DNA from: Candidatus Rubrimentiphilum sp.
GTDB lineage: Bacteria; Vulcanimicrobiota; Vulcanimicrobiia; Vulcanimicrobiales; Vulcanimicrobiaceae
DNA: 64,000 bases
Direction: 5' to 3'
NCBI GenBank assembly: GCA_035710515.1
Contig: DASTDE010000001.1
Coordinates: 682,001 to 746,000 of the forward strand
Shown in pieces: positions 1 through 64,000 of the stretch. The translations under genes and the position numbers were made by a program. Each line of letters starts with the position of its first letter. Positions within the stretch are counted from its first letter, which is position 1. The notes under the pieces are model-generated. The model was not told the origin of the DNA and ran no database searches. It saw nothing but the letters and a program-made list of their open reading frames with translations.

Positions 1-993
1 CGCGCGGCGGTAGTCTTTCGGCAAGATGTGCGTGGGATTCGAACCGGAAGCAAACGCGGTAATCGTGACGCCTGCGCGGCGCAGCGCTTCCATGAACGCG
101 ATGCGCGCGAAGTCGGCCGGTTTTTGGATATACCAAATCGTCAGGCTCGGTTTTGCGCCGGCCGCGACCGCACCGCTGACGTGCAGCGTGCCGTTCGCAT
201 CCGCTTTTACGCTCAACGGTTTTGCTTGTGCGGCGTTCGCAACGGTCATAACATCCGAGGCAAGGCGCATCGTTCCGATCTTCGGACGCCAGTCAACGAC
301 CGCAGCCTGTCCGACGCTTGAAGGTGCAGCGGTGATGTCGACGACGTTTTCGTTAATCCAGATCGGTGCCATGACGCCGTTGGGCCAGCCGTCGTAGTTG
401 TTGAAGAGCCGGTCATCGATCGCAACGTCGCCGATGATCGTGCTGATACCGGCCGCTCGAACTTGTCGCGCCAACTGGTTAAAGACCGAAAGCGGATCGG
501 AGTTCTTCAGAAGTGCCGGGCCGGCAAGCCCGACGTCTCCGTAGTTGTGATCGATCTCCGGGAAGTTGTTGAACGCGAGCGTGCCGTTGGATTGCTCGCG
601 CAGACCGAAACTAAAGTCGCCGGATGCGACGAGGATCAAATGTCCGGCCAGGATGCCGCCGCGAGGCACGCTCGTTGCGTAGACCGGGGTGCGGAAGCGA
701 TAGTCCGGACCGAACGCTTTCAGGGCTGCCGTCGTGCTGTACACTTTCATGATCGAGCCGGGCACAAACATGCCGGCGCCCTCGCGGTCGATGAGCTTCT
801 CGCCGGTTGACGGATCGACGACGACGATTCCCCACCGGCTGTGTGTGTATGCCGGCTTGGATGTGATCTGCGCGATGGCGTCATCAACGCTTTTCGGGAC
901 GGGGGAGCCGAGCGAGCCGCTCAGGTTACTGCATCCGGCCGCGGCCAGCAATCCGGTTACGACGCAAGCAAAAAGGAATGGCCGGTGATGCAT
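1..993 (-). CDS. dacB: D-alanyl-D-alanine carboxypeptidase/endopeptidase, PBP4 (DacB) type, 3' end outside window
   Basis: Penicillin-binding protein 4 family enzyme that trims or cleaves peptidoglycan cross-links outside the cytoplasmic membrane. The start is ATG 993-991, with GGAGG about 8 nt upstream. The N-terminus is a lipoprotein signal ending in LAAAGC (Cys about residue 21), so the protein is probably membrane-anchored. The serine nucleophile motif SxxK is visible as SIMK at about residues 80-83, inside the typical context VPGSIMK. The following residues, with a glycine-rich ASGDFSFG stretch, fit the PBP4 insertion region. About 331 codons are present; the rest, with the SxN and KTG motifs, lies left of base 1. 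The gene starts about 50 nt downstream of a strong terminator-like hairpin on the same strand. Confidence 0.9.
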   Translation of the reverse strand, partial: MHHRPFLFACVVTGLLAAAGCSNLSGSLGSPVPKSVDDAIAQITSKPAYTHSRWGIVVVDPSTGEKLIDREGAGMFVPGSIMKVYSTTAALKAFGPDYRFRTPVYATSVPRGGILAGHLILVASGDFSFGLREQSNGTLAFNNFPEIDHNYGDVGLAGPALLKNSDPLSVFNQLARQVRAAGISTIIGDVAIDDRLFNNYDGWPNGVMAPIWINENVVDITAAPSSVGQAAVVDWRPKIGTMRLASDVMTVANAAQAKPLSVKADANGTLHVSGAVAAGAKPSLTIWYIQKPADFARIAFMEALRRAGVTITAFASGSNPTHILPKDYRRA

Positions 994-1042
994 AAGCGTA
1001 CCTCCACTAGAGGCGTTGGTCTAAGTGAATGTCACGCCCTTC

Positions 1043-1079
1043 GAAATAGAACAAGGCGCTCGTCGATGAGCGCCTTGTT
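1043..1079 (-). terminator. Rho-independent terminator of the structured RNA, upstream of dacB
   Basis: Perfect 12-bp stem, AACAAGGCGCTC against GAGCGCCTTGTT (1050-1061 and 1068-1079), with a 6-nt loop. On the minus strand it is followed by CTATTT, a T-rich tail. It ends about 50 nt before the dacB start codon, so it could separate the RNA from dacB or act as an attenuator. Confidence 0.7.
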
Positions 1080-1236
1080 GATGGTGTGATACGGACGCGA
1101 AACCCCACTCACACGGTATCACACCACCTTACCGAGAGCCAAGCCCCCGGGCTGGAACGTGCGAGAATCGAACTCGCGGCACCGTGGGGTTTCGCGCCCG
1201 GTGTCGACACCATCGAAACGTCCCAGCGTTGGCTCT
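1045..1236 (-). ncRNA. candidate structured RNA with tRNA-like acceptor and T-arm, or leader of dacB
   Basis: Read on the minus strand. An 8-bp helix (1229-1236 with 1135-1142) encloses a 10-bp helix with one G-U pair (1218-1227 with 1151-1160). Directly against the inner helix is a T-arm-like hairpin, GCGAG-TTCGATT-CTCGC (1161-1177), just as in a tRNA. A self-complementary GGTGTCGACACC lies at 1200-1211. Downstream is a hairpin with an 11-bp stem (1082-1092 with 1116-1126). Thirteen bases of its loop (1096-1108) are perfectly complementary to 1184-1196 inside the first domain, so a long pseudoknot is possible. A 12-bp hairpin with a T-rich tail closes the unit. There is no proper anticodon arm. 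It could be a standalone RNA (Y-RNA-like or a degenerate tRNA/tmRNA relative) or a cis-regulatory leader for dacB. Confidence 0.5.
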
Positions 1237-1263
1237 TTCACGACACGCTCGCTAATTGACAAG

Positions 1264-1338
1264 GCCTCGCGGGCCTCGACGGGCTCGGCCGTGCCCTTCG
1301 ATTCCTCAGGATGACATCCCGACGGGCTCACCATGACA
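1264..1338. repeat. dispersed GTCATCCTGAG/TCGAAGGA-type intergenic repeat, copy 1
   Basis: Contains CCTTCGATTCCTCAGGATGACA followed by a shorter GGGCTCACCATGACA, a pattern shared with about eleven other places in the window. It lies just upstream of the Asp-box protein gene. The in-frame codons upstream of ATG 1350 come from this repeat and are therefore not thought to be part of that gene. Confidence 0.7.
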
Positions 1339-1379
1339 AATGGCGGGCCATGGCCTGGAGGACGACTAAACCTCGCTCT

Positions 1380-4300
1380 ATGAAGCGCCTTTTTGCCGTC
1401 GCCCTGATAGGGGTATTTCTCGCTCCGATCGCCACCGCTCCGACGTCAGCCCAGGCCGCCAGCCCGGCGGCTGCCGATACCACAAGCCCCACGCAAAAAC
1501 TCATGAGTAAGCTCCAGTGGCGCAGCATCGGGCCGTTCATCGGCGGACGGGTCGTCGCGATCGTGGGCGTGCCGAGCGAGCCGAGCCTGTTTTACATGGG
1601 CGGCGTGCAAGGCGGCGTGTGGCGCAGCAGCAATTACGGCACGAGCTGGGAGAACCTCACCGACGGCAAGTCCGGATTCGGGATGAACGCTTACAGCATC
1701 GGCGCGCTCGCGGTCGCGCCTTCGAATCCGAAAATCATCTACGCGGGAACCGGCGAGTCCGACCTGCGCGGCGATTTCTCGACCGGCGACGGCATCTACA
1801 AAACGACCGACGCCGGCAAAACCTGGGCATACGCGGGCCTGCGCGACACGCACACGACGACCGCGCTTGCGATCGATCCGCGCGATCCGAACGTGGTCTA
1901 CGCAAGCTCGATGGGGCACGTGTTCGCGCCCAACGCCGAGCGGGGCGTCTTCAAAACGACCGACGGCGGCAAGACGTGGACCAAAGTGTTGTTCGTGGAC
2001 GAGAACACCGGCGCGAATGACGTCGTGATGGACGTGCGCAATCCGAACGTACTCTACGCCACGATGTGGCAAGCCTCGCGCAAGCCGTGGAATTTCACCA
2101 GCGGCGGCCCGGGAAGTGGTCTGTACAAGACGAGCGACGGCGGCGCGCATTGGAGCAAGATATCCGATAATCCCGGCTTTGCACGCGGATTGCTCGGGAA
2201 GATGGGCGTCAGCGTTTCCGTCACCGATCCGCGCAGCGTCTACGCAATCGTCCAAGCGCAAAGCGGCGGCATCTTTCATTCCACCGACGGCGGTGCGACA
2301 TGGAAGCGCGTCAATGCCGAAATGAAGCTACGGCAGCGCGCTTTCTACTACACGGCTATTTATGCCGACCCAACGAACGCGAAGGTCGCGTACGCGCCGC
2401 AAGTGGACGGCGTCTTTAAAACCACCGATAGCGGCAAGACCTGGAAGGCGATCACGCGGCCGGGCGATCATCACATCATTTGGATCAATCCGCGCAATCC
2501 GAAGATCTTGCTTGAGGGCGACGACGGCGGCGCGATGGTCTCGGTGGATGGCGGCAAGACGTGGAGTTCGAAGCAAAATCAGCCGACGGATCAGTTTTAC
2601 AAAGTTGCGATCGACAAGCAGTTTCCGTTTCACGTCTACGGAGCGTCGCAAGACCACGGCGCGTTCGAAGGACCGAGCGCATCGCAAGAAGGCCTTGGCA
2701 TCGGCGCTTGGCACAATGTGGCTTTGGGCGAGAGCACGTGGATCGCGCCCGATCCGAACAATCCGTACGTGACGTACGGCAGCGGCTACCAAAGTTCGAT
2801 GGCGCGTTTCGATCGCCAGACCGGCGAGCAGAAGAACGTCAGCCCGTGGCCCAAGTACATGTCGGGCGTGGCCTCGTCGGAGAGCAAGTTCCGCTTCGGC
2901 TGGACGCATCCAATCTTTTTCTCGCCGTCGCGACCGCACGAGTTGTTGGTGGCGGGCAACGTGGTCTTTTCCAGCTCCGATTACGGCGAGCGCTGGCAAC
3001 AGCTCAGCCCCGATCTCACGCGCAACGACCCGAATACCGAAGGCCCGACCGGCGGGCCGATCAATTACGATCAAACCGGAGTCGAGACGTTTCCGGATAT
3101 TTCGTCGCTGGCCGTATCGCCGCTGACGCCGGATTTAATGTGGGCGGGATCGGCCGACGGTTTGGTGCACGTGACCACCGACCACGGCGCGCACTGGAAG
3201 CTCGTGACGCCGCCGGCACTGCCGCAGTGGGCGCAGATCAGCTCGATCGAGCCGTCGCACGTGTCGGCCGGTACCGCATATCTTTCTTCGTCGCGTTACC
3301 AGTGGGACGATTTCCATCCGTACATTTATAAGACCACCGACTACGGCGCGACCTGGAGCGCGATGACCAGCGGTTTACCGGACGATCAATACGTTTTCGC
3401 GGTGCGGCAAGACCCGCGCGACGCGCGCGTTATGTTCGCCGGAACACGCAGCACGGCTTATGTGAGTTTGAACGGTGGCGGAAGCTGGGAGCCGCTGACC
3501 CTCAATTTGCCGTACGTGCAGGTGCGCGACATCGGGATCAATGCGCGGCAAGGCTCTGTCGTCGCGGCGACGCACGGGCGGTCGTTTTGGATCTTGGACA
3601 ACCTCAGCGTGATCGAACAGACCGCCGACGGCATGAGTGGTTCACCGCTGCTCTTCGCACCGGAGACGGCCTGGTTGACGCATGAATACACGTCGGGAAC
3701 TGCGCGAGCCGGCACCGGCCAGGGGCCGACGTACGGAACGAGCGTGTTCTTCGATCTGCCGTCGGACTACAACGGCACGACGCCGGCGACGCTCGCGTTC
3801 CTGGATGCGACCGGCCGCACGGTGCGCAGCTTCACTCTGCATTTGCACAACAAGAAAGAGAAGAAGCCGTCGCCGCAACGGCTCGCTAACCGAGACGAGG
3901 CGCAGATCATGGCGGATGATTTGCGCGACCTCACTGCAGTCGATCCCGGGATGAATCTGTTCGTCTGGGACATGCGTTATGGGCCGGCGACCGAGGCGCG
4001 CGGCGTGCAAGCGTTCGGAACGGATGATTTCTCCGATACGGTCGACGGGCCAACGATCGTGCCCGGCAAGTATTCCGTCGTGCTGACCTACGGCGGTGAG
4101 AAGATGCAGCAGCCGTTCCGCTTGATGCTCGATCCGCGGTTGCATCCGGCTTCGGGCGAACTGGCCGCGCGGCTGGCGCTCTCGAGGCAGATCATCGGAA
4201 CGCTCGATGCGTTTAACCGCGCGGTGAATGCAGCCGAAGCGGCGCGGGCCAGTCTGCCGGCAGCCAGACGCGCGCAAGTGGATGCGGCGCTGGCAGAAAT

Positions 4301-4493
4301 GGTGCAGTTTAACACCCATTCGAGTGAAGGCGACCTCGCGCACGAGAGCAAAATGCGCGACCATCTGGCGTTCCTGCTGGGCTCGCTGGATCTAGCCTAT
4401 CAGGCGCCGACGCCGGCCGAATACGCGATTTACAACGAACTGCGCGCGCAGGCAGCGGCGCAAATTACACGTCTACGAGAGGCAATGCACTAA
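1380..4493 (+). CDS. exported Asp-box (BNR/sortilin-VPS10-like) beta-propeller protein
   Basis: Exported protein of about 1037 aa. Starting at ATG 1380 gives a clean signal peptide (MKRLFAVALIG, ending near SAQA), with GGAGGA about 17 nt upstream; the longer open frame to 1311 runs through an intergenic repeat. The body has many Asp-box repeats of the form TTDGGKTW or STDGGATW spread over roughly residues 60-720, which form blades of a beta-propeller as in sialidases and VPS10 domains. The last 300 residues are a non-propeller region ending in a charged helix. Such proteins are often annotated 'glycosyl hydrolase', but no catalytic activity can be inferred here. The next gene starts 2 nt after the stop, so the two are probably co-translated. 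Confidence 0.8.
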   Translation: MKRLFAVALIGVFLAPIATAPTSAQAASPAAADTTSPTQKLMSKLQWRSIGPFIGGRVVAIVGVPSEPSLFYMGGVQGGVWRSSNYGTSWENLTDGKSGFGMNAYSIGALAVAPSNPKIIYAGTGESDLRGDFSTGDGIYKTTDAGKTWAYAGLRDTHTTTALAIDPRDPNVVYASSMGHVFAPNAERGVFKTTDGGKTWTKVLFVDENTGANDVVMDVRNPNVLYATMWQASRKPWNFTSGGPGSGLYKTSDGGAHWSKISDNPGFARGLLGKMGVSVSVTDPRSVYAIVQAQSGGIFHSTDGGATWKRVNAEMKLRQRAFYYTAIYADPTNAKVAYAPQVDGVFKTTDSGKTWKAITRPGDHHIIWINPRNPKILLEGDDGGAMVSVDGGKTWSSKQNQPTDQFYKVAIDKQFPFHVYGASQDHGAFEGPSASQEGLGIGAWHNVALGESTWIAPDPNNPYVTYGSGYQSSMARFDRQTGEQKNVSPWPKYMSGVASSESKFRFGWTHPIFFSPSRPHELLVAGNVVFSSSDYGERWQQLSPDLTRNDPNTEGPTGGPINYDQTGVETFPDISSLAVSPLTPDLMWAGSADGLVHVTTDHGAHWKLVTPPALPQWAQISSIEPSHVSAGTAYLSSSRYQWDDFHPYIYKTTDYGATWSAMTSGLPDDQYVFAVRQDPRDARVMFAGTRSTAYVSLNGGGSWEPLTLNLPYVQVRDIGINARQGSVVAATHGRSFWILDNLSVIEQTADGMSGSPLLFAPETAWLTHEYTSGTARAGTGQGPTYGTSVFFDLPSDYNGTTPATLAFLDATGRTVRSFTLHLHNKKEKKPSPQRLANRDEAQIMADDLRDLTAVDPGMNLFVWDMRYGPATEARGVQAFGTDDFSDTVDGPTIVPGKYSVVLTYGGEKMQQPFRLMLDPRLHPASGELAARLALSRQIIGTLDAFNRAVNAAEAARASLPAARRAQVDAALAEMVQFNTHSSEGDLAHESKMRDHLAFLLGSLDLAYQAPTPAEYAIYNELRAQAAAQITRLREAMH

Positions 4494-4495
4494 TA

Positions 4496-6652
4496 ATGAA
4501 GCGATTTCTCCCCGCGCTGACCGCGTTCGCGTTACTTTCCGCCATCGTGCCGGTCCGTGCGGCGCTCTGGCCCGAGCCGAATCAAACCACCGTGGCGAAA
4601 GCCGCGCCGGGCTTCGCGAACGGCGCCGATCCGTTCCAATGGCTGGAAGACAAGGACGGCGCGAAATCGCTGGCGTGGGTACGCGCGCAGAACGCCAAGG
4701 CGTTGCCGATTTTAACGAGCGACCCGCATTACGCCAACATGTACGCCGAGGCGTTAAAGATCGCCCAAGCTACAGACCGTATTGCCTTCCCGCGGACGAT
4801 CAACGGCGAGATCTACAACTTCTGGCAAGACGCCACGCACGTGCGCGGCATTTGGCGCAAGACCTCGCTTGCGAGCTACCGCACCGCGAATCCGTCCTGG
4901 ACGACGGTGCTCGACCTCGATGCACTCGCAGCGAGCGAAAAGGCGAATTGGGTATGGAAAGGCGCCAACTGCGTCGAGCCGCAGGAAACGCGCTGCCTGA
5001 TTGACCTCTCGGACGGCGGGGAAGACGCGGTCACGATGCGCGAGTTCGATCTGACGACCGATAAATTCGTGCCCGACGGCTTTGTCTTGGATCGCCAAAA
5101 ACAAGACGTCACGTGGCTGGATGAAAACACACTCCTCGTCTCCCGTGCTTGGACGCCGGGCGAAGTGACCGCTTCCGGCTATGCGTACGACGTGCGCAAG
5201 CTCACGCGCGGCCAGCCGCTTTCATCGGCGACGCCGCTGTATAAGGGCCAGCCGAGCGACGTTTCGGTGCGCGCGTTCGTCGCCGTTGACGGACAAGGCC
5301 ATAAGGCCGCGTTCGTGGATCGCGGCGTCACGTTCTTCACGAGCGAGGAGCGCATCCTGACGCCGACCGGTCTTGAAAAACTCAACGTTCCGGAAAAACT
5401 GGAGATGGACGGCTTGGCCGGCGGGCGTTTGTTGATCAAACTCGACCAAAGTTGGAACGCGGGCGGCAAGAACTTCGCCGCCGGCTCATTGGTGCAAGTG
5501 CCGCTCGCGCAAGCACTGGCGAACCCCGGTAGCCTCAAACCTGCGCTCGTGTACGCGCCGGGGCCGCGCGATACGCTTGACGGCGTCGACACGACCAAGA
5601 ACGACCTGATTCTCACCGTCTACCAGAACGTGCGCGGCCGCGCGCTCATCTACTCGCCGGCGGGCGCCGGCTGGTCGGTGCGCGCGCTGAAAATTCCCGA
5701 CATGTCGTCGGTCGGCGTGACGGATTCGAATCTGCAAAACGATGGAATCTTTTTCAGCGTCCAGAGCTTTTTGCGTCCGACGACGCTCTACTATGGCAAC
5801 GCTTCGACGGGTTCGGTTGCGGAAGTCAAATCGCTGCCGGCACGCTTTAATGCCAGCATGGACGTCGTGGAGCAACACGAGGCCGTCTCGCGCGACGGAA
5901 CGAAGGTTCCGTACTTCCTCGTCCGTCCGAAAAACATGGCGTTTAACGGCCGCAATCCGACGGTCTTGACCGCGTACGGCGGCTTCCTGATCTCATCGAC
6001 GCCAAGTTATTCCGGCACGGTGGGCAAGCTCTGGCTCGAGCGCGGCGGCGTGTACGTGGTCGGCAACATTCGCGGCGGCGGCGAGTTCGGTCCGGCGTGG
6101 CACGACGCCGGCCTCAAGACGCACCGCCAGCGCATCTACGACGACTTTTATGCGATTGGCAAAGATCTTGTCACTCGCCGCATCACCGATCCGCGTCATC
6201 TCGGGATCGCCGGCGGTTCGAACGGCGGACTGCTGATGGGCGTCGAGTTCACGCAGCATCCGGAGATGTGGAACGCCGTGCAAATCGAGGTGCCGCTGCT
6301 CGACATGTTGCGCTTCGAGAAGATTCAGGCCGGCGCGTCGTGGGTTGCCGAATACGGCAGCGCCTCGGTTCCGGCCGAGCGCGCGTTCTGGCAGAAGACC
6401 TCGCCGTATCAGAATATCAAGCCCGGCGTTGCCTATCCGGAACCGTATATTTGGACGACGACCAAAGACGATCGCGTCGGCCCGCAGCACGCGCGCAAGT
6501 TCGCCGCCAAACTCGCGGCGATGCACGTGCCGTATCTATTCTACGAAGTGCTCGAAGGCGGCCACGGAGCCGGTGCAAACCTCAAGGAGAGCGCGAAAAC
6601 GACTGCGCTGGGCTGGACGTACTTCGCGATGAAGTTATTTACTAAGGTCTAG
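4496..6652 (+). CDS. prolyl oligopeptidase family serine peptidase (S9), exported
   Basis: Serine peptidase of 718 aa with an N-terminal signal peptide (MKRFLPALTAFALLSA...VRA). The order is S9A N-terminal propeller, then alpha/beta-hydrolase domain. The nucleophile elbow is GGSNGG with Ser at about 575, the acidic residue is in KDDRV at about 658-659, and the His is in EGGHGAG at about 690. This is the full catalytic triad of prolyl oligopeptidase-like enzymes, which usually cleave short peptides. The two-nucleotide spacing from the preceding Asp-box protein suggests a shared peptide- or glycoprotein-processing role outside the membrane, which is inference. Its 3' end overlaps the convergent small gene by 11 bp. 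Confidence 0.88.
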   Translation: MKRFLPALTAFALLSAIVPVRAALWPEPNQTTVAKAAPGFANGADPFQWLEDKDGAKSLAWVRAQNAKALPILTSDPHYANMYAEALKIAQATDRIAFPRTINGEIYNFWQDATHVRGIWRKTSLASYRTANPSWTTVLDLDALAASEKANWVWKGANCVEPQETRCLIDLSDGGEDAVTMREFDLTTDKFVPDGFVLDRQKQDVTWLDENTLLVSRAWTPGEVTASGYAYDVRKLTRGQPLSSATPLYKGQPSDVSVRAFVAVDGQGHKAAFVDRGVTFFTSEERILTPTGLEKLNVPEKLEMDGLAGGRLLIKLDQSWNAGGKNFAAGSLVQVPLAQALANPGSLKPALVYAPGPRDTLDGVDTTKNDLILTVYQNVRGRALIYSPAGAGWSVRALKIPDMSSVGVTDSNLQNDGIFFSVQSFLRPTTLYYGNASTGSVAEVKSLPARFNASMDVVEQHEAVSRDGTKVPYFLVRPKNMAFNGRNPTVLTAYGGFLISSTPSYSGTVGKLWLERGGVYVVGNIRGGGEFGPAWHDAGLKTHRQRIYDDFYAIGKDLVTRRITDPRHLGIAGGSNGGLLMGVEFTQHPEMWNAVQIEVPLLDMLRFEKIQAGASWVAEYGSASVPAERAFWQKTSPYQNIKPGVAYPEPYIWTTTKDDRVGPQHARKFAAKLAAMHVPYLFYEVLEGGHGAGANLKESAKTTALGWTYFAMKLFTKV

Positions 6653-7049
6653 CTATGCGGACGCGGACGGTGGCGGTGTGCGAGCCATCGTTGAACACCA
6701 CCACGCACGAGCCTTCCGCCTTTTTCGTATTGAGGCGAATGGTCGCATAGTAGTCGTTCTCGTTCGGCCGGCCGCTGCCTGACGACTCAACGGCGCCCAC
6801 CTTAAAGTCCGCGACATCGGCGAGCTCGCCCTTGCAGGTGTTCTGCGTGAGCTCGACCTTGCCGGTATGCGATACCGCGGTGATGGTGACGGTCTCGCGA
6901 TCGGGGTCGCTGTTGTTCATTCCCTTCCCGCGCGGCTGCAGCGTGATGGAATTCGAGGGCTCGATATTGATGGATGCGAGTGCGGTCGCGCCGGCGGCCA
7001 GGACCAGCATCGCCGTGAGCGCGCCAATACGTTGAATCGTGGTGTGCAT
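6642..7049 (-). CDS. small exported protein of unknown function, Ig-like beta fold likely
   Basis: Protein of 135 aa starting at ATG 7049, preceded by AGGAGG about 10 nt upstream. A signal peptide (TIQRIGALTAMLVLAAGATALA) leads a mature part rich in beta-strand patterns (TVTITAVSH, ATIRLNT, SCVVVFNDG, ATVRVRI) with two cysteines that could form a disulfide. This resembles a single Ig-like or BACON-type domain, but no family is assigned. The open frame continues upstream to 7094, but the ribosome-binding site and signal peptide favour 7049. The tail overlaps the S9 peptidase stop on the other strand. Confidence 0.65.
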   Translation of the reverse strand: MHTTIQRIGALTAMLVLAAGATALASINIEPSNSITLQPRGKGMNNSDPDRETVTITAVSHTGKVELTQNTCKGELADVADFKVGAVESSGSGRPNENDYYATIRLNTKKAEGSCVVVFNDGSHTATVRVRIARP

Positions 7050-7059
7050 AAAAATGCAT

Positions 7060-7215
7060 CCTCCTAGAAGTAGTCTGGGAGAGGAACGCTTCACCGCTCG
7101 CTAGGGTTCCTCCGGTCTGAGGGCACCCTCCGACGCGCCTGTGATGCGATTTATGTCCCGTGAATGCGGGACGGCATCGCCGCCAACCCGAGTCCTAAGG
7201 GCTTCTCCAGGACGT
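7060..7215 (-). promoter_or_regulatory. structured 5' leader of the small exported protein gene
   Basis: The 150 bases upstream of the start at 7049 hold several hairpins: 7192-7196 with 7209-7213, 7155-7160 with 7167-7172 (GTCCCG/CGGGAC), 7119-7122 with 7127-7130, and 7081-7087 with 7106-7112 (7 bp). On the minus strand the motif GGAGGAACCC followed by GGTGAA recalls the core of c-di-AMP riboswitches. The other half of that aptamer is absent, so no class is assigned. Confidence 0.25.
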
Positions 7216-7234
7216 AAAGAAAATAGAAGACGCT

Positions 7235-7702
7235 GTGCATGAATCATTCGCCGAGTATGTTAGTACGCTTCATCCGTCGTTCGAGCGCCTCGTGAATATG
7301 TCGCCGGTGAAGATAAGCGACCTCCGCGCCCCGCTGCCTGAGAAGTGTGTCTATTTGTTCAGCGAGAATGGGCTACCGCTGTACGTCGGGCGAACGAACC
7401 ACTTCCGGCAGCGCATGCGACAGCATTCAATTCAGGCCTCACAGCACAATCAAGCGGTCTTTGCCTTTAGGTTAGCGCGCCACGAGACCGGAAAAACGGT
7501 AGCTGGCTATACAGGGCTTACCTCACGGCGTGCGTTGTTAGAAGATCCGGTATTTGCCGATGCTTTCCAGCGTGCTAAGGCTCAAATTCGTGCAATGGAG
7601 CTTCGGTTCGTTGCCGAGGGGGATCCGCTGAGACAAGCCCTGCTTGAAATATATGTTGCCGTCGTGCTGAAGACTCCCCATAACGACTTTGAAACTCATT
7701 AG
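7235..7702 (+). CDS. GIY-YIG domain protein at the edge of the defence island
   Basis: Protein of 155 aa with a GIY-YIG-like nuclease core: CVYLFSENGLPLYVGRT followed by HFRQRMRQH, giving the YLF...YVG strand pair and the catalytic-type Arg. The C-terminal part (residues 90-155) has no recognised domain. The start taken is GTG 7235; ATG 7298 just before the domain is an alternative, and neither has a strong ribosome-binding site. It converges on the restriction operon (its stop is about 100 nt from the end of res), and its base composition is A+T-richer like the island. A nuclease role in defence is inference; a free-standing repair or mobile-element role is also possible. Confidence 0.65.
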   Translation: MHESFAEYVSTLHPSFERLVNMSPVKISDLRAPLPEKCVYLFSENGLPLYVGRTNHFRQRMRQHSIQASQHNQAVFAFRLARHETGKTVAGYTGLTSRRALLEDPVFADAFQRAKAQIRAMELRFVAEGDPLRQALLEIYVAVVLKTPHNDFETH

Positions 7703-7803
7703 CAAAGCCGTTGCCCGAACCAAATCGCAGTCTCGTAAAAAGGCTGCGGCTCAGAACACACCTTTTTTGCGGGCGTGGGGGTCGCTTCAACGCGCGCGCT
7801 AGA

Positions 7804-10479
7804 TTAGGACCCGTACTGCTTTAGCAGAAACTCGATGGTCACGTTCCCTGCGATGGCATCGTGAGGAATGAGCGCATAGTGCCAAGGCTTGCCTCCATAA
7901 GTCCTTGCATGGTCGCTCGCCCAGCCACACCACTGGATGGCTACATCGCGTTTCGCCAGCACATCCTTCTCGAGCATCTGCGTCGCCATTTTTACTTCCA
8001 GCATGACGATGCCGTCATCCATTTCGGCAACGAAGTCAGGTTGATACTCAAGTTGGTCGTGACCGCTACGGTAGTACATCTGAAATTGGCCCTTTGCAGG
8101 TCTAAGCCATTTTAGCGCTTCCCGTTCAAGGATCACCGCTAACTTTCGTTCAGCTTCCGAGTGAAACTTGACGACGGACGTCAAGCACCTAGTGAAGCCA
8201 CCAAACAGATAGCGCGGCATGTTGCTCTTGTCAGCAGGCGAGATACGATAGTCGAGCGGCGGTTCGTCGAGGCTTGTGAATGCGCTAACCTTCAACTCCG
8301 TAAACCCCTGCCGAACTTCGTGGTGATACTCAACGGTATCATCGAGCCAAAAGTGATCCAACATCTGTGCATGCACCGCACGCGCAATGTCGTGCTGATA
8401 AAGAGAGAGCACGTTCCTGGCATCCTCCTCGGACAGGTAAGCCCTAAGGTGGTGGACGACTTGAGCTCCGAGGTCGTAGAGGAGATCGGCAGTCTCATCA
8501 TAGGCGACGTCGGGGAAGTCGATCAGCCCGCTTACGACGTAGTCTTCAAGCCTTTTCTCAACCACAATGCCAGGCACGAGCCCGATAACGTCGACGCGAT
8601 CAGTGCGTAGATGCTTGGCCCACAACTCCTGGCTCGGCGCGGGATAGCGCATTCCCGAAAGGTCGAGCCTAAAGGGACGAAAACCGGCCTTCACCTCACC
8701 TTTGGGTGCGACGACGATGCGCGGAATATCGATTGTCCGCTCGACGACAATTTTTGTTGCCGCTGCGATCACGGAAGCGAAATCGGACGCAGACCTTCCG
8801 ATTCCTGTCAATTCCAGCGGCGGTTGATAGAGCCGCTGCACCTCTTTGACGACCCGCGACTGTACCTCGGGTTTTATAAGGTATGAAACGCTGGGAACTT
8901 CTGCCGGAGACCGTGATAGTCTCTGCATTACCCCGTAGGCGAGCTGCGCGACTTTCTGGTCTTCAGGATTGACAAATGCTACGGTGGCGGGACCGCCTTC
9001 CCTTGACACCAGTGGTGCCGCAGCGCACCGAATGCCCAGTCCGGTAAGCACTGTCGGGGCCGCCAAAACGGTCGTGGTCTTACGAGACAGATCGGCTTCG
9101 TCGAGGATGAGCTGCTTCAGGCGAATTGGGGACTGCGGATCGTTTGCTTCATCCACGATCTCCTGAAAGCGGTCATGAGCGACAATATTTAGGCGATCAA
9201 CGGCCGTAGCGCCCGTCCGCCTGCCATACGGCAAGCGAAGCCCGCGCCCTATGCTCTGCTCGATCAGCGTACGGGCGTTAGCTGCGCGCAGAGGCACGAT
9301 TGTGTAGAGGTTAGTGACGTCCCAGCCTTCCTTCAGCATATTGACGTGGATAACGATCTCGACCGGATTATCGCTATGTTCGACCGTCAGCAGCTTCTGG
9401 ACAGTCTCCTCTTCCTTTACGCTGGAATCGACCTGGATTACCTTATCGGCGTAGCGCCCCTCGAAGAATGCGTCTGACTTGATTAGTTTTATCAATTCGC
9501 CAGCGTGTGTTGTATCGCGAGCGATCACCAACACGAACGGCTTGACGATCCGTTCGTCATTTTCACGAGCATAGGTCTCAAGATCGACCTTCACGCTCTC
9601 ATGCAGGCGGATGCCGTCTTCCAGTTTCATCGTCTGGATCGCCTCTGGCGATTTGCCCGCAGGGTTGAAGTTCTTGCGCGTGACGACAGCGGGCTCTTTG
9701 ACGAAGTGATCCTCCATCGCTCGAGCAAGCGGATAGTCGAAGATGACGTTCCTGAACGCAACCGGCCCGCGCGAGCTTTCGATGAAGGGCGTTGCGGTTA
9801 GCTCCAGTCCCAGGAGCGGCTTCAACTCATTGATCGCTCGCATTCCAGCCGTCGCACGATAACGGTGCGACTCATCCATGAGCAACACAAGGTCGGGCAA
9901 TCCAGCAAGATAATCAAAATAACTTTCGCCGATCTCTTCTCGAAACGAACGAATACGCGGTGAGCGTCCACCGCGAACTTCCGAGGAGATTTTCGCAATG
10001 TTGAAGATATTGATCGTCGTCGGAAAGAGCTGACCGCCCGACGCTATCCGGCGCTCAAAGGTCTCGCCAGTGGTGACCACTGGTGGCGAAACGGCGAACT
10101 CCGAGATCCCCTTGAACACATACTTCGGAGTGTTGGGAGTAAAGTCGGTGATCAGTTTATTGTAGATTGTGAGATTCGGCGCAAGAACGAAGAAATTATT
10201 GATGCCGTGCGCAATCCGGAGATAGGAAATGAACGCCCCCATCAGGCGCGTCTTGCCCACGCCCGTTGCAAGCGCGAAGCAGAGCGACGGAAACTCTCGC
10301 TCGAAATCCGTGACGCTCGGAAACTCGCTGCTGATCGTCGCCAAGGCCCTAACCAGATCGACGTCCTTCGACAGCGGCACGATCTCGGCCACGCGATCGA
10401 GGATTTCGAGGCTTTCGCGCTGCGGCCAACGCAAGCTCATGCGTCCGGCTATCGCGTTTACGTATCGAAGATTGCTCAT
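7804..10479 (-). CDS. res: type III restriction-modification endonuclease subunit (Res)
   Basis: ATP-dependent restriction subunit of 891 aa. N-terminal superfamily 2 helicase: Walker A ATGVGKT at 71-77, DESH box at 202-205, motif VI IEQSIGRGLRLP. The C-terminus holds a PD-(D/E)xK nuclease: PDF with Asp 815, then EVK with Glu 828 and Lys 830. Type III Res proteins work with a Mod partner, translocate or diffuse along DNA after recognising unmethylated sites, and cut nearby. It overlaps the stop of the methyltransferase gene by four bases (ATGA), so the two are translationally coupled. It is the last gene of a five-gene operon. Confidence 0.9.
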   Translation of the reverse strand: MSNLRYVNAIAGRMSLRWPQRESLEILDRVAEIVPLSKDVDLVRALATISSEFPSVTDFEREFPSLCFALATGVGKTRLMGAFISYLRIAHGINNFFVLAPNLTIYNKLITDFTPNTPKYVFKGISEFAVSPPVVTTGETFERRIASGGQLFPTTINIFNIAKISSEVRGGRSPRIRSFREEIGESYFDYLAGLPDLVLLMDESHRYRATAGMRAINELKPLLGLELTATPFIESSRGPVAFRNVIFDYPLARAMEDHFVKEPAVVTRKNFNPAGKSPEAIQTMKLEDGIRLHESVKVDLETYARENDERIVKPFVLVIARDTTHAGELIKLIKSDAFFEGRYADKVIQVDSSVKEEETVQKLLTVEHSDNPVEIVIHVNMLKEGWDVTNLYTIVPLRAANARTLIEQSIGRGLRLPYGRRTGATAVDRLNIVAHDRFQEIVDEANDPQSPIRLKQLILDEADLSRKTTTVLAAPTVLTGLGIRCAAAPLVSREGGPATVAFVNPEDQKVAQLAYGVMQRLSRSPAEVPSVSYLIKPEVQSRVVKEVQRLYQPPLELTGIGRSASDFASVIAAATKIVVERTIDIPRIVVAPKGEVKAGFRPFRLDLSGMRYPAPSQELWAKHLRTDRVDVIGLVPGIVVEKRLEDYVVSGLIDFPDVAYDETADLLYDLGAQVVHHLRAYLSEEDARNVLSLYQHDIARAVHAQMLDHFWLDDTVEYHHEVRQGFTELKVSAFTSLDEPPLDYRISPADKSNMPRYLFGGFTRCLTSVVKFHSEAERKLAVILEREALKWLRPAKGQFQMYYRSGHDQLEYQPDFVAEMDDGIVMLEVKMATQMLEKDVLAKRDVAIQWCGWASDHARTYGGKPWHYALIPHDAIAGNVTIEFLLKQYGS

Positions 10480-12107
10480 GTGTCCTCGTCGTCGAACAGT
10501 CCCGCCTGTTTCGGCCGCGTTATCTTCGGCTTAGACATCGGCAGGTTAGCGACGTTGAGGCTGTAGTCATCATGGCCCCACTCGCACCGACTGCGAATAT
10601 GGTTCGGGATCTTGCGCACCGTCAGGTTAGGCCATTCATCGAGGTTGCCACGGAAGGCCGAGCACAGAACCAGCAGCGACCTGCCCTCTCCGACCTCGTC
10701 GCTCAATGCCGCCAATTCATTTTGCGCCAAAGTCTGAGTCGTGACATAGAGGAAGTCTGTCTCCGAGGAACGGCCGTGCTGCCAATAGACATCGGGGCTG
10801 GGATCGTAACTAAATCCTTCCAGTTTGCACAGTGCCTGCGCCAGCATCTCGGCGTTATAGCGACTAGAGATGACCTCGCGTCCCCACTTGTCCTTTTGCA
10901 AGAGGGACGGCGCGAGCTCACAATATCGGAAGCCGCCGCCACCGTTCCAGCTGACGAGCTCCGAAATCCCGCCCCTATCGACTCCGTCAATAACCTTCTT
11001 GAGCCGTGGGATTACGTAGCTGTGGCAATGTTCTCCGACTTCAACCATCAACCAGCGTCGGCCCATTTTGTGGGCGACTGCTCCGGTCGTTCCCGAACCG
11101 GCGAATGAGTCTAGGACGATATCGCCCGGATCGGTTGTCACGTCCAATATCTTTTTTATGAGCCTTTCGGGCTTGGGTGTTCCAAACAGTTCCGATACGG
11201 GGCGCTCTGGAAACAGTTTTTTTAGTTCGTATTTTGCCTGGCGATTGTGGCCCGTTTCTTCCAGGGTTGCCCAAAGCGTTGATGGCGGGAGGCCTGGCAA
11301 ATCCGCAAGGTAGGTTCTCCTTCTAATACCAGTTCCGTCAGGTGTAAAACGTATCTCTCCCGTGCCAATCTTTTCCAGCAGTGTTTCCTTGGACCAGCGC
11401 CACCCATTTGGCGGTGGCTTGATGACATTGCCGTTCGGCGCCACCAGGTCAAATGTAAGGTTAACACGCGGGTGAGGGCTGTTTACCGGATTGCCATCGA
11501 ACCATGGCCCACGCGGATCGTTGTCTCGGTTCTTAAAGTGCGTTCGCTTTGCCCCGTCGTTGAGCCGATTAGGCCGCCAATCTCCCGACTTCGAATATAC
11601 TAGAATGTAATTGTGGTCCAGGGAGAATGTTTTTACGTCGTTATTGCTATTATCCGTGGAGCGCCATACAATACACGCTTGGAAGCAGGCGCGACCGAAT
11701 ATCTCGTCGCACAGCACCTTAAGGTAATGCGCCTCATTATCGTCGATCGTGATCCACATGGACCCCTCATCGCTCAACAGATTCCTAATAAGGTCAAGGC
11801 GGTCCCGCATCAAAGAAAGCCATACCGAGTGCTCTAAGCCATCGTCATAATGTTCAAAGGCGCTGCCTGTGTTATAGGGCGGGTCGATGAAGACGCATCG
11901 TACTTTACCCGCGAAGTCCTGCTCTAAGGCCTTCAGCCCGAGGAGGTTGTCACCGTGTATGAGGACATTGTCGAAAATGTCCCTATCACTCGTGCGCGCG
12001 GCGGCATGATAGCTTCTGGCCGCATCTTCGATGAGGATACGCGGCTCCAGCCGAGGCCGATTTTCCTTGCCAACCCAGGTCAGCTCAAGTCTTTGTTTTT
12101 TTGCCAC
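10476..12107 (-). CDS. mod: type III DNA methyltransferase (Mod), beta-class N6-adenine or N4-cytosine
   Basis: Site-specific DNA methyltransferase of 543 aa. The catalytic motif IV, DPPYNT (75-80), comes before the S-adenosylmethionine motif FAGSGTT (335-341), the order of beta-class enzymes such as type III Mod. The 250 residues between them would hold the target recognition domain. The sequence around the SAM motif (LFGTPKPERLIKKIL...DPGDIVLDSFAGSGTT) is typical of the family. About 190 C-terminal residues follow, perhaps for binding Res. It starts 8 nt after the ATPase stop and overlaps res by four bases. It should protect host DNA and supply the recognition specificity of the operon. Confidence 0.92.
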   Translation of the reverse strand: MAKKQRLELTWVGKENRPRLEPRILIEDAARSYHAAARTSDRDIFDNVLIHGDNLLGLKALEQDFAGKVRCVFIDPPYNTGSAFEHYDDGLEHSVWLSLMRDRLDLIRNLLSDEGSMWITIDDNEAHYLKVLCDEIFGRACFQACIVWRSTDNSNNDVKTFSLDHNYILVYSKSGDWRPNRLNDGAKRTHFKNRDNDPRGPWFDGNPVNSPHPRVNLTFDLVAPNGNVIKPPPNGWRWSKETLLEKIGTGEIRFTPDGTGIRRRTYLADLPGLPPSTLWATLEETGHNRQAKYELKKLFPERPVSELFGTPKPERLIKKILDVTTDPGDIVLDSFAGSGTTGAVAHKMGRRWLMVEVGEHCHSYVIPRLKKVIDGVDRGGISELVSWNGGGGFRYCELAPSLLQKDKWGREVISSRYNAEMLAQALCKLEGFSYDPSPDVYWQHGRSSETDFLYVTTQTLAQNELAALSDEVGEGRSLLVLCSAFRGNLDEWPNLTVRKIPNHIRSRCEWGHDDYSLNVANLPMSKPKITRPKQAGLFDDEDT

Positions 12108-12115
12108 CTACTGCC

Positions 12116-14437
12116 TTAGCTTGGCTTCTTGAGGGGATGGAGGCGGCGGCTGTCGCCATTGTTGCGCCAGAAACTCCCAGAGTTATCATTAGTGGGCCAA
12201 CCATGGTCCGGGTGAGAAAGCGCGTCCACTAACTGCACGACAAGTCTAGCGAAGCCAATCGCGTCTTGGTCGGGCAAATCGAATGAAATAGTCTTGAAGT
12301 GCGCGCCCACCGCGTTTCGCACCTGCGCGATGCTTGAGAGTTCATCCAGTATTGGTTTCAGTGGGATGTCTTTCGTGGCCGCTGCCTTAGAATCTGTTAA
12401 GCCATCTCGTATTTCTACGTGCAGCGCCTCGCGCAGCTTCTTGTCGATCGCGTCGAGTAGCTCGCCAAGGGTGTACGGGTTACCGTATCGACGTGGAAGG
12501 CGGCATTCATAACGCAGTGTTAGGTAGTCCAGGGCGTATTCTAGGATCACGCCGGCTTTGCCACATATCGATTGCGTATCAGGAGGCGTTTGCGCAAGCA
12601 AACCTTTCAGCAGATCGATTTCTGGCAGACAGCCTACGAGACTTATTCCGTCGCTGATGCTCCACTGCGTCAACTCAACGAACTGGCAAGGCCGGCCGGG
12701 CTTCAGGGACCCCCAACGGAATCGTTCGCGCCAGGGGCGATAGTGCGTTGTAACCAGAGTGTGGCAAAACTTCTCGCTAACCTCGTAGACCATACCGACG
12801 ACTCGTTCTACGTGGGGCTCATCCGCGCTGCCAAGCACGTCGTCCAGAATTAGCACGGTTTCGTCGGGCCGTTCCCGGGCAGCAAGCGCGAGGAACACGC
12901 ACAAACCAAGCGTATCGAGATGTGACTGGCTGAAGTAGGCCTGCGGAGGAGCTTCCTTACCTAAAAACCTGGCTTCCAGCTCTATTGAAGCGCGCTTCTT
13001 CGGATCCAGAGGCAATGCGATCTTGTCCAGCCCTTCGCCGGGGTGAACCTGCTCGTAGAGTTTTCCGACCTCTTGCGCGATCTCGCCGATTATCTTGTTC
13101 GTAAAAACTTGTCGCTGCTCGATGCAGTGCTTGAGTGCCTCTTCCAGTTTTGGCACCAATGTAGCCAATTGCGCACGGGTTGAGAGGTTTTGCTCGTAGC
13201 GATCGTTCGCCGCCGATAAGCTCTGGACGAACTTCTTTTCGCCGCGCCATGATGATTCCACCGCTGGCCATGACTGAGCTGTTGTCTTGTTGTCCTCGAG
13301 CCACGTCGAAACCGATTGTGGCTCAGCACTAGGCGCATTAATGGGCAAGACAACGTCAGCTTTCCATGCGTGACTTCCTACAGCTCGTTGATAGGAACTT
13401 ACGGCATCCACATAGTCGGAATTAAGTTGGGTCACCGCGGTTTGCGCAGCGGTCAAGGCTATTGCGCATTGCTGGCGTTTTCCGGTCGCCAATCGCAATA
13501 CATCCAAATCGGCGAGTCGGGCGGCAAGTGCGTCTGCCAGCCCCGCTGCATTCTCTTGACTGCGACACAGAGGACATTCGACGACACCAGGGTGAGCATG
13601 TAAGTATTTACTGCCTGCTTCCAATAGCTCCAATGTATCAGCGGCGGTACCGGTAGCGGCTTTCGCTGCTGCCAGCAACGCTTTGTCTGCTCTGGCCAAC
13701 GCTTCTGTGGCTTTCTCTAGCACCTTTTGGCGCGACTTGGCCTTTTCGGGGAAACTCGCAAGCGTGTCAAATGCGACTCGGAGCTTTCCGACGGCCGCGA
13801 TATCACCGTCTAGATCGGTCATCGGTTCGGCGATTCTCTGCTTGGCCCACGTCACCGCGTTCAGTCCCGTTGGCTCCCCGGCTGCTTCATAGAAGCCTTG
13901 TAGCTCCTGAAGGCTCTGGCCCTCGGCTTGCGCGGCGGCAGTGCATTCCTCGCGGAGGCTCTTTGTTTGCTTGCTCAACGCCTCTTCTGATGTCTCGAAA
14001 GTCGCTATATCGATAAAACGTTTGATGGCATCGTAACGCTTCGCTGGCTCCGCCTTGATCAGGTCAAGCATTTGCTGGCGCCGCAGCAATTCGATCCTAG
14101 GGCGTAGTGCCACGGGCGATACGCTCACGTCCCTTCCGATCATCTTGCCGGAACACGTGCCGGAACTGCTCTCCAATGCCACTGACAAATCCGCGAGGGA
14201 TTTTCCGGTCGTCGGCCAGTACTTTTCTAATCCCTGACCAAGGCCGTATCCTTCGAGTGATGATACGCGCTCGCGCGCGAGCAATTCAAAGGCATCGCAA
14301 ATCGTGGTCTTTCCCGTGCCGTTCTCACCATAGATCAGTGTAAGCTTCCGTGCTTTCTCAAAGTGCAGCGTGAACGTTGTAGAGGATCCTCGAAAAGCCG
14401 TGATGATAAGTGACTTGAGCGGAGCAGCCGTGCTCAT
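12116..14437 (-). CDS. Rad50/RloC-like ATPase with zinc-hook motif and HEPN-like C-terminus
   Basis: Protein of 773 aa with an SMC/Rad50-type split ATPase: Walker A GENGTGKT (37-44), signature-like SQSHLDTLG (503-511), Walker B LILDD (529-533) and an H-loop TTH (563-565). Between them are long coiled-coil-like stretches with a CPLC motif at 288-291, the position of a zinc hook in Rad50 and RloC. The 200 residues after the ATPase end in RNAVGAH (Arg 707 to His 713), which matches the Rx4-6H signature of HEPN ribonucleases. RloC and PrrC are restriction-linked anticodon nucleases with this general plan; the comparison is inference. It overlaps the preceding small gene by ATGA. Confidence 0.8.
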   Translation of the reverse strand: MSTAAPLKSLIITAFRGSSTTFTLHFEKARKLTLIYGENGTGKTTICDAFELLARERVSSLEGYGLGQGLEKYWPTTGKSLADLSVALESSSGTCSGKMIGRDVSVSPVALRPRIELLRRQQMLDLIKAEPAKRYDAIKRFIDIATFETSEEALSKQTKSLREECTAAAQAEGQSLQELQGFYEAAGEPTGLNAVTWAKQRIAEPMTDLDGDIAAVGKLRVAFDTLASFPEKAKSRQKVLEKATEALARADKALLAAAKAATGTAADTLELLEAGSKYLHAHPGVVECPLCRSQENAAGLADALAARLADLDVLRLATGKRQQCAIALTAAQTAVTQLNSDYVDAVSSYQRAVGSHAWKADVVLPINAPSAEPQSVSTWLEDNKTTAQSWPAVESSWRGEKKFVQSLSAANDRYEQNLSTRAQLATLVPKLEEALKHCIEQRQVFTNKIIGEIAQEVGKLYEQVHPGEGLDKIALPLDPKKRASIELEARFLGKEAPPQAYFSQSHLDTLGLCVFLALAARERPDETVLILDDVLGSADEPHVERVVGMVYEVSEKFCHTLVTTHYRPWRERFRWGSLKPGRPCQFVELTQWSISDGISLVGCLPEIDLLKGLLAQTPPDTQSICGKAGVILEYALDYLTLRYECRLPRRYGNPYTLGELLDAIDKKLREALHVEIRDGLTDSKAAATKDIPLKPILDELSSIAQVRNAVGAHFKTISFDLPDQDAIGFARLVVQLVDALSHPDHGWPTNDNSGSFWRNNGDSRRLHPLKKPS

Positions 14438-14619
14438 TCCGAGACCGCTTTTGCTTGAGCTAGGTCAATTTCGTGCTTCCAATCCTGGCCTCTCATGTCG
14501 CCGGCGGCAATCTTGGTGATCAGGGCGGCACGTTTGTCAGCTCGGAGTAACCCGGCTGCGATTAGGCGATCTACAACCTCGGCGGATAGAACTTCCGATG
14601 GCGATGAGTCAGCGGTCAC
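14434..14619 (-). CDS. 61-aa acidic small protein inside the defence operon, function unknown
   Basis: Short reading frame starting with GTG 14619, overlapping the helicase stop (GTGA) and the ATPase start (ATGA). The tight four-base overlaps on both sides argue that it is translated. The protein (61 aa) has a helical, charged sequence: SAEVVDRLIAAGLLRADKRAALITKIAAGDM, which can be read as two or three amphipathic helices. No enzyme motif is visible. It may be an adaptor linking helicase and ATPase, like the small middle components of ABC-ATPase conflict systems, which is inference. Confidence 0.7.
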   Translation of the reverse strand: MTADSSPSEVLSAEVVDRLIAAGLLRADKRAALITKIAAGDMRGQDWKHEIDLAQAKAVSE

Positions 14620-17477
14620 TGCACCCTCCAGCGAATCGTGAACAGCTCTTGGCGATTGACGGTTTGCTCCAGCTTTCCTTCGATTTGCGCGATGAGCTCG
14701 GCACGCTGCGCGTCGATCTTGTCCTGCGCGTCGAATAGCGTGCGGCGCTTCATGGATCGTTCGGCTTCAAGCGCCTTGACGGATTTTTGTCCAACTAGCT
14801 TTTCCTCTAACGTTAAGGCAACCGTGGCCGCTCTTCGGGCTTCCTTCATCTGCCGGTCCAGATCTTTTAGTTCGCGCTCCAAACCGACCTTGAGATCATC
14901 CGCCCAACCATCCAGCTTGTCGGCCTCCATCTCGAAGAAGCGAGCATTCCGTTCGGATATGCCGCGGCGAATTCGATCTTGCTGGTCTGCCAGCTGCTCG
15001 ACAAGTCGAAGTCTAACGGCATCGGGCACGGAGATCGGCGAGCCAATATGTGCGTCGATGGTGAGGAGACGACTAACGGTCTCTTCGTTTAGCGACGTGG
15101 TATCGTCACATTCACCAGCAGCCAACAAGTGGTCTTCGCTCTGCCCGAGAGCATCAATAGACAGGAGCACTACCACCATCCAGCCGGCTTTTCCGACTAA
15201 AGGTTCAACTACGCTGATACGCCCTTGGTGACTGGTATAGTCAAAATCAACCTCGCTGACTGGTAATTCACGCTTCAAAGCCCGATTGATAATAGCGCTG
15301 CCCAAGGGATTATTGAGGCGGAGGAGATGCGCTTCGCCTGATCGACGCGGTAACTCATAGAGACCAGTCGGTATCGACCGATCGCCAACCCATTCTGGCA
15401 GTGAGTCCAGGCGAAACGACGAGCTATTCGCGAAAAACGCTGACCCTGTCAGCTCATGCTCTGCGAGACGCATTAACTGACGCTCGAACTGTGCGAGATG
15501 CTGGCCCGTATCCTGATCGCGCAGTTTGAGCTTTTCGCGGACTTCGTCGTCGAAATTCTCCAAGAGTTTTCGACGGGCTAGGGTCATAGCTTCGCTGATC
15601 TCCGAACTCAACTCCAGTTGGAGGCTATCGAAAGCCGCCCGGATGTCGGCAGGCTGCCGGCACTGTTGGTAGATCTCTGCAATGCGCTTTTCGAAATCGA
15701 CCCCGGATTCGATGACACCTAGCACCTCGTCGCTAGCCCCAAATACGCCTTCGAAGAGCTGGAATTTCTCGGAAAGAAGCTGGTAGACGCGCTGGTCGGC
15801 CTCATTCTTACGATTGAGGAAGTTCACGACGACGACATCGTGCTTCTGCCCGTAACGGTGGCAGCGGCCGATGCGCTGCTCGATACGCTGCGGATTCCAC
15901 GGGAGGTCGTAATTGACAATCATTGAGCAAAACTGGAGGTTGATTCCCTCGGCGCCCGCCTCCGTCGCAATCATGATCTTTCCGCGATCTCGGAAATAAT
16001 CGACAAGAGCCGAGCGCATGTCCGCCGTGCGTGATCCGGTAACACGATCTGAGCCGGCATGGCGACCAAGCCAATCTTGATAGATGGCCCGAGACTGCTC
16101 ATCTGTGTTACTGCCGTTGAAGAGGACGATAGAATCTGCCCACGGGCTCTCCGCGAGCACGCGTAGTATGTATGATTGCGTGCGCCGCGACTCGGTAAAG
16201 ATGATCGCTTTCTCCGCGGCGCCAAACTCGCGAGCCTTTGCGAAACCAATGTTTAGGGCGGTGAGCAACGCGCGCCCTTTTGCGTTTTGTTCAATGGAGG
16301 TCGCCAGAGCCGTGAACCCGCGTAACTCGGCAATTTCCGTTTCGAGGGCCTGCACGTCGGCTTCGCTTAGCGGCTCTGCGACGTCATCTTCCGTCCATTC
16401 TTCCTGCGTATCGTGGAGAGCCTCATAGTCTTCAACGACTGCGTCGCTCAGAGAACCCACGCGCCGGCCTTTATCAAGCCTCAGCTCCAAACGTTTGGAG
16501 ATGGACGAAAGCGCCCCAGCGATCGCGAAGGATGACGACGCCAGAAGCTTGCGCAAGACCAGAGTCATGAGGGCACGCTGACCGGATGGCAAAGCCTGCA
16601 AATTATCGCGTTGCAGGTACGCAGTAACGAGGTTATAGAGCCGGTCCTCAGCCTCGTCCGGGCTGAATTCTTGCAGGATCGCCTGGCGTTTGGTGTACGG
16701 GACATAGGCCGTAACCTGCCGACGCAGAGTGCGGTGACAAATTGGCTTTAACCGTTGGCGCAAAATATCGAATGCTCGCTCTTGAGTGACACCGGAGAAC
16801 TGTTCGCGAAAGCTGTTGATATCGCCGAAAGAATGCTCGTCGATGAAGCTAACGAGGCCGAACAATTCTAGTAGCGTATTTTGAAGCGGCGTCGCCGTCA
16901 GTAAGAGCTTGTTGCGCTCTGCGAGTGCTACCTTAAGGGTATTGGCGATAATGTTTGACGGCTTATAGACGTTGCGCAATCTGTGGGCCTCGTCCATAAC
17001 TACCAAATCCCATGGCGTTGCAGCTACTTCCGCCGCTTTGCTGCGGGCGAACTGATAGGAGCAAATAACGACGCCATCGTGCGGCTGGAACGGACTTAGG
17101 TTCCCAGCCTTAATCGCAGCGTTAAAGGACCGCGCTTCAAGTATTGTACAAGGAATGAAAAATTTTTCGTTTAGTTCCTGAACCCACTGCTTACGAAGGT
17201 TCGCCGGCACGATGATCAGGATACGACGCCTGCCTTCAGCCCAGCGCTGAGAGATTACTAGTCCAGCCTCAATAGTTTTGCCTAGGCCCACCTCGTCGGC
17301 AAGCAGAGCCCCCTTGGACAGTGGTGACGCGAAAGCAAAAAGGGCCGCGTCGACCTGATGCGGGTTTACATCGACCTGCGCGCCCGCAACCGCCACGGCC
17401 AAGCGCTCGGCGCTGTCAGACGAGCGTCGTCGCGTGAGATTGTGTGCGATATACTTTGCTTGATGGTCGGTTATCAT
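14616..17477 (-). CDS. SNF2/RapA-type DNA helicase-translocase, first gene of the defence operon
   Basis: Superfamily 2 SNF2-type motor of 953 aa. Motif I is DEVGLGKT (61-68) and motif II DEAH (162-165). The second lobe has IFTESRRTQSYIL and the motif V-VI run TEAGAEGINLQ...IEQRIGRCHRYGQ. The C-terminal 300 residues include a long coiled-coil-like region rich in Arg, Glu and Lys. The start at ATG 17477 is chosen because the longer frame (to 17756) runs into the divergent gene; the DNA upstream is A+T-rich and probably carries the operon promoter. Relatives include RapA and the DrmD helicase of class 1 DISARM, but the other DISARM proteins are missing. It likely remodels or pumps DNA for the type III enzymes. 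Confidence 0.85.
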   Translation of the reverse strand: MITDHQAKYIAHNLTRRRSSDSAERLAVAVAGAQVDVNPHQVDAALFAFASPLSKGALLADEVGLGKTIEAGLVISQRWAEGRRRILIIVPANLRKQWVQELNEKFFIPCTILEARSFNAAIKAGNLSPFQPHDGVVICSYQFARSKAAEVAATPWDLVVMDEAHRLRNVYKPSNIIANTLKVALAERNKLLLTATPLQNTLLELFGLVSFIDEHSFGDINSFREQFSGVTQERAFDILRQRLKPICHRTLRRQVTAYVPYTKRQAILQEFSPDEAEDRLYNLVTAYLQRDNLQALPSGQRALMTLVLRKLLASSSFAIAGALSSISKRLELRLDKGRRVGSLSDAVVEDYEALHDTQEEWTEDDVAEPLSEADVQALETEIAELRGFTALATSIEQNAKGRALLTALNIGFAKAREFGAAEKAIIFTESRRTQSYILRVLAESPWADSIVLFNGSNTDEQSRAIYQDWLGRHAGSDRVTGSRTADMRSALVDYFRDRGKIMIATEAGAEGINLQFCSMIVNYDLPWNPQRIEQRIGRCHRYGQKHDVVVVNFLNRKNEADQRVYQLLSEKFQLFEGVFGASDEVLGVIESGVDFEKRIAEIYQQCRQPADIRAAFDSLQLELSSEISEAMTLARRKLLENFDDEVREKLKLRDQDTGQHLAQFERQLMRLAEHELTGSAFFANSSSFRLDSLPEWVGDRSIPTGLYELPRRSGEAHLLRLNNPLGSAIINRALKRELPVSEVDFDYTSHQGRISVVEPLVGKAGWMVVVLLSIDALGQSEDHLLAAGECDDTTSLNEETVSRLLTIDAHIGSPISVPDAVRLRLVEQLADQQDRIRRGISERNARFFEMEADKLDGWADDLKVGLERELKDLDRQMKEARRAATVALTLEEKLVGQKSVKALEAERSMKRRTLFDAQDKIDAQRAELIAQIEGKLEQTVNRQELFTIRWRVQ

Positions 17478-17575
17478 TTTGTAATTCTTTTTTGTAATAG
17501 AACGGTGGGATGCAAGTGGATAGATCGTTGTTAGATGTCGGGTTGCAAGACGAACTTGGTCTACTAGCTCATGGC

Positions 17576-17617
17576 CTTTCGCTGCGCTCGGGCGGGTCCG
17601 ACAGGCCAGCCATGACA
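17576..17617. repeat. dispersed intergenic repeat, copy 2 (degenerate)
   Basis: CTGCGCTCGGGCGGGTCCGACAGG followed by CATGACA closely parallels copy 3 at 20286-20346. It lies in the divergent spacer between the defence operon and the next gene, at the right-hand edge of the island. Confidence 0.55.
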
Positions 17618-17646
17618 GTTTGAGCGCCGCATCGTAGTTAACCCCC

Positions 17647-19359
17647 ATGGACCATTCGGCCCGGGTTAGATATGCGTTCGTCTTCCTGTTGGCAGTTGTC
17701 GCGGCGGCGCCGTGGGTGCCGGATTTGCGGCGCGACTTCGGCCATCCGTTGGGCAACCCTGGAATCTCGTTCGATTATAACGGCGTGATTATGAGCGCCG
17801 CGCCGTGGGCTGCCCGAGCCGGCGCAAAGGTTGGAACTCACATCGATCTTGCCGGCCAAACACCCGCTCAGCGCTACATCGGCATTTTTACGGAGACCGC
17901 GGATCCAGGAGTGACCGTGGCGATTCCGCTGACCTCCGGAACGCGGCACTACACGGCTCGGATAATTACTAGGCCGGAAACTCCAAACGTGCCGGTGATC
18001 GTCTTGCGGCAGCTCGCTGCGCTGCTCTTTCTGATCCTGGGCGCGTTTCTCGTCCTAAAGCGGCCGAACATCGCAACCTGGGCGTTCTTCATCTTTTCAA
18101 TGAGCGGTGGCGCGCCGATCAACGATTTTATCCTGATGGGACCGAGCTGGTGGTCTCCCATAGCGCTGATCTGGACCAACCTCCTCACGTGGGTGCCGCC
18201 GTTCTTTGGCGCGATCTTCGCGCTGCATTTGCTTTACGATGGCCCGCTGCCGGTTTGGCGCCGGCGGCTGGAATGGGCAGCGTATGCGGTGATGCTGGCA
18301 ACCGTCGCAAGCGGCGTCGCTGAAATTGTGCTTTTCATCTACTACGGCATCGATTGGGGCGCCGGACAGTTTATTGCGACCGCGCTCACATTGCTGGCGT
18401 ACGTCAGTATACCGGCGATTCTGGTCGCGACCTACGCAGAAGGCGACCTCGCGACGCGCGAACGTTTGCGCTGGGTCATCTGGGCGTTTTCAATTGCCGC
18501 GGTGGCGGTGATCGCGGATTTGCTCGGCTCGCAAGGCAATCTGGGCGTGTACGAGACGACCTATCTCGAACATTCGCTGCTGACGCTCGCGTACACGCTG
18601 CTGCCTGCGGTGGCGGTGATCTACACGATCCTCAAGCACCGCATCATCGACGTGAATGTTGCGATCAGCCGCGCCGTCGTCTATACTGCGATTTCAGCGC
18701 TCGTCGTCGGCGTGTTTGCGATGGTCGATTTGTTTTTCTCGCGGGCGCTTTCGTCGGCGCGCATCGGGTTGATTGCGGACATGGGGCTGGCGTTGATCCT
18801 CGGATTTTCGTTTAACGCCTTCCACGCGCGGGTCGACAAGTTAATGGACTGGCTGTTCTTTCGCGCCCGGCATCGCGCCGAGGAGCACATCGCGACGGTC
18901 GCGTCGGCGATTCCCTACGCGCGCAGCGAGGAGCACGTCAACCGTCTGCTGATCGACGAGCCGGTGCGCGCGTTTGCTCTGGCCGAGGGCGTGTTAACGA
19001 GCGTCCAGCCCGACGGGAAGCTGCAATTCGTGCACAGCGCCGGCAGAGTTGATGAGGATGCGCCGACCGACGACGCCGAGTCGCTCATCGCGATTCTGAA
19101 AGCGCAGCGTAAGCCATGGCGGCTGACGGAACAGCACATGGCGCTGGCCGTGCCAATTTTTTCTGACGCCGAACTTGAGGCGATCGCATTTTACGCCCCG
19201 CACTTGAACGGTACCGACATCGATAGCGACGAGCTGGCGCTCATCGAACGCTGCGCCATCGCCGCGGGGGGCGCCTACGCGCGCTTCAAGGCCGCGGCCT
19301 TACGCCAGCGCGTCGCTGAGCTTGAGGCGGAACTGAAAGCGACGGTCCCGGCGACCTAA
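17647..19359 (+). CDS. PDZ-like, multi-spanning membrane protein with GAF-like C-terminus
   Basis: Protein of 570 aa. An N-terminal membrane anchor is followed by a short PDZ-like segment (APWAARAGAKVGTHIDLAG), then about eight hydrophobic spans between residues 115 and 390, then a soluble C-terminal part of about 180 residues that looks like a GAF domain and ends in a coiled coil. The layout matches that of the gene at 20722-22599, so the two are probably paralogues. No histidine kinase, cyclase or phosphatase module follows the GAF region. A sensing role at the membrane is inference. Its stop overlaps the convergent thioesterase gene by four bases. Confidence 0.65.
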   Translation: MDHSARVRYAFVFLLAVVAAAPWVPDLRRDFGHPLGNPGISFDYNGVIMSAAPWAARAGAKVGTHIDLAGQTPAQRYIGIFTETADPGVTVAIPLTSGTRHYTARIITRPETPNVPVIVLRQLAALLFLILGAFLVLKRPNIATWAFFIFSMSGGAPINDFILMGPSWWSPIALIWTNLLTWVPPFFGAIFALHLLYDGPLPVWRRRLEWAAYAVMLATVASGVAEIVLFIYYGIDWGAGQFIATALTLLAYVSIPAILVATYAEGDLATRERLRWVIWAFSIAAVAVIADLLGSQGNLGVYETTYLEHSLLTLAYTLLPAVAVIYTILKHRIIDVNVAISRAVVYTAISALVVGVFAMVDLFFSRALSSARIGLIADMGLALILGFSFNAFHARVDKLMDWLFFRARHRAEEHIATVASAIPYARSEEHVNRLLIDEPVRAFALAEGVLTSVQPDGKLQFVHSAGRVDEDAPTDDAESLIAILKAQRKPWRLTEQHMALAVPIFSDAELEAIAFYAPHLNGTDIDSDELALIERCAIAAGGAYARFKAAALRQRVAELEAELKATVPAT

Positions 19360-19790
19360 CTCGTTCGGCGGCGCACGATCAGGCACGTGGACTGCGAGGT
19401 CGCGTAGAGCTTTCCGGCCGAGTCGAACAAACGCGCTTCAGCGATAACCATCGTCTTGCCGGCGTGCGGCACGGTTGCTTCCCAGCGAAGTTCCCCGGTA
19501 TCGGACGAAATCGGACGCATGTACTTTACCGATAAGTCCGTCGTCGTTATCGCATTAGCCATATCATCGAGCATCGTTATCGAAACGTGCCCGAGCGCGA
19601 GGTCGAGCAGCGTGCTCGCGAACCCGCCGTGCACAATGCCGAACGGATTGTAGTGGCCGGCATTGGGCTTTCCGCTTCCGGTCAAACGGCCGCGAGCGAT
19701 ATCGTCGATCTTAAAATCGACGAACCTCCCAATGGGCGCATAGTTCTCGCCGTCGTCGCGGATCCGTTGAATAAACGTCATTCCGTCCAT
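19356..19790 (-). CDS. PaaI-family hotdog thioesterase
   Basis: Acyl-CoA thioesterase of 144 aa with the hotdog core signature HYNPFGIVHGGFASTLLDLALG, including the catalytic-type Asn, His-Gly-Gly and Asp, and the second strand block TTTDLSVKYMRPI. It probably hydrolyses aryl- or medium-chain acyl-CoA. The start at ATG 19790 is preferred over TTG 19808, because a hairpin with a T-run occupies 19807-19860 immediately upstream. Downstream it meets the membrane protein gene tail to tail. Confidence 0.82.
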   Translation of the reverse strand: MDGMTFIQRIRDDGENYAPIGRFVDFKIDDIARGRLTGSGKPNAGHYNPFGIVHGGFASTLLDLALGHVSITMLDDMANAITTTDLSVKYMRPISSDTGELRWEATVPHAGKTMVIAEARLFDSAGKLYATSQSTCLIVRRRTS

Positions 19791-19806
19791 GATGCGATAT
19801 TCAAGC

Positions 19807-19861
19807 AAAAAAGAAGGCGCCCCCGCGTGAGCGGGGACGCAACCCTCCGGGCCTTCGCTTT
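19807..19861 (-). terminator. strong hairpin with T-run just upstream of the thioesterase gene
   Basis: Outer stem GAAGGC/GCCTTC (19813-19818 and 19851-19856) encloses a 6-bp stem CCCCGC/GCGGGG (19821-19826 and 19831-19836). On the minus strand the outer stem is followed by TTTTTT. This is the shape of an intrinsic terminator, but it sits in a divergent spacer 17 nt before the start of the thioesterase, where attenuation or the end of a small RNA would be needed to explain it. Confidence 0.45.
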
Positions 19862-19874
19862 TGTCTTAAGCATC

Positions 19875-20285
19875 ATGAACCACGACGTTAAGCCTGAAAT
19901 CCAGAAGACGGAAGAAGAATGGCGGGCCGAGCTGGGGCCCGAGCGCTATCACATCTTGCGCGAAGCCGGCACGGAGCGGCCGTTCACCGGCAAGCTCTTA
20001 AACGTCGACGAGGAAGGCCTGTACACGTGCGGCGCCTGCGGCGCGCCGCTCTTCGCGTCCGATTCAAAATTCGAATCGCACTGCGGGTGGCCCAGCTTTA
20101 CGAGTCCGGAGCAGCAGCAGAATGTGCGGCTGCTCGATGACGACACGCTCGGCATGCATCGCGTCGAAGTGCGCTGCAAGCGTTGCGATTCGCACCTAGG
20201 GCACGTGTTCGACGACGGCCCGGGTCCCGAGGGGACGCGCTACTGCATTAACTCGCTGTCGCTGGGATTTAAGCCAAAGGCGTAG
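19875..20285 (+). CDS. msrB: peptide-methionine (R)-S-oxide reductase MsrB
   Basis: Repairs oxidised methionine (R-sulfoxide) in proteins. Full-length at 136 aa from ATG 19875. Zinc-binding pairs are CGAC (about residues 54-57) and CKRC (about 103-106). The body shows ESHCGWPSF and the C-terminal catalytic cysteine in RYCINS. There is no signal peptide, so it acts in the cytoplasm. A copy of the dispersed repeat follows directly after the stop. Confidence 0.95.
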   Translation: MNHDVKPEIQKTEEEWRAELGPERYHILREAGTERPFTGKLLNVDEEGLYTCGACGAPLFASDSKFESHCGWPSFTSPEQQQNVRLLDDDTLGMHRVEVRCKRCDSHLGHVFDDGPGPEGTRYCINSLSLGFKPKA

Positions 20286-20346
20286 CCCTCGACTGCGCTC
20301 GGGCGTGGTTCGACAGGCTCACCATGACACTGGTGTCACGATGACA
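20286..20346. repeat. dispersed intergenic repeat, copy 3
   Basis: Fills the gap between the convergent msrB and VOC genes. It has the core GACTGCGCTCGGG, TTCGACAGGCTC and two ATGACA ends. Confidence 0.65.
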
Positions 20347-20347
20347 A

Positions 20348-20722
20348 TTAGTGTTCGGATACCGATAGCGTGTTGCCGTCGGGATCCTTGAACCACGCGA
20401 CCTTGCCGTCGGGGCTCTCCCAAATGCCGAGCTCGTCTTGTTTCATCCAATCCATGCCGAGCTGCATGAAAACCACGCCGCGTTTGGTGAGCTCGGTGAC
20501 GACGTCGCGAATGCCGGTCACTTCCCAGCCGACGATTGTCCGCTCCGCCGGCGGCGACGTCGCGCCCTTTTGCAACATGAGTTTATTCGCGCCGGCTTGG
20601 TAGCTCGCGACGTACTCGTTGTCGCCGATCAGCGGAAAGCCTAAAACTCCCTCGTAGAACGCGCGGGCCTTCTCGGCGTCGGCGGTTGGGATGAACCCAT
20701 TCATCGGCATTTTGTCGAGCAT
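20348..20722 (-). CDS. VOC-superfamily (glyoxalase/bleomycin-resistance-like) protein
   Basis: Protein of 124 aa with the vicinal oxygen chelate beta-alpha-beta-beta-beta layout, including AEKARAFYEGVLGFP near the start and WFKDPDGNTLSVSE at the end, the usual metal-site Glu region. Substrate is unknown; members include lactoylglutathione lyases and antibiotic-binding proteins. Its ATG overlaps the stop of the membrane sensor gene (TAATG), so the two are expressed together. Confidence 0.8.
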   Translation of the reverse strand: MLDKMPMNGFIPTADAEKARAFYEGVLGFPLIGDNEYVASYQAGANKLMLQKGATSPPAERTIVGWEVTGIRDVVTELTKRGVVFMQLGMDWMKQDELGIWESPDGKVAWFKDPDGNTLSVSEH

Positions 20723-22599
20723 TACGTCTCCCTTATTGGCTTTTGTTTGGTCAGGCGCGCCTTGAGCATCTCGACGAGCCGCTCGAGTGTGAGCGACCGG
20801 ACGTGCTCGTACGCGACGGCGGCTTCCTTGGCGAGGTCTTCGAGCACCGCGCTTTCTTGCGCATCCAGGTCGTCGCCGGCGATGTGCGCGCCGTAGAGCG
20901 CCACCGCGAACGTGTGCGCGCGGTTCTTGATCGGCACGGCCAGCACCGGACGTGGTCCGTCCATCGAGGTTTCACCCGGAATGTCTTCCGGCAGGCGCAC
21001 CGCCTTGCCCGAGGCGATCGCCGGTCCGATGAGATCGTGCTGTGGGTCGAGGACGGTCTCGGCGGTGCTCCACCCTTCGGGTGCGGTATGACGGCGATAG
21101 TGCGTTCCGTGATTGCGAAACACCGCGGCCAGCGTCAGCTTCAAACTTTCGGCCGGCGCGATCGTCAAGTCGCGCTCGATCTCCGCGCGCGTGGATCTTT
21201 CGATCAGCATCTCGCCGACTTCGTGCAAATATTCCTTGGCGCGTTCGAATGCGCGGTTAAACGTCCGTTCGAAAATGCCAACCACGAATTCGTAGGCCTT
21301 CGAGAACAGGACGGTGAGAATGAGCGCCAGTCCAGCGTAGACTTCATAACCGAGATGCCTCTCCTCAACGTAACCTTCGACGCGCAAGTGCACGAGCTCA
21401 ATGATAATCAGCGCAACAACCGCGACCAGCAATGCCGCGGTGCCGCGCCGCAGCGGCAGCGAGACGTTGACGACGCGCCGGTCGCGCACGGCTTTGAAAA
21501 TCGCAAGGCCTAAGAGTCCGTTGCCAAAATAAAGCAAGCCCAGCAGCCATTCGGGCGGGTACCAGTTGTTGAAGTACGGGCCCCACAAGTACTGTTGCCA
21601 GAGCGTCGTGGCTTCGTTGCTGTCGGCGAAGATGAACGCGGGCAGGCCGATAAGGCAGCCCCAAATCACCCAACGGATGCGTTGATACTCTTCGGGCTTC
21701 AGCGACCACCGGCGTACGACCAGGATGAAAATCACAAACAGGTCGACCGCATAGCCGGCTAAATAGCTCGCGCGCCCGATGCCTTCGGTTTGATTGCCGA
21801 GCGCGGTTGAGAAACTCACGAGCTGCATGCCGGCCAACACGATGACCAGCAGCGGCAGTGCGCGCTCGAGCCATTTCCAATGCGCCTCCGTGCGATTATT
21901 TGGAAAGCGCAGCGCAAAGAGGACGAAGCCGGCGTAGCCCAGCGCCTGCGCGATCGCTTGCAGCACTTCTTGCGTCAGAAGTAGGGCCGGCCACTGTTGC
22001 AGGTACGCGTAGTACGCGAAATACGGTCCTGAGTTAAACCACATCGCGTACAAGAACAAGCCCCAGGTCATGAGCTGGGGCGCGCGCCAGACCAACGTGG
22101 CGGCCAGCAAAATGAAGCCGATGCCCGCGGCCCAGTCCAATATGATGACGGCGCGGTCCAGCAGCGACAGCGGGTCGGCCACCGACCGCAGATGCACCGT
22201 CTTCGCGGGCAGCAGGTGCCCGTTTTTTAGCGGCTTGACCCAGAGCGTGAAGTCGCGGCCCGGCAAGACGTACTGCAAACCGCCCATGCCGCCGAAGACC
22301 GCCAGCAGGTTCGCGCAGCGCGTCTCGCGGTCGGGCAGCGCGCTATTGCAGCGCATGCCCTGCAAATCGATGCGATCGCCGGGCTGAAGGCCCGCCTTTG
22401 AGGCGGGCGGCCCATCGACGCTGGAGATCTCGCCGTTATTGTCGGCCGAGAATCCCAGCGTCCCCAAGTCGTGAAAAGTGCGCGTGATATCGGGGCCGAC
22501 CACTAAGGTCGCCCAACACGCCAGCACCACCACCAGAACGCGGCTCCAACGTACCAACCCCGCGTCCTTCGACGCGATCTCTGGAATGCGGTTTTCCAA
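20722..22599 (-). CDS. PDZ-like, multi-spanning membrane protein with GAF-like C-terminus (paralogue)
   Basis: Protein of 625 aa with the same plan as the product of 17647-19359: N-terminal membrane anchor (SRVLVVVLACWATLVV), PDZ-like segment (PASKAGLQPGDRIDLQG at about 68-84), six to eight hydrophobic spans to about residue 420, a charged linker (RTFNRAFERAKEYLHEVGEML), then a GAF-like domain and a short coiled coil. There is again no kinase or cyclase domain after the GAF region. It is coupled to the VOC gene downstream. Function unknown; membrane sensing is inference. Confidence 0.65.
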   Translation of the reverse strand: MENRIPEIASKDAGLVRWSRVLVVVLACWATLVVGPDITRTFHDLGTLGFSADNNGEISSVDGPPASKAGLQPGDRIDLQGMRCNSALPDRETRCANLLAVFGGMGGLQYVLPGRDFTLWVKPLKNGHLLPAKTVHLRSVADPLSLLDRAVIILDWAAGIGFILLAATLVWRAPQLMTWGLFLYAMWFNSGPYFAYYAYLQQWPALLLTQEVLQAIAQALGYAGFVLFALRFPNNRTEAHWKWLERALPLLVIVLAGMQLVSFSTALGNQTEGIGRASYLAGYAVDLFVIFILVVRRWSLKPEEYQRIRWVIWGCLIGLPAFIFADSNEATTLWQQYLWGPYFNNWYPPEWLLGLLYFGNGLLGLAIFKAVRDRRVVNVSLPLRRGTAALLVAVVALIIIELVHLRVEGYVEERHLGYEVYAGLALILTVLFSKAYEFVVGIFERTFNRAFERAKEYLHEVGEMLIERSTRAEIERDLTIAPAESLKLTLAAVFRNHGTHYRRHTAPEGWSTAETVLDPQHDLIGPAIASGKAVRLPEDIPGETSMDGPRPVLAVPIKNRAHTFAVALYGAHIAGDDLDAQESAVLEDLAKEAAVAYEHVRSLTLERLVEMLKARLTKQKPIRET

Positions 22600-22767
22600 G
22601 GCAGCCTAGCGGCCGATAACCCCTTGGCCGTGCACCTGCCCGGCTCGTCACGCCGTCGGCGGCTCCCGCTTTGTTCAATTATGGTCTCCTTAGACGGAGC
22701 CGGGACTAGTTATTTCGTACTGGTATGTCGTCACTCGGCACTCCCGTGCCAGAAAGGTCCCCAGACA

Positions 22768-22959
22768 GTGCAAAAACTCGTTGCTGCCATTATCCTCGCC
22801 GGCCTCGCTTGCTCGCTCCAAGCCTGTACCGTAAAAGGCTCTTCCCTCACGCCCCTGGTTTCCCAAAGCCATCAGATCAAGCCAATGGACGGCGTTGGCG
22901 GTGGCCCCATGGGAGGTTGCGGCGAGCAGACCTGTCCCGACCCCACCCCCACGCCTTAG
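22768..22959 (+). CDS. small lipoprotein, unknown function
   Basis: A 63-aa frame starting with GTG 22768, with AGAAAGG about 10 nt upstream. The first 20 residues (VQKLVAAIILAGLACSLQAC) are a lipoprotein signal with the lipobox Cys at residue 20. The mature peptide is Gly- and Pro-rich with two further cysteines and ends in DPTPTP. Such tiny lipoproteins are hard to assign. It precedes the LuxR-type regulator by 62 nt. Confidence 0.55.
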   Translation: MQKLVAAIILAGLACSLQACTVKGSSLTPLVSQSHQIKPMDGVGGGPMGGCGEQTCPDPTPTP

Positions 22960-22990
22960 AGCAGGGCAGTACCTTCGTACTAGGAAACCA

Positions 22991-23022
22991 TTGATGCGGC
23001 GGGTGGAGTGCCGCCGCATCAA
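22991..23022 (+). promoter_or_regulatory. perfect 12-bp hairpin carrying the LuxR-gene ribosome-binding site in its loop
   Basis: TTGATGCGGCGG (22991-23002) pairs perfectly with CCGCCGCATCAA (23011-23022). The 8-nt loop GTGGAGTG includes GGAG. The last stem base is the A of the ATG that starts the regulator gene, so folding would cover the start codon. No T-run follows, so it is not a typical terminator. Confidence 0.55.
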
Positions 23023-24539
23023 TGACCCAATCGAAACAGGCCCGCTCTCGCGAGCGGTTCGCCGAAGACCGTTTCACTGAAGCCTTCCTAGCCGCGGACT
23101 ATCCCGAGTGCCGTAGGCTCTTAATCGAGCTTGGCGATCTGGCCCGCGCCGCGGTCCTGACAGCCAAAATTGATTTTCGCGAACAGCGCTATGTCGAAAT
23201 GATTCAGCCCCTCGCCGGACTGAAGCCAAAGGACCCGCAGCTTGCGGTCGAACGCGACATACTGTTAGGCATCGCTTATGCTAACACCAGCGATTATTCA
23301 ACGGCACGGATACGGCTGAACCGAGCCCTTGAAAACGCCGAGCCCAGCAGCCAACTTGAACTGGACGCACGCTTCTATACGGCGCTCCTCGCCTGGCTTG
23401 AGCATGAGCATCGCGAAAGCGAAACTCTACTTGAAACTCATCTTCACGATCCATTGCCTAACAATAGGGCCCGCGCCCATTTCTTACTATCGTGGATCGC
23501 GGTCCGTCGGCGAGACGTCGGTCGCCAAGTTCGAGAACTAGTTGCGACGCTCGAGGTGCTGGCTGAGGCCGAGCAACCCGATGAATACTATCGCGCTAAA
23601 GCGCTGCGAGCGCTGGTCCTTCTTGGCCGCGAGCTTCCGCTGTTCGATGAGTGGCAGCGCATGCGTGAAACATATGCTGCGATACGTTGGGCGCCCGGGA
23701 CACGCTTAGAACAATTTCAAACGTTGCGCTATCTGGGGTGGATCGACGCACTACAGGGCAACGAGCTCGCCGCGTTCCGCGCTTTCCGCGAGGCGTCGGC
23801 GCTTGCTCCTTCCGAACATTGGCGCGTTCTCTGCTTGACCGATCGCGCTTACCTGGCGCGCAATACCGGTGAGAAGACGTTTGCGCAGGATGTGTTGCAC
23901 GAAGCGGACGAGGTTGCGCAGCAACTATCCTGGCATGAAACTCAACGCGAAGAGCGGTCTTCGCTGTTTGTCTTGGCCGAACTGTTTGCAACGATCGATC
24001 CGGCTCTCTCGCAAAAGTACCTAGCGCAGTTCCGATCGTTGAATACCTCAGTGATGCTGGGAATTGCTTACGAAGATGATCCCCGCATACGAGCGTTCGC
24101 TGCGTACTCTTCCGGCAAAGCACTGCTCGAGCTGGGCGAGACGGCCGGTGGTATCGCGATGCTCACGGAAGCGCGCGATACGTTTGAAGCGTTCCACTAC
24201 GGCTGGCGGATGGCGCTGTGCGCGCTGGCATTGCACAAAGCCACCGGCGAGTCGCGATGGCTCGTCGAGGCGCGTCAGCAGATTGCGCCATGGCCGCGCA
24301 GCTGGATCGCGCGTGAAGTTTCGGCGGCGAGCGACGCGACGGCTGATAACCGGCTGATGTCGAAAGCGCAACGGCGCGTCCTAGAACTACTCATAGAAGG
24401 CAAGAGCAATGCAGAAATCGCCAAAGCGCTCGGTCGCAGTCCGTACACTGTCCGAAACCATATCGCGCAGCTCTTCCGAACGTACAACGTTACCAATCGA
24501 ACACGTCTCGCGGCCCTCTTCAAGCAACGCGCCGTCTAA
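23022..24539 (+). CDS. LuxR-family transcription regulator with TPR-like helical repeats
   Basis: Protein of 505 aa. Residues 1-430 are all-helical and look like tetratricopeptide repeats (e.g. YANTSDYSTARIRLNRALENA and GWIDALQGNELAAFRAFREA). The last 60 residues are a LuxR/FixJ helix-turn-helix: LMSKAQRRVLELLIEGKSN, AEIAKALGRSPYTVRNHIAQLF. There is no ATPase (Walker) domain of the MalT/LAL type, so it is a reduced version. The start codon lies at the base of a hairpin that may control translation. The targets are unknown; the downstream zinc-finger-like gene starts 7 nt after the stop. Confidence 0.82.
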   Translation: MTQSKQARSRERFAEDRFTEAFLAADYPECRRLLIELGDLARAAVLTAKIDFREQRYVEMIQPLAGLKPKDPQLAVERDILLGIAYANTSDYSTARIRLNRALENAEPSSQLELDARFYTALLAWLEHEHRESETLLETHLHDPLPNNRARAHFLLSWIAVRRRDVGRQVRELVATLEVLAEAEQPDEYYRAKALRALVLLGRELPLFDEWQRMRETYAAIRWAPGTRLEQFQTLRYLGWIDALQGNELAAFRAFREASALAPSEHWRVLCLTDRAYLARNTGEKTFAQDVLHEADEVAQQLSWHETQREERSSLFVLAELFATIDPALSQKYLAQFRSLNTSVMLGIAYEDDPRIRAFAAYSSGKALLELGETAGGIAMLTEARDTFEAFHYGWRMALCALALHKATGESRWLVEARQQIAPWPRSWIAREVSAASDATADNRLMSKAQRRVLELLIEGKSNAEIAKALGRSPYTVRNHIAQLFRTYNVTNRTRLAALFKQRAV

Positions 24540-24546
24540 AGCCGCC

Positions 24547-24807
24547 GTGAGCCGGCCGTTCTTTCCATGCCTATGGTGCGGCGCGGCCATCGAGCGCGAA
24601 CGGGTTCTCGCGCGCGGACGGCCGCCGATGTACTGCAGCGAGGCGTGCAAGAAGCACGAACCGCATCGCTCGCTCGTGATGCGCATTTACCACGCCAGCG
24701 AGAACGCTGCCGTGGAGCAAGGCTTCTCGGATTACGCCGATTTCGACGAGACCACCCAGGAAGAATATCGAAAGCGAGTCGCCGGGGCGGTAAAGAAAGC
24801 AAACTAG
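24547..24807 (+). CDS. small zinc-ribbon-like protein
   Basis: Protein of 86 aa from GTG 24547, 7 nt after the regulator stop. The frame is open further upstream, but only inside the LuxR gene in another frame. It has two cysteine pairs, CLWC (about 8-11) and CSEAC (about 30-34), spaced like a treble-clef or FCS-type zinc ribbon, followed by a helical acidic tail. Probably a small zinc-binding protein; its partner is unknown. Confidence 0.55.
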   Translation: MSRPFFPCLWCGAAIERERVLARGRPPMYCSEACKKHEPHRSLVMRIYHASENAAVEQGFSDYADFDETTQEEYRKRVAGAVKKAN

Positions 24808-24886
24808 GGCCAAAAGGCACAGGAAACTGGTACGGATGTACTAAATAACGGGTGTGGGCGAATTTCGCCCCTCGAGGCAACCCGGC

Positions 24887-25540
24887 ATGAAAAGGCTCGC
24901 TTTAGCCCTCGCGCTGACCCTCTTTTGGCCACCCATCATAAGCGCGCCGGCCGCCGCCAAGCCGTTCTATAACCCGCTCAGCCACTGCGGGACCGAGCGC
25001 TGGCACATCAAGACGCTCGACGACTCCCAAGCCGGCCTCATCAACGGCACGCCGGTCACCCGAACGATCGCGCAGATGCGCGCGCTCCCTGTTCCCAGCG
25101 GCTTCAACAAGAATAACGACGCCAGCCGCTATACGCCGGTTGAGGAAACCGAGTACACGATTCAGGTGAAGCTTGTCGGCTTCAAGGAAGAAGGCGACCG
25201 CGATTTTCACGTCGTCCTCGCCGACCCGAGCGACGCGACGCTCACGATGATCGGCGAGATTCCGGATCCAAAGTGCTCGACCGTTATTGCCGGCGGCCAC
25301 GCGGCCAAGATCGCAAAGGTGCGCAATTCATTCGTGAAATGCTTCGGCCCGGCGCCCGCTAACGGCAAGTACAAGAAATTCGCCGGCAAGATGATCGCAT
25401 CGCTTACCGGCGTTGGGTTCTTCGATTACATCCACCCGATTCCGCAAACGGGCGTCGCGCCGAATGCGATCGAACTGCACCCGATCTTACGCGTCAAAAC
25501 GATTAGCGGCACCTGCCCGACAGGCTACAGCGTTCCCTAG
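24887..25540 (+). CDS. exported protein of unknown function
   Basis: Protein of 217 aa starting at ATG 24887 with a clear signal peptide (MKRLALALALTLFWPPIISAPAAA). The mature part includes CGTERWHIKTLDD near the start, a beta-rich middle (YTIQVKLVGFKEEGDRDFHVVLADP), and five cysteines, and ends CPTGYSVP. The ERWHIKTLDD...GDRDFHVVL pattern recurs in bacterial exported proteins of unknown role; no enzyme residues can be named. Confidence 0.65.
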   Translation: MKRLALALALTLFWPPIISAPAAAKPFYNPLSHCGTERWHIKTLDDSQAGLINGTPVTRTIAQMRALPVPSGFNKNNDASRYTPVEETEYTIQVKLVGFKEEGDRDFHVVLADPSDATLTMIGEIPDPKCSTVIAGGHAAKIAKVRNSFVKCFGPAPANGKYKKFAGKMIASLTGVGFFDYIHPIPQTGVAPNAIELHPILRVKTISGTCPTGYSVP

Positions 25541-25572
25541 GTCGGCGCACGACGCGCACCGAAGCGCGGGCA

Positions 25573-26607
25573 ATGCCGACTGCGATTCTCGACTTTGTCC
25601 GCAATGCGAAAGCCAAGGGCGTTGACGATGATGCCATCACTATGGTCCTGCGCCAGCGAGGCTGGTCAGATGGAAAAATCTACGACGCGCTGACCGCCTA
25701 TTACGAGGAGTCGCTCGGCTTTGCGGCGCCGGCGCGCGGCGGGCGCGCAGAGAGCGCCCGGGAAGCGTTTTTCTACCTCTTAAGCTTTGCGATGCTCGGC
25801 GTGTGGGTCGTAGCGCTCGTGTGGCTTGGCGACATGCTGATCGATCGCGCCTTTCCAAACCCGCTCGATTATTCGACGAGTTACGACCGCTCGAATATCG
25901 CTTGGCAGATGGCCAGCATCATCATCGCGTTTCCCATCTACCTGTGGATTGGCTATTTGCTCTCGCGCGAGGTCGCGAAGCGGCCCGAGACGCTCGATTC
26001 TGGCGTTCGTAAGTGGCTGACGTACATTGCGCTGGTGATTACCGCGGGCACACTAGTGGGCGACGGCGTCTGGTTCTTGACGACGTTTCTAACCGGCGAC
26101 ATATCCCAGCGATTTATCTTCAAAGCGATTATGTTGTTTGTCATCGTGGGCTGCGTGTATTGGTACTATCTCGCAACCATTCGCACCGATCGCCCGGCCG
26201 GGAGCTACGATCGCACGTTCGGGTCGCTCGCGACCGTGGGGGTTGTGCTCGCGGTTATCCTAGGATTTGTTGGCATCGGCTCGCCCTCGCACGGCCTCGG
26301 CTTGAATTACGATAATCAGCGCACGAGCGATCTTTACTGGCTTGCGAATACCGTCCGGCAGGACTATGCCTCGCAAAAGCAGCTTCCAAGCTCGTTAGCA
26401 GCCATCGATCCGAGGTCGACGCACGCGCGCGATCCGCAGGGCAAACCCTATACGTACATCCCGGGGACAGGCCCGAATTACAAGCTGTGCGCGACCTTCG
26501 AAACCGATACGAGCGGCAACACGCACGATTTTTGGCGACACGGACAAGGCGTCTGGTGCTATCGGATGAACGCGACGGCGTTCCCGGCCTTCCCCCAGAA
26601 TAACTAG
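25573..26607 (+). CDS. membrane protein with DUF5671-like spans and pilin-like C-terminus
   Basis: Protein of 344 aa. The first 50 residues form a helical cytoplasmic domain (DAITMVLRQRGWSDGKIYDAL), a pattern seen before DUF5671 membrane regions. Five or six membrane spans follow (about 60-235). The last 90 residues are soluble (YDNQRTSDLYWLANTVRQDY...LPSSLAAID...YIPGTG) and resemble the C-terminal part of proteins annotated with type IV pilin-like or DUF5671 folds. It starts 32 nt after the exported protein gene. Function unknown. Confidence 0.6.
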   Translation: MPTAILDFVRNAKAKGVDDDAITMVLRQRGWSDGKIYDALTAYYEESLGFAAPARGGRAESAREAFFYLLSFAMLGVWVVALVWLGDMLIDRAFPNPLDYSTSYDRSNIAWQMASIIIAFPIYLWIGYLLSREVAKRPETLDSGVRKWLTYIALVITAGTLVGDGVWFLTTFLTGDISQRFIFKAIMLFVIVGCVYWYYLATIRTDRPAGSYDRTFGSLATVGVVLAVILGFVGIGSPSHGLGLNYDNQRTSDLYWLANTVRQDYASQKQLPSSLAAIDPRSTHARDPQGKPYTYIPGTGPNYKLCATFETDTSGNTHDFWRHGQGVWCYRMNATAFPAFPQNN

Positions 26608-26609
26608 CC

Positions 26610-27902
26610 TTAGAGAGCGGCTAGCGAGTCTGTGAACGCTTTTAAGAACTCGGTCGTGTCGCTGTCGTCGAAGATCAGCGGCGGCTGAATGCGCAGGACG
26701 TTGCCGAACCGGCCGCCTTTGCCGATCAGCACATTGCGCTTACGCATCTCCTCGAGCATCTTCGTCGCCTCGGCCGGCGCATAGGCTTTCGTCTGCGGAT
26801 CCTTCACGAGCTCGACGCCAATCATCAGGCCGTGGCCGCGGACGTCGCCCATGATGGGGTAGCGTTTTTGCAGGTCGCGTAGCCCGGCGAGCAGCTTCTC
26901 GCCCTGGCGCTTTGCGTTCGCGATAAGGTTGCGTTTTTCGATGACCTCGATCGTCACGCGCGCGGCGCGCGACGAGATCGGATTCCCGCCGAACGTATTG
27001 ATGTGCGGGCCTTTGAAAATGTCCGCAAGTTCCGGGCGGGTGATCGTGATGCCGATCGGCATGCCGCTGGCCAATCCCTTGGCGGACGTGATGATATCTG
27101 GCACGACACCGTAGGTGCCGGTGATGCCGAACATGCCGTCGCCCAGGCGTCCCCACCCGGTTTGCACCTCGTCGGCGATAAGCAGCGTGCCAAACGGTTC
27201 AAGCGTTTCTTTCAGGACTTTGTAGTACTCGTCCGGCGGCGTAATGATGCCGCCGACGCCCGCGATCGTTTCGGCGATCATGGCGGCGGGGTTGCCATTG
27301 GTCGCCGTTTCGATGACGCGCTTCGCAGCCTTCGCGCACGCGATGCCGCAGGACGGATACGTCATGCCGAGGGGGCAGCGATAGCAATACGGATTCGGCA
27401 CGAATGCCACGTGCGGAACCTGCGGTCCAAAGTTGCGCCAATTGCTTTGCCCGGCCATGGCGACGGTGTAGAGCGTGCGCCCGTGGTACGCGTGTTCGAG
27501 CGCCAGGAAATCCGGCGAATTCTTGAATAGGCGCGCGACCAGCGCGGCCATTTCGTTTGCCTCGGAGCCGGAGTTGGCGAAGAAGCTCTTGGTCATGCCT
27601 TCGGGCGCGACGTCGGCCACTTTCTCGGCGAGATCCAGCATCTCGTCCGTTAGGTAGAGCGTCGAAACGTGCGTCAGCTTCTTGGCCTGATCGGCGACCG
27701 CTTGCGTAACTTCGGTTTCACCGTAGCCCAGCGTGTTGGTCGCGATGCCGGCGAACGCATCGAGGTACTCGTTGCCCTCGTCGTCGCGAACGCGTGTGCC
27801 CTCGCCGCCGACCAGCGTCAGCGGCTGCTCGTAGTAGGTTTGCTGCGCGGCAAAAAGATGTTTCTTGGCGCGCTCGGCGTTCTTTTTCTTGAGCAGTTGC
27901 AT
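26610..27902 (-). CDS. class III PLP aminotransferase, probably beta-alanine (or 3-aminoisobutyrate) specific
   Basis: Omega-aminotransferase of 430 aa. PLP motifs include NSGSEANE, HGRT, the cofactor-binding ADEVQTGWGR and the Schiff-base lysine in TSAKGLASG. The family covers AGXT2-like and beta-alanine:pyruvate aminotransferases. It is the last gene of the pyrimidine operon, where it should convert beta-alanine from uracil (or 3-aminoisobutyrate from thymine) to malonate semialdehyde (or methylmalonate semialdehyde). The mmsA gene at the other end of the operon would then make the acyl-CoA. Specificity is inferred from context. Confidence 0.85.
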   Translation of the reverse strand: MQLLKKKNAERAKKHLFAAQQTYYEQPLTLVGGEGTRVRDDEGNEYLDAFAGIATNTLGYGETEVTQAVADQAKKLTHVSTLYLTDEMLDLAEKVADVAPEGMTKSFFANSGSEANEMAALVARLFKNSPDFLALEHAYHGRTLYTVAMAGQSNWRNFGPQVPHVAFVPNPYCYRCPLGMTYPSCGIACAKAAKRVIETATNGNPAAMIAETIAGVGGIITPPDEYYKVLKETLEPFGTLLIADEVQTGWGRLGDGMFGITGTYGVVPDIITSAKGLASGMPIGITITRPELADIFKGPHINTFGGNPISSRAARVTIEVIEKRNLIANAKRQGEKLLAGLRDLQKRYPIMGDVRGHGLMIGVELVKDPQTKAYAPAEATKMLEEMRKRNVLIGKGGRFGNVLRIQPPLIFDDSDTTEFLKAFTDSLAAL

Positions 27903-27904
27903 GG

Positions 27905-29410
27905 TCAGGCCTCCGTGGTTATGGCGTCAAATTGTTCTTCGGTGATGATTGACCGGTCCCCGCGCATCAGCAGCCAGTAGGCGAAAAGGCCGCCCAACAG
28001 GCTGAAAATCCAGCCGCCGCTCCATAAGAAATGCACCGGCGTGATGAAAAAGCCGAGCAGCGCAATGCCCCAGCCGACGACTAATGCGCCGACTGCGCGC
28101 AAGTTGAAACCGCCGGCATAAGCGTAGATTCCGCGCGGACTGTAGAGCTGTGCGAGATCCAACCGGCGCTTGCGTACCAGCCAGTAATCGGCGATCGCGA
28201 TGCCGTCAAAGGCGCCGAGCATCAAGCCGTACGTGCCGAGCCACAGGAAAACGTATGTCTGCGACGTCTCGAGCACTTTCCACGGCTGCAGTACGAGGCT
28301 GAGCAGCCCGGTTAGCACGGCGCCGATTGCGAAGTTGATGTAGCGCGGCCAAAGGTTCTCGAACGCGCGCGCAGGCGCCATCACGTTCGCCCCGACGTTG
28401 ATCGTCACCGATGACAGGATCACGATAATGCCGGCAATCACAATAACCGCGAGCGGGAACTTTTCAATCAAATCAACCGGATTCCAAATGGCTTTTCCGT
28501 AGATTTGAACCGTCGCCGATGTCACCGCGATACCGAGGAAGGAGAAGAGTGCCATCGCGAGCGGCATCGATAGAATTTGTCCCAGCATTTGTCCGCGCTG
28601 CGTCTTCGCGTAGCGCGTGTAATCCGGAATATTCAGCGCGAGCGTCGCCCAGAAGCCGATCACACCGACAACCGACGGCAAGAATTGGATCCAAAACTGC
28701 GTGCCATGGATCGTTGCCGGCGCCGCGAGCATCGGACCAAATCCACCCGCGGTGCGGGCCGCCCATGCAAGCAAAGCAATGGCGGCAATGCCGACCGTTG
28801 GTGCGGCGATCTGCGCGAGACGTCCGATTGCCTGCGGCCCGCGCATCGCGATGGCGACGTTCAACAACCAGAAGAGCGCGAAGGCGAGCCACGTGTGTTC
28901 TTGGTAATCACCCCATGGCGCGCTTAGTCCGCGCCATGCAGGCAAGACGGTCGAAAGAATCGCGTCCAGCGCTTGTCCGCCGAACCACGAGTTGATGCCG
29001 AACCAGCCCGCGGCGATAAGCGCTCGCGCAATCGCCGGAATGTGCGCGCCGCGCGTTCCGAACCACAAACGGGCGAAGACGGGGTAGGGAATTCCGTATT
29101 TCGTGCCCGCGTGTGAAACGAACAGAATCGCGCTCAGGACGATGACGCTTCCAAGGAAGATCGCAAGAACGGCTTCCCACCAGTTCATGCCGATCGAAAT
29201 CATGCTGCCGGCAAGCGTGTAGGTGGGGATGCACAGACACATCCCGATCCACAGCGAGGCGAATTTCGAACCGGGCCAGGTGTGTTCGGCGAGCGTGCAC
29301 GGGCGCAGATCGTCGTTCCACATCGAATGGTTTTGCGCGGCTTGATCGTGCGCCGCGCCGGTTAGCACGACGATGTCGCCGGCGCGTACTTGTGTTGCGT
29401 TCGCTTCCAA
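27905..29410 (-). CDS. NCS1-family nucleobase (uracil/cytosine/allantoin-type) permease
   Basis: Membrane transporter of 501 aa with about 12 spans. The N-terminal block NDDLRPCTLAEHTW and the first-helix pattern WIGMCLCIPTYTLAGSM are typical of NCS1 symporters for uracil, hydantoin or allantoin. It lies between the beta-ureidopropionase and aminotransferase genes with 2-nt gaps on both sides, so it is most likely the uptake system for the pyrimidines that the operon degrades. Confidence 0.88.
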   Translation of the reverse strand: MEANATQVRAGDIVVLTGAAHDQAAQNHSMWNDDLRPCTLAEHTWPGSKFASLWIGMCLCIPTYTLAGSMISIGMNWWEAVLAIFLGSVIVLSAILFVSHAGTKYGIPYPVFARLWFGTRGAHIPAIARALIAAGWFGINSWFGGQALDAILSTVLPAWRGLSAPWGDYQEHTWLAFALFWLLNVAIAMRGPQAIGRLAQIAAPTVGIAAIALLAWAARTAGGFGPMLAAPATIHGTQFWIQFLPSVVGVIGFWATLALNIPDYTRYAKTQRGQMLGQILSMPLAMALFSFLGIAVTSATVQIYGKAIWNPVDLIEKFPLAVIVIAGIIVILSSVTINVGANVMAPARAFENLWPRYINFAIGAVLTGLLSLVLQPWKVLETSQTYVFLWLGTYGLMLGAFDGIAIADYWLVRKRRLDLAQLYSPRGIYAYAGGFNLRAVGALVVGWGIALLGFFITPVHFLWSGGWIFSLLGGLFAYWLLMRGDRSIITEEQFDAITTEA

Positions 29411-29412
29411 GG

Positions 29413-30297
29413 CTAGACCTGAACGAGGTCGTCGTACGTCTCGGGACGACGGTCGCGATAGAATTGCCAGGTGTTGCGCACTTCGGTAATCAGGTTGCGG
29501 TCCATCACGCCGATGACGACTTCGTCCTTATCGCGGCTGCCGACCGCCACGAAGTTTCCGCGTGGGTCGACGAGGTACGACTGGCCGTAAAACTCACCCA
29601 TGTTCCAGGGTGTCTCCACGCCGACACGGTTGATCGCGCCGACGTAATAGCCGTTGGCAACTGCGTGCGCAGGCTGTTCGAGCTTCCACAGGTATTCGGA
29701 GAGCCCGGCGACCGTTGCCGACGGATTGAAGATGATCTCGGCGCCGTGCAAGCCGAGCATGCGCGCGCCTTCAGGGAAATGGCGATCGTAACAAATGTAA
29801 ACGCCGACCTTGGCAAAGGCCGTGTCGAACACCGGATAGCCGAGGTTTCCTGGACGGAAGTAATACTTTTCCCAGAATCCGCAGCCGGCCGGCCCGGCTT
29901 GGACCTGCGGAATGTGGTGCTTGCGGTATTTGCCGAGATATTTGCCGTCCGCGTCGATGACGGCGGCGGTGTTGTAATAGACGCCCGCGAAATCTTCCTC
30001 GTACATCGGAATGACCAGCACCATGCCGGTTTCTTTGGCGATGCCTTGCATGAGCTTGGTCGTCGGTCCGTCGGGAATCTGTTCGACTGCTTCGTACCAC
30101 TTCGGTGTCTGCTCCGTGCAGAAGTACGGCCCGTAAAACAGCTCCTGTAAGCACACGATCTGCGCGCCTTTTTTCTTCGCCTCGTGAATCAGCTTCACGT
30201 GCTTGTCGATAGCCTCTTTTTTATGAACCGCCACCGGTTGCGCGCCATCCGTATCGTGGTGCGTCTGAATCAGACCGATCGTTACTTTAGATTCCAT
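29413..30297 (-). CDS. pydC: beta-ureidopropionase (N-carbamoyl-beta-alanine amidohydrolase), nitrilase superfamily
   Basis: Third step of reductive pyrimidine breakdown: N-carbamoyl-beta-alanine to beta-alanine, CO2 and ammonia. The 294-aa protein has the nitrilase triad: Glu in CLQELF (about 48), Lys in KYRKHHIP (about 134), and Cys in YICYDRHFPE (about 168). The context CTEQ and RKHHIP matches carbamoylase members. It sits two bases upstream of the permease gene. Confidence 0.9.
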   Translation of the reverse strand: MESKVTIGLIQTHHDTDGAQPVAVHKKEAIDKHVKLIHEAKKKGAQIVCLQELFYGPYFCTEQTPKWYEAVEQIPDGPTTKLMQGIAKETGMVLVIPMYEEDFAGVYYNTAAVIDADGKYLGKYRKHHIPQVQAGPAGCGFWEKYYFRPGNLGYPVFDTAFAKVGVYICYDRHFPEGARMLGLHGAEIIFNPSATVAGLSEYLWKLEQPAHAVANGYYVGAINRVGVETPWNMGEFYGQSYLVDPRGNFVAVGSRDKDEVVIGVMDRNLITEVRNTWQFYRDRRPETYDDLVQV

Positions 30298-30313
30298 TAT
30301 TCTCCGTTAAGCG

Positions 30314-30372
30314 CCCCTCGTTACCTCGGGGTCCTTCGATACCTCAGGATGACAACTCAGTCAGGATGACAA
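30314..30372. repeat. dispersed intergenic repeat, copy 4
   Basis: Lies between pydC and hydA: TACCTCGGGGTCCTTCGATA then CCTCAGGATGACA and a second CAGGATGACA. It is nearly identical to copies 5 and 6 in the same operon. Confidence 0.75.
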
Positions 30373-30375
30373 CCG

Positions 30376-31764
30376 TTACATCGTAACTGGATAGAAGCGT
30401 TCGCTCTTTATGTGTTTGCCCGCGCCCTTTGTGCCGACGAATTTGTCGCCGTCGGCCACCATTTTGCCGCGTGAGAAGACATAGCGCGGGCGGCCTTCGA
30501 CCGTCATGCCTTCGAAGACGTTGTTGTCTACATTTAAGTGATGGCTCTTGGCGGAAATCGTGCGCTTTTTCTTCGGGTCCCACACGACGATGTCGGCGTC
30601 GCTGCCGACCGCAATGGTGCCTTTGCGCGGGAAGAGTCCGAAGAATTTCGCGGGATTGGTCGAGCATAGCGCCACGAATTGATTCGGGCCGAGCACGCCG
30701 CTATTCACGCCGGCTTGCCAGAGAATCGCCAGGCGATCTTCGGCGGTCGGCGCGCCGTTCGGAATCTTTGAAAAATCGTTCTTGCCGAGTTCTTTTTGCC
30801 CGCAAAGATTGAACGAACAGTGATCGGAGCCGAAGCTGTGCAGCTCCATATTCTTGAGCTTGCGCAGCAGCACGTTCTGATTCCACTTTTCGCGAATCGG
30901 CGGCGAGAGCACGTATTTAGCGCCCTCAAAGTTGGGGCGCTCGTAATCGGTGAAGTCGCAAACCAGATACTGCGGGCACGTTTCCCCGTAGACCGGCAGT
31001 CCTCGCTTGCGTCCGTCGCTAATCGCATCGGCCGCCATGGCACTGCTGACATGCACCACATAGAGCGGCGCGCCGGCGATTTCGGCGAGGCGAATCGCGC
31101 GATGGGTCGCCTCTCCTTCGCACTCGACCGGACGCGTCAGCGCGTGCCATTTCGGCTCGGTCTTGCCTTCGGCCAGCGCTTGTTTCGTGATGACCTCAAT
31201 CACGTCGCCGTTCTCGGCGTGCACTTGCACCAGACCGCCGGCGTCGCGGCAAGTCTGCAGCGTTTTGAAGATGGTCTCGTCATCGACGTACAGCACGTGC
31301 TTGTACGCCATAAACACTTTGAACGAGTTCACGCCTTGCGCGATCATCTTCGGAATCTCGGCCATCGTCTCGTCGCGGCCGTCGGCGATCGTGAGATGGA
31401 AGGCGTAGTCGATGACTGCCTTGCCGCCGGCTTTCTCTTTCCATTTGTCGAGCGCGTTCTGCAGTGAATCGCCGCGCGCGTGGAGGGCAAAATCCACGAC
31501 TGTCGTCGTGCCGCCCATGGCTGCGCCGCGCGTACCCGTTTCGAAATCATCCGCTGTAACCGTTCCGCCGAACGGCATGTCGAAATGCGTATGCGGGTCG
31601 ATGCCGCCCGGAAACACGTAAGCGCCGCTTGCGTCGATGACGTCGTGCTTGCCTTTGTCCAGGTCGTTGCCAATCGTGGCGATGGTTTCGCCTTCGATGA
31701 GCACGTCGGCGTTATAGGTATCGGTCGCGGTTACAACGGTACCGTTGTGGATTAAAGTGCCCAA
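30376..31764 (-). CDS. hydA: dihydropyrimidinase
   Basis: Opens 5,6-dihydrouracil/thymine to N-carbamoyl-beta-amino acids. The 462-aa amidohydrolase has the binuclear metal site: DPHTHFDMPF (about 57-66), the carbamylated lysine in SFKVFMAYK (about 147-155), a His in VHAENGD, a His in VVHVSS, and an Asp in SFGSDHCSF. Dihydropyrimidinases, unlike D-hydantoinases of other clades, are found next to preTA as here. Confidence 0.92.
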   Translation of the reverse strand: MGTLIHNGTVVTATDTYNADVLIEGETIATIGNDLDKGKHDVIDASGAYVFPGGIDPHTHFDMPFGGTVTADDFETGTRGAAMGGTTTVVDFALHARGDSLQNALDKWKEKAGGKAVIDYAFHLTIADGRDETMAEIPKMIAQGVNSFKVFMAYKHVLYVDDETIFKTLQTCRDAGGLVQVHAENGDVIEVITKQALAEGKTEPKWHALTRPVECEGEATHRAIRLAEIAGAPLYVVHVSSAMAADAISDGRKRGLPVYGETCPQYLVCDFTDYERPNFEGAKYVLSPPIREKWNQNVLLRKLKNMELHSFGSDHCSFNLCGQKELGKNDFSKIPNGAPTAEDRLAILWQAGVNSGVLGPNQFVALCSTNPAKFFGLFPRKGTIAVGSDADIVVWDPKKKRTISAKSHHLNVDNNVFEGMTVEGRPRYVFSRGKMVADGDKFVGTKGAGKHIKSERFYPVTM

Positions 31765-31774
31765 GTGTCACGCA

Positions 31775-31830
31775 CCCCTCGATACCTCGGGGTCCTTCGA
31801 TACCTCAGGATGACAACTCTCAGGATGACA
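31775..31830. repeat. dispersed intergenic repeat, copy 5
   Basis: Occupies almost the entire gap between hydA and preA. Same unit as copies 4 and 6 (CCCCTCGATACCTCGGGGTC, then CTTCGATACCTCAGGATGAC). Confidence 0.75.
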
Positions 31831-33082
31831 CTCCTTCTAAACGTAAGCTGCGTTGCTTCCACGATTCGGGTGGCAGGCCGGTGTCAATTTCGATCATCTC
31901 GATGCATTGCTCGACCGGGCACACCATCTGGCAGAGGTTGCAGCCGACGCATTCCTGTTCGTCGACCACCAGCGTGCTCGAACCGTTGTTGGAGATCCGG
32001 TCGATGCACTGGTGCGCCGCGTCTTCGCAGGCAACGTAGCACTTGTTGCAGTGGATGCACTTGTCTTGGTCGATCCGTGCGATGATCTTGTAGTTGAGAT
32101 TGAGATTCTCCCAGGTCGTAATCCGGTTCGCGGATTTGCCGACCAGGTCTTGGACGCTCGCGAGGCCGCGCTCGTCCAAATAATTATTCAGCCCGTCGAT
32201 CATGTCTTCGACGATGCGGAAGCCGTGGTGCATGGCCGCCGTGCAGACTTGCACGTTGCTTGCGCCTAAGAGCAAGAATTCAGCGGCGTCCTTCCACGTC
32301 TCGATGCCGCCGATGCCGGAAATCGGAATGCGCACTTCCGGGTCGCGCGCGCAATCGTTGACCATATTGAGCGCAATCGGCTTGACCGCCGGCCCGCAGT
32401 ACCCGCCGTGGCTGCTCATGCCGTCCACATGCGGCACCGGGTTCCATGTCTCGAGATCGACGCCGATCAAACTGTTGATCGTGTTGATCATGCTGACCGC
32501 GTCGGCGCCACCCTCCGATGCCGCGCGCGCACCGAAACGAATGTCGGTGATATTGGGCGTGAGCTTCACAATGACCGGGACGCGCGCGACTTCTTTGGTC
32601 CATTCGGAGACTTGTTTAATGAGGTCCGGATGCTGGCCGACGGCCGAACCCATACCACGCTCGCTCATCCCGTGCGGGCAGCCGAAGTTCAGCTCGAAGC
32701 CGTCGATGTCAACTTCTTGCACGCGCTTCACGAGTTCGTGCCACGCCTTTTGCTCGCAAATTTCCATCAGCGACGCGATGATCGTGCGCTCGGGGAAGGC
32801 TTTCTTGCATTCGGCGATCTCTTTGAGATTCACGTCCAGCGGGCGATCGGTGATCAACTCGATGTTGTTCATCGCGATCATCTTGTTTTGTTTGTAGTCG
32901 AGCGCCGCGAAGCGCGACGTGACGTTGACGATCGGCGTGCCGAGCGTCTTCCAAACTGCGCCGCCCCAGCCGGCTTCGAACGCGCGCATCACTTGGTAGC
33001 CGCTATTCGTCGGCGGCGCCGATGCAAGCCAGAATGGGTTGGGGCTCTTAATGCCCGCGAGATTTGATTCTAAGTTAGCCAT
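31820..33082 (-). CDS. preA: NAD-dependent dihydropyrimidine dehydrogenase subunit PreA
   Basis: FMN- and iron-sulfur-containing catalytic subunit that reduces uracil or thymine. Length 420 aa. The TIM barrel of the dihydroorotate dehydrogenase type contains the residues ELNFGCPHGMSERGMG and the catalytic-type Cys in that loop. Two ferredoxin clusters close the C-terminus: CIHCNKCYVAC (about 342-352) and CVGCNLCQMVC (about 383-393). Its partner PreT is the next gene upstream, separated by repeat copy 6. Confidence 0.93.
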   Translation of the reverse strand: MANLESNLAGIKSPNPFWLASAPPTNSGYQVMRAFEAGWGGAVWKTLGTPIVNVTSRFAALDYKQNKMIAMNNIELITDRPLDVNLKEIAECKKAFPERTIIASLMEICEQKAWHELVKRVQEVDIDGFELNFGCPHGMSERGMGSAVGQHPDLIKQVSEWTKEVARVPVIVKLTPNITDIRFGARAASEGGADAVSMINTINSLIGVDLETWNPVPHVDGMSSHGGYCGPAVKPIALNMVNDCARDPEVRIPISGIGGIETWKDAAEFLLLGASNVQVCTAAMHHGFRIVEDMIDGLNNYLDERGLASVQDLVGKSANRITTWENLNLNYKIIARIDQDKCIHCNKCYVACEDAAHQCIDRISNNGSSTLVVDEQECVGCNLCQMVCPVEQCIEMIEIDTGLPPESWKQRSLRLEGVSS

Positions 33083-33092
33083 ATTTCACGCA

Positions 33093-33151
33093 CCCCTCGA
33101 TACCTCGGGGTCCTTCGATACCTCAGGATGACACCACGCCTCACCATGACA
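33093..33151. repeat. dispersed intergenic repeat, copy 6
   Basis: Between preA and preT. Same unit as copies 4 and 5, with an additional CTCACCATGACA. Confidence 0.75.
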
Positions 33152-33152
33152 C

Positions 33153-34487
33153 TCACGCCGGTACCTTGCTATTGAGAAAGGCGTCAATTGCGCGGGCGGC
33201 GACTTTGCCTTGCTCGGCCACTTCAACCACCATCGCTTCGCGCATGCCTTTTTCAAAGATGCAGTCGCCTGCGGCCCAGACGCCCGGGCGCGATGTCTTC
33301 AGTTCTTCGTCAACTTGCACGACGCCGAAATCATGCGCGATTCCCAACTTGTCGAACGTTTCGATAAGCCGGCTCTGGCCGATGGCGCGAATGAACGTAT
33401 CGACGGGTTCGGTGAATTCGGTGCCGGTGATTGGCACGACGACCTCGCGGTCGCCTTGCGTTTCGATTTTCGTGCGCACGAACTCAACCGCATTCACATG
33501 CTGGTTCTGACCAATGATGCGTTTCGGCGCGCAGAAGAAGCGGAACTCGATGCCCTCTTCCTTGGCGAAGTCGTATTCGAACTGGTACGCGGTCATCTGC
33601 TCTTCGCCGCGGCGATAATAGCAAACGACGCGCGCCTCTTTGCAGCGCGAAATCGAAAGCCGCTTGGCGCAGGTCAGCGCATCGATCGCGGTGTTGCCCG
33701 CGCCGACGATGGCGACGCGTTCGCCTAAATCCGGAATCGGCAAACCCAACTTCGCGCGCTCGATAAAGTCGAGCGCATCCCAAACGCCCTCGAGATTCTC
33801 GCCCTCGATCCCGAGTTTGGGGACGTTGCCCATGCCGCAGGCTAAGATCACGGCATCGTATTCTTTCACGAGATCGTCCAGCATGACATCGAAGCCAACA
33901 AGCACGCCGGTGCGCACGTCCAGGCCCAAGCGCACGACTTGCTCGGCCTCCCACAGCGCCGTCTCGACCGAGAGGCGGAACGGTACGATTCCGTACGTGT
34001 TCAGGCCGCCGAGTTGATCTTTGGCTTCGAAGATCGTGACCGCGTGGCCAAAGCGCCGCAGATCGCGAGCCGCCGAGAGTCCGGCCGGGCCGCCGCCGAT
34101 AATCGCGACGCGCTTGCCGGTATCCGGGCCAGGCTCGAAGAGTTGAATGTCGCGTTCGGCGACGTAATCGATCGCGTGGCGTTGCAAGTCGCCAATGCGA
34201 ATCGGCGAATCGCCGGCCGCGTTGTAGACGCACGCGCCTTCGCAGAGTTCTTCGGTCGGGCAGACGCGCGCGCAGCTCGCGCCCATCGCGTTGGATTCCA
34301 TGATGGTGTACGCGCTGCCCTTAACGTTGCCGGTCGAAATTTGTTGGATGAATCCGGCGATGTCGATGTGCGTCGGACATGCGTTCATGCACGGCGCATC
34401 GTAGCAGTACAAACAGCGGTTGGCCTCGAGTTTGACCTCGATCGCCGAGAGCGGTTTGTGGATCGACTTGCCTAAGGCTTCGCTCAT
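33153..34487 (-). CDS. preT: dihydropyrimidine dehydrogenase subunit PreT (NAD-binding flavoprotein)
   Basis: Electron-input subunit for PreA, homologous to the small subunit of glutamate synthase. The 444-aa protein starts with iron-sulfur cysteines (CLYCYDAPCMNACP, about 27-40, and CARVCPTEELCEGAC), then FAD-binding GGGPAGLSAA (about 112) and NAD-binding GAGNTAID. The start codon overlaps the mmsA stop (ATGA). Confidence 0.93.
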   Translation of the reverse strand: MSEALGKSIHKPLSAIEVKLEANRCLYCYDAPCMNACPTHIDIAGFIQQISTGNVKGSAYTIMESNAMGASCARVCPTEELCEGACVYNAAGDSPIRIGDLQRHAIDYVAERDIQLFEPGPDTGKRVAIIGGGPAGLSAARDLRRFGHAVTIFEAKDQLGGLNTYGIVPFRLSVETALWEAEQVVRLGLDVRTGVLVGFDVMLDDLVKEYDAVILACGMGNVPKLGIEGENLEGVWDALDFIERAKLGLPIPDLGERVAIVGAGNTAIDALTCAKRLSISRCKEARVVCYYRRGEEQMTAYQFEYDFAKEEGIEFRFFCAPKRIIGQNQHVNAVEFVRTKIETQGDREVVVPITGTEFTEPVDTFIRAIGQSRLIETFDKLGIAHDFGVVQVDEELKTSRPGVWAAGDCIFEKGMREAMVVEVAEQGKVAARAIDAFLNSKVPA

Positions 34488-35992
34488 TTATGCGTCGGGA
34501 ATCCCAGGTTGACGCCGGCGTTCGAATCGTGCCAGCGGCTAGTCACGACTTTACCGCGCGTGTAGAAGCGGAAGCCGTCTTCGCCATAGATGTGCAGGTC
34601 GCCGAAGAGCGATGCTTTCCATCCGCCGAAACTATAGTAACCGACGGGCACCGGAATCGGCACGTTGATACCGATCATGCCGACTTCGACTTCGCTTTGG
34701 AAGCGGCGCGCTGCCGCACCACTGCGCGTGAAGATTGACGTGCCGTTGCCGTACGGATTCTCGTGCAGGATGCGCAGCGCTTCGTCGAGCGAGTCAACGC
34801 GCGTGTTCACGAGCACCGGACCAAAGATTTCGTCGCGATAGATCGACATCTCCGGCGTAACTTTGTCGAACAGTGTCGGCCCGATGAAGAAGCCGTTCTC
34901 GTAGCCGCTGACCTTGAAGTCGCGCCCGTCGACGACCAGCTTCGCGCCGGCCTTCTCGCCTTGTTTGATGTAGTCCAGAATACGGTCGCGCGCGGCCGCA
35001 TTGACGACGGGGCCCATGTCGTTGCTGCGATCGAAGCCCGGTCCTATCTTCAGTTTGCCGATGCGGGCCTTCACGCGATCCATCAACGCATCGCCGGCGT
35101 CACCGACGGTCAGCGAAGCGGAGATCGCCATACAGCGTTGCCCGGCCGATCCGTATCCCGCCGAAACGAGCGCGTCGGCCGCCGAATCCAGATCCGCGTC
35201 CGGCATCACGATCATGTGATTCTTTGCACCGCCCAGCGCTTGCACGCGCTTGCCGTGCGCGGCAGCGGTTTGATAGATGTATTTGGCAATCGGCGTCGAG
35301 CCGACGAAGCTGATCGCGTTCACGTCCGGATGCGTCAGCAGTGCGTCGACCGCGACCTTGTCGCCGTGCACGACATTGAAGACTCCGTCCGGCAGACCGG
35401 CGCGTTGTAACAGCTCCGCAATTAAGAGTGATGCGGACGGATCGCGCTCCGACGGCTTCAACACGAACGCATTGCCGCACGCGATCGCAATCGCGAACAT
35501 CCACGTCGGGACCATCATCGGAAAATTAAACGGCGTGATGCCCGCGCAGACGCCCACCGGCTGGCGCAGCGAGTACGTGTCGATCGTCGTCGAAACGTTT
35601 TCGCTGAACTCACCCTTGAGTTGGTGAGTGAGCGAGCATGCGAAGTCCACGACCTCGAGCGCGCGCGCGACCTCTCCCTCGGCGTCGCCGACGATCTTGC
35701 CGTGTTCGCTGGCAAGGATCTCGCCGAACTGCGTGGCGTGCTCTTTCATCAGCGCCCGGAAGACGAAGAAGATCTCAGCGCGTTTTCCCAGCGGCGTGCG
35801 CCCCCAGGCGACCTGCGCGGCCTTGGCGGTCTGCACGGCGCGGTCAACGGTTGCCTGGTCGGCGAACGCAACCCGCGCCTGCACCTCGCCGCGCGCCGGG
35901 TCGTACACGTCGCCGAAGCGGGCGGCGTCTTCGCCGTAGGCTTTTCCGCCTATGAAATGGCTGATCGTCCGTAGTTTAACGGGAGCTTGCAT
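34484..35992 (-). CDS. mmsA: CoA-acylating methylmalonate-semialdehyde dehydrogenase
   Basis: Converts malonate or methylmalonate semialdehyde to acetyl- or propionyl-CoA, the final step of the operon's pathway. The 502-aa aldehyde dehydrogenase has the N-terminal FIGGKAYG, PFNFPMMVPTWMFAIAIACGN, the cofactor loop VGSTPIAKYIY and the catalytic Cys in GSAGQRCMAIS. Those residues are typical of MmsA rather than other ALDHs. It is the first gene of the pyrimidine operon. Confidence 0.92.
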   Translation of the reverse strand: MQAPVKLRTISHFIGGKAYGEDAARFGDVYDPARGEVQARVAFADQATVDRAVQTAKAAQVAWGRTPLGKRAEIFFVFRALMKEHATQFGEILASEHGKIVGDAEGEVARALEVVDFACSLTHQLKGEFSENVSTTIDTYSLRQPVGVCAGITPFNFPMMVPTWMFAIAIACGNAFVLKPSERDPSASLLIAELLQRAGLPDGVFNVVHGDKVAVDALLTHPDVNAISFVGSTPIAKYIYQTAAAHGKRVQALGGAKNHMIVMPDADLDSAADALVSAGYGSAGQRCMAISASLTVGDAGDALMDRVKARIGKLKIGPGFDRSNDMGPVVNAAARDRILDYIKQGEKAGAKLVVDGRDFKVSGYENGFFIGPTLFDKVTPEMSIYRDEIFGPVLVNTRVDSLDEALRILHENPYGNGTSIFTRSGAAARRFQSEVEVGMIGINVPIPVPVGYYSFGGWKASLFGDLHIYGEDGFRFYTRGKVVTSRWHDSNAGVNLGFPTHK

Positions 35993-36017
35993 CGGGCGTT
36001 CTTCGCCGTCGACGGGG

Positions 36018-36668
36018 TTAAGGGCTTCCGGCGTCCTCCAGCCGCGTCTCTATCGCGACTGCGTTGGTGATTCGCCTCCGGTCGGGGTAGGTCGACGTCT
36101 CGCGGCCGGCAAGCGAGAGCCTCGTCATTATGCCGTGCACGAAAACGGCCTCGCCGTCCTCACGCTGATCTTGCGTGCCCTTGTCGCCGGCAAAACCCGC
36201 TTCGCCCGAACCTTGGAAACTGAGATGTAGACGAACGAGGCCGGTTGCCGGGTTCAGTTCCGTGACCGTTGTCGTCCAGTATTCGGTAGAAGTAGGATGA
36301 CGGATCGTGTTTGTCCACGTTGTGCCGGGGCTGAGAATTCCCGGCGGTTGGCCGAGCAGAGTGCTGCTGTATACAAAAACCGGAAGCGCCACGGCCTGCC
36401 GGTTCTCGCCGATTACTTTTCCCGATTGGTCGCTCGTGAATCTCATGACTTCGCCGGTTCCGGCATACTGTCGCGTCCACGTTAGATGAGACGCTGTTGC
36501 ATCGCCGACCATCACCGTGTAGGCAACGCCGCTCTGCGTTGGCTTGAACCCAGCCAGCAACGGTGCGTCCATTCTCCGTCTCCAGGTGGTGCGGTAATGG
36601 AGCTGTTGCCCCTTTTGAACGCGCGGCGCGAGCAAAGCCGGCAGCACGATAGCTGCGAGCATCATCAT
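36018..36668 (-). CDS. exported protein of unknown function
   Basis: Protein of 216 aa with a short signal-like N-terminus (MMMLAAIVLPALLAPRV). The mature part reads as a beta-rich domain (YTVMVGDATASHLTWTRQYAG, YWTTTVTELNPATGLVRLHLSF). No family is recognised. It lies between mmsA (25 nt away) and the mocA-like gene (18 nt away), on the same strand, so it could be in either transcription unit. Confidence 0.55.
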   Translation of the reverse strand: MMMLAAIVLPALLAPRVQKGQQLHYRTTWRRRMDAPLLAGFKPTQSGVAYTVMVGDATASHLTWTRQYAGTGEVMRFTSDQSGKVIGENRQAVALPVFVYSSTLLGQPPGILSPGTTWTNTIRHPTSTEYWTTTVTELNPATGLVRLHLSFQGSGEAGFAGDKGTQDQREDGEAVFVHGIMTRLSLAGRETSTYPDRRRITNAVAIETRLEDAGSP

Positions 36669-36686
36669 GCGGTCAGTATAACACGC

Positions 36687-37247
36687 TCAGGCGTTCATCG
36701 TTCGCAGTTGCGAAGGGTCATTCACGTCATCGTACGCCGCGTTATCGTCGACGGGTACCGGCACACGAACGAGCTCCGGATTGTCGCGTAAGCTTTGCAA
36801 CGAATCGCCCGTCGTTACTTCGAGTCTCGTCCGCGCGCGCGGCGAGAAATAGACAGGATGGCCGCCAAGCCCGTCGCGTTCCGGGAAGCACACGTCCGCG
36901 CCGGCAGCGCTTGCATGCTCTACGATCGTCTTCGCCAGCGCTTCCGTCACTAACGGTTTATCACCGAGAAAAACCAGCAACGCGTTTTCCGTCGGCGCGG
37001 CGCCGTTGGCGATCTCGAACGAGTGCGCCATGCCGAGATCGGGCTTCGAATTCAGAATGATTTGTATCCGCGGGCGCTCGTGAATGTGCGGCGCGACTTC
37101 GGGCGAGCTGACCACGATTGTATCGTAGTCGCGCGTCACGTCGAGTACGCGATCGATCATCGGCACGCCGCGCACGTCCATCAGGAGTTTCTGCGCGCCC
37201 ATGCGGGACGAGCGCCCCGCCGCTAGGACAACTGCGGTGACTTCCAA
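36687..37247 (-). CDS. MobA/MocA-like nucleotidyltransferase for molybdenum cofactor
   Basis: Protein of 186 aa with the NTP-transferase signature LAAGRSSRMGAQKLL (about 8-22) and the second motif LVFLGDKPLV (about 91-100). MocA-type enzymes make molybdopterin cytosine dinucleotide, the cofactor of xanthine dehydrogenase-type enzymes. It overlaps the end of the xdhC-like gene by 25 bp, and the hydroxylase genes are divergent nearby, which supports the MocA role. Confidence 0.85.
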   Translation of the reverse strand: MEVTAVVLAAGRSSRMGAQKLLMDVRGVPMIDRVLDVTRDYDTIVVSSPEVAPHIHERPRIQIILNSKPDLGMAHSFEIANGAAPTENALLVFLGDKPLVTEALAKTIVEHASAAGADVCFPERDGLGGHPVYFSPRARTRLEVTTGDSLQSLRDNPELVRVPVPVDDNAAYDDVNDPSQLRTMNA

Positions 37248-38332
37248 TGCCCCCTCACCGGTCCGGTGCCGTGGACGAGCCGTCCGCCTTCGCGTCCGTG
37301 ACGCAATGCGATAATCTCCGACGCGATCGCGATCGCCGTCTCTTCCGGCGTGCGCGCACCGAGATCGAGTCCAATCGGCGCATTCAAGCGCTCGATTTCA
37401 GCCTCGGTCGTGCCGAGTTCGCGTAATTGCGCCAGGCGGCGTTCGTTCGTGCGGCGGCTGCCCATCACGCCGATGTAACCGGCGTTGGTTTCCAGCGCCG
37501 CGCGAATGAGTGGAATGTCGAATTTTTCGTCATGTGTGAGTGCGACGATCGCGGTGCGGTCGTCAACCGGCGCACCGCGCAGAAAATCATCGGGCCAAGC
37601 AACCACAACGCGGTCTGCTTCCGGAAAACGTTCGGGCGTTGCGAATGCCGGACGCGCGTCGCAGAGCGTAACTTCATAACCCAGCAGTTTTGCCACGCGA
37701 ACCATGGCGTGCGCGAAATCGATCGCGCCGAAGATATACATGCGCGGTTTGGTTAGCACGTTGTGAATGAAAACGCGCACATCGCCGTGCGGTTCGCCTT
37801 CGTCGCCGTAGCCCCGAATTTCCGTGGCTTCACCGGCAATGGACGCGCGCACTTCGGTAGCGACGACGTCGTCAAGGCGATCGTTTCCAAGCGAGCCGAA
37901 CGTCGAGTCTTCGAAGATGAACAAACGGTTTCCGATTCCGCGATCGTCGAGGCGCAGGCTTTCGGCGATCAGCGCTTCGGACGTCAAGCGTCGTTCAATC
38001 GCGGCCGTTTCGGCCTGATCGAGCGGCTCGACCAGTACGCTGAGCGTTCCGCCGCAGCTCAGGCCGACGGCTTGTGCGTCCGCATCGGAGAGCCCGTACT
38101 CGACAAGCCGCGCCCGCCCGTCCCGCAGCACGCCGGCCGCCTCTTCCGCGAGCGCGGCTTCGACGCAGCCGCCGCTGATCGAGCCGAAGAGCTGGCCGGA
38201 CTCGCAGATGGCCATCACGGCACCCGGGTCGCGTGGGGCCGAGCGGAGGACGTCCACCAGGGTGGCCAGCGCGACCCGGTCACCCGCCTCCTGACGTTGC
38301 CGGATCTCCTCGAGGAGCTCGTGCATGCGCAT
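37223..38332 (-). CDS. xdhC: XdhC-family molybdenum hydroxylase maturation factor
   Basis: Protein of 369 aa that in this family binds molybdenum cofactor and inserts its sulfurated form into xanthine dehydrogenase-like enzymes. The N-terminal XdhC/CoxI domain shows VALATLVDVLRSAPRDPGA, ESGQLFGSISGGCVEAAL. The C-terminal half is a Rossmann fold (RMYIFGAIDFAHAMVRVAKLLGYEV, DARPAF). It is divergent from the hydroxylase operon, with only 35 nt between start codons, which must hold both promoters. Confidence 0.9.
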   Translation of the reverse strand: MRMHELLEEIRQRQEAGDRVALATLVDVLRSAPRDPGAVMAICESGQLFGSISGGCVEAALAEEAAGVLRDGRARLVEYGLSDADAQAVGLSCGGTLSVLVEPLDQAETAAIERRLTSEALIAESLRLDDRGIGNRLFIFEDSTFGSLGNDRLDDVVATEVRASIAGEATEIRGYGDEGEPHGDVRVFIHNVLTKPRMYIFGAIDFAHAMVRVAKLLGYEVTLCDARPAFATPERFPEADRVVVAWPDDFLRGAPVDDRTAIVALTHDEKFDIPLIRAALETNAGYIGVMGSRRTNERRLAQLRELGTTEAEIERLNAPIGLDLGARTPEETAIAIASEIIALRHGREGGRLVHGTGPVRGHWKSPQLS

Positions 38333-38367
38333 GGCTTCAACGGGGGTCCGGTGAAGTCCGACTAGCT

Positions 38368-39840
38368 ATGTTGTGGCAGCGGTATTACCAGCCGCGTACT
38401 ATCGCTCGGGCGCTTGCATTGCTGCGCGAGCTTGGCCCGGAAGCGCGCATCGTCTCGGGCGGCACCGACGTATTGGTCGAACTGCAGCGCGGCGTCAAGC
38501 CGACGCAGACGCTGATCGACGTTACGGCGCTGCGCGAGCTGAAGTACGTGCGCGAGGACGGCGATCGTATCGCGATCGGCGGATTGGCGACACATAACGA
38601 TGTGCTTGCCTCGGAAGCCTGTGCGCGGCACGCGTTGCCGCTCGTGCAAGCGTGTGTCGAAGTCGGCGCACCGCAGATTCGCACGCGTGCAACCATCGCC
38701 GGAAATTTGGTGACCGCGTCGCCCGCCAACGATACGATCGTACCGCTCATCGCTTTGGGCGGCGAGATCGTGCTCGAAAGCGTCGACGGAACGCGCGTCG
38801 TGGACATCGCCGAATTCTTCACCGGCTTCCGCAAGACGCAAATGCGTCCGGATGAACTCTTGCGCGAGATTCGCGTGCGGCCGCTGAGCAAAACAGAGCG
38901 CGGAATCTTTTTAAAACTCGGATTGCGCCGCGCGCAGGCGATCTCCGTTATAAGTGTGAGTGTCATCCTGAGCACTTCGTCAGGCTCAGCACAGGCTCTG
39001 TCGAAGGACGACCTAATCGAGGAGGCACGCATCGCGCTCGGCTGTCTCGCGCCAACGATCGTGCGCGGTGCCAATGCGGAAGCTGCGCTCACTGGCAAGA
39101 CTTTGAACGCCGAAACAATCGCCGCCGCTGCGCAAGCAGTGCTCGAAGATGTCTCGCCGATTGGCGACGTGCGCGGCAGTGCCGCGTATCGCAACCTCGC
39201 GGTGGTCGCGCTCGTAGAGCGCGCGCTGCAGCGAATTGCGGCCGACTCGTGCGCCGAAGGCGTCCCGGATCGCCATATCTTGCTCGACACGGGCGAAGAA
39301 GCGCAGCCGGCGGTTTCAGAATTCGACGGCACCATCGTTTCGACGATTAACGGCACACGCGCCGAATTGCGCGATGCCGGCCGCAAGACGTTGCTGAATG
39401 CATTGCGCGAAAACGCCGGACTGACAGGTTCAAAGGAAGGCTGCGCGGAGGGAGAGTGCGGCGCGTGCACCGTTTGGCTTGACGGCCAGGCCGTCATGTC
39501 GTGCCTGGTGCCGGCTGCGCAAGCGCACGGGCACAATGTCGTAACGATCGAAGGCCTTTCGTCCGGCGCGGCGGCGAGCAACGGCGCGCGGCTGCATCCG
39601 TTGCAGAAGGCGTACATCGAGCACGGCGCGGTGCAATGCGGGTTCTGTATTCCCGGCATGTTGATGGCCGGCGCAAAGCTGTTGCAAGAATGCGACTCCC
39701 CGACGCTCGAGCAGCACCAAACGGCGATCAGCGGAAACATTTGCCGCTGCACCGGCTATCGGAAGATCCTTGACGCAATGCAGCACGCGGCTGAGGCCAC
39801 CGGCGCGGAACGCATCGTTGACGGCGGAGTGCGCGTGTGA
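38368..39840 (+). CDS. xanthine dehydrogenase-type FAD subunit fused to the 2Fe-2S subunit
   Basis: Protein of 490 aa from ATG 38368 (the open frame extends upstream but only as antisense of xdhC). The N-terminal FAD domain has LGPEARIVSGGTDVLVELQRG and the ATIAGNLVTASPANDTI loop. The C-terminal part has the eight iron-sulfur cysteines: CAEGECGACTVW...C and CGFC...ICRC. The fusion of medium and small subunits is known in bacteria. Residues 199-214 are encoded by a copy of the dispersed repeat, in a loop between two strands. The stop overlaps the next GTG by four bases. Confidence 0.88.
   Translation: MLWQRYYQPRTIARALALLRELGPEARIVSGGTDVLVELQRGVKPTQTLIDVTALRELKYVREDGDRIAIGGLATHNDVLASEACARHALPLVQACVEVGAPQIRTRATIAGNLVTASPANDTIVPLIALGGEIVLESVDGTRVVDIAEFFTGFRKTQMRPDELLREIRVRPLSKTERGIFLKLGLRRAQAISVISVSVILSTSSGSAQALSKDDLIEEARIALGCLAPTIVRGANAEAALTGKTLNAETIAAAAQAVLEDVSPIGDVRGSAAYRNLAVVALVERALQRIAADSCAEGVPDRHILLDTGEEAQPAVSEFDGTIVSTINGTRAELRDAGRKTLLNALRENAGLTGSKEGCAEGECGACTVWLDGQAVMSCLVPAAQAHGHNVVTIEGLSSGAAASNGARLHPLQKAYIEHGAVQCGFCIPGMLMAGAKLLQECDSPTLEQHQTAISGNICRCTGYRKILDAMQHAAEATGAERIVDGGVRV
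38962..39008 (+). repeat. dispersed repeat inserted in frame in the FAD/2Fe-2S subunit gene
   Basis: A 47-bp copy, starting GTCATCCTGAGCACTTCGTC and ending CTGTCGAAGGA, inside the coding sequence. It encodes residues 199-214 with no frame change, in a surface-loop position between the strand SVISVSV and the helix EEARIALG. Confidence 0.8.
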
Positions 39841-40751
39841 GACTGCAATTGCGTGTTATAGCGATCGTGGCAGTGCTTTGTTTGTGCCGCGCTTTTTTCG
39901 CGCCGAGTCCGGCGGTGGCGCAAGCGGCCGTAGATCCCGATCAAGAGTTATTCAAGAACGTCGACTTGCTGCTGATGAACGACAAGACCGACGACGCCTT
40001 AGCGCTCTTGAATAAGGCAATTGCAGCCGGCGGCAGCGCTACTGCGTATACGCTGCGCTGCTTCATCTATACGAAGACTAGGCACTACGATGATGCTAAG
40101 CCTGATTGCGCAAAGGCGTTGCAGCTCGATCCGAAATTTGCTTTCGCTCATAAGGTACAGGGCGATCTGTTCTATGACAGCGGCGATTTGCAAGGCTCGC
40201 TCAAGGAATACGACACGTATCTTGGCTTAAAGCCTGACGACGCAGGCGGCTATTGGCGTCGTTGCGACGCTCGCCGCCGGTTGGGGGATTGGGCCGGTGC
40301 GCAAGCGGACTGCGACAAGGCAATAGCCGGATTACCGAATGACCCATCGGTGCGCGTCTCTCGTGGGCGCCTCGAACTGCAAAACAAACAATTTGACCGC
40401 GCGTACGCAGATTTTGACAGCGCGGTCGTGGGCCTCCCAAACGAGCCGGTGCCGCTGTATTGGCGCGGATATACTGCGCTGCAGATGAAGAAGTACGATC
40501 AGGCTGTGGCGGACTTCTCTGCCGCGATCAAGCTGGGTGATGAAGCTCCCGACACGTACTCCCACCGGGCCTTGGCATATGTTGGTCTCGGCAAGAAAGA
40601 CTTGGCGAAGGCGGACTGGGAAAAGGCGATAGCGCTGGATCAAAAATACGGATTGTGCAAGGAGGCTCTCGATCTTAGCATTGAGGAGATCGTTAACCTC
40701 GGCAGCCCGCAGACGGTGGGCTTGGACCCGACGTGCGTAATCAAGAAATAA
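39837..40751 (+). CDS. exported tetratricopeptide-repeat protein inside the xanthine dehydrogenase operon
   Basis: Protein of 304 aa from GTG 39837. Signal peptide (VIAIVAVLCLCRAFF...AVAQA), then TPR repeats, e.g. YDDAKPDCAKALQLDPKFAFAH, LGDWAGAQADCDKAIAGLPND, KKYDQAVADFSAAIKLGDEA. It probably sits in the periplasm or on the membrane as a scaffold. It lies between the two hydroxylase subunit genes, overlapping by 4 bp at its start and by 19 bp at its end, which is unusual for an exported protein. Confidence 0.82.
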   Translation: MRLQLRVIAIVAVLCLCRAFFAPSPAVAQAAVDPDQELFKNVDLLLMNDKTDDALALLNKAIAAGGSATAYTLRCFIYTKTRHYDDAKPDCAKALQLDPKFAFAHKVQGDLFYDSGDLQGSLKEYDTYLGLKPDDAGGYWRRCDARRRLGDWAGAQADCDKAIAGLPNDPSVRVSRGRLELQNKQFDRAYADFDSAVVGLPNEPVPLYWRGYTALQMKKYDQAVADFSAAIKLGDEAPDTYSHRALAYVGLGKKDLAKADWEKAIALDQKYGLCKEALDLSIEEIVNLGSPQTVGLDPTCVIKK

Positions 40752-42967
40752 TCGGACAAGCCGTACCCCGACCCGATGCGTTCGGTAAAGTAACCGGCGC
40801 AGCGAAGTATCCCGCCGACCTCGTGCGCGAGGACATGGTGCACCTGAAGGCGGTCTTCGCGAACCGCGCGCACGCGCGCATCCTTTCGATTGATACGTCG
40901 GAAGCGCTCGCTCAGCCGGGCGTCGTCGCTGTGTTTACGTCCGAAGACGTTCCCTACAACCGGTTCGGGTTGATTGAAGACGACCAGCCATTGCTCTGCG
41001 ATGCGAAAGTGCGCTTCGTCGGCGACCGCGTCGCACTCGTTGCGGCCGAGACGCTCGAAGCGGCCGAAAACGCCGCCAAACTCGTGCGCGTCGAGTACGA
41101 AGACTTACCTGCAGTTACGAACGCTCGCGCGGCCATGTCGCCGGACTCCCCGCGTGTGCACGACGAACATGCGGACAACATCGTCGGGCACATCCGCATT
41201 CGCAAAGGCGACGTCGAGGCAGCATTTGCAGCTGCCGATGTGGTGATCGAAGACTCGTTCGAGACGTCTTGGCAAGAGCACGCGTACTTGCAGCCCGATG
41301 CCGGCGTTGCGTATTACGAAGGTCATAAGCTGGTGGTCGAAACCGCCGGGCAGTGGCTGCACGAAGACCACAAACAGATCGCTAAGATGCTGGGGCTGGC
41401 AGATGACGAGCTCGTTATTCGCTACGCCAAGATTGGCGGCGCGTTCGGCGGCCGTGAAGACCTAATCGTGCAACCTTTGCTGGCGCTGGCGACGTGGAAG
41501 TTAAAACGGCCGACGGCGCTGGTTTGGAATCGCGAAGAGTCGATTGTCGGCCATCAGAAGCGTCACCCGTATTTCATTCGCGCGAAATGGGCTGCGCGCA
41601 AAGACGGAAAGATCGTGGCGGCGCAGACCGAGTTGCTCGCTGACGGCGGGGCATACGCCAGCACGAGCATCGAGGTGCTCAAGGGCGCGACGGTTGGCGC
41701 GTCAGGAACCTACGAAATCGAAAACGTCGCGACGGACGGCTACGCGGTCTACACGAATAACGTCCCGTGCGGCGCGTTCCGCGGTTTTGGTTTGCCGCAA
41801 GCGCACTTTGCCGCCGAGTCGATGGTAACGCGATTGGCGGTGGCGCTTGATATAGATCCCGTCGAATTTCGCCGGCGCAATATCTATCGCGAAGGCAGTA
41901 TTACGGCGACGCAAACGCCGCTGCCGCCGGGCGTCAGCGCGCTCCCGGTTCTCGAGCGGTGCGCGAAAGAAGCCAAGTCGCGCCTTGCATACGGGCTCCC
42001 CCGCTTCAACGGTCATCATGAGGTATCGAATGACCGCGAGCGTCAGCGAGCGGCCCTGAGCGGAGCCGAAGGGCAGCTTAAACGTGGCGTCGGCATTGCA
42101 TCCGGAATAAAGAACATCGGTTACTCATTTGGTTTTCCGGACCAAGCGACAGCGACCGTCGAATTGTACGGCGAAAAAGAGATCGAACGCGTCGTCCTGC
42201 GGATTGGCGCTGCCGAATGCGGACAGGGCGCGCACCTGGTTATGCGCACGGTGTGCGCTGCGACACTTGGCGTGCCGGCGGAGCGCATCGAGCTGATCGC
42301 GGAAGACAGCGCGGAATCGCCCAACGCCGGCAGTGCGTCGGCCTCGCGCATGACGTTCATGGGTGGCCGGGCCGTCAAAGATGCGGCGACCGCCGCGCTT
42401 GCAAAGTTTCCCGGCCGCGACGCAAAGGCGACCGTGCAGTTTCATCCGCCGCCGACCACGCCGCTCGAGCCGGAGAGCGGCATCGGCATGCCGCACTTTA
42501 ATTACGGCTACGTTTCGCAAGCGGTAGAAGTGGAAGTCGACACCGCGACAGGCCTGGTGCGCGTGCTGCGAATCATCAGCGTGCACGATGTCGGCCGGGC
42601 GATCAACAAGCAACAAGTCGAAGGACAGATCGAGGGCTGCCTGGCGCAAGCCGTCGGCTACACGTTAACAGAGAACTTCCAGTGCCGCGACGGAAAAATC
42701 CTCACGCCGCATTTCAGCACGTACCTGCTGCCGACGACGCTCGACATGCCGACCGAAGTCTATCCGGTAATTCTCGAGCTGGCGGATCCGAATGGACCAT
42801 TTGGCGCGCGCGGCGTCGCCGAGATGGCGTTGGTTCCGTTTGCCGCGGCTGTAGCCGCGGCGGTGCACGCTGCCACGGGTGCTTGGGTAACGCAGTTGCC
42901 GATGACGCCCGAGCGCGTTCTTACAGCGATAGCCAAAACAAAGACACCGGCACCGGCGCTTTCATGA
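40733..42967 (+). CDS. xanthine dehydrogenase-type molybdopterin-binding large subunit
   Basis: Catalytic subunit of 744 aa from GTG 40733. Visible are the first substrate-domain segment DAFGKVTGAAKYPAD, the molybdenum pocket motifs GGAFGGREDL and CGAFRGFGLPQ, and the catalytic Glu in GARGVAEMAL near the C-terminus. It likely hydroxylates hypoxanthine/xanthine, considering the urate-degrading genes in this window. Residues 427-448 (GHHEVSNDRERQRAALSGAEGQ) are encoded by a copy of the dispersed repeat. Its end overlaps the next start by ATGA. Confidence 0.9.
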   Translation: MRNQEIIGQAVPRPDAFGKVTGAAKYPADLVREDMVHLKAVFANRAHARILSIDTSEALAQPGVVAVFTSEDVPYNRFGLIEDDQPLLCDAKVRFVGDRVALVAAETLEAAENAAKLVRVEYEDLPAVTNARAAMSPDSPRVHDEHADNIVGHIRIRKGDVEAAFAAADVVIEDSFETSWQEHAYLQPDAGVAYYEGHKLVVETAGQWLHEDHKQIAKMLGLADDELVIRYAKIGGAFGGREDLIVQPLLALATWKLKRPTALVWNREESIVGHQKRHPYFIRAKWAARKDGKIVAAQTELLADGGAYASTSIEVLKGATVGASGTYEIENVATDGYAVYTNNVPCGAFRGFGLPQAHFAAESMVTRLAVALDIDPVEFRRRNIYREGSITATQTPLPPGVSALPVLERCAKEAKSRLAYGLPRFNGHHEVSNDRERQRAALSGAEGQLKRGVGIASGIKNIGYSFGFPDQATATVELYGEKEIERVVLRIGAAECGQGAHLVMRTVCAATLGVPAERIELIAEDSAESPNAGSASASRMTFMGGRAVKDAATAALAKFPGRDAKATVQFHPPPTTPLEPESGIGMPHFNYGYVSQAVEVEVDTATGLVRVLRIISVHDVGRAINKQQVEGQIEGCLAQAVGYTLTENFQCRDGKILTPHFSTYLLPTTLDMPTEVYPVILELADPNGPFGARGVAEMALVPFAAAVAAAVHAATGAWVTQLPMTPERVLTAIAKTKTPAPALS
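42012..42076 (+). repeat. dispersed repeat inserted in frame in the molybdenum subunit gene
   Basis: A 65-bp stretch starting GTCATCATGAGGTATCGAA and ending GAGCCGAAGGGCAG. It matches the intergenic copy at 54416-54480 along its whole length with only a few changes, and reads through as residues 427-448. Confidence 0.85.
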
Positions 42968-43404
42968 TCGCCGGACCGGGCGGCGGCGGGTCCACTCAGC
43001 TTGTCCCGAGGATGCGCGCCATTCTGTTAATCGTGGCAGCCTTCTTCGTAGTTGTCTTTATAGCGCAGCGGTTCGTCGCGCCGGCGCCCAGCGTGACGGC
43101 GCTCGATTATAAGACCTTTTATCAAAAACTCGAGACCTATCAGGTGCAAACGTTCCACGCGCGCGGACTCGATGCGGACGGCACGCTCACGAACGGCACG
43201 CTTTATACAACTGGGCTCGCGAACCGCGATCCGGCGTTCGCAAAGGATGTCGTGCAACACGTCAAGGGCACCGTGACCTTTGAGAGCAGCACCAGTCTCT
43301 CATTCCTTGGCATCGTGTTCACTGCGCTGCCGTTTGTGATAGTTGCGTTCTTGATTCTTGTGATTTTGCGGACGGCGCAACGCGGCCAGTTTCCCCGCCC
43401 CTAG
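42964..43404 (+). CDS. orphan FtsH N-terminal (membrane and extracellular) domain protein
   Basis: Protein of 146 aa from ATG 42964, overlapping the hydroxylase stop (ATGA). It has one span near the start (RAILLIVAAFFVVVFIAQ), an exported domain (LDYKTFYQKLETYQVQTFHARG...GTLYTTG) and a second span (FTALPFVIVAFLILVIL). This equals the N-terminal third of the AAA protease FtsH, but the ATPase and zinc protease domains are absent. It may act as an inhibitor or adaptor of FtsH, or be a stand-alone protein; only the homology is visible. Confidence 0.7.
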   Translation: MIAGPGGGGSTQLVPRMRAILLIVAAFFVVVFIAQRFVAPAPSVTALDYKTFYQKLETYQVQTFHARGLDADGTLTNGTLYTTGLANRDPAFAKDVVQHVKGTVTFESSTSLSFLGIVFTALPFVIVAFLILVILRTAQRGQFPRP

Positions 43405-44358
43405 CTACGGTGTGGCGCGAAGCAGGCGCCGCTTTAGGAGCCAAAAGCAAAGTGCGGCCAGCAGAAGGTAGGGAACGAAAGCCGCGATCCATACGACCGT
43501 TGCCGCGATTCCAACCGTGAACTGCGCCACCGCATGCCGCGCCTCGCGCCATGCACTGACGAGTTGGGCCGTAGCCGACGGCTCCGAGGGCGCGGTTGAA
43601 GCTTCGGCGACGAGGCTTACGGAAATCGTCGAATAACTGACGCGGTTCTTCATCGATTTGACGTCCGCGTCGAGCGTCTCAATTTGCTCGCGCACCGTCG
43701 AAAGCTGGTTCTCAGCATCTAAGACCTGCGCGATGGAGCCCGAACGATCCATGATCTTCTGAATGTCGGCCTCGGTCCGCCGGAGATTCCGTAGGCGGGC
43801 TGTCGAGTCAACAATCTGCGAGGTTAAATCCTCCGCAGTAATCGAACGGGATCTGGCGCTGCCGATTTGACCGAACGCTTGCATCGTTCGGTCAAAACGA
43901 TCCTCGGGAACGCGAACCTGCATGTCGGCAGAGGACTGGCCGCCATTTTGGCTTCGGCCTCTATCCTCGAGCGCCAATACGTCACCACCCTGTTGCTGCG
44001 TAACGGATGTTACCGCCGAGACCGCTTTGTCAACACTCGAAACCAAGAGGCTCACCGCGCCGGTGCGCGCGATTTGTGTCGCGGGAGCGTTCCGCCGGGA
44101 CGAACCCGGCATTGGTGCGATGCGGTCCACAGCCGATGATGCCGGTATCGTTCTAAGAGGTATGCTGCGGTAAGCGGTCTTCGCTGTGACACCAACATGC
44201 TCGATCACCGGCTCTGGGTTTTCTACTCGCACGAACTGCGGCTCCGTAAGCATCGCGATCCCACGTTGCGAAAGACGCGATGATGCAAATACGGCTATGC
44301 TAAGGACGATAGCCGTTGCAAGAATCGTGATAAATACGGGACGCGCAAATCGTTTCAT
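43405..44358 (-). CDS. DUF4349-family membrane protein
   Basis: Protein of 317 aa with an N-terminal anchor (VFITILATAIVLSIAVFASS), a beta-strand domain typical of DUF4349 (VSLLVSSVDKAVSAVTSVTQQQGGDVLALEDRG), a coiled coil (LRRTEADIQKIMDRSGSIAQVLDAENQLSTVREQIETL), and a C-terminal span (AATVVWIAAFVPYLLLAAL). Some DUF4349 proteins are lipoproteins; this one has an ordinary anchor. Function unknown. The stop directly abuts the FtsH-like gene's stop. Confidence 0.8.
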   Translation of the reverse strand: MKRFARPVFITILATAIVLSIAVFASSRLSQRGIAMLTEPQFVRVENPEPVIEHVGVTAKTAYRSIPLRTIPASSAVDRIAPMPGSSRRNAPATQIARTGAVSLLVSSVDKAVSAVTSVTQQQGGDVLALEDRGRSQNGGQSSADMQVRVPEDRFDRTMQAFGQIGSARSRSITAEDLTSQIVDSTARLRNLRRTEADIQKIMDRSGSIAQVLDAENQLSTVREQIETLDADVKSMKNRVSYSTISVSLVAEASTAPSEPSATAQLVSAWREARHAVAQFTVGIAATVVWIAAFVPYLLLAALCFWLLKRRLLRATP

Positions 44359-44421
44359 GTGTGACCCACCTTTAGGAACTTTGAACGCTCCTGGCCGGTC
44401 ACGTTGTGACTTCGTTGGCGG

Positions 44422-44946
44422 TTATTCCAATGGGATTAAATAACGCCGCATCACGCGTCCGCCGACGATCGCGTCGGGAATTCGTGCACCGCCGCATTTT
44501 TCGATCACGCCGGCTGAAGCGAAGTTGTCGTCCCAGCAGGTGATGAGTGCGTCGCGCTCTCCCAGCTCGCGTAACCGCTCGCACGCGCGGCGTAACATAG
44601 CGGTCGCAACACCCTGACGGCGGAACTTCGGCTGCACGGAATATCCGACGTGGCCCCCATGGCGCCACAAATCGCCGCGCACGGAATGGCGTATGTGAAT
44701 TTCGCCGGCGATTTCGTCTCCCGCGAAGACCCAATACGTTTCGGCCGGCACCCAGCCGGGCGGCAAGCCGCGCCCTTCAGCGGACTGTTGAAGAAACTCA
44801 ATGTAGGCATTCAAATCGGTTCTCGCGAGACCGAACACGCAGCCCGCGGGCCACATGTTGTGATCGTCCGTCAGAAATGCGTCGAGGAAGGCCTGAAATT
44901 GCTCCGACAATTCCTTAGCGGGGCGACGAAAGTCTAGCTGCATCAT
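44422..44946 (-). CDS. GNAT-family N-acetyltransferase
   Basis: Protein of 174 aa with the GNAT acetyl-CoA site GYSVQPKFRRQGVATAML (V/I-x-x-x-x-R/Q-x-x-G-x-A). The substrate is unknown. The N-terminal part has ETYWVFAGDEIAGEIHIRH, the strand usually preceding the acetyl-CoA site in this family. The preceding gene ends 63 nt away on the same strand. Confidence 0.85.
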   Translation of the reverse strand: MMQLDFRRPAKELSEQFQAFLDAFLTDDHNMWPAGCVFGLARTDLNAYIEFLQQSAEGRGLPPGWVPAETYWVFAGDEIAGEIHIRHSVRGDLWRHGGHVGYSVQPKFRRQGVATAMLRRACERLRELGERDALITCWDDNFASAGVIEKCGGARIPDAIVGGRVMRRYLIPLE

Positions 44947-44950
44947 GTTC

Positions 44951-45017
44951 GGCCCTCGACTACGCTCGGGCGCCCTTCGACTGGGCGCCCGCGCTGGGAG
45001 CGCCGCTCAGGATGACA
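44951..45017. repeat. dispersed intergenic repeat, copy 9
   Basis: Between the acetyltransferase start and the end of the amidohydrolase: CCTCGACTACGCTCGGGCG, CCCTTCGACTGGGCGCC and CGCTCAGGATGACA. Confidence 0.7.
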
Positions 45018-46362
45018 AATCATGGGCAAGTTCGTTTGCTCTGCGGACAGTTGCATTCAGGTCGAAATCCACAATTTCGCCGCCGCGGACGCGGACCTTA
45101 CCGTTGACGATCGAGAGATCGACGCGTCGCGGCGTGCAGAAGACGAGCGACGCAATCGGATCGTGAACGGCGCCGCCGGCCAGTTCGAGCGAGTCGATCG
45201 ACCAGCCCACGATATCCGCCGCCATGTTCGGTGCGAGCGCGCCGATGTCGTCACGCCCCAAGACCTCGGCGCCGCCCCGCGTGGCCAGCCGCAGCGCGTC
45301 GCGCGCGGTCAGCGCGGCCGGATCGCCATGAGCGACGCGTTGGAGCAGCATAGCGTGCCGCACTTCGTCGATCATGTTGGAGGCGTCGTTCGAAGCCGAA
45401 CCATCCACGCCCAAACCGACGCGTGCACCGGCTGCGCGTAACGCGCCGATTGGAGCGATGCCCGATCCTAACCGCATGTTAGAAGAAGCGCAGTACGCGA
45501 CGCCGGTGCGAGTCGCGCCCAAGCGCCCGCATTCCGCCGCGGACGGATGCACCATGTGCGCGTGCCACACATCGTTTCCGACCCAGCCCAGTTTCTCGGC
45601 AAGCTCGACCGGGCGGCAGCCGAAATGCTCGATGCAGTAGCGTTCTTCGTCCAAAGTCTCGGCCAAATGCGTGTGTGCTTGAACCTTCGCGCCACGCGCG
45701 AGCGCGATGCTCTCGCGCATCAGGTTATCCGAAACGGAAAACGGCGAGCACGGTGCGACGACGATGCGCGTCATCGCGTAGCGAGAAGAATCGTGAAACG
45801 CGTCGATAACGCGCTGTGTATCCGAGAGAATCGCGGTTTCATCTTCGACGACGCTATCCGGCGGCAAGCCGCCCTTCGATTGTCCGACCGACATCGAGCC
45901 CCGCGAAGCGTGAAAGCGGAAGCCCATCTTCTTGGCAACCGCAACCTGATCGTCGACGCGCGCGCCGTTCGGCCAAATGTAGCCGTGGTCCATCGAGGTC
46001 GTGCAGCCCGAGAGTAGCAGCTCCGCGATCGCGATCTGCGTCGAGACTCTGATGCTTTCCGGGTTGAAGCGCGCCCACATGAGATACAAGCGCGTCAGCC
46101 ATTCGAAGAGATTGACGTCCTGCGTGCCCGGCACGTTCCGCGTCAGCGTCTGATAGAAATGGTGATGCGTATTGACTAGCCCGGGCAGCAGCACCAGTCT
46201 CGAGCAATCGATCGTCGCATCCGCACTCGCGGCGACTTCGCCCGCCGGACCGATCGCCTCGATGACGTTGTCGCGTAGCAAAATGCTGGCGTCGCGCAGC
46301 TCGTGCTGCCCGGCGTCAAAAGTCGCGATCGCGTGCGCGTTCTTTAAAAGAAGCGTTGGCAT
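45007..46362 (-). CDS. 8-oxoguanine deaminase-like amidohydrolase
   Basis: Metal-dependent hydrolase of 451 aa (AtzB/TrzA/8-oxoguanine deaminase clade). Metal and catalytic residues appear in LVNTHHHFYQTLTR (about 60-73), MDHGYIWPNGARV, HTHLAET (about 232-238), an HMVHPSAAE block and GVDGSASND (about 319-327). The NVPGTQDVNLFEWL segment is characteristic of 8-oxoguanine deaminases of Pseudomonas type. In this window it could feed oxidised guanine or guanine into urate/xanthine. Substrate is inference. Confidence 0.82.
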   Translation of the reverse strand: MPTLLLKNAHAIATFDAGQHELRDASILLRDNVIEAIGPAGEVAASADATIDCSRLVLLPGLVNTHHHFYQTLTRNVPGTQDVNLFEWLTRLYLMWARFNPESIRVSTQIAIAELLLSGCTTSMDHGYIWPNGARVDDQVAVAKKMGFRFHASRGSMSVGQSKGGLPPDSVVEDETAILSDTQRVIDAFHDSSRYAMTRIVVAPCSPFSVSDNLMRESIALARGAKVQAHTHLAETLDEERYCIEHFGCRPVELAEKLGWVGNDVWHAHMVHPSAAECGRLGATRTGVAYCASSNMRLGSGIAPIGALRAAGARVGLGVDGSASNDASNMIDEVRHAMLLQRVAHGDPAALTARDALRLATRGGAEVLGRDDIGALAPNMAADIVGWSIDSLELAGGAVHDPIASLVFCTPRRVDLSIVNGKVRVRGGEIVDFDLNATVRRANELAHDLSS

Positions 46363-46410
46363 GCCTACAAGGCGGGTACGGCCTCAAGGCGCGTCTAACC
46401 TCGCCGCTTC

Positions 46411-47538
46411 GTGAATGCCGCCTCTTTGCTCGACGGATACGACCGCTCCGCGCTAACGCTCTGCTCCATCGGCAGCCATTCCGCGCTGGAAGTGGCCGCC
46501 GGCGCGCGCGCGCAAGGCTTGCGCAACCTCGTCGTCACGGCAAAAGGGCGTGACAAAACGTACAACCAGTATTACGCCCGGAAAGCAAAACCCGCGCGCG
46601 GGTGTGTCGATGAAACCGTCGAGCTGGACGCCTTTATCGATTTGCTGGATGCGGAGGTTCAGAAGGTCTTACGCAAGCGCAACGTTATTTTCGTGCCCAA
46701 CCGCTCCTTCGAAGTCTATTTGCGCGAGAAATATACCTACGACGAGATCGAGACCGGCATGAAGGTGCCGATGTTCGGCAATCGCAAATTGCTGCGCGCC
46801 GAAGAGCGGGACGAGGCGAACAACCAGTATGCGTTGCTGCGTCGCGCCGGCATTCGTCATCCCTTGCAGTTCAAGGACGCAAGTGAGATCGACCGGCTGG
46901 TAATGGTGAAGGCGCCGCACGCCAAAGTAACCTTTGAGCGCGCGTTTTTTCTCTGCTCGTCGCCAAACGAGTATGCCGACGTCTCGCAAGCGTTGATTCG
47001 CGACGGCGCGGTGAACGAAGACGGCCTGCGCAAAGCGATCATCGAGGAGTACGCGCTCGGGCCATCGGTGAATTTGAATTTCTTTTACTCGCCGGTCCTG
47101 GACGAGCTCGAGCTCTGCGGCACGGATACGCGCCGGCAAACGAATCTCGAGGGGTTTCGAAACATCCCGCCGTCCGCGTTGGGCGCGTTGAAAGACGTGC
47201 CGATGCGCTTGGAAGAAGCCGGCCACATTGCCGCGACGCTGACGGAATCGATGCTCGAGAAGGCGTTCGAAATGGGGGAGCAATTTCTGAAGGCGGCGCG
47301 CGAGCTCAATCCGCCGGGCGTTATCGGTCCGTTCGCACTCCAGTGCATCATCGTGGCCGGACCGCCGAAAGAGTTCGTCTGCTATGACGTGTCACTGCGG
47401 ATTCCGGGTTCACCCGGCACGCGATACACGCCGTATTCGGCTTACCGCTGGGGACGCGACGTGGCGGTCGGCGAACGCATCGCTATGGAGATCGTCTTCG
47501 CGCGTGATGCGAAGCGTTTGGAAGAGGTTGTAAGTTGA
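46411..47538 (+). CDS. purP: PurP-like formate-dependent IMP-pathway ligase (archaeal type)
   Basis: ATP-grasp enzyme of 375 aa. PurP uses formate and ATP to turn AICAR into FAICAR, the penultimate step to IMP in many archaea. Recognisable parts are SIGSHSALEVAAGARAQG (N-terminal DUF1246), VPMFGNRKLLRAEE, the ATP-grasp segment IIEEYALGPSVNLNFFYSP, and the C-terminal LQCIIVAGPPKEFVCYDVSLRIPGSPGT (DUF1297). Bacteria usually do this step with PurH. Neighbouring purF, purD and guaA show a purine-building context; horizontal gain is inference. The start codon used is GTG. Confidence 0.83.
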   Translation: MNAASLLDGYDRSALTLCSIGSHSALEVAAGARAQGLRNLVVTAKGRDKTYNQYYARKAKPARGCVDETVELDAFIDLLDAEVQKVLRKRNVIFVPNRSFEVYLREKYTYDEIETGMKVPMFGNRKLLRAEERDEANNQYALLRRAGIRHPLQFKDASEIDRLVMVKAPHAKVTFERAFFLCSSPNEYADVSQALIRDGAVNEDGLRKAIIEEYALGPSVNLNFFYSPVLDELELCGTDTRRQTNLEGFRNIPPSALGALKDVPMRLEEAGHIAATLTESMLEKAFEMGEQFLKAARELNPPGVIGPFALQCIIVAGPPKEFVCYDVSLRIPGSPGTRYTPYSAYRWGRDVAVGERIAMEIVFARDAKRLEEVVS

Positions 47539-48446
47539 GTTCGGATTATCCGCGCGATTTGATCGGCTACGGCGAGAACCCGCCCGACCCGCAATGGCCC
47601 GGCGACGCGCGGCTGGCGGTGCAAATCGTCATGAACTATGAAGAAGGCTCGGAGTATTCCATTCCTGACGGCGACGAATGTTCCGAAACATATCTAACTG
47701 AAGTGCCGGGTGCAACGCTCGGTCCGCGCAAGCGCGATCTCATCGTCGAGTCCGTGTACGAATACGGCAGCCGCGCGGGATTCTGGCGCCTGATGCGCAT
47801 GTTCAAGGAGCGCAATCTTCCCATAACCGTTTTTGGCGCCGCGCTTGCGCTGGAACGTAATCCCGAGGCGGCGCGAGCGATTCGCGACGCCGGTTACGAA
47901 GTCTGTTCGCATGGCTGGCGTTGGGTGGGCTTTCAAGACATGCCCGAAGCCCAGGAACGCGAGGAGATGCACCGCGCCGTTGCGTCGATCGAACGTACCA
48001 TAGGAGAACGCCCTTACGGTTGGTACTGCCGGTACGCGCCGAGCGAAAATACGCGCCGCCTCGTCGTTGAGGAAGGCGGCTTTTTGTACGACTCAAACTC
48101 GTACGACGACGACCTGCCGTACTGGGTGAAGGTCTCGGGCAAGGATCACCTGGTGATTCCGTACACGCTCGACGTCAACGACATGAAGTTTTCGGTGCCG
48201 CCCGGTTTTACGGCGCCGTCCGGTTATTTCGAGTACATGAAAGATACATTTGATGTGCTTTATCGCGAGGGAAAGAAGCAGCCGAAGATGATGTCCGTCG
48301 GACTGCACACGCGCCTGGCCGGCCGGCCCGGCCGCGCCGCCGCGCTCGAGCGGTTTCTGGACTACGTGCTCAAGCACAAACGCGTCTGGGTGTGCCGCCG
48401 CATCGACATCGCTCGCCACTGGATTGCGAACCACCCTCCGAAATGA
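47535..48446 (+). CDS. puuE: allantoinase PuuE (polysaccharide-deacetylase fold)
   Basis: Hydrolyses allantoin to allantoate. The 303-aa protein from TTG 47535 overlaps the purP stop. Typical residues are YGENPPDPQWPGDARLAVQIVMNYEEGSE near the start and CSHGWRWVGFQDM, GWYCRYAPSENT. PuuE is not related to the metal amidohydrolase allantoinases, which matches the PuuD route to allantoin also present here. Confidence 0.93.
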   Translation: MSSDYPRDLIGYGENPPDPQWPGDARLAVQIVMNYEEGSEYSIPDGDECSETYLTEVPGATLGPRKRDLIVESVYEYGSRAGFWRLMRMFKERNLPITVFGAALALERNPEAARAIRDAGYEVCSHGWRWVGFQDMPEAQEREEMHRAVASIERTIGERPYGWYCRYAPSENTRRLVVEEGGFLYDSNSYDDDLPYWVKVSGKDHLVIPYTLDVNDMKFSVPPGFTAPSGYFEYMKDTFDVLYREGKKQPKMMSVGLHTRLAGRPGRAAALERFLDYVLKHKRVWVCRRIDIARHWIANHPPK

Positions 48447-48460
48447 GATACGATCACGCG

Positions 48461-48524
48461 GGCCTCGGCAAGCTCGGCCGCCCTTCGACTGGGGCGCCAA
48501 AATTGGCGCCCGCTCAGGATGACA
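48461..48524. repeat. dispersed intergenic repeat, copy 10
   Basis: In the 80-bp gap between puuE and allC. It contains CCCTTCGACTGGGGCGCC, the palindrome GGCGCCAAAATTGGCGCC-like core and CTCAGGATGACA. Confidence 0.7.
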
Positions 48525-48528
48525 CGGT

Positions 48529-49752
48529 GTGAGTAGTGTAGTGAAGCGGGTCGCCGAGTTGGCGGAGTTCGGTAAGTTTGAAGGCGGCATCAACCGCGGA
48601 CTCGCGACGCCGCAAGAGCGGCAAGCGCGCGAGCTCTTTGCAAAGTGGGCCGTCGATGCGGGCTATACCCTGACGCAGGATCCCATTGGCAATCTTTTTG
48701 CGCGCAGAAATGGAACGATTCCAAGTGCCGCGCCGATTTTGGTCGGTTCGCATCTCGACACCGTGCCGACCGGCGGCGCATACGACGGCGCGTACGGCGT
48801 GGTCGCTGCGATGTGTGCGCTGGAGCAGCTGGATCGCGAAGGCGTGGAGACGCAGCATCCGGTCGAAGCCGTCGCGTGGGTCGGCGAGGAAGGCAGCCGT
48901 TTTCCGATCGGATGTGTCGGCAGCGCAGTTTTCGCAAGGCTCACGAAGCTCGAGGACGCGTTGTCAGTCCTCGATGAAAACGGCGTCTCGCTTGGCGATG
49001 CACTCGCGTCGAGCGAGGGCGGCCGTCTCGATCTCCCGCAGCGCGGCGAGCAGCGCGTGGCCGCATATTTGGAACTACACGTCGAGCAAGGTCCGGTGCT
49101 CGAAGCCGAAGGCGTTCATCTCGGCGTTGTCAGCGCGATCACGGGACAGATTCGCTATCGGGCCGTGGTCGAAGGAACCAGCGGCCATGCCGGCACGGTT
49201 CCGATGGATCGCCGCTCCGACGCGCTCTCTGCGACTGCCGAGATTATTCTGGCGCTCGAAGAGACAGCCAGAAAACAGGGCGGTGCGGTTGTAACGGTCG
49301 GCCGGCTCGTCGTCGAACCGGGCGGCACTAATGTGATTCCGGCGCGGGTGAGTTTTTCGATCGACAACCGTTCGCCCGACGCGGAGAAGATGGAAGCGAT
49401 CGAAACCGCATTCCACAAGACCGCGGAAGACGTTTCCAAACGGCGCGGCGTTCGCGTCGTGCTGGAAAAGCTCGACGTGCATCCGCCGACGCCCCTGAAC
49501 GCGAAACTGCGCGAGGGTCTGCACCGAGTCGCAGATGCGATGGGAGAGCGCGCGCTGGACATCCCGAGCGGCGCCGGACACGACGCGATGTGCATCGCGA
49601 AGATCGCGCCCGCCGCCATGCTGTTCGTTCCCAGCATCGGTGGGCACAGCCACGTGGGCCAGGAGCGAACCGCCGATGAGGATCTCGAACTCGGCGTCGA
49701 GGCATTGGCTCGCGCGATCGTCGAGGTTGACAGTATCATCGGCGCGAACTGA
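48529..49752 (+). CDS. allC: allantoate amidohydrolase / N-carbamoyl-amino-acid hydrolase (M20)
   Basis: Zinc hydrolase of 407 aa from GTG 48529. It has VGSHLDTVPTGGAYDGAYG (about 81-99), WVGEEGSRFPIGCVGS (about 119-134), HVEQGPVLE (about 185-193), and TSGHAGTVPMDRRSD, the usual hydantoinase/carbamoylase signature. Together with puuE directly upstream the substrate is most likely allantoate, giving ureidoglycolate or ureidoglycine and ammonia. The start lies 4 nt after a dispersed repeat. Confidence 0.9.
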   Translation: MSSVVKRVAELAEFGKFEGGINRGLATPQERQARELFAKWAVDAGYTLTQDPIGNLFARRNGTIPSAAPILVGSHLDTVPTGGAYDGAYGVVAAMCALEQLDREGVETQHPVEAVAWVGEEGSRFPIGCVGSAVFARLTKLEDALSVLDENGVSLGDALASSEGGRLDLPQRGEQRVAAYLELHVEQGPVLEAEGVHLGVVSAITGQIRYRAVVEGTSGHAGTVPMDRRSDALSATAEIILALEETARKQGGAVVTVGRLVVEPGGTNVIPARVSFSIDNRSPDAEKMEAIETAFHKTAEDVSKRRGVRVVLEKLDVHPPTPLNAKLREGLHRVADAMGERALDIPSGAGHDAMCIAKIAPAAMLFVPSIGGHSHVGQERTADEDLELGVEALARAIVEVDSIIGAN

Positions 49753-49760
49753 CCGCGGTC

Positions 49761-50141
49761 ATGCGATTCTTTATTTGCGGTTCGGCGCTGCGCGGTCAGC
49801 CCGATCATAAAAATCTTGGCGATGCGAAGTTCCTGGGCGAAGCGCGCACCGCCCCGCGGTACCGGCTGCATTCCGTGCGCGATCAGCACCCGGGGATCTA
49901 CGAAGTCGATAGCGGCGGCGTCTCGATTGCCGGCGAGCTCTACGAGTTCACACCGGAGCAGCACAAGCATCTCCTCGAAAGCGAGCCGCCCGATCTGTAT
50001 GAAGCGCCGATCGTGCTCGACGACGGTTCGAGCGTCAGCGCGATGATCTATCCGCGCAGTCTGATCGTCGAGCGCGGGTTCGAAGACATTTCAGAATACG
50101 GCGGTTGGGCCGCGTTTAAGGCAGGGACGAAGCGCGGCTGA
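49761..50141 (+). CDS. allophanate hydrolase C-terminal-like (gamma-glutamylcyclotransferase fold) protein
   Basis: Protein of 126 aa of the AtzF C-terminal/gamma-glutamylcyclotransferase type: FFICGSALRGQPDHKNLGDAKFLGEARTAP, GIYEVDSGGVSIAGELYE, AMIYPR, YGGWAAFKA. In allophanate hydrolase this domain follows an amidase domain, but here it stands alone. It starts 8 nt after the allantoate amidohydrolase stop, suggesting a part in handling ureidoglycolate- or urea-derived nitrogen; the reaction is not known. Confidence 0.8.
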   Translation: MRFFICGSALRGQPDHKNLGDAKFLGEARTAPRYRLHSVRDQHPGIYEVDSGGVSIAGELYEFTPEQHKHLLESEPPDLYEAPIVLDDGSSVSAMIYPRSLIVERGFEDISEYGGWAAFKAGTKRG

Positions 50142-50196
50142 CCCTGAAGGTCTACCTGCTCACTTTTCGTTTCCATGACGAGGAGGTATTGCTTCA

Positions 50197-50736
50197 ATGA
50201 GAATCTACATCGCTTTTCTGGCGGCGTTCTTCCTCACTCCGGTCGCAGTGCCGCTGCAGGCAACCGCGGCAAATTTGCCGTCAACCTGTTTGCCCGGCTT
50301 TACGGCGATTGGCGACAATCAACCCACGTACGACCCCAGCGCCGCCAAGGTGCAGTATTCGTGCATGAGCCCCCAGGTGAAGTGTCCCGGCGGTATGTAC
50401 GTGCCGGCCGTGAATCCAGCCATGAATTACACGGGCTACTGGCAAGCTCCGTTGAGGCTCGTTTATTCATGCATGAACACCAATTCCGGCCTGCACACGG
50501 GGCGTCAGCTCGCAGAGGCTCCGTCAACGTGCGTCGCTGGATTCAGTCCGAGTCCGGCGACCTACAATCCGAATCTCGGTTTATACCAGTACCGTTGCCT
50601 ATCGCCGCCACTGACATGTCCGTACTCTCTTAAGGAAGCGTTCGATCCCGATCCGATGCAGCCGCATTTTATCGGATACACCTCATTTAACACGATGGTG
50701 TACACATGCTTTCACGAGGTCACCGGAATTCGGTAA
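50197..50736 (+). CDS. exported cysteine-rich protein of unknown function
   Basis: Protein of 179 aa with a signal peptide (MRIYIAFLAAFFLTPVAVPLQATA). The mature part has eight cysteines in a pattern that seems duplicated: STCLPGFTAIG...YDPSAAKVQYSCMSP and STCVAGFSPSPATYNPNLGLYQYRCLSP, which are related repeats of about 75 residues, each probably with two disulfides. AGGAGG lies about 13 nt upstream. No family is recognised. Confidence 0.7.
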   Translation: MRIYIAFLAAFFLTPVAVPLQATAANLPSTCLPGFTAIGDNQPTYDPSAAKVQYSCMSPQVKCPGGMYVPAVNPAMNYTGYWQAPLRLVYSCMNTNSGLHTGRQLAEAPSTCVAGFSPSPATYNPNLGLYQYRCLSPPLTCPYSLKEAFDPDPMQPHFIGYTSFNTMVYTCFHEVTGIR

Positions 50737-50754
50737 ACGCCCTAAGGTTTGCCG

Positions 50755-51084
50755 TCAGCTTCCCCGGTACGTCGAATACGCGTAAGGCGCGAGCAGAAGC
50801 GGAATATGATATTTGCGCGCGCCTTGCTCGATCACAAAACGTACCGGAATCTCGTCGAAGAACGTCGCGACGCCCGCCGAGCGGAAATATGCGCCCGCGG
50901 AGAAGAGCAGGACGTAGGTCGCCGGCTTGAGCTCGCCGCCGAAGATCGGCGCGATGCGCCCATCGGCGTCGGTTTCACCGGTCGCCAGCAGTTCTCGCTT
51001 GTCGCCGTCGATGTGAAATAAGCGAACGGTAACGCCTTTGGCCGGCTCGCCGCGCGACGTATCGAGCACGTGGGTTGAGATCAT
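50755..51084 (-). CDS. uraH: 5-hydroxyisourate hydrolase (transthyretin-like)
   Basis: Second enzyme of urate breakdown: 5-hydroxyisourate to OHCU. The 109-aa protein from ATG 51084 (overlapping the puuD stop by ATGA) has ISTHVLDTSRGEPAKGV near the start and the signature C-terminus YSTYRGS. His and Arg residues typical of the active site are present. Confidence 0.95.
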   Translation of the reverse strand: MISTHVLDTSRGEPAKGVTVRLFHIDGDKRELLATGETDADGRIAPIFGGELKPATYVLLFSAGAYFRSAGVATFFDEIPVRFVIEQGARKYHIPLLLAPYAYSTYRGS

Positions 51085-52268
51085 TTGGTCCCCGCGCCGC
51101 CGGCGATCCACCCGCCGACCAGGTCGCGTTCGGCTTTGGTCATGCCGGTGACGTTTCCAAGCGGCATCGCCGTGGTGGCAACTGCCTGTTGATAGATGCG
51201 CTGCGCATTGCCTGCGATGTGCTGCGGCGTATCGAGTAAGACTCCTGCGGGAGCGGCGCTAAAACCCTCCTGCGTTGGATGCGCCGAGTGACAGACCGCG
51301 CAGCGTTGTGCGATGACGGGCTGTATTTGCGCAAACGAAACGCTCTTGGCCGTGCCGCCGCGGGGCATGATAAGGAATGCAATCAGCGCCAACAAAGCAA
51401 ACGCCGCAATGGGCAGCGCCGGAACGATCTTGTCCTTGTGCGAGAGGATGAAGAAGTAACGCACCAAGACGCCCGCGAGGCTGATCCCCGCCAGTACCAG
51501 CCATCCGTACGTGCTGTCGTACGTCATCGGGTAGTGGATGCTGATCATGATGAAGAGCACGGGCAGCGTAAAGTATGTGTTGTGTACGGATCGGATTTTC
51601 GCGATCTGGCCCGGGAGCGGATCGGGCGGCTGGCCCGCGCGGATCGCGTTGACCATTTTGCGTTGACCCGGAATGATGTAGTGGGCGACGTTGGCTGCCA
51701 TGATCGTGCCGATGATGGCGCCGGCGTGGATGTATGCCGCGCGCGCGCCAAAAAGATGGAAGAGTCCCCATGTCGCGAGCACCAAGAACGCATAAACCGA
51801 GACGCCAAGCGCCAGCGGCCAGCGTCCCAGGATTCTGCAGAGCGCGTCGTAGACGAACCAGCCCGCGACGAGCGTTCCCGCGCTGATTGCGATCGCAGCG
51901 GCGGGCGTCAAATCCAGCACGCTGCGATCGATGAGATAATTGCTCGCCCCGGCCCAATAGATAACGGCGAGCAGGCCGATGCCGCTGAGCCACGTCGAGT
52001 ACGCTTCCCACTTGAACCAATGGAGCGTTTCGGGCAACGGTTCGCCCACAGGGCCGGTCAAGTATTTTTGGTTGTGATAAAACCCGCCGCCGTGCACGGA
52101 CCAGAGCTCGCCCGCGACGCCGTGGCGCGAATCTTCGGCGTTGCGCGGCGCGGTCAAATGGTTGTCGAGCCAAACGAAATACAGCGATGTGCCGATCCAC
52201 GAAATGCCGGCCACAAAGTGGAACCAGCGGAAGATCAGATTGACCCAATCGAGCGCGTATGGGGTCAT
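51081..52268 (-). CDS. puuD: PuuD membrane-bound urate hydroxylase with cytochrome c domain
   Basis: Oxidises urate to 5-hydroxyisourate without a soluble cofactor, passing electrons to the respiratory chain. The 395-aa protein has eight membrane spans starting NLIFRWFHFVAGISWIGTSLYFVW, then a C-terminal cytochrome c domain with heme motif CAVCH (about 325-329). PuuD replaces the usual UaoX urate oxidase and is found in several bacterial phyla. It lies between uraD (1-nt gap) and uraH (overlap). Confidence 0.92.
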   Translation of the reverse strand: MTPYALDWVNLIFRWFHFVAGISWIGTSLYFVWLDNHLTAPRNAEDSRHGVAGELWSVHGGGFYHNQKYLTGPVGEPLPETLHWFKWEAYSTWLSGIGLLAVIYWAGASNYLIDRSVLDLTPAAAIAISAGTLVAGWFVYDALCRILGRWPLALGVSVYAFLVLATWGLFHLFGARAAYIHAGAIIGTIMAANVAHYIIPGQRKMVNAIRAGQPPDPLPGQIAKIRSVHNTYFTLPVLFIMISIHYPMTYDSTYGWLVLAGISLAGVLVRYFFILSHKDKIVPALPIAAFALLALIAFLIMPRGGTAKSVSFAQIQPVIAQRCAVCHSAHPTQEGFSAAPAGVLLDTPQHIAGNAQRIYQQAVATTAMPLGNVTGMTKAERDLVGGWIAGGAGTK

Positions 52269-52269
52269 G

Positions 52270-52779
52270 TTAGCCGTTTTGCACGGCGTCGTGCAGGCGC
52301 AGGCGAGCGATCTTTGCGATTTCTTGCAACGCTTTTTCGATCTCCCTTTCCGGGGCGTTACGCGATCGCGTTTCGAGTTCCGCTAAAATCGAGTTTTTGT
52401 CGTTTTCGCGCGCGCAAATGACGAATGGAAATCCGAAGCGCGCGCGATAGGCGCCGTTCATCGATTCGAACCGGGCAATCTCGTCGCGCGAAAGCGCATC
52501 GAGCCCCGCGGAGCCCTGCTCCTCCCGCGAGGCCGCCGTCAGCCGCCCCTCACGCGCGACGCGACCGGCCAAGTCCGGATGGGCGCAAATCAGGGCGACC
52601 CGCTTTTCCACCGGCGCTTGCTCGACGATCGCGACCATGCTGGCGTGCAGATCGTCCACGCTTTGAAATGGCCGGCGCTCCCACGCGGCCTCGGCGATCC
52701 AAGGCGAGTGCTCGAACGCGAAACCGACTGCATCCATAAACGCGTGGCGGTCCGCCCGGTTGAGTTGCGTGACGGTCAT
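52270..52779 (-). CDS. uraD: OHCU decarboxylase
   Basis: Third step of urate breakdown, giving (S)-allantoin. The 169-aa protein shows the motif AHPDLAG and [13 protein letters not shown], plus the catalytic-type His. First gene of the uraD-puuD-uraH operon. Its 5' end lies 58 bp before guaA on the other strand. Confidence 0.92.
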
Positions 52780-52837
52780 TCCCGCCGAAGGTTCAACGCA
52801 GGAAGCGGCACTCCGCCACAGCGTCGAAGAGGCAAAA

Positions 52838-54370
52838 ATGGCGGTTTTGGTTCTGGATTTCGGCGCGCAGTACAGTCAGTTGATCGCGCGGCGCGTGCGC
52901 GAACTGAACGTCTATTGCGAGATCGTCCCATACGATACCCCATGGAGCGAGCTCGCGCGCCATAAACCGCAGGCGCTGATTCTGAGCGGTGGTCCGGAGA
53001 GCGCGCTTGTGCCCGAAGCGCCGCGCATGGATCCCGCGATCCTCGCCAGTGGCGTGCCGCTGCTTGGAATATGCTATGGAATGCAGCTGATCGCGCACGA
53101 CCTCGGCGCCGAGCTTGTGAAACTCGACCGCGCGGAGTATGGCCCGGCCACACTGCGTGTCGCCGGCGATAGCCCACTCTTTGCGGGCGTGCCGTCTGAA
53201 TCGCGCGCCTGGATGTCGCACGGCGATTCGGTTGTAAAACTGCCGGCCGGATTCGCCGAGGCTGCGTCCACCGAGCGTTGTCACGTCGCAGCCATGGTTG
53301 ACGACGCGCGCAAGATCTACGCCGTGCAGTTTCATCCGGAGGTCGCGCACACCGAAATCGGCCGGCAAGTCCTCGATAACTTTCTGCATCGCGTTTCAGG
53401 TATCGCGTCGGATTGGCGGATGGAGTCCTTCGCGGACCGCAGCATTGCCGAAATCCGAGCGCGCGTCGGCAGCGACAAAGTGATCTGCGCGCTTTCAGGC
53501 GGCGTGGACTCGGCGGTTGCGGCGACGCTGGTTTCGCGAGCGGTGGGCGAGCAGCTCACGTGCATCTTCGTCGACCACGGACTCTTACGAAAGAATGAGG
53601 CAAACCTCGTCGTCGAGGCGTTCCGCGACATTCTTCATCTAAACGTGATTACGGTCGACGCTCGCAAGCGTTTTGTCGACCGGTTGGCCGGCGTGAGCGA
53701 CCCCGAGGAGAAGCGGATCCGGATCGGGCACGAATTCATTCGCATTTTTGAAGAACAAGCCGCGAAGATTCCCGGCGTCAAGTATCTCGTGCAAGGAACG
53801 CTCTACCCGGACGTCATCGAATCAAAGACGCCCGACAGTAAGGCGGGTCACAAGATTAAATCGCACCATAACGTCGGCGGCCTGCCCGAGCACATGCAAC
53901 TTGAGTTGATCGAGCCGCTGCGCGCCCTCTTCAAGGACGAAGTCCGCGCGGTTGGCAAGGTGCTGGGTTTGCCGGAGCGCATCGTGCAACGCCAGCCGTT
54001 TCCCGGTCCCGGTTTGGCGGTACGCATCATCGGCGACGTGACGGAAGAGCGCCTGTCGCTCGTGCGCGAAGCGGACGCGATCGTTTGCGAGGAGATTGAT
54101 GCTGCGACGCTCGATCCCAAACCGTGGCAGTACTTTGCGGTGCTCACTCCGGTAAAGAGCGTGGGGGTGATGGGCGATGGACGGACATATTCCAATCTCG
54201 TCGCAGTTCGCGCGATCACGAGTGAAGACGGCATGACCGCAGATTGGGCGCGCTTGCCGTACCCGCTGCTCGAGCGCATCAGCACCCGCATCGTCAACGA
54301 AGTACGAGGCGTCAATCGCGTAGCTTACGACGTTACGTCAAAACCGCCGAGCACAGTCGAATGGGAGTAG
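52838..54370 (+). CDS. guaA: GMP synthase (glutamine-hydrolysing)
   Basis: Makes GMP from XMP. The 510-aa protein from ATG 52838 has the class I glutaminase: Cys in GICYGMQ (about 79), His-Glu in FHPEVAHTE (about 167-169). The PPi-loop of the ATP site is SGGVDS (about 219-224), and the C-terminal dimerisation domain ends [17 protein letters not shown], as in all GuaA. Followed by two repeat copies. Confidence 0.97.
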
Positions 54371-54373
54371 GGC

Positions 54374-54480
54374 CCTGTCATCCTGAGGTATCGAAGGACC
54401 GCGAGCGCTAGCGCTGTCATCCTGAGATATCGAAGGACCGCGAGCGCTAGCGAGCGGCCCTGAGGCGTAGCCGAAGGGCG
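54374..54480. repeat. dispersed repeat, tandem double copy (copy 11)
   Basis: The first copy begins at GTCATCCTGAGGTATCGAAG (54377), the second at 54416. Both share the end GACCGCGAGCGCTAGC. The second is complete and is the closest relative of the in-frame insert in the molybdenum subunit gene. Confidence 0.85.
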
Positions 54481-54482
54481 TT

Positions 54483-55751
54483 CTAAAAAGCCGCGATATC
54501 GCGGCGGAACGTCAAGCCCGTCGAAGAGCCAAAACGGGTAGCAATCTTGCTTACTGCATCGTAAGCATTGGAACGGGCCGATGCGACGTCGCCCCCGAGC
54601 GCGGTAACGGTTAATACCCTACCACCCGCCGCATTTACTGTGCCGTTTTGTACTGTGGAAGCCCCCCAAAATGCTTGCACGCCTTCGGGGAGGGCGATAT
54701 CGCTAGGAAGATTCGGGAGCGGCGTGCTGCTCCGCGGGTAGTCCGTGCTCGCGAGCACTACTCCGACACAAGTTTGTTCACTCAGCGATGCTGCAGAAGG
54801 GTCAAGCGCGCCATCAGCTGCGGACTTAAGAAGCGTCGCAAAATCGCCATTGACGCGCGGCATGAGCACTTGCGTTTCGGGATCGCCGAAGCGCGCATTG
54901 AACTCGATAACGTAAGGCCCGTTTTCGGTCCACATGAGCCCGCAGTATAAAACCCCGAAGTACCGCTCGCCATCTGCCAACAACCCAGCCAACGTTGGTG
55001 CAACGATCCGCGTACGAACCTGCTCCTCGGCGTCCGCCGGAAAACCATGCGGCGGCGAATACGCACCCATGCCGCCGGTATTAGGGCCGGTGTCGCCATC
55101 GCCCGCGCGTTTGTAATCGCATGCGGCCGCAAAGGGATATAGCGCGCGTCCGTCGCCGATTGCAAAGACGCTAAGCTCGCGGCCTTCAAGTCTTTCTTCA
55201 AGCAGCACACCTGCGCCGCCGCCCGGAACGCTGCTCGACCCGTACCACTCGGTGAGCACCTCCCGTGCCTCTTCCGCGCTAGAAGTGACAACGACGCCTT
55301 TGCCGGAGGCCAACCCATCGGCTTTTATTACGCAGGGGCCGCTCCAATCATCAAGCGCTTTTAGCGCAGCGCTCAAAGTATGCACAACGACGGCACGAGC
55401 GGTCGGGATGTCGTGCCGCTCCATGAAATGCTTTGAAAAAATCTTGCTGGATTCTAATCGCCCAGCTGATCGATCGGGGCCGAACGTTGGAATCCCGGCA
55501 TCGCGCAGGCGATCGCCGACTCCCGCTGCGATTGCTGTTTCGGGGCCGAGAACGACGAGATCTATCCGCTCCTGCTTGCACTTCTCGCTAAGCGCTTTGC
55601 CGTTGGTGACCGGGATATTCCAGTTTTCACCGCGTGAAGCGGTGCCGGCATTTCCCGGGGCAGCAAAAACAGCCTCGCACGAAGGCGAGGCAGCGAGCCG
55701 CCACGAGAGCGCGTCTTCGCGCGCCCCGTTGCCGACGACAAGTACCCTCAC
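54483..55751 (-). CDS. purD: phosphoribosylamine-glycine ligase
   Basis: Second step of de novo purine synthesis. ATP-grasp enzyme of 422 aa with VLVVGNGAREDALSWRL at the start, GPETAIAAG, the ATP-grasp VIKADGLASGKGVVV (about 141-155), and NTGGMGAYSPP (about 223-233), all hallmarks of PurD. Confidence 0.96.
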   Translation of the reverse strand: MRVLVVGNGAREDALSWRLAASPSCEAVFAAPGNAGTASRGENWNIPVTNGKALSEKCKQERIDLVVLGPETAIAAGVGDRLRDAGIPTFGPDRSAGRLESSKIFSKHFMERHDIPTARAVVVHTLSAALKALDDWSGPCVIKADGLASGKGVVVTSSAEEAREVLTEWYGSSSVPGGGAGVLLEERLEGRELSVFAIGDGRALYPFAAACDYKRAGDGDTGPNTGGMGAYSPPHGFPADAEEQVRTRIVAPTLAGLLADGERYFGVLYCGLMWTENGPYVIEFNARFGDPETQVLMPRVNGDFATLLKSAADGALDPSAASLSEQTCVGVVLASTDYPRSSTPLPNLPSDIALPEGVQAFWGASTVQNGTVNAAGGRVLTVTALGGDVASARSNAYDAVSKIATRFGSSTGLTFRRDIAAF

Positions 55752-55823
55752 CGCGACGCGTTTCGCCGCGGCGGTGCAAAGGCTCTCCTAGGCAAAGCTG
55801 CGGCTCGTCGTGAGTGGTCTATC

Positions 55824-56105
55824 ATGGATATTTTTTGGGTGTACATGGTCATGTGTACGGACGCGAGCTACTATATTGGGATAACAAACGATGTCCGGCG
55901 CCGATTGTGGGAGCATAACAAAGGTATCGACCGGCATTGCTACACGTTCACGCGGCGCCCGGTGAAGCTCGTTTATTGCACTGACTTCACTGATCCGAAC
56001 CGGGCAATTGCGTGGGAGAAGCAGCTCAAGGGGTGGTCACGTAAGAAGAAGCAGGCGCTGATAGCTGCCAATTTTGACCTGATTAGAAAATTGTCGCGTG
56101 AGTAG
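55824..56105 (+). CDS. small GIY-YIG (UPF0213/YhbQ-type) nuclease-like protein
   Basis: Protein of 93 aa with GIY-YIG motifs: WVYMVMCTDASYYIGITNDVRRRLWEHN, then the typical YTFTRRPVKLVYCTDF and AIAWEKQLKGWSRKKKQALI. Such stand-alone domains are widespread in bacteria, and their physiological substrate is not settled. It is preceded by purD on the other strand and followed by a long repeat block. Confidence 0.88.
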   Translation: MDIFWVYMVMCTDASYYIGITNDVRRRLWEHNKGIDRHCYTFTRRPVKLVYCTDFTDPNRAIAWEKQLKGWSRKKKQALIAANFDLIRKLSRE

Positions 56106-56106
56106 C

Positions 56107-56226
56107 ATTGCCCCCTTCGGCTACGCCTCAGGGCCGCTCGCTTCGCTCGCGGTCCTTCGATACCTCAGGATGACAACGCGCTCACGATGACAACGCGCTC
56201 TCGATGACAACGCGCTCAGGATGACA
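56107..56226. repeat. dispersed repeat (copy 12) extended by a 17-bp tandem array
   Basis: Starts with the reverse complement of copy 11 (CCCTTCGGCTACGCCTCAGG). It then continues as GATGACAACGCGCTC plus two bases, repeated with a 17-bp period from 56169 to 56226 (three full units and a partial). Confidence 0.85.
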
Positions 56227-56230
56227 TTGG

Positions 56231-57307
56231 TTACAGAATAACCCGTTCGACGTAGCCCGTTAGCTCGACGTAGCCTTGCCCGAGCGAGCGCGAGTTTGCG
56301 GCGTCGCGAATATCGACCGCGCCCTCCCAGTACGAGGGTGACGAGCGTAGCGCAAACTCCTGATCCGCCAGGACAGGCGTGATGGTAACGTTGAGTGAAG
56401 CTGAAGGAACTCGCACGTGCCAACTGCTGGGGTACTGCGCATGCGTCACGGGACTGCGCCAACGGCTCGTCGCCGTGACTTGGAACTGATTGAGCGAGAG
56501 CGGATGCACGCTGCCGTCGCGATCGATCAGGCTCCCCGAAGATTGCGGTTCAATTGAATTGTCCGGGCGGCGGAAGAGGTAGAGCATGACCTCGCGGCCG
56601 TCGTTGAGCTGCAGCGACATCCAATCCCAACCGGTTTCCTCGGACTCCAACTGGTCGGTTCCGAACTCGTGATCCATCCACGACGTGCCGCTCACTTTGA
56701 GGCTCGCACCTCCGTAAACGAGCGTACCTTGGCTATGCAATCGCGAATACGAATAGTACCGCGAGGCGCAGCTCGGACAGGCGCCCTTGCGAAAAATTCC
56801 GTCGCGGCCATGTATTGCCGGCCGTTTGAGCGGGACCTGAACCAGATCCAGGCGGTTGTCGCCGTCGGCTGCGTGCAGCACCATGCGTTCACGATCGTTA
56901 GCAGACATCGGCTGGCCGGTGAGCGACCATTCGTCCACGTTTACCGCGAGCCGGCCGGCGGCCGACGCGCCCATACCGAGCGCCGAGCGCGCGATTCGTT
57001 CAGCGTGAAAAAACTTGCGCCCGTCCTGATCGGTAATTGCAAAGTGCGCGGCGTAAACTTCATCGCCACGCCAGCGGCTGCGGCCGAGGATCTTTGTGGC
57101 GAGGGCTTTGTCCTTCGGGCGAAGCCTCAAGCGGAAGAAGGTGACTTCATAACCGAAGCGCCGTCCGTCCGCCGATCGAAGGTGGCCCGTGAAATACCAC
57201 CACTCGCTTTGATAAGCCGGATGCGATCCGTGGTCGGCCGGAAAGTGAAAGGCATACGGCGAGCTCGCGACCGCGAAGGCCAGCGCCGCCGCAAGTACCA
57301 GTTTCAT
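56231..57307 (-). CDS. AttH/CrtC-type lipocalin-like exported protein
   Basis: Protein of 358 aa with a signal peptide (VLAAALAFAVASSPYA). Family pattern includes FPADHGSHPAYQSEWWYFTGHL, EVTFFRLRL, WMDHEFGT and GWDWMSLQLNDGRE, common to the carotenoid 1,2-hydratase (CrtC) and AttH domain. The ABC transporter genes next to it reproduce the attEFGH layout, so it is likely an exported lipid- or hydrophobe-handling partner of that transporter. It overlaps the permease stop by ATGA. Confidence 0.82.
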   Translation of the reverse strand: MKLVLAAALAFAVASSPYAFHFPADHGSHPAYQSEWWYFTGHLRSADGRRFGYEVTFFRLRLRPKDKALATKILGRSRWRGDEVYAAHFAITDQDGRKFFHAERIARSALGMGASAAGRLAVNVDEWSLTGQPMSANDRERMVLHAADGDNRLDLVQVPLKRPAIHGRDGIFRKGACPSCASRYYSYSRLHSQGTLVYGGASLKVSGTSWMDHEFGTDQLESEETGWDWMSLQLNDGREVMLYLFRRPDNSIEPQSSGSLIDRDGSVHPLSLNQFQVTATSRWRSPVTHAQYPSSWHVRVPSASLNVTITPVLADQEFALRSSPSYWEGAVDIRDAANSRSLGQGYVELTGYVERVIL

Positions 57308-59865
57308 TCGGCGCGCACCGCATCCGCAGTGGCAATTCGTGCCGCGACTTGCGCCGGATACAGACCCGCCAGAATGGCCGTCGCCAACACCAGCAGCAAC
57401 GACTCAGCCAGCGACCAGTACGGCACGTGCAACTGCATCGGCCACCCGAAGGCTTGACGATCGATGACAAAGATCAGCAGCAATCCCAACAGCATCCCGG
57501 CTCCTATTCCGAATAGGCCGCCCAAAATCCCGATGAGCGCCGCCTCGTAGAGAATCATCCGGCGCACCGCGCGAATCGGCAGCCCGAGGTAACGCAGAAC
57601 GCCGATTTCACGCCGCCGCTCGAGCACGAGCGCGAAGAGCGTGCTCACCACGCCCATGACGGCGATCGAGATCGCGATGATGTTTAGCGCCTGCGTCAGC
57701 AAAAACGTCCGGTCGAAAATCGCAAACACGACCGCTCGCAGTTGCCCTGTCGTCTGGATATCGAGCCGTACCGGCTGTGCGCTGCGAATGATTCGCGTTC
57801 GCAGAACGTTGAGGTCCGTACCTGGTTTCGCGTACACCGAGAACATGCCGGCCGAGTCGTCGTGATACAGCCGACTGAAGGTGCGCTCATCTACAATCGC
57901 CGTGCCGGCGTCGTTCGAATAGTCATCGTAAAGTGCTGCGATCCGAAATGAAGTCATTCCAGAAGGTGTCGAGAGCACCATCGTATCGCCGGGACGCAAG
58001 CCGGTTCGCTCGGCAAAGGGCGCGCTGACGACCACGCCGGTCGTCCCCGGCAGCGTACGCGCCAGCGTGCGCGCATCTGCTCCGCCGGTCACGTGTATCC
58101 AGTCCCGATCGGCGATCGTACGGAAATCGATCCGCGCCAGCGTAATCAGAGTGCCGCGATACGGAAGCGAGATGCCGCGAAACGTGTCGACCGCGGCCAC
58201 GCCCGGTAAGCTTCGAATGCGCGCCGGAATGGTTGCGGGCAAGCGCGCGTCGTATGTTTCCCCGGTTACGCCAAGCGGCCGGACGAAGAGATCGGCGATT
58301 AACGTTTGGTCGAGCCATGCCGCTACCGTGGCGCGTAGCGAAAACACGCTGACCGCGACACTGACGATCATTGCGACCGCGATTGCCAGCGACGCCACCG
58401 CCAGGCTGTTGCGCCGCGGCGTTCCGCCGAAGTTCGCGGCGGCGAGCAACGCGGAGGACGAAAAGCGGTACCCGAGCCGTTGTAAGAGGTGCGCCGATCC
58501 GATGACGGCGAGCGGAACGAAGAATGAAGCGCCGAGGATGATGCATAAAGCGGCGGCATATCCAAAAACCGGCAGCTCGTTGACCGCCGGTCCTCGCGCC
58601 GCGAGTCCCGCAAGTACAAGTAAGAAGAAGCCCGCGACCGCAAACTGCACTGCCACTCGCGACATGCGCGGCTCGAATCCGCGCGACGCGATGGTTCGCG
58701 CGGGGCGCGTGGCAGCGGCTTCGATTGCGGGAATCATGGCCGACGCGGCCGCGACGAGTAGGCCGAAAAGAAACGATTCCCACAGCACGATCGGGTCGTA
58801 CACGACGCGATCGACATGCGTCCCGACGTAGAGCGTATCGACGGTGCTGGCCACCGCGCCGACCGAGAAGCCGGCCAGCGCAGCGCCGATAAGCAGGCCC
58901 AAGAGCGATCCCAAGACGCCGAAGATCGCGCCTTCCAATAAAAACGTTCCAAAGATTTGTACGCGCGTTGCGCCGACCGCGCGCAGGGTCCCGATCTCCG
59001 CGCGCCGCTGCACGACCGAAATCGCCACCGTGTTGTAGATAAGGAATGCTCCAACGAGCAGCGCGATCAGCGAGATCGCGGTCAGGTTGACCTGAAAGCT
59101 GCGTAGTAAGCGTTTGACTTCGTTCGTTCGCGTCGCAGGCTCGACGATGCGCGTTCCGGGGGGAATAACTCGGGCGATCGCCGCGCGCGCCGATGCCAGG
59201 CGATCGGGCGCCACGATGCAATCGATCCGGTCGATCAACCCGACCTTGCCGAAGAGTTCCTGTGCGGTGGCAATGTCGACGAAGACTACGCTTGAATCCA
59301 CGGCCGCGACTTTGCGCGGTAAAATCGCGGCGACGCGCAGCTGGATCGGCACGCCGTCCACGAAAGCGGCGAGCGTTCCGCCGACGCGCAAGTGAAAACG
59401 ATCGACGACGCGCTGCGAGACGATCGCTCCGCGTCCGGCGATCAGTCCGTACGGATCGCTCGGGGCGCCGGTAACGTCGACACCCTCGGGCAAGGGTTGC
59501 AGCAGATCGACGCCGAGCACTCGCAGGATCTCGCCCGAGGTTGGAACACCCGGCCGGGCGCCAACGACGATCGAATCTTCGATCACGGCGGTGGCTTGCG
59601 AGACGTCGGGCACGCGCATCACCTTGATTAGCGTGCGCTCGTCAAAACCTCGCCCGACTCCGAGCACCTGCAGGTTCACGCGGCTGGTGACGATGTTGAC
59701 GTTCGATGAGAACGACGCGATAGCCGTGGCATTCGCGAGTGCGACAGCCACAAAGATCGCCACTCCAAGCCCAATGGCGAGTATTGTGACGAACGATCGC
59801 AGCCCGTTTGCCCACACGTATCCCAGAACGAGGCTGCGAAAGAGCACCCAGCCGGCTTTCAGCAC
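57304..59865 (-). CDS. FtsX-like ABC permease, fused double unit
   Basis: Membrane protein of 853 aa from GTG 59865, with two FtsX-type halves, each a large extracellular domain between membrane spans (spans near residues 20-40, 265-380, 450-500, 730-845). The C-terminal end has VLERRREIGVLRYLGLPIRAVRRM, typical of LolC/FtsX. The first half carries VVQRRAEIGTLRAVGATRVQI. This equals the fusion of AttF and AttG. It lies directly between the ATPase and the AttH-like gene. Confidence 0.85.
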   Translation of the reverse strand: MLKAGWVLFRSLVLGYVWANGLRSFVTILAIGLGVAIFVAVALANATAIASFSSNVNIVTSRVNLQVLGVGRGFDERTLIKVMRVPDVSQATAVIEDSIVVGARPGVPTSGEILRVLGVDLLQPLPEGVDVTGAPSDPYGLIAGRGAIVSQRVVDRFHLRVGGTLAAFVDGVPIQLRVAAILPRKVAAVDSSVVFVDIATAQELFGKVGLIDRIDCIVAPDRLASARAAIARVIPPGTRIVEPATRTNEVKRLLRSFQVNLTAISLIALLVGAFLIYNTVAISVVQRRAEIGTLRAVGATRVQIFGTFLLEGAIFGVLGSLLGLLIGAALAGFSVGAVASTVDTLYVGTHVDRVVYDPIVLWESFLFGLLVAAASAMIPAIEAAATRPARTIASRGFEPRMSRVAVQFAVAGFFLLVLAGLAARGPAVNELPVFGYAAALCIILGASFFVPLAVIGSAHLLQRLGYRFSSSALLAAANFGGTPRRNSLAVASLAIAVAMIVSVAVSVFSLRATVAAWLDQTLIADLFVRPLGVTGETYDARLPATIPARIRSLPGVAAVDTFRGISLPYRGTLITLARIDFRTIADRDWIHVTGGADARTLARTLPGTTGVVVSAPFAERTGLRPGDTMVLSTPSGMTSFRIAALYDDYSNDAGTAIVDERTFSRLYHDDSAGMFSVYAKPGTDLNVLRTRIIRSAQPVRLDIQTTGQLRAVVFAIFDRTFLLTQALNIIAISIAVMGVVSTLFALVLERRREIGVLRYLGLPIRAVRRMILYEAALIGILGGLFGIGAGMLLGLLLIFVIDRQAFGWPMQLHVPYWSLAESLLLVLATAILAGLYPAQVAARIATADAVRAE

Positions 59866-60543
59866 TTAGACGATCCGGCCGTCTTGCAGGTCGATCGTGC
59901 GGTCGCACCATTTCGCCGCCTCGGGCGAGTGCGTAGCCATCAGAATCGTTTGACCGCGATCGGCAACGTCGCGAAGCAGCTGAAGAACGTTCGCTCCGGC
60001 ATGTGAGTCGAGGTTGCCGGTCGGCTCGTCGGCCAAAAGGATGGCCGGCCGGTGAATCATCGCGCGTGCCAGCGCCGTTCGCTGCGCTTGGCCGCCCGAG
60101 AGTTGGGACGGATACGCATCCGCCTTGCCGGCAATGTCGACGGCCGCCAGCGCTGCGGCGACCCGTTCGTCCATCTCGCGCCGATCGCAGCGCTGCAAGA
60201 CCAGCGGCAGCGCAACATTCGCGGCGACCGTCATGGCCGGCAGAAGGTTGAAGAACTGAAAAACAGTTCCAATACGATCTCGCCGCAATGCGGTGAGCCG
60301 CTCGTCGTCGAGCTTGCTTGTTTCCTGCCCGTCGACGAAGATGCTGCCCGACGTCGGTAAGTCTATACAGCCGATCAAGTTCAGCAGCGTGCTTTTTCCA
60401 CAGCCGCTCGGGCCGACCAGCGCCACCATCTCGCCCGCGGCCACCTCGAACGAGACGCCGTCGAGCGCACGCACGGAGACTTCGCCGTTCGAAGAGCCTT
60501 CCGAATAGCTTTTGGTGACGGCGACGGCGCGGACCGGCGTCAT
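59866..60543 (-). CDS. ABC transporter ATP-binding protein (LolD/AttE type)
   Basis: ATPase of 225 aa from ATG 60543; the longer frame to 60597 would overlap purF. Walker A GPSGCGKST, Q-loop, signature LSGGQAQRTALARAM, Walker B ILLADEPTGNLD and H-loop THS. It pairs with the adjacent fused permease and should drive a MacB/LolCDE-like extrusion of a lipophilic substrate. Divergent from purF with 52 nt between start codons. Confidence 0.92.
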   Translation of the reverse strand: MTPVRAVAVTKSYSEGSSNGEVSVRALDGVSFEVAAGEMVALVGPSGCGKSTLLNLIGCIDLPTSGSIFVDGQETSKLDDERLTALRRDRIGTVFQFFNLLPAMTVAANVALPLVLQRCDRREMDERVAAALAAVDIAGKADAYPSQLSGGQAQRTALARAMIHRPAILLADEPTGNLDSHAGANVLQLLRDVADRGQTILMATHSPEAAKWCDRTIDLQDGRIV

Positions 60544-60595
60544 GTTGGTGCCAGCGTTGGCGGGTACCGCCGCTCTCCCTCCGAAATAGGAACCC

Positions 60596-61963
60596 ATGTG
60601 CGGCGTCGCGGGAATTTATGCACCGGGGAGCGACGCGGCACGCCTTGCATTCTTCGCGCTGTACGCGCTGCAGCACCGGGGTCAGGAGTCCGCGGGTATT
60701 GCCGCCGCGGATGGCGGTTCGATCCGGTCGCACAAGGAGATGGGCCTGCTCGGCGCCATCTTCGATGAAGAAAATCTTAGCGAACTCACGGGCTACATCG
60801 CCGTCGGACACACGCGTTACTCGACAACCGGTTCGTCGATCGTCGTCAATGCCCAACCGCTGCTGGAACAAAGCGAGCTCGGCGACTTCGCGTTCGCACA
60901 CAACGGCAATCTAACCAACACCGACGAGCTGCGCGAGTCGCTTGCGCCGGGCGTGACGCTGCAGGCCACCTCCGACTCCGAAGTGATGGCAAAATTTCTG
61001 GTCGAGGGCGACGGATCGATGCTGGATCGCATCAAGGCGCTGCTCGAACAGTCGAAAGGCGCGTTTTCGATCGCGCTTTGCACGAAGGACGAGCTCTACG
61101 CCTTCCGCGATCCCTGGGGTGTGCGGCCGCTCTGCATCGGAACGTATGGATCGGACGGCTATGTGGTCGCTTCCGAATCCTGTGCGCTTGCGACGATCGG
61201 CGCCACATATATCCGCGAGCTGGAGCCCGGCGAAATCATTCGCATTTCAAAGGACGGTTTGGAGTCGATTCGCACGCCGGCCCGAGACAAACCGGCGCTC
61301 TGCATGTTCGAATACATTTACTTTGCGCGGCCCGATTCAAATTTCAGCGGCGAGTCGGTGTATATGGCGCGCTACCGGATGGGCCGCGAACTGGCGCGCG
61401 AGTACCCGGTGGAGGCCGACGTCGTCATGGCGGTGCCCGACTCCGCGATCCCCGGCGCGATTGGCTACGCCGCCGAGGCCGGTTTACCGTACGTCGAGGG
61501 GCTCATCAAGAACCGCTATATTGGGCGCACCTTCATTAGCCCCGAGCAGCACATGCGCAGCCGCGGCGTGCACTTGAAATTCAACCCAGTCATCGAAAAC
61601 CTCAACCAGCAGCGGGTCGTCGTAGTGGATGATTCGATCGTGCGCGGCACCACGACGCCGCGCATCGTTCAACTTCTGCGCGAAGCCGGAGCGTCGGAAG
61701 TTCACGTGCGCATCAGCTCGCCGCCGATCATGCATCCGTGTTATCTCGGCGTCGACATGGCGACTTATGACGAACTGATCGCCGCCAACCATACGGTGGA
61801 AGAGATTCGCGAACGGATGGGTGCGGACTCGTTAGGCTATCTCAGCCTCGAAGGATTGATCGCATCGACCGGGCGCCGGCGCGACGAGATGTGCCTCGGC
61901 TGCTTGACGGGCAGCTACCCGAATGTTCCGGCTTGGCACGAGTCGCGCGCCGCTCCGGTTTAG
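60596..61963 (+). CDS. purF: amidophosphoribosyltransferase
   Basis: First committed step of purine synthesis. 455 aa with the N-terminal nucleophile Cys right after Met (MCGVAGIYAP), glutaminase residues (GHTRYSTTGSS, HNGNL), and the PRPP site VVVDDSIVRGTT (about 341-352). Cysteines CMFEYIYF...CLGC at the end are typical of members with an iron-sulfur cluster. Confidence 0.97.
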   Translation: MCGVAGIYAPGSDAARLAFFALYALQHRGQESAGIAAADGGSIRSHKEMGLLGAIFDEENLSELTGYIAVGHTRYSTTGSSIVVNAQPLLEQSELGDFAFAHNGNLTNTDELRESLAPGVTLQATSDSEVMAKFLVEGDGSMLDRIKALLEQSKGAFSIALCTKDELYAFRDPWGVRPLCIGTYGSDGYVVASESCALATIGATYIRELEPGEIIRISKDGLESIRTPARDKPALCMFEYIYFARPDSNFSGESVYMARYRMGRELAREYPVEADVVMAVPDSAIPGAIGYAAEAGLPYVEGLIKNRYIGRTFISPEQHMRSRGVHLKFNPVIENLNQQRVVVVDDSIVRGTTTPRIVQLLREAGASEVHVRISSPPIMHPCYLGVDMATYDELIAANHTVEEIRERMGADSLGYLSLEGLIASTGRRRDEMCLGCLTGSYPNVPAWHESRAAPV

Positions 61964-63060
61964 TGCACGAAGACGAAACTGCCGTCCCAACTATCGTACG
62001 ATTGACTGTCGACGCCGTTGCGCGATGACGCAGCGTAGGAGCTTTGACCCGGCCGAATCTCAATAATCACCGTACCGCCGTTCGCCTGCGTAATGATTCC
62101 GGCGTGCACTGCCGCCGTGCAGACCGAGCTGTCGTCGGTGTATACGTCGGTTCCCCAAACCGATCCCAGATCGCCGCCGGCGGGACACATGTAGCTGAAA
62201 CGCGCGCCGTTCCGTCCGCGATATGACGTCGCGTTCGCATCCCAGCCGTTGCCGCCGCTGCTCACGCTGCCCGTTGCCGGCGCAGGCGGAGGAGCGCTCG
62301 CGACGCCGTTGCGCACGAAGACGTAACTGCCGTCCCAGCTGTCGTACGATTGACTGTCCACGCCGTTGCGCGACGACGCCGCGTACGAGCTCTGTCCGGG
62401 ACGAATCTCGATGGTGACCGTGCCGCCGTTAGCCTGCGTAATGATGCCGGCGTGAACTGCCGCCGTGCAAACGGAGCTGTCGTCGGTATATACGTCGGTT
62501 CCCCACACGGATCCAAGATCGCCACCGGCTCCGCACGCGAAGCTGTACCGCTGGCCGTTGTTTCCGCGCAGCGACGTCGCGGTCGCGTCCCATCCGCTGC
62601 CGCCGGATGCAATCGGCGGCGGTGGCGGAGGCGTGTAAGCCGCAGTTGGGGCCGGAGCCGGAGTCGCGTACGACGTGCTCATCGGCTGCGCGCTCAAAAC
62701 GATGAAACTTCCGCCCCAACTTCCGTAGGATTGGCTCGTCACACCGTGGCGTCGAGAGCTCGAGTAGCTCGACATTCCCGGCCGAATCTGAATGAGGACC
62801 AGCCCGCCGCGAGCGCGGGTGATCTTGCCGGCGTGGACCGCGGCGGTGCAGACGGAGCTGTCGTCCGTGTAGACGTTGGTGCCCCAAATCGATCCGAACG
62901 AGCCGCCGGCCGGACAGCGGAAGTGATAGCTCACGCCGTTGTGGCCGCGCAGATAGTTCGCTGTCTGGTTCCATCCGGTCCGGCCCTGCGCTTGCGCGGC
63001 CGCGGGCGCCACCGCAAGAACTACAAGAGAGAGGCTAGCAATAAGCCGCGTAATGGTCAT
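61960..63060 (-). CDS. exported protein with three LCCL domains
   Basis: Protein of 366 aa: signal peptide (LIASLSLVVLAVAPAAAQAQ), then three LCCL-like units (about 28-125, 153-248, 272-366) separated by Pro-rich linkers. Each has YRGRNGARF- or LRGNNGQRYSF-like starts, the signature GSVWGTDVYTDDSSVCTAAVHAGIIT, and RPGQSSYAASSRNGVDSQSYDSW. Units 2 and 3 are almost identical at the DNA level, a recent duplication. LCCL domains occur in extracellular proteins of animals and apicomplexans and in some bacteria. Its start overlaps the panB stop (ATGA). Confidence 0.85.
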   Translation of the reverse strand: MTITRLIASLSLVVLAVAPAAAQAQGRTGWNQTANYLRGHNGVSYHFRCPAGGSFGSIWGTNVYTDDSSVCTAAVHAGKITRARGGLVLIQIRPGMSSYSSSRRHGVTSQSYGSWGGSFIVLSAQPMSTSYATPAPAPTAAYTPPPPPPIASGGSGWDATATSLRGNNGQRYSFACGAGGDLGSVWGTDVYTDDSSVCTAAVHAGIITQANGGTVTIEIRPGQSSYAASSRNGVDSQSYDSWDGSYVFVRNGVASAPPPAPATGSVSSGGNGWDANATSYRGRNGARFSYMCPAGGDLGSVWGTDVYTDDSSVCTAAVHAGIITQANGGTVIIEIRPGQSSYAASSRNGVDSQSYDSWDGSFVFVH

Positions 63061-63887
63061 AACGGAAACTTTTTCTCCCGCACCTCGTCGGCGTAGGCGC
63101 GCAGCGCGTCGGTGGCCTTTTCTCCGAGGTCGGAGTAGCGTTTGACGAAACTGGGCGAATCGGGATACATGCCGAGCACGTCGTGCAGCACGAGCACTTG
63201 TGAATCGCAGTGCGGGCCCGAACCGATGCCGATGGTCGGAATCGTAAGCATTTGCGTCAGCTCGCGCGCGACTTCGTGGTCGATAACTTCGAGCACGATC
63301 GCGTATGCGCCGGCTTCCTCAACCGCTCGCGCGTCCGCAATGAGGCGTTCGCGGTTGTTGCGCATCTTGTAACCCGGCCCCAGGCTTGCCGTCTGCGGCA
63401 TCACGCCGATGTGCCCGACGACCGGAATACCCGCGGCATAAATCGCGCGGATGCGATCCGCAACATATGTGCCGCCTTCCATCTTCACCGAACACGCGCC
63501 GCCGTCTTTGACCAGCCGGATTGCGTTTCGTGTCGCATCCTCGTCGCTCACTTGATACGATCCGAATGGCATATCCACCATGATGTGCGCGCGTGAAGTT
63601 CCACGCACGACCGCCCTCGAGTGATGGATCATGTCCTCTATCGTTACCGGCGTCGTTTCATCGTAACCGAGGACGACGTTGCCGACGCTGTCGCCGACGA
63701 GGATAACGTCGATTCCAGCCTTTTCCGCGAATTGCGCGAACGGCGCATCGTATGCCGTAACGATCGGAAAGATCGTGCGTCCTTTGCGGCGCTTGACCGC
63801 GCCGGCCGTAACGCGGCGAATAGTACCTTTTTCAGGCTCGTATGGGCGCGCGTCTATTTTTCCCGTGTGGACGGTGTGGCTGGCCAC
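63057..63887 (-). CDS. panB: 3-methyl-2-oxobutanoate hydroxymethyltransferase (ketopantoate synthase)
   Basis: First enzyme of pantothenate synthesis. The 276-aa TIM-barrel protein from GTG 63887 has VTAYDAPFAQFAEKAGID, LVGDSVGNVVLGYDETTPVT, GHIGVMPQ and a central catalytic-type Glu in VLEVIDHEV. It is followed by the LCCL protein gene with a four-base overlap. Confidence 0.95.
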   Translation of the reverse strand: MASHTVHTGKIDARPYEPEKGTIRRVTAGAVKRRKGRTIFPIVTAYDAPFAQFAEKAGIDVILVGDSVGNVVLGYDETTPVTIEDMIHHSRAVVRGTSRAHIMVDMPFGSYQVSDEDATRNAIRLVKDGGACSVKMEGGTYVADRIRAIYAAGIPVVGHIGVMPQTASLGPGYKMRNNRERLIADARAVEEAGAYAIVLEVIDHEVARELTQMLTIPTIGIGSGPHCDSQVLVLHDVLGMYPDSPSFVKRYSDLGEKATDALRAYADEVREKKFPL

Positions 63888-63941
63888 GATAATTGACCTA
63901 AAGCGGCGGCTCTCTGAGGATGTTCTCGGAGGTCAAGAACC

Positions 63942-64000
63942 TTGAATCGAATGGAACCGGGCGCGCCGCCGGCGCGACTTCTTCGAATGAGATCTGCGCG
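63942..64000 (+). CDS. start of a gene running off the window
   Basis: GGAGGT (63928-63933) is followed at 8 nt by TTG 63942, in a frame that stays open to the end. ATG 63951 is in the same frame but 17 nt from the GGAGGT. About 19 codons are visible, Pro- and Arg-rich, giving no clue to function. Confidence 0.35.
   Translation, partial: MNRMEPGAPPARLLRMRSA

Follow-up and report, generated by a model that had tools for sequence, protein, structure and literature searches.

A small protein and a zinc-hook ABC ATPase with a predicted HEPN RNase domain as a candidate guard module in an SNF2-helicase/type III restriction operon

RNases can keep watch over restriction systems and punish anti-restriction phages, as PrrC and PARIS show, and the well-studied example of such a guard embedded in a restriction operon belongs to type I. 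PrrC guards a type I system and is always linked to type Ic restriction-modification (R-M) (PMC2610378). RloC, with a size range of 658–897 aa, carries the triad Arg-x3-Glu-x36-52-His (PMC2610378) and is under the control of both its zinc hook and DNA breaks (PMC2610378, PMC12707154). It is rarely linked to R-M (8 of 72), the partner being type I or type III, so that a type III link had already been reported (PMC2610378); the contrast drawn in a first-pass annotation of the locus studied here, that known PrrC and RloC cases go mostly with type I, is therefore valid for PrrC only. Fusions of ABC ATPases to HEPN domains and links between HEPN proteins and R-M as such are likewise described in the passages found of PMC3710099. 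APECO1_4465 and ERFG_01251 (Anantharaman et al. 2013), compared here by description only, join an ABC ATPase to a C-terminal HEPN domain with an Rx4-6H motif, as does our protein; fusions of this type come from prophages or CRISPR/R-M surroundings, and the passages found describe no type III plus SNF2 operon for them.

The window analyzed here is a 64,000-nucleotide stretch from Candidatus Rubrimentiphilum sp. (GCA_035710515.1, contig DASTDE010000001.1, positions 682,001 to 746,000). Our findings on fold, conserved residues, operon, recurrence and the separability of core and module were obtained by computation. The minus strand carries an operon in the order DrmD-like SNF2 helicase, 61-aa protein, ABC-HEPN, type III Mod and type III Res, with the following features.

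14616..17477, minus strand: DrmD-like SNF2 helicase, 953 aa from the ATG at 17477 (NCBIfam, PADLOC, length of relatives)
14434..14619, minus strand: 61-aa small partner protein (sequence; ORF at the same place in relatives)
12116..14437, minus strand: ABC-HEPN, a coiled-coil ABC ATPase with a predicted C-terminal HEPN domain, 773 aa (ORF, ATG start)
14306..14329, minus strand: Walker A GENGTGKT, residues 37-44 (sequence and conservation)
13565..13576, minus strand: zinc-hook motif CPLC, residues 288-291, separating the two coiled-coil halves (conservation and AlphaFold2 model)
12836..12853, minus strand: Walker B LILDDV, residues 529-534, with Asp where the catalytic Glu is usual
12191..12640, minus strand: predicted HEPN domain, about residues 600-749 (AlphaFold2 and VIA-align)
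12299..12319, minus strand: predicted RNase motif RNAVGAH, residues 707-713 (conservation)
10476..12107, minus strand: type III DNA methyltransferase Mod, 543 aa (Pfam, PADLOC and motifs)
7804..10479, minus strand: type III restriction subunit Res, 891 aa, with a C-terminal PD...E.K nuclease motif (PADLOC and motifs)

All four motifs of the first-pass annotation (Walker A, CPLC, Walker B and RNAVGAH) were found where it had placed them in the 773-aa ORF; the DrmD-like helicase and the conserved small protein are operon partners that it had not named. The GTG start of the small-protein gene overlaps the helicase stop (GTGA) and its stop overlaps the ABC-HEPN start (ATGA), each by 4 nt, while Mod lies 8 bp downstream of ABC-HEPN and Res overlaps Mod by 4 nt. 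The helicase scored 679 bits against NCBIfam DISARM_DrmD_b, under the cut-off of 950, and its best PADLOC match was DrmD (4.9e-203), with DrmA weaker on the same ORF. The ORF at 14616-17756, 1046 aa from a TTG, is an over-long start call; the ATG at 17477 fits the approximately 953 aa of relatives and clears a plus-strand gene at 17647. Mod matched Pfam N6_N4_Mtase (3.9e-45) and PADLOC MTase_III (2.6e-199), with DPP.NT and F.GSGTT motifs conserved, and Res matched PADLOC REase_III (7.5e-185), with GVGKT, DESH, TATP and PDF...E.K conserved in 32 relatives. Both subunits carry intact type III R-M motifs, those of a methylase in Mod and those of a helicase and a PD..ExK nuclease in Res. A promoter and terminator scan gave nothing beyond chance level.

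The C-terminal domain of ABC-HEPN, about residues 600-749, is predicted to adopt a HEPN fold. An AlphaFold2 model of residues 600-773 built from 63 sequences reached a pLDDT of 88.9 and a pTM of 0.86, and in a VIA-align comparison of this model the first 31 PDB entries were all HEPN (among them 2hsb, Csm6, HEPN-MNT toxins, sacsin, AbiV and MtlR), with 2hsb best at Z 9.6 (rmsd 2.9, 117 aligned residues) and the first non-HEPN entry at Z 5.2. For a helical domain a Z of 9.6 is no more than modest, so the HEPN case rests on the uniformly HEPN list together with the motif. This kinship was seen through structure comparison and was missed by sequence methods alone: Pfam HEPN families matched none of the C-terminal domains of 63 members, and hmmsearch of the domain against PDB sequences returned chance matches only. 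Foldseek alone gave no match to the domain with E below 0.001, and its top row, the viral M2-1 core, was rejected as a helical look-alike (VIA-align Z only 4.5); a BFVD structure search returned no match. The full-length AlphaFold2 model consists of an ABC head, a coiled coil and a distinct C-terminal domain, gave Z values of 22.7-26.2 against SMC/Rad50 heads across the 50 entries listed, and places the CPLC hook in the break between the long coiled-coil helices. Model, structure comparison and alignment thus bear out the earlier proposal of a zinc-hook ABC ATPase fused to a HEPN domain with conserved motif residues, including the expected likeness to HEPN folds; only the start of the C-terminal section had to be moved, from residue 575 to near residue 600, as the stretch 575-600 is still part of the ATPase head.

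A profile-guided scan with one genome per species gave 76 loci with ABC-HEPN relatives, and conservation was counted in an alignment of 76 proteins from these and from loci collected earlier, 71 of which reach the HEPN motif. The relatives occur in at least ten phyla, and overall identity in the alignment goes down to about 20-30%. Walker A residues G37, N39, G42 and K43 were identical in all 74 relatives covering Walker A, both cysteines of the CPxC hook were kept in 72 of 76, and Walker B D532 and D533 as well as D539 were identical in 76 of 76. Where the sequence reaches residue 707, Arg707 was kept in 65 of 71 relatives, Asn708 in 66 of 71 and His713 in 71 of 71, which upholds the two residues on which the first reading of the motif turned; all three were present in every type III-linked member of the alignment. 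RNAVGAH is an Rx5H version of the HEPN Rx4-6H motif, with Asn as the polar residue that follows the Arg. Glu633 was kept in 69 of 76 relatives, five of the others being gaps, and position +4 from it is Asp, against the Lys or Arg of HEPN Ex3[KR]. In isolation such motifs are weak, since 5000 shuffles of the 773-aa protein produced R[NDH]x3-5H in 22%, CxxC in 18% and RNx4H in 1.9% of cases; it is their retention at such low identity that makes them real.

In the tree, members without the Arg have a branch of their own. In the sister ABC proteins L010:7554-10218, L004:85-2475 and L005:943-3417 the His is kept and the HEPN-motif Arg is lost; one such sister, on a Halorhabdus plasmid, sits between BREX pglX and pglZ with its own small ORF. 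The HEPN domain of these sisters is possibly a non-catalytic one in BREX. Four relatives stop before the HEPN domain; the relatives of about 612 aa at L059:3974-5812, L064:9956-11791, L075:9992-11842 and L077:7725-9560 end at the expected start of this domain, for the most part preceded by a small ORF and with no R-M genes in the vicinity. Because the sisters have lost the Arg and four relatives have no HEPN domain, RNase activity would not be essential to every member. Four short Streptomyces/Flavobacteria members lack the hook and keep RNxxGAH. Many relatives carry a zinc-ribbon-like CxxC...CxC tail after the HEPN domain (C-termini of L006, L009 and L010), which is degenerate in the window protein (residues 740-773, 12119-12217).

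The order DrmD, small protein, ABC-HEPN, (accessory), Mod, (accessory), Res is repeated in many loci from at least ten phyla. Of 73 full-length relatives, 40 lie next to Mod/Res, spread over ten named phyla (Pseudomonadota, Acidobacteriota, Armatimonadota, Omnitrophota, Chloroflexota, Elusimicrobiota, Ignavibacteriota, Myxococcota, Nitrospirota and Verrucomicrobiota), which makes the tie to type III restriction, first proposed from this single window, far stronger. In 68 of the 76 loci the ATPase gene has a small ORF ahead of it, and most of these ORFs carry a ..GLL....EDWRLxIE.. pattern. Pairwise ABC-HEPN distances follow those of Res (rho 0.72) and DrmD (0.49), with 0 of 999 permutations as high; these correlations fit joint descent, and species history may account for part of them. 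Among 298 genomes of the Sphingopyxis order, 7 had a match to Res, 13 to the helicase and 2 to ABC-HEPN. Phage records yielded no ABC-HEPN copies, and viral contigs one marginal match.

Core and insert also occur apart. Locus L091 has helicase, Mod and Res without the small protein and ABC-HEPN, and Hymenobacter and Fibrella plasmids (Bacteroidota) carry the pair without the restriction core, which marks the small protein and ABC-HEPN as a module with a preferred place. At L091, the gene that overlaps the end of Res encodes an RloC/PrrC-type (Pfam AAA_13) protein, in which a CPFC hook and an R-x3-E...H pattern are present, and a more distant operon, L095, likewise has such an RloC-type ATPase at its end. 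Judging from these two loci, an RloC-type gene appears to stand in for the ABC-HEPN pair where the latter is absent.

Genes of AIPR/AbiU-like, RhuM, Dsr2-like or YhcG PDDEXK nuclease type occupy slots that separate ABC-HEPN, Mod and Res, which makes the operon itself a hotspot for extra effectors; coordinates of accessory genes are L013:12326-14119, L047:12319-14088, L037:7891-9777, L032:13982-14965, L026:15206-18763 and L025:15520-16728. In a Sphingopyxis locus, a 1195-aa protein downstream of Res (L065:18478-22065) has an N-terminal Swt1-like HEPN domain fused to an SNF2 helicase. The small protein and ABC-HEPN pair lies immediately upstream of recF and gyrB in an Acidobacteria MAG (L055:9765-16377). 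Two loci are decayed copies: in Hankyongella (L016:6719-12315) the helicase and ABC genes are frame-broken and Mod/Res missing, and L100:4808-6208 holds fragments of Res and helicase only.

Like PrrC with the type Ic system EcoPrrI, the locus would have an ABC ATPase with a HEPN RNase inside an R-M operon as its guard, but PrrC has no hook, is only about half as large and goes with type I. With DISARM it shares a DrmD-family SNF2 helicase in a DNA-modification operon, whereas type III Mod and Res stand in place of DrmA, DrmB and DrmC; an assignment to DISARM was rejected, as PADLOC listed Drm matches for the helicase only among nine large neighborhood ORFs. In the open papers searched we found no description of a type III/SNF2/ABC-HEPN operon or of anything ARMADA-like, prior mention elsewhere being possible, and the passages found of the 2013 HEPN survey and of a 2026 BREX review give no description of the five-gene operon. 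The SNF2-type III core may thus be an unrecognized defense system.

It is highly unlikely, in our view, that we are dealing with a genuine RloC anticodon nuclease that lies in a type III locus by chance. The layout is shared, with a Rad50-like ABC head split by a zinc-hook (CxxC) coiled coil, a C-terminal HEPN-class RNase domain and R-M genes sometimes near, and 773 aa falls within the RloC size range. However, the RloC triad is absent: the position four residues ahead of the conserved Glu633 is taken by Gly629, and the Arg occurs instead at the classical Rx5H place, as RN-x4-H, whereas RloC-type control proteins displayed R65-x3-E69, H107 and NDGSH. The match to Pfam AAA_13 reached 26.5 bits against a cut-off of 36 and covered residues 26-58 only, and hhalign of the C-terminal domain with genuine RloC C-termini gave a probability of 0.2%, leaving C-terminal kinship undetected by sequence; in the profile comparison with RloC the ATPase part aligned around Walker B. 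Unlike RloC, ABC-HEPN also comes with a conserved small partner and keeps a fixed position in an SNF2-type III operon. On these sequence comparisons, membership of RloC was rejected: ABC-HEPN would work like RloC in design and is not one of its members, and independent construction is the best explanation of the likeness.

The best PADLOC matches of ABC-HEPN were the SMC/Rad50-like ATPases LmuB of Lamassu (1.5e-15) and Mad3 of MADS (1.4e-13), and Lamassu LmuB/LmuC too pairs an SMC-like ATPase with a small (middle) protein (PMC10586767). These likenesses and the stand-alone copies in Bacteroidota would suit a stand-alone Lamassu-like or toxin-antitoxin defense unit hitch-hiking in a defense island, which we regard as quite improbable given the fixed position between helicase and Mod, the overlapping genes, the many phyla and the correlation of ABC-HEPN distances with Res. 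Lamassu itself was rejected: no LmuA was among the PADLOC matches listed for the operon ORFs, the effector domain of ABC-HEPN is fused rather than separate, and its Walker B residue is Asp. The pair might instead be a working part of the restriction machine, such as a DNA-end sensor or clamp for helicase and Res, with a non-catalytic HEPN domain that binds RNA or protein. Its long shared history with DrmD and Res would agree with such a role, as would the Arg loss in BREX-linked and other sisters, the missing domain in four relatives and the existence of non-catalytic HEPN families noted in the passages found of PMC3710099. This is on balance unlikely, since core and pair each occur without the other at L091 and on the Bacteroidota plasmids, and the Arg/Asn/His motif is intact in every type III-linked aligned member.

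In our preferred reading, the small protein and ABC-HEPN probably form a two-gene guard module inside the SNF2-helicase/type III operon that would sense DNA breaks or restriction failure and cleave RNA. HEPN RNases need a composite active site formed from two HEPN domains. Contacts at the zinc hook and between the ATP-bound heads would join two ABC-HEPN chains, and this pairing would bring two HEPN domains together as such a site. Linear DNA ends, or Res-Mod or helicase complexes stalled or inhibited on phage DNA, may shift the state of the ATPase heads, a step drawn from Rad50, RloC and PrrC in which restriction failure as the trigger is suggested by analogy only. The shift would free the predicted RNase centered on Arg707, Asn708 and His713, which may cleave RNA, perhaps tRNA, and so stop protein synthesis in the infected cell. 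The small protein, whose reading frame overlaps those of both neighbors, probably restrains the ATPase/RNase or couples it to the restriction complex.

More broadly, we tentatively suggest a portable guard, independent of RloC and PrrC, that may serve SNF2-type III systems in about ten phyla, with Arg-less sisters in BREX-type loci and with RloC-type genes as substitutes. A type III counterpart of this kind, conserved and widespread, differing in catalytic layout, equipped with a defined small partner and represented by natural loci with and without the insert, would make the guard idea directly testable. If true, guarding by a suicidal RNase would be a general, convergent feature of ATP-dependent restriction beyond type I.
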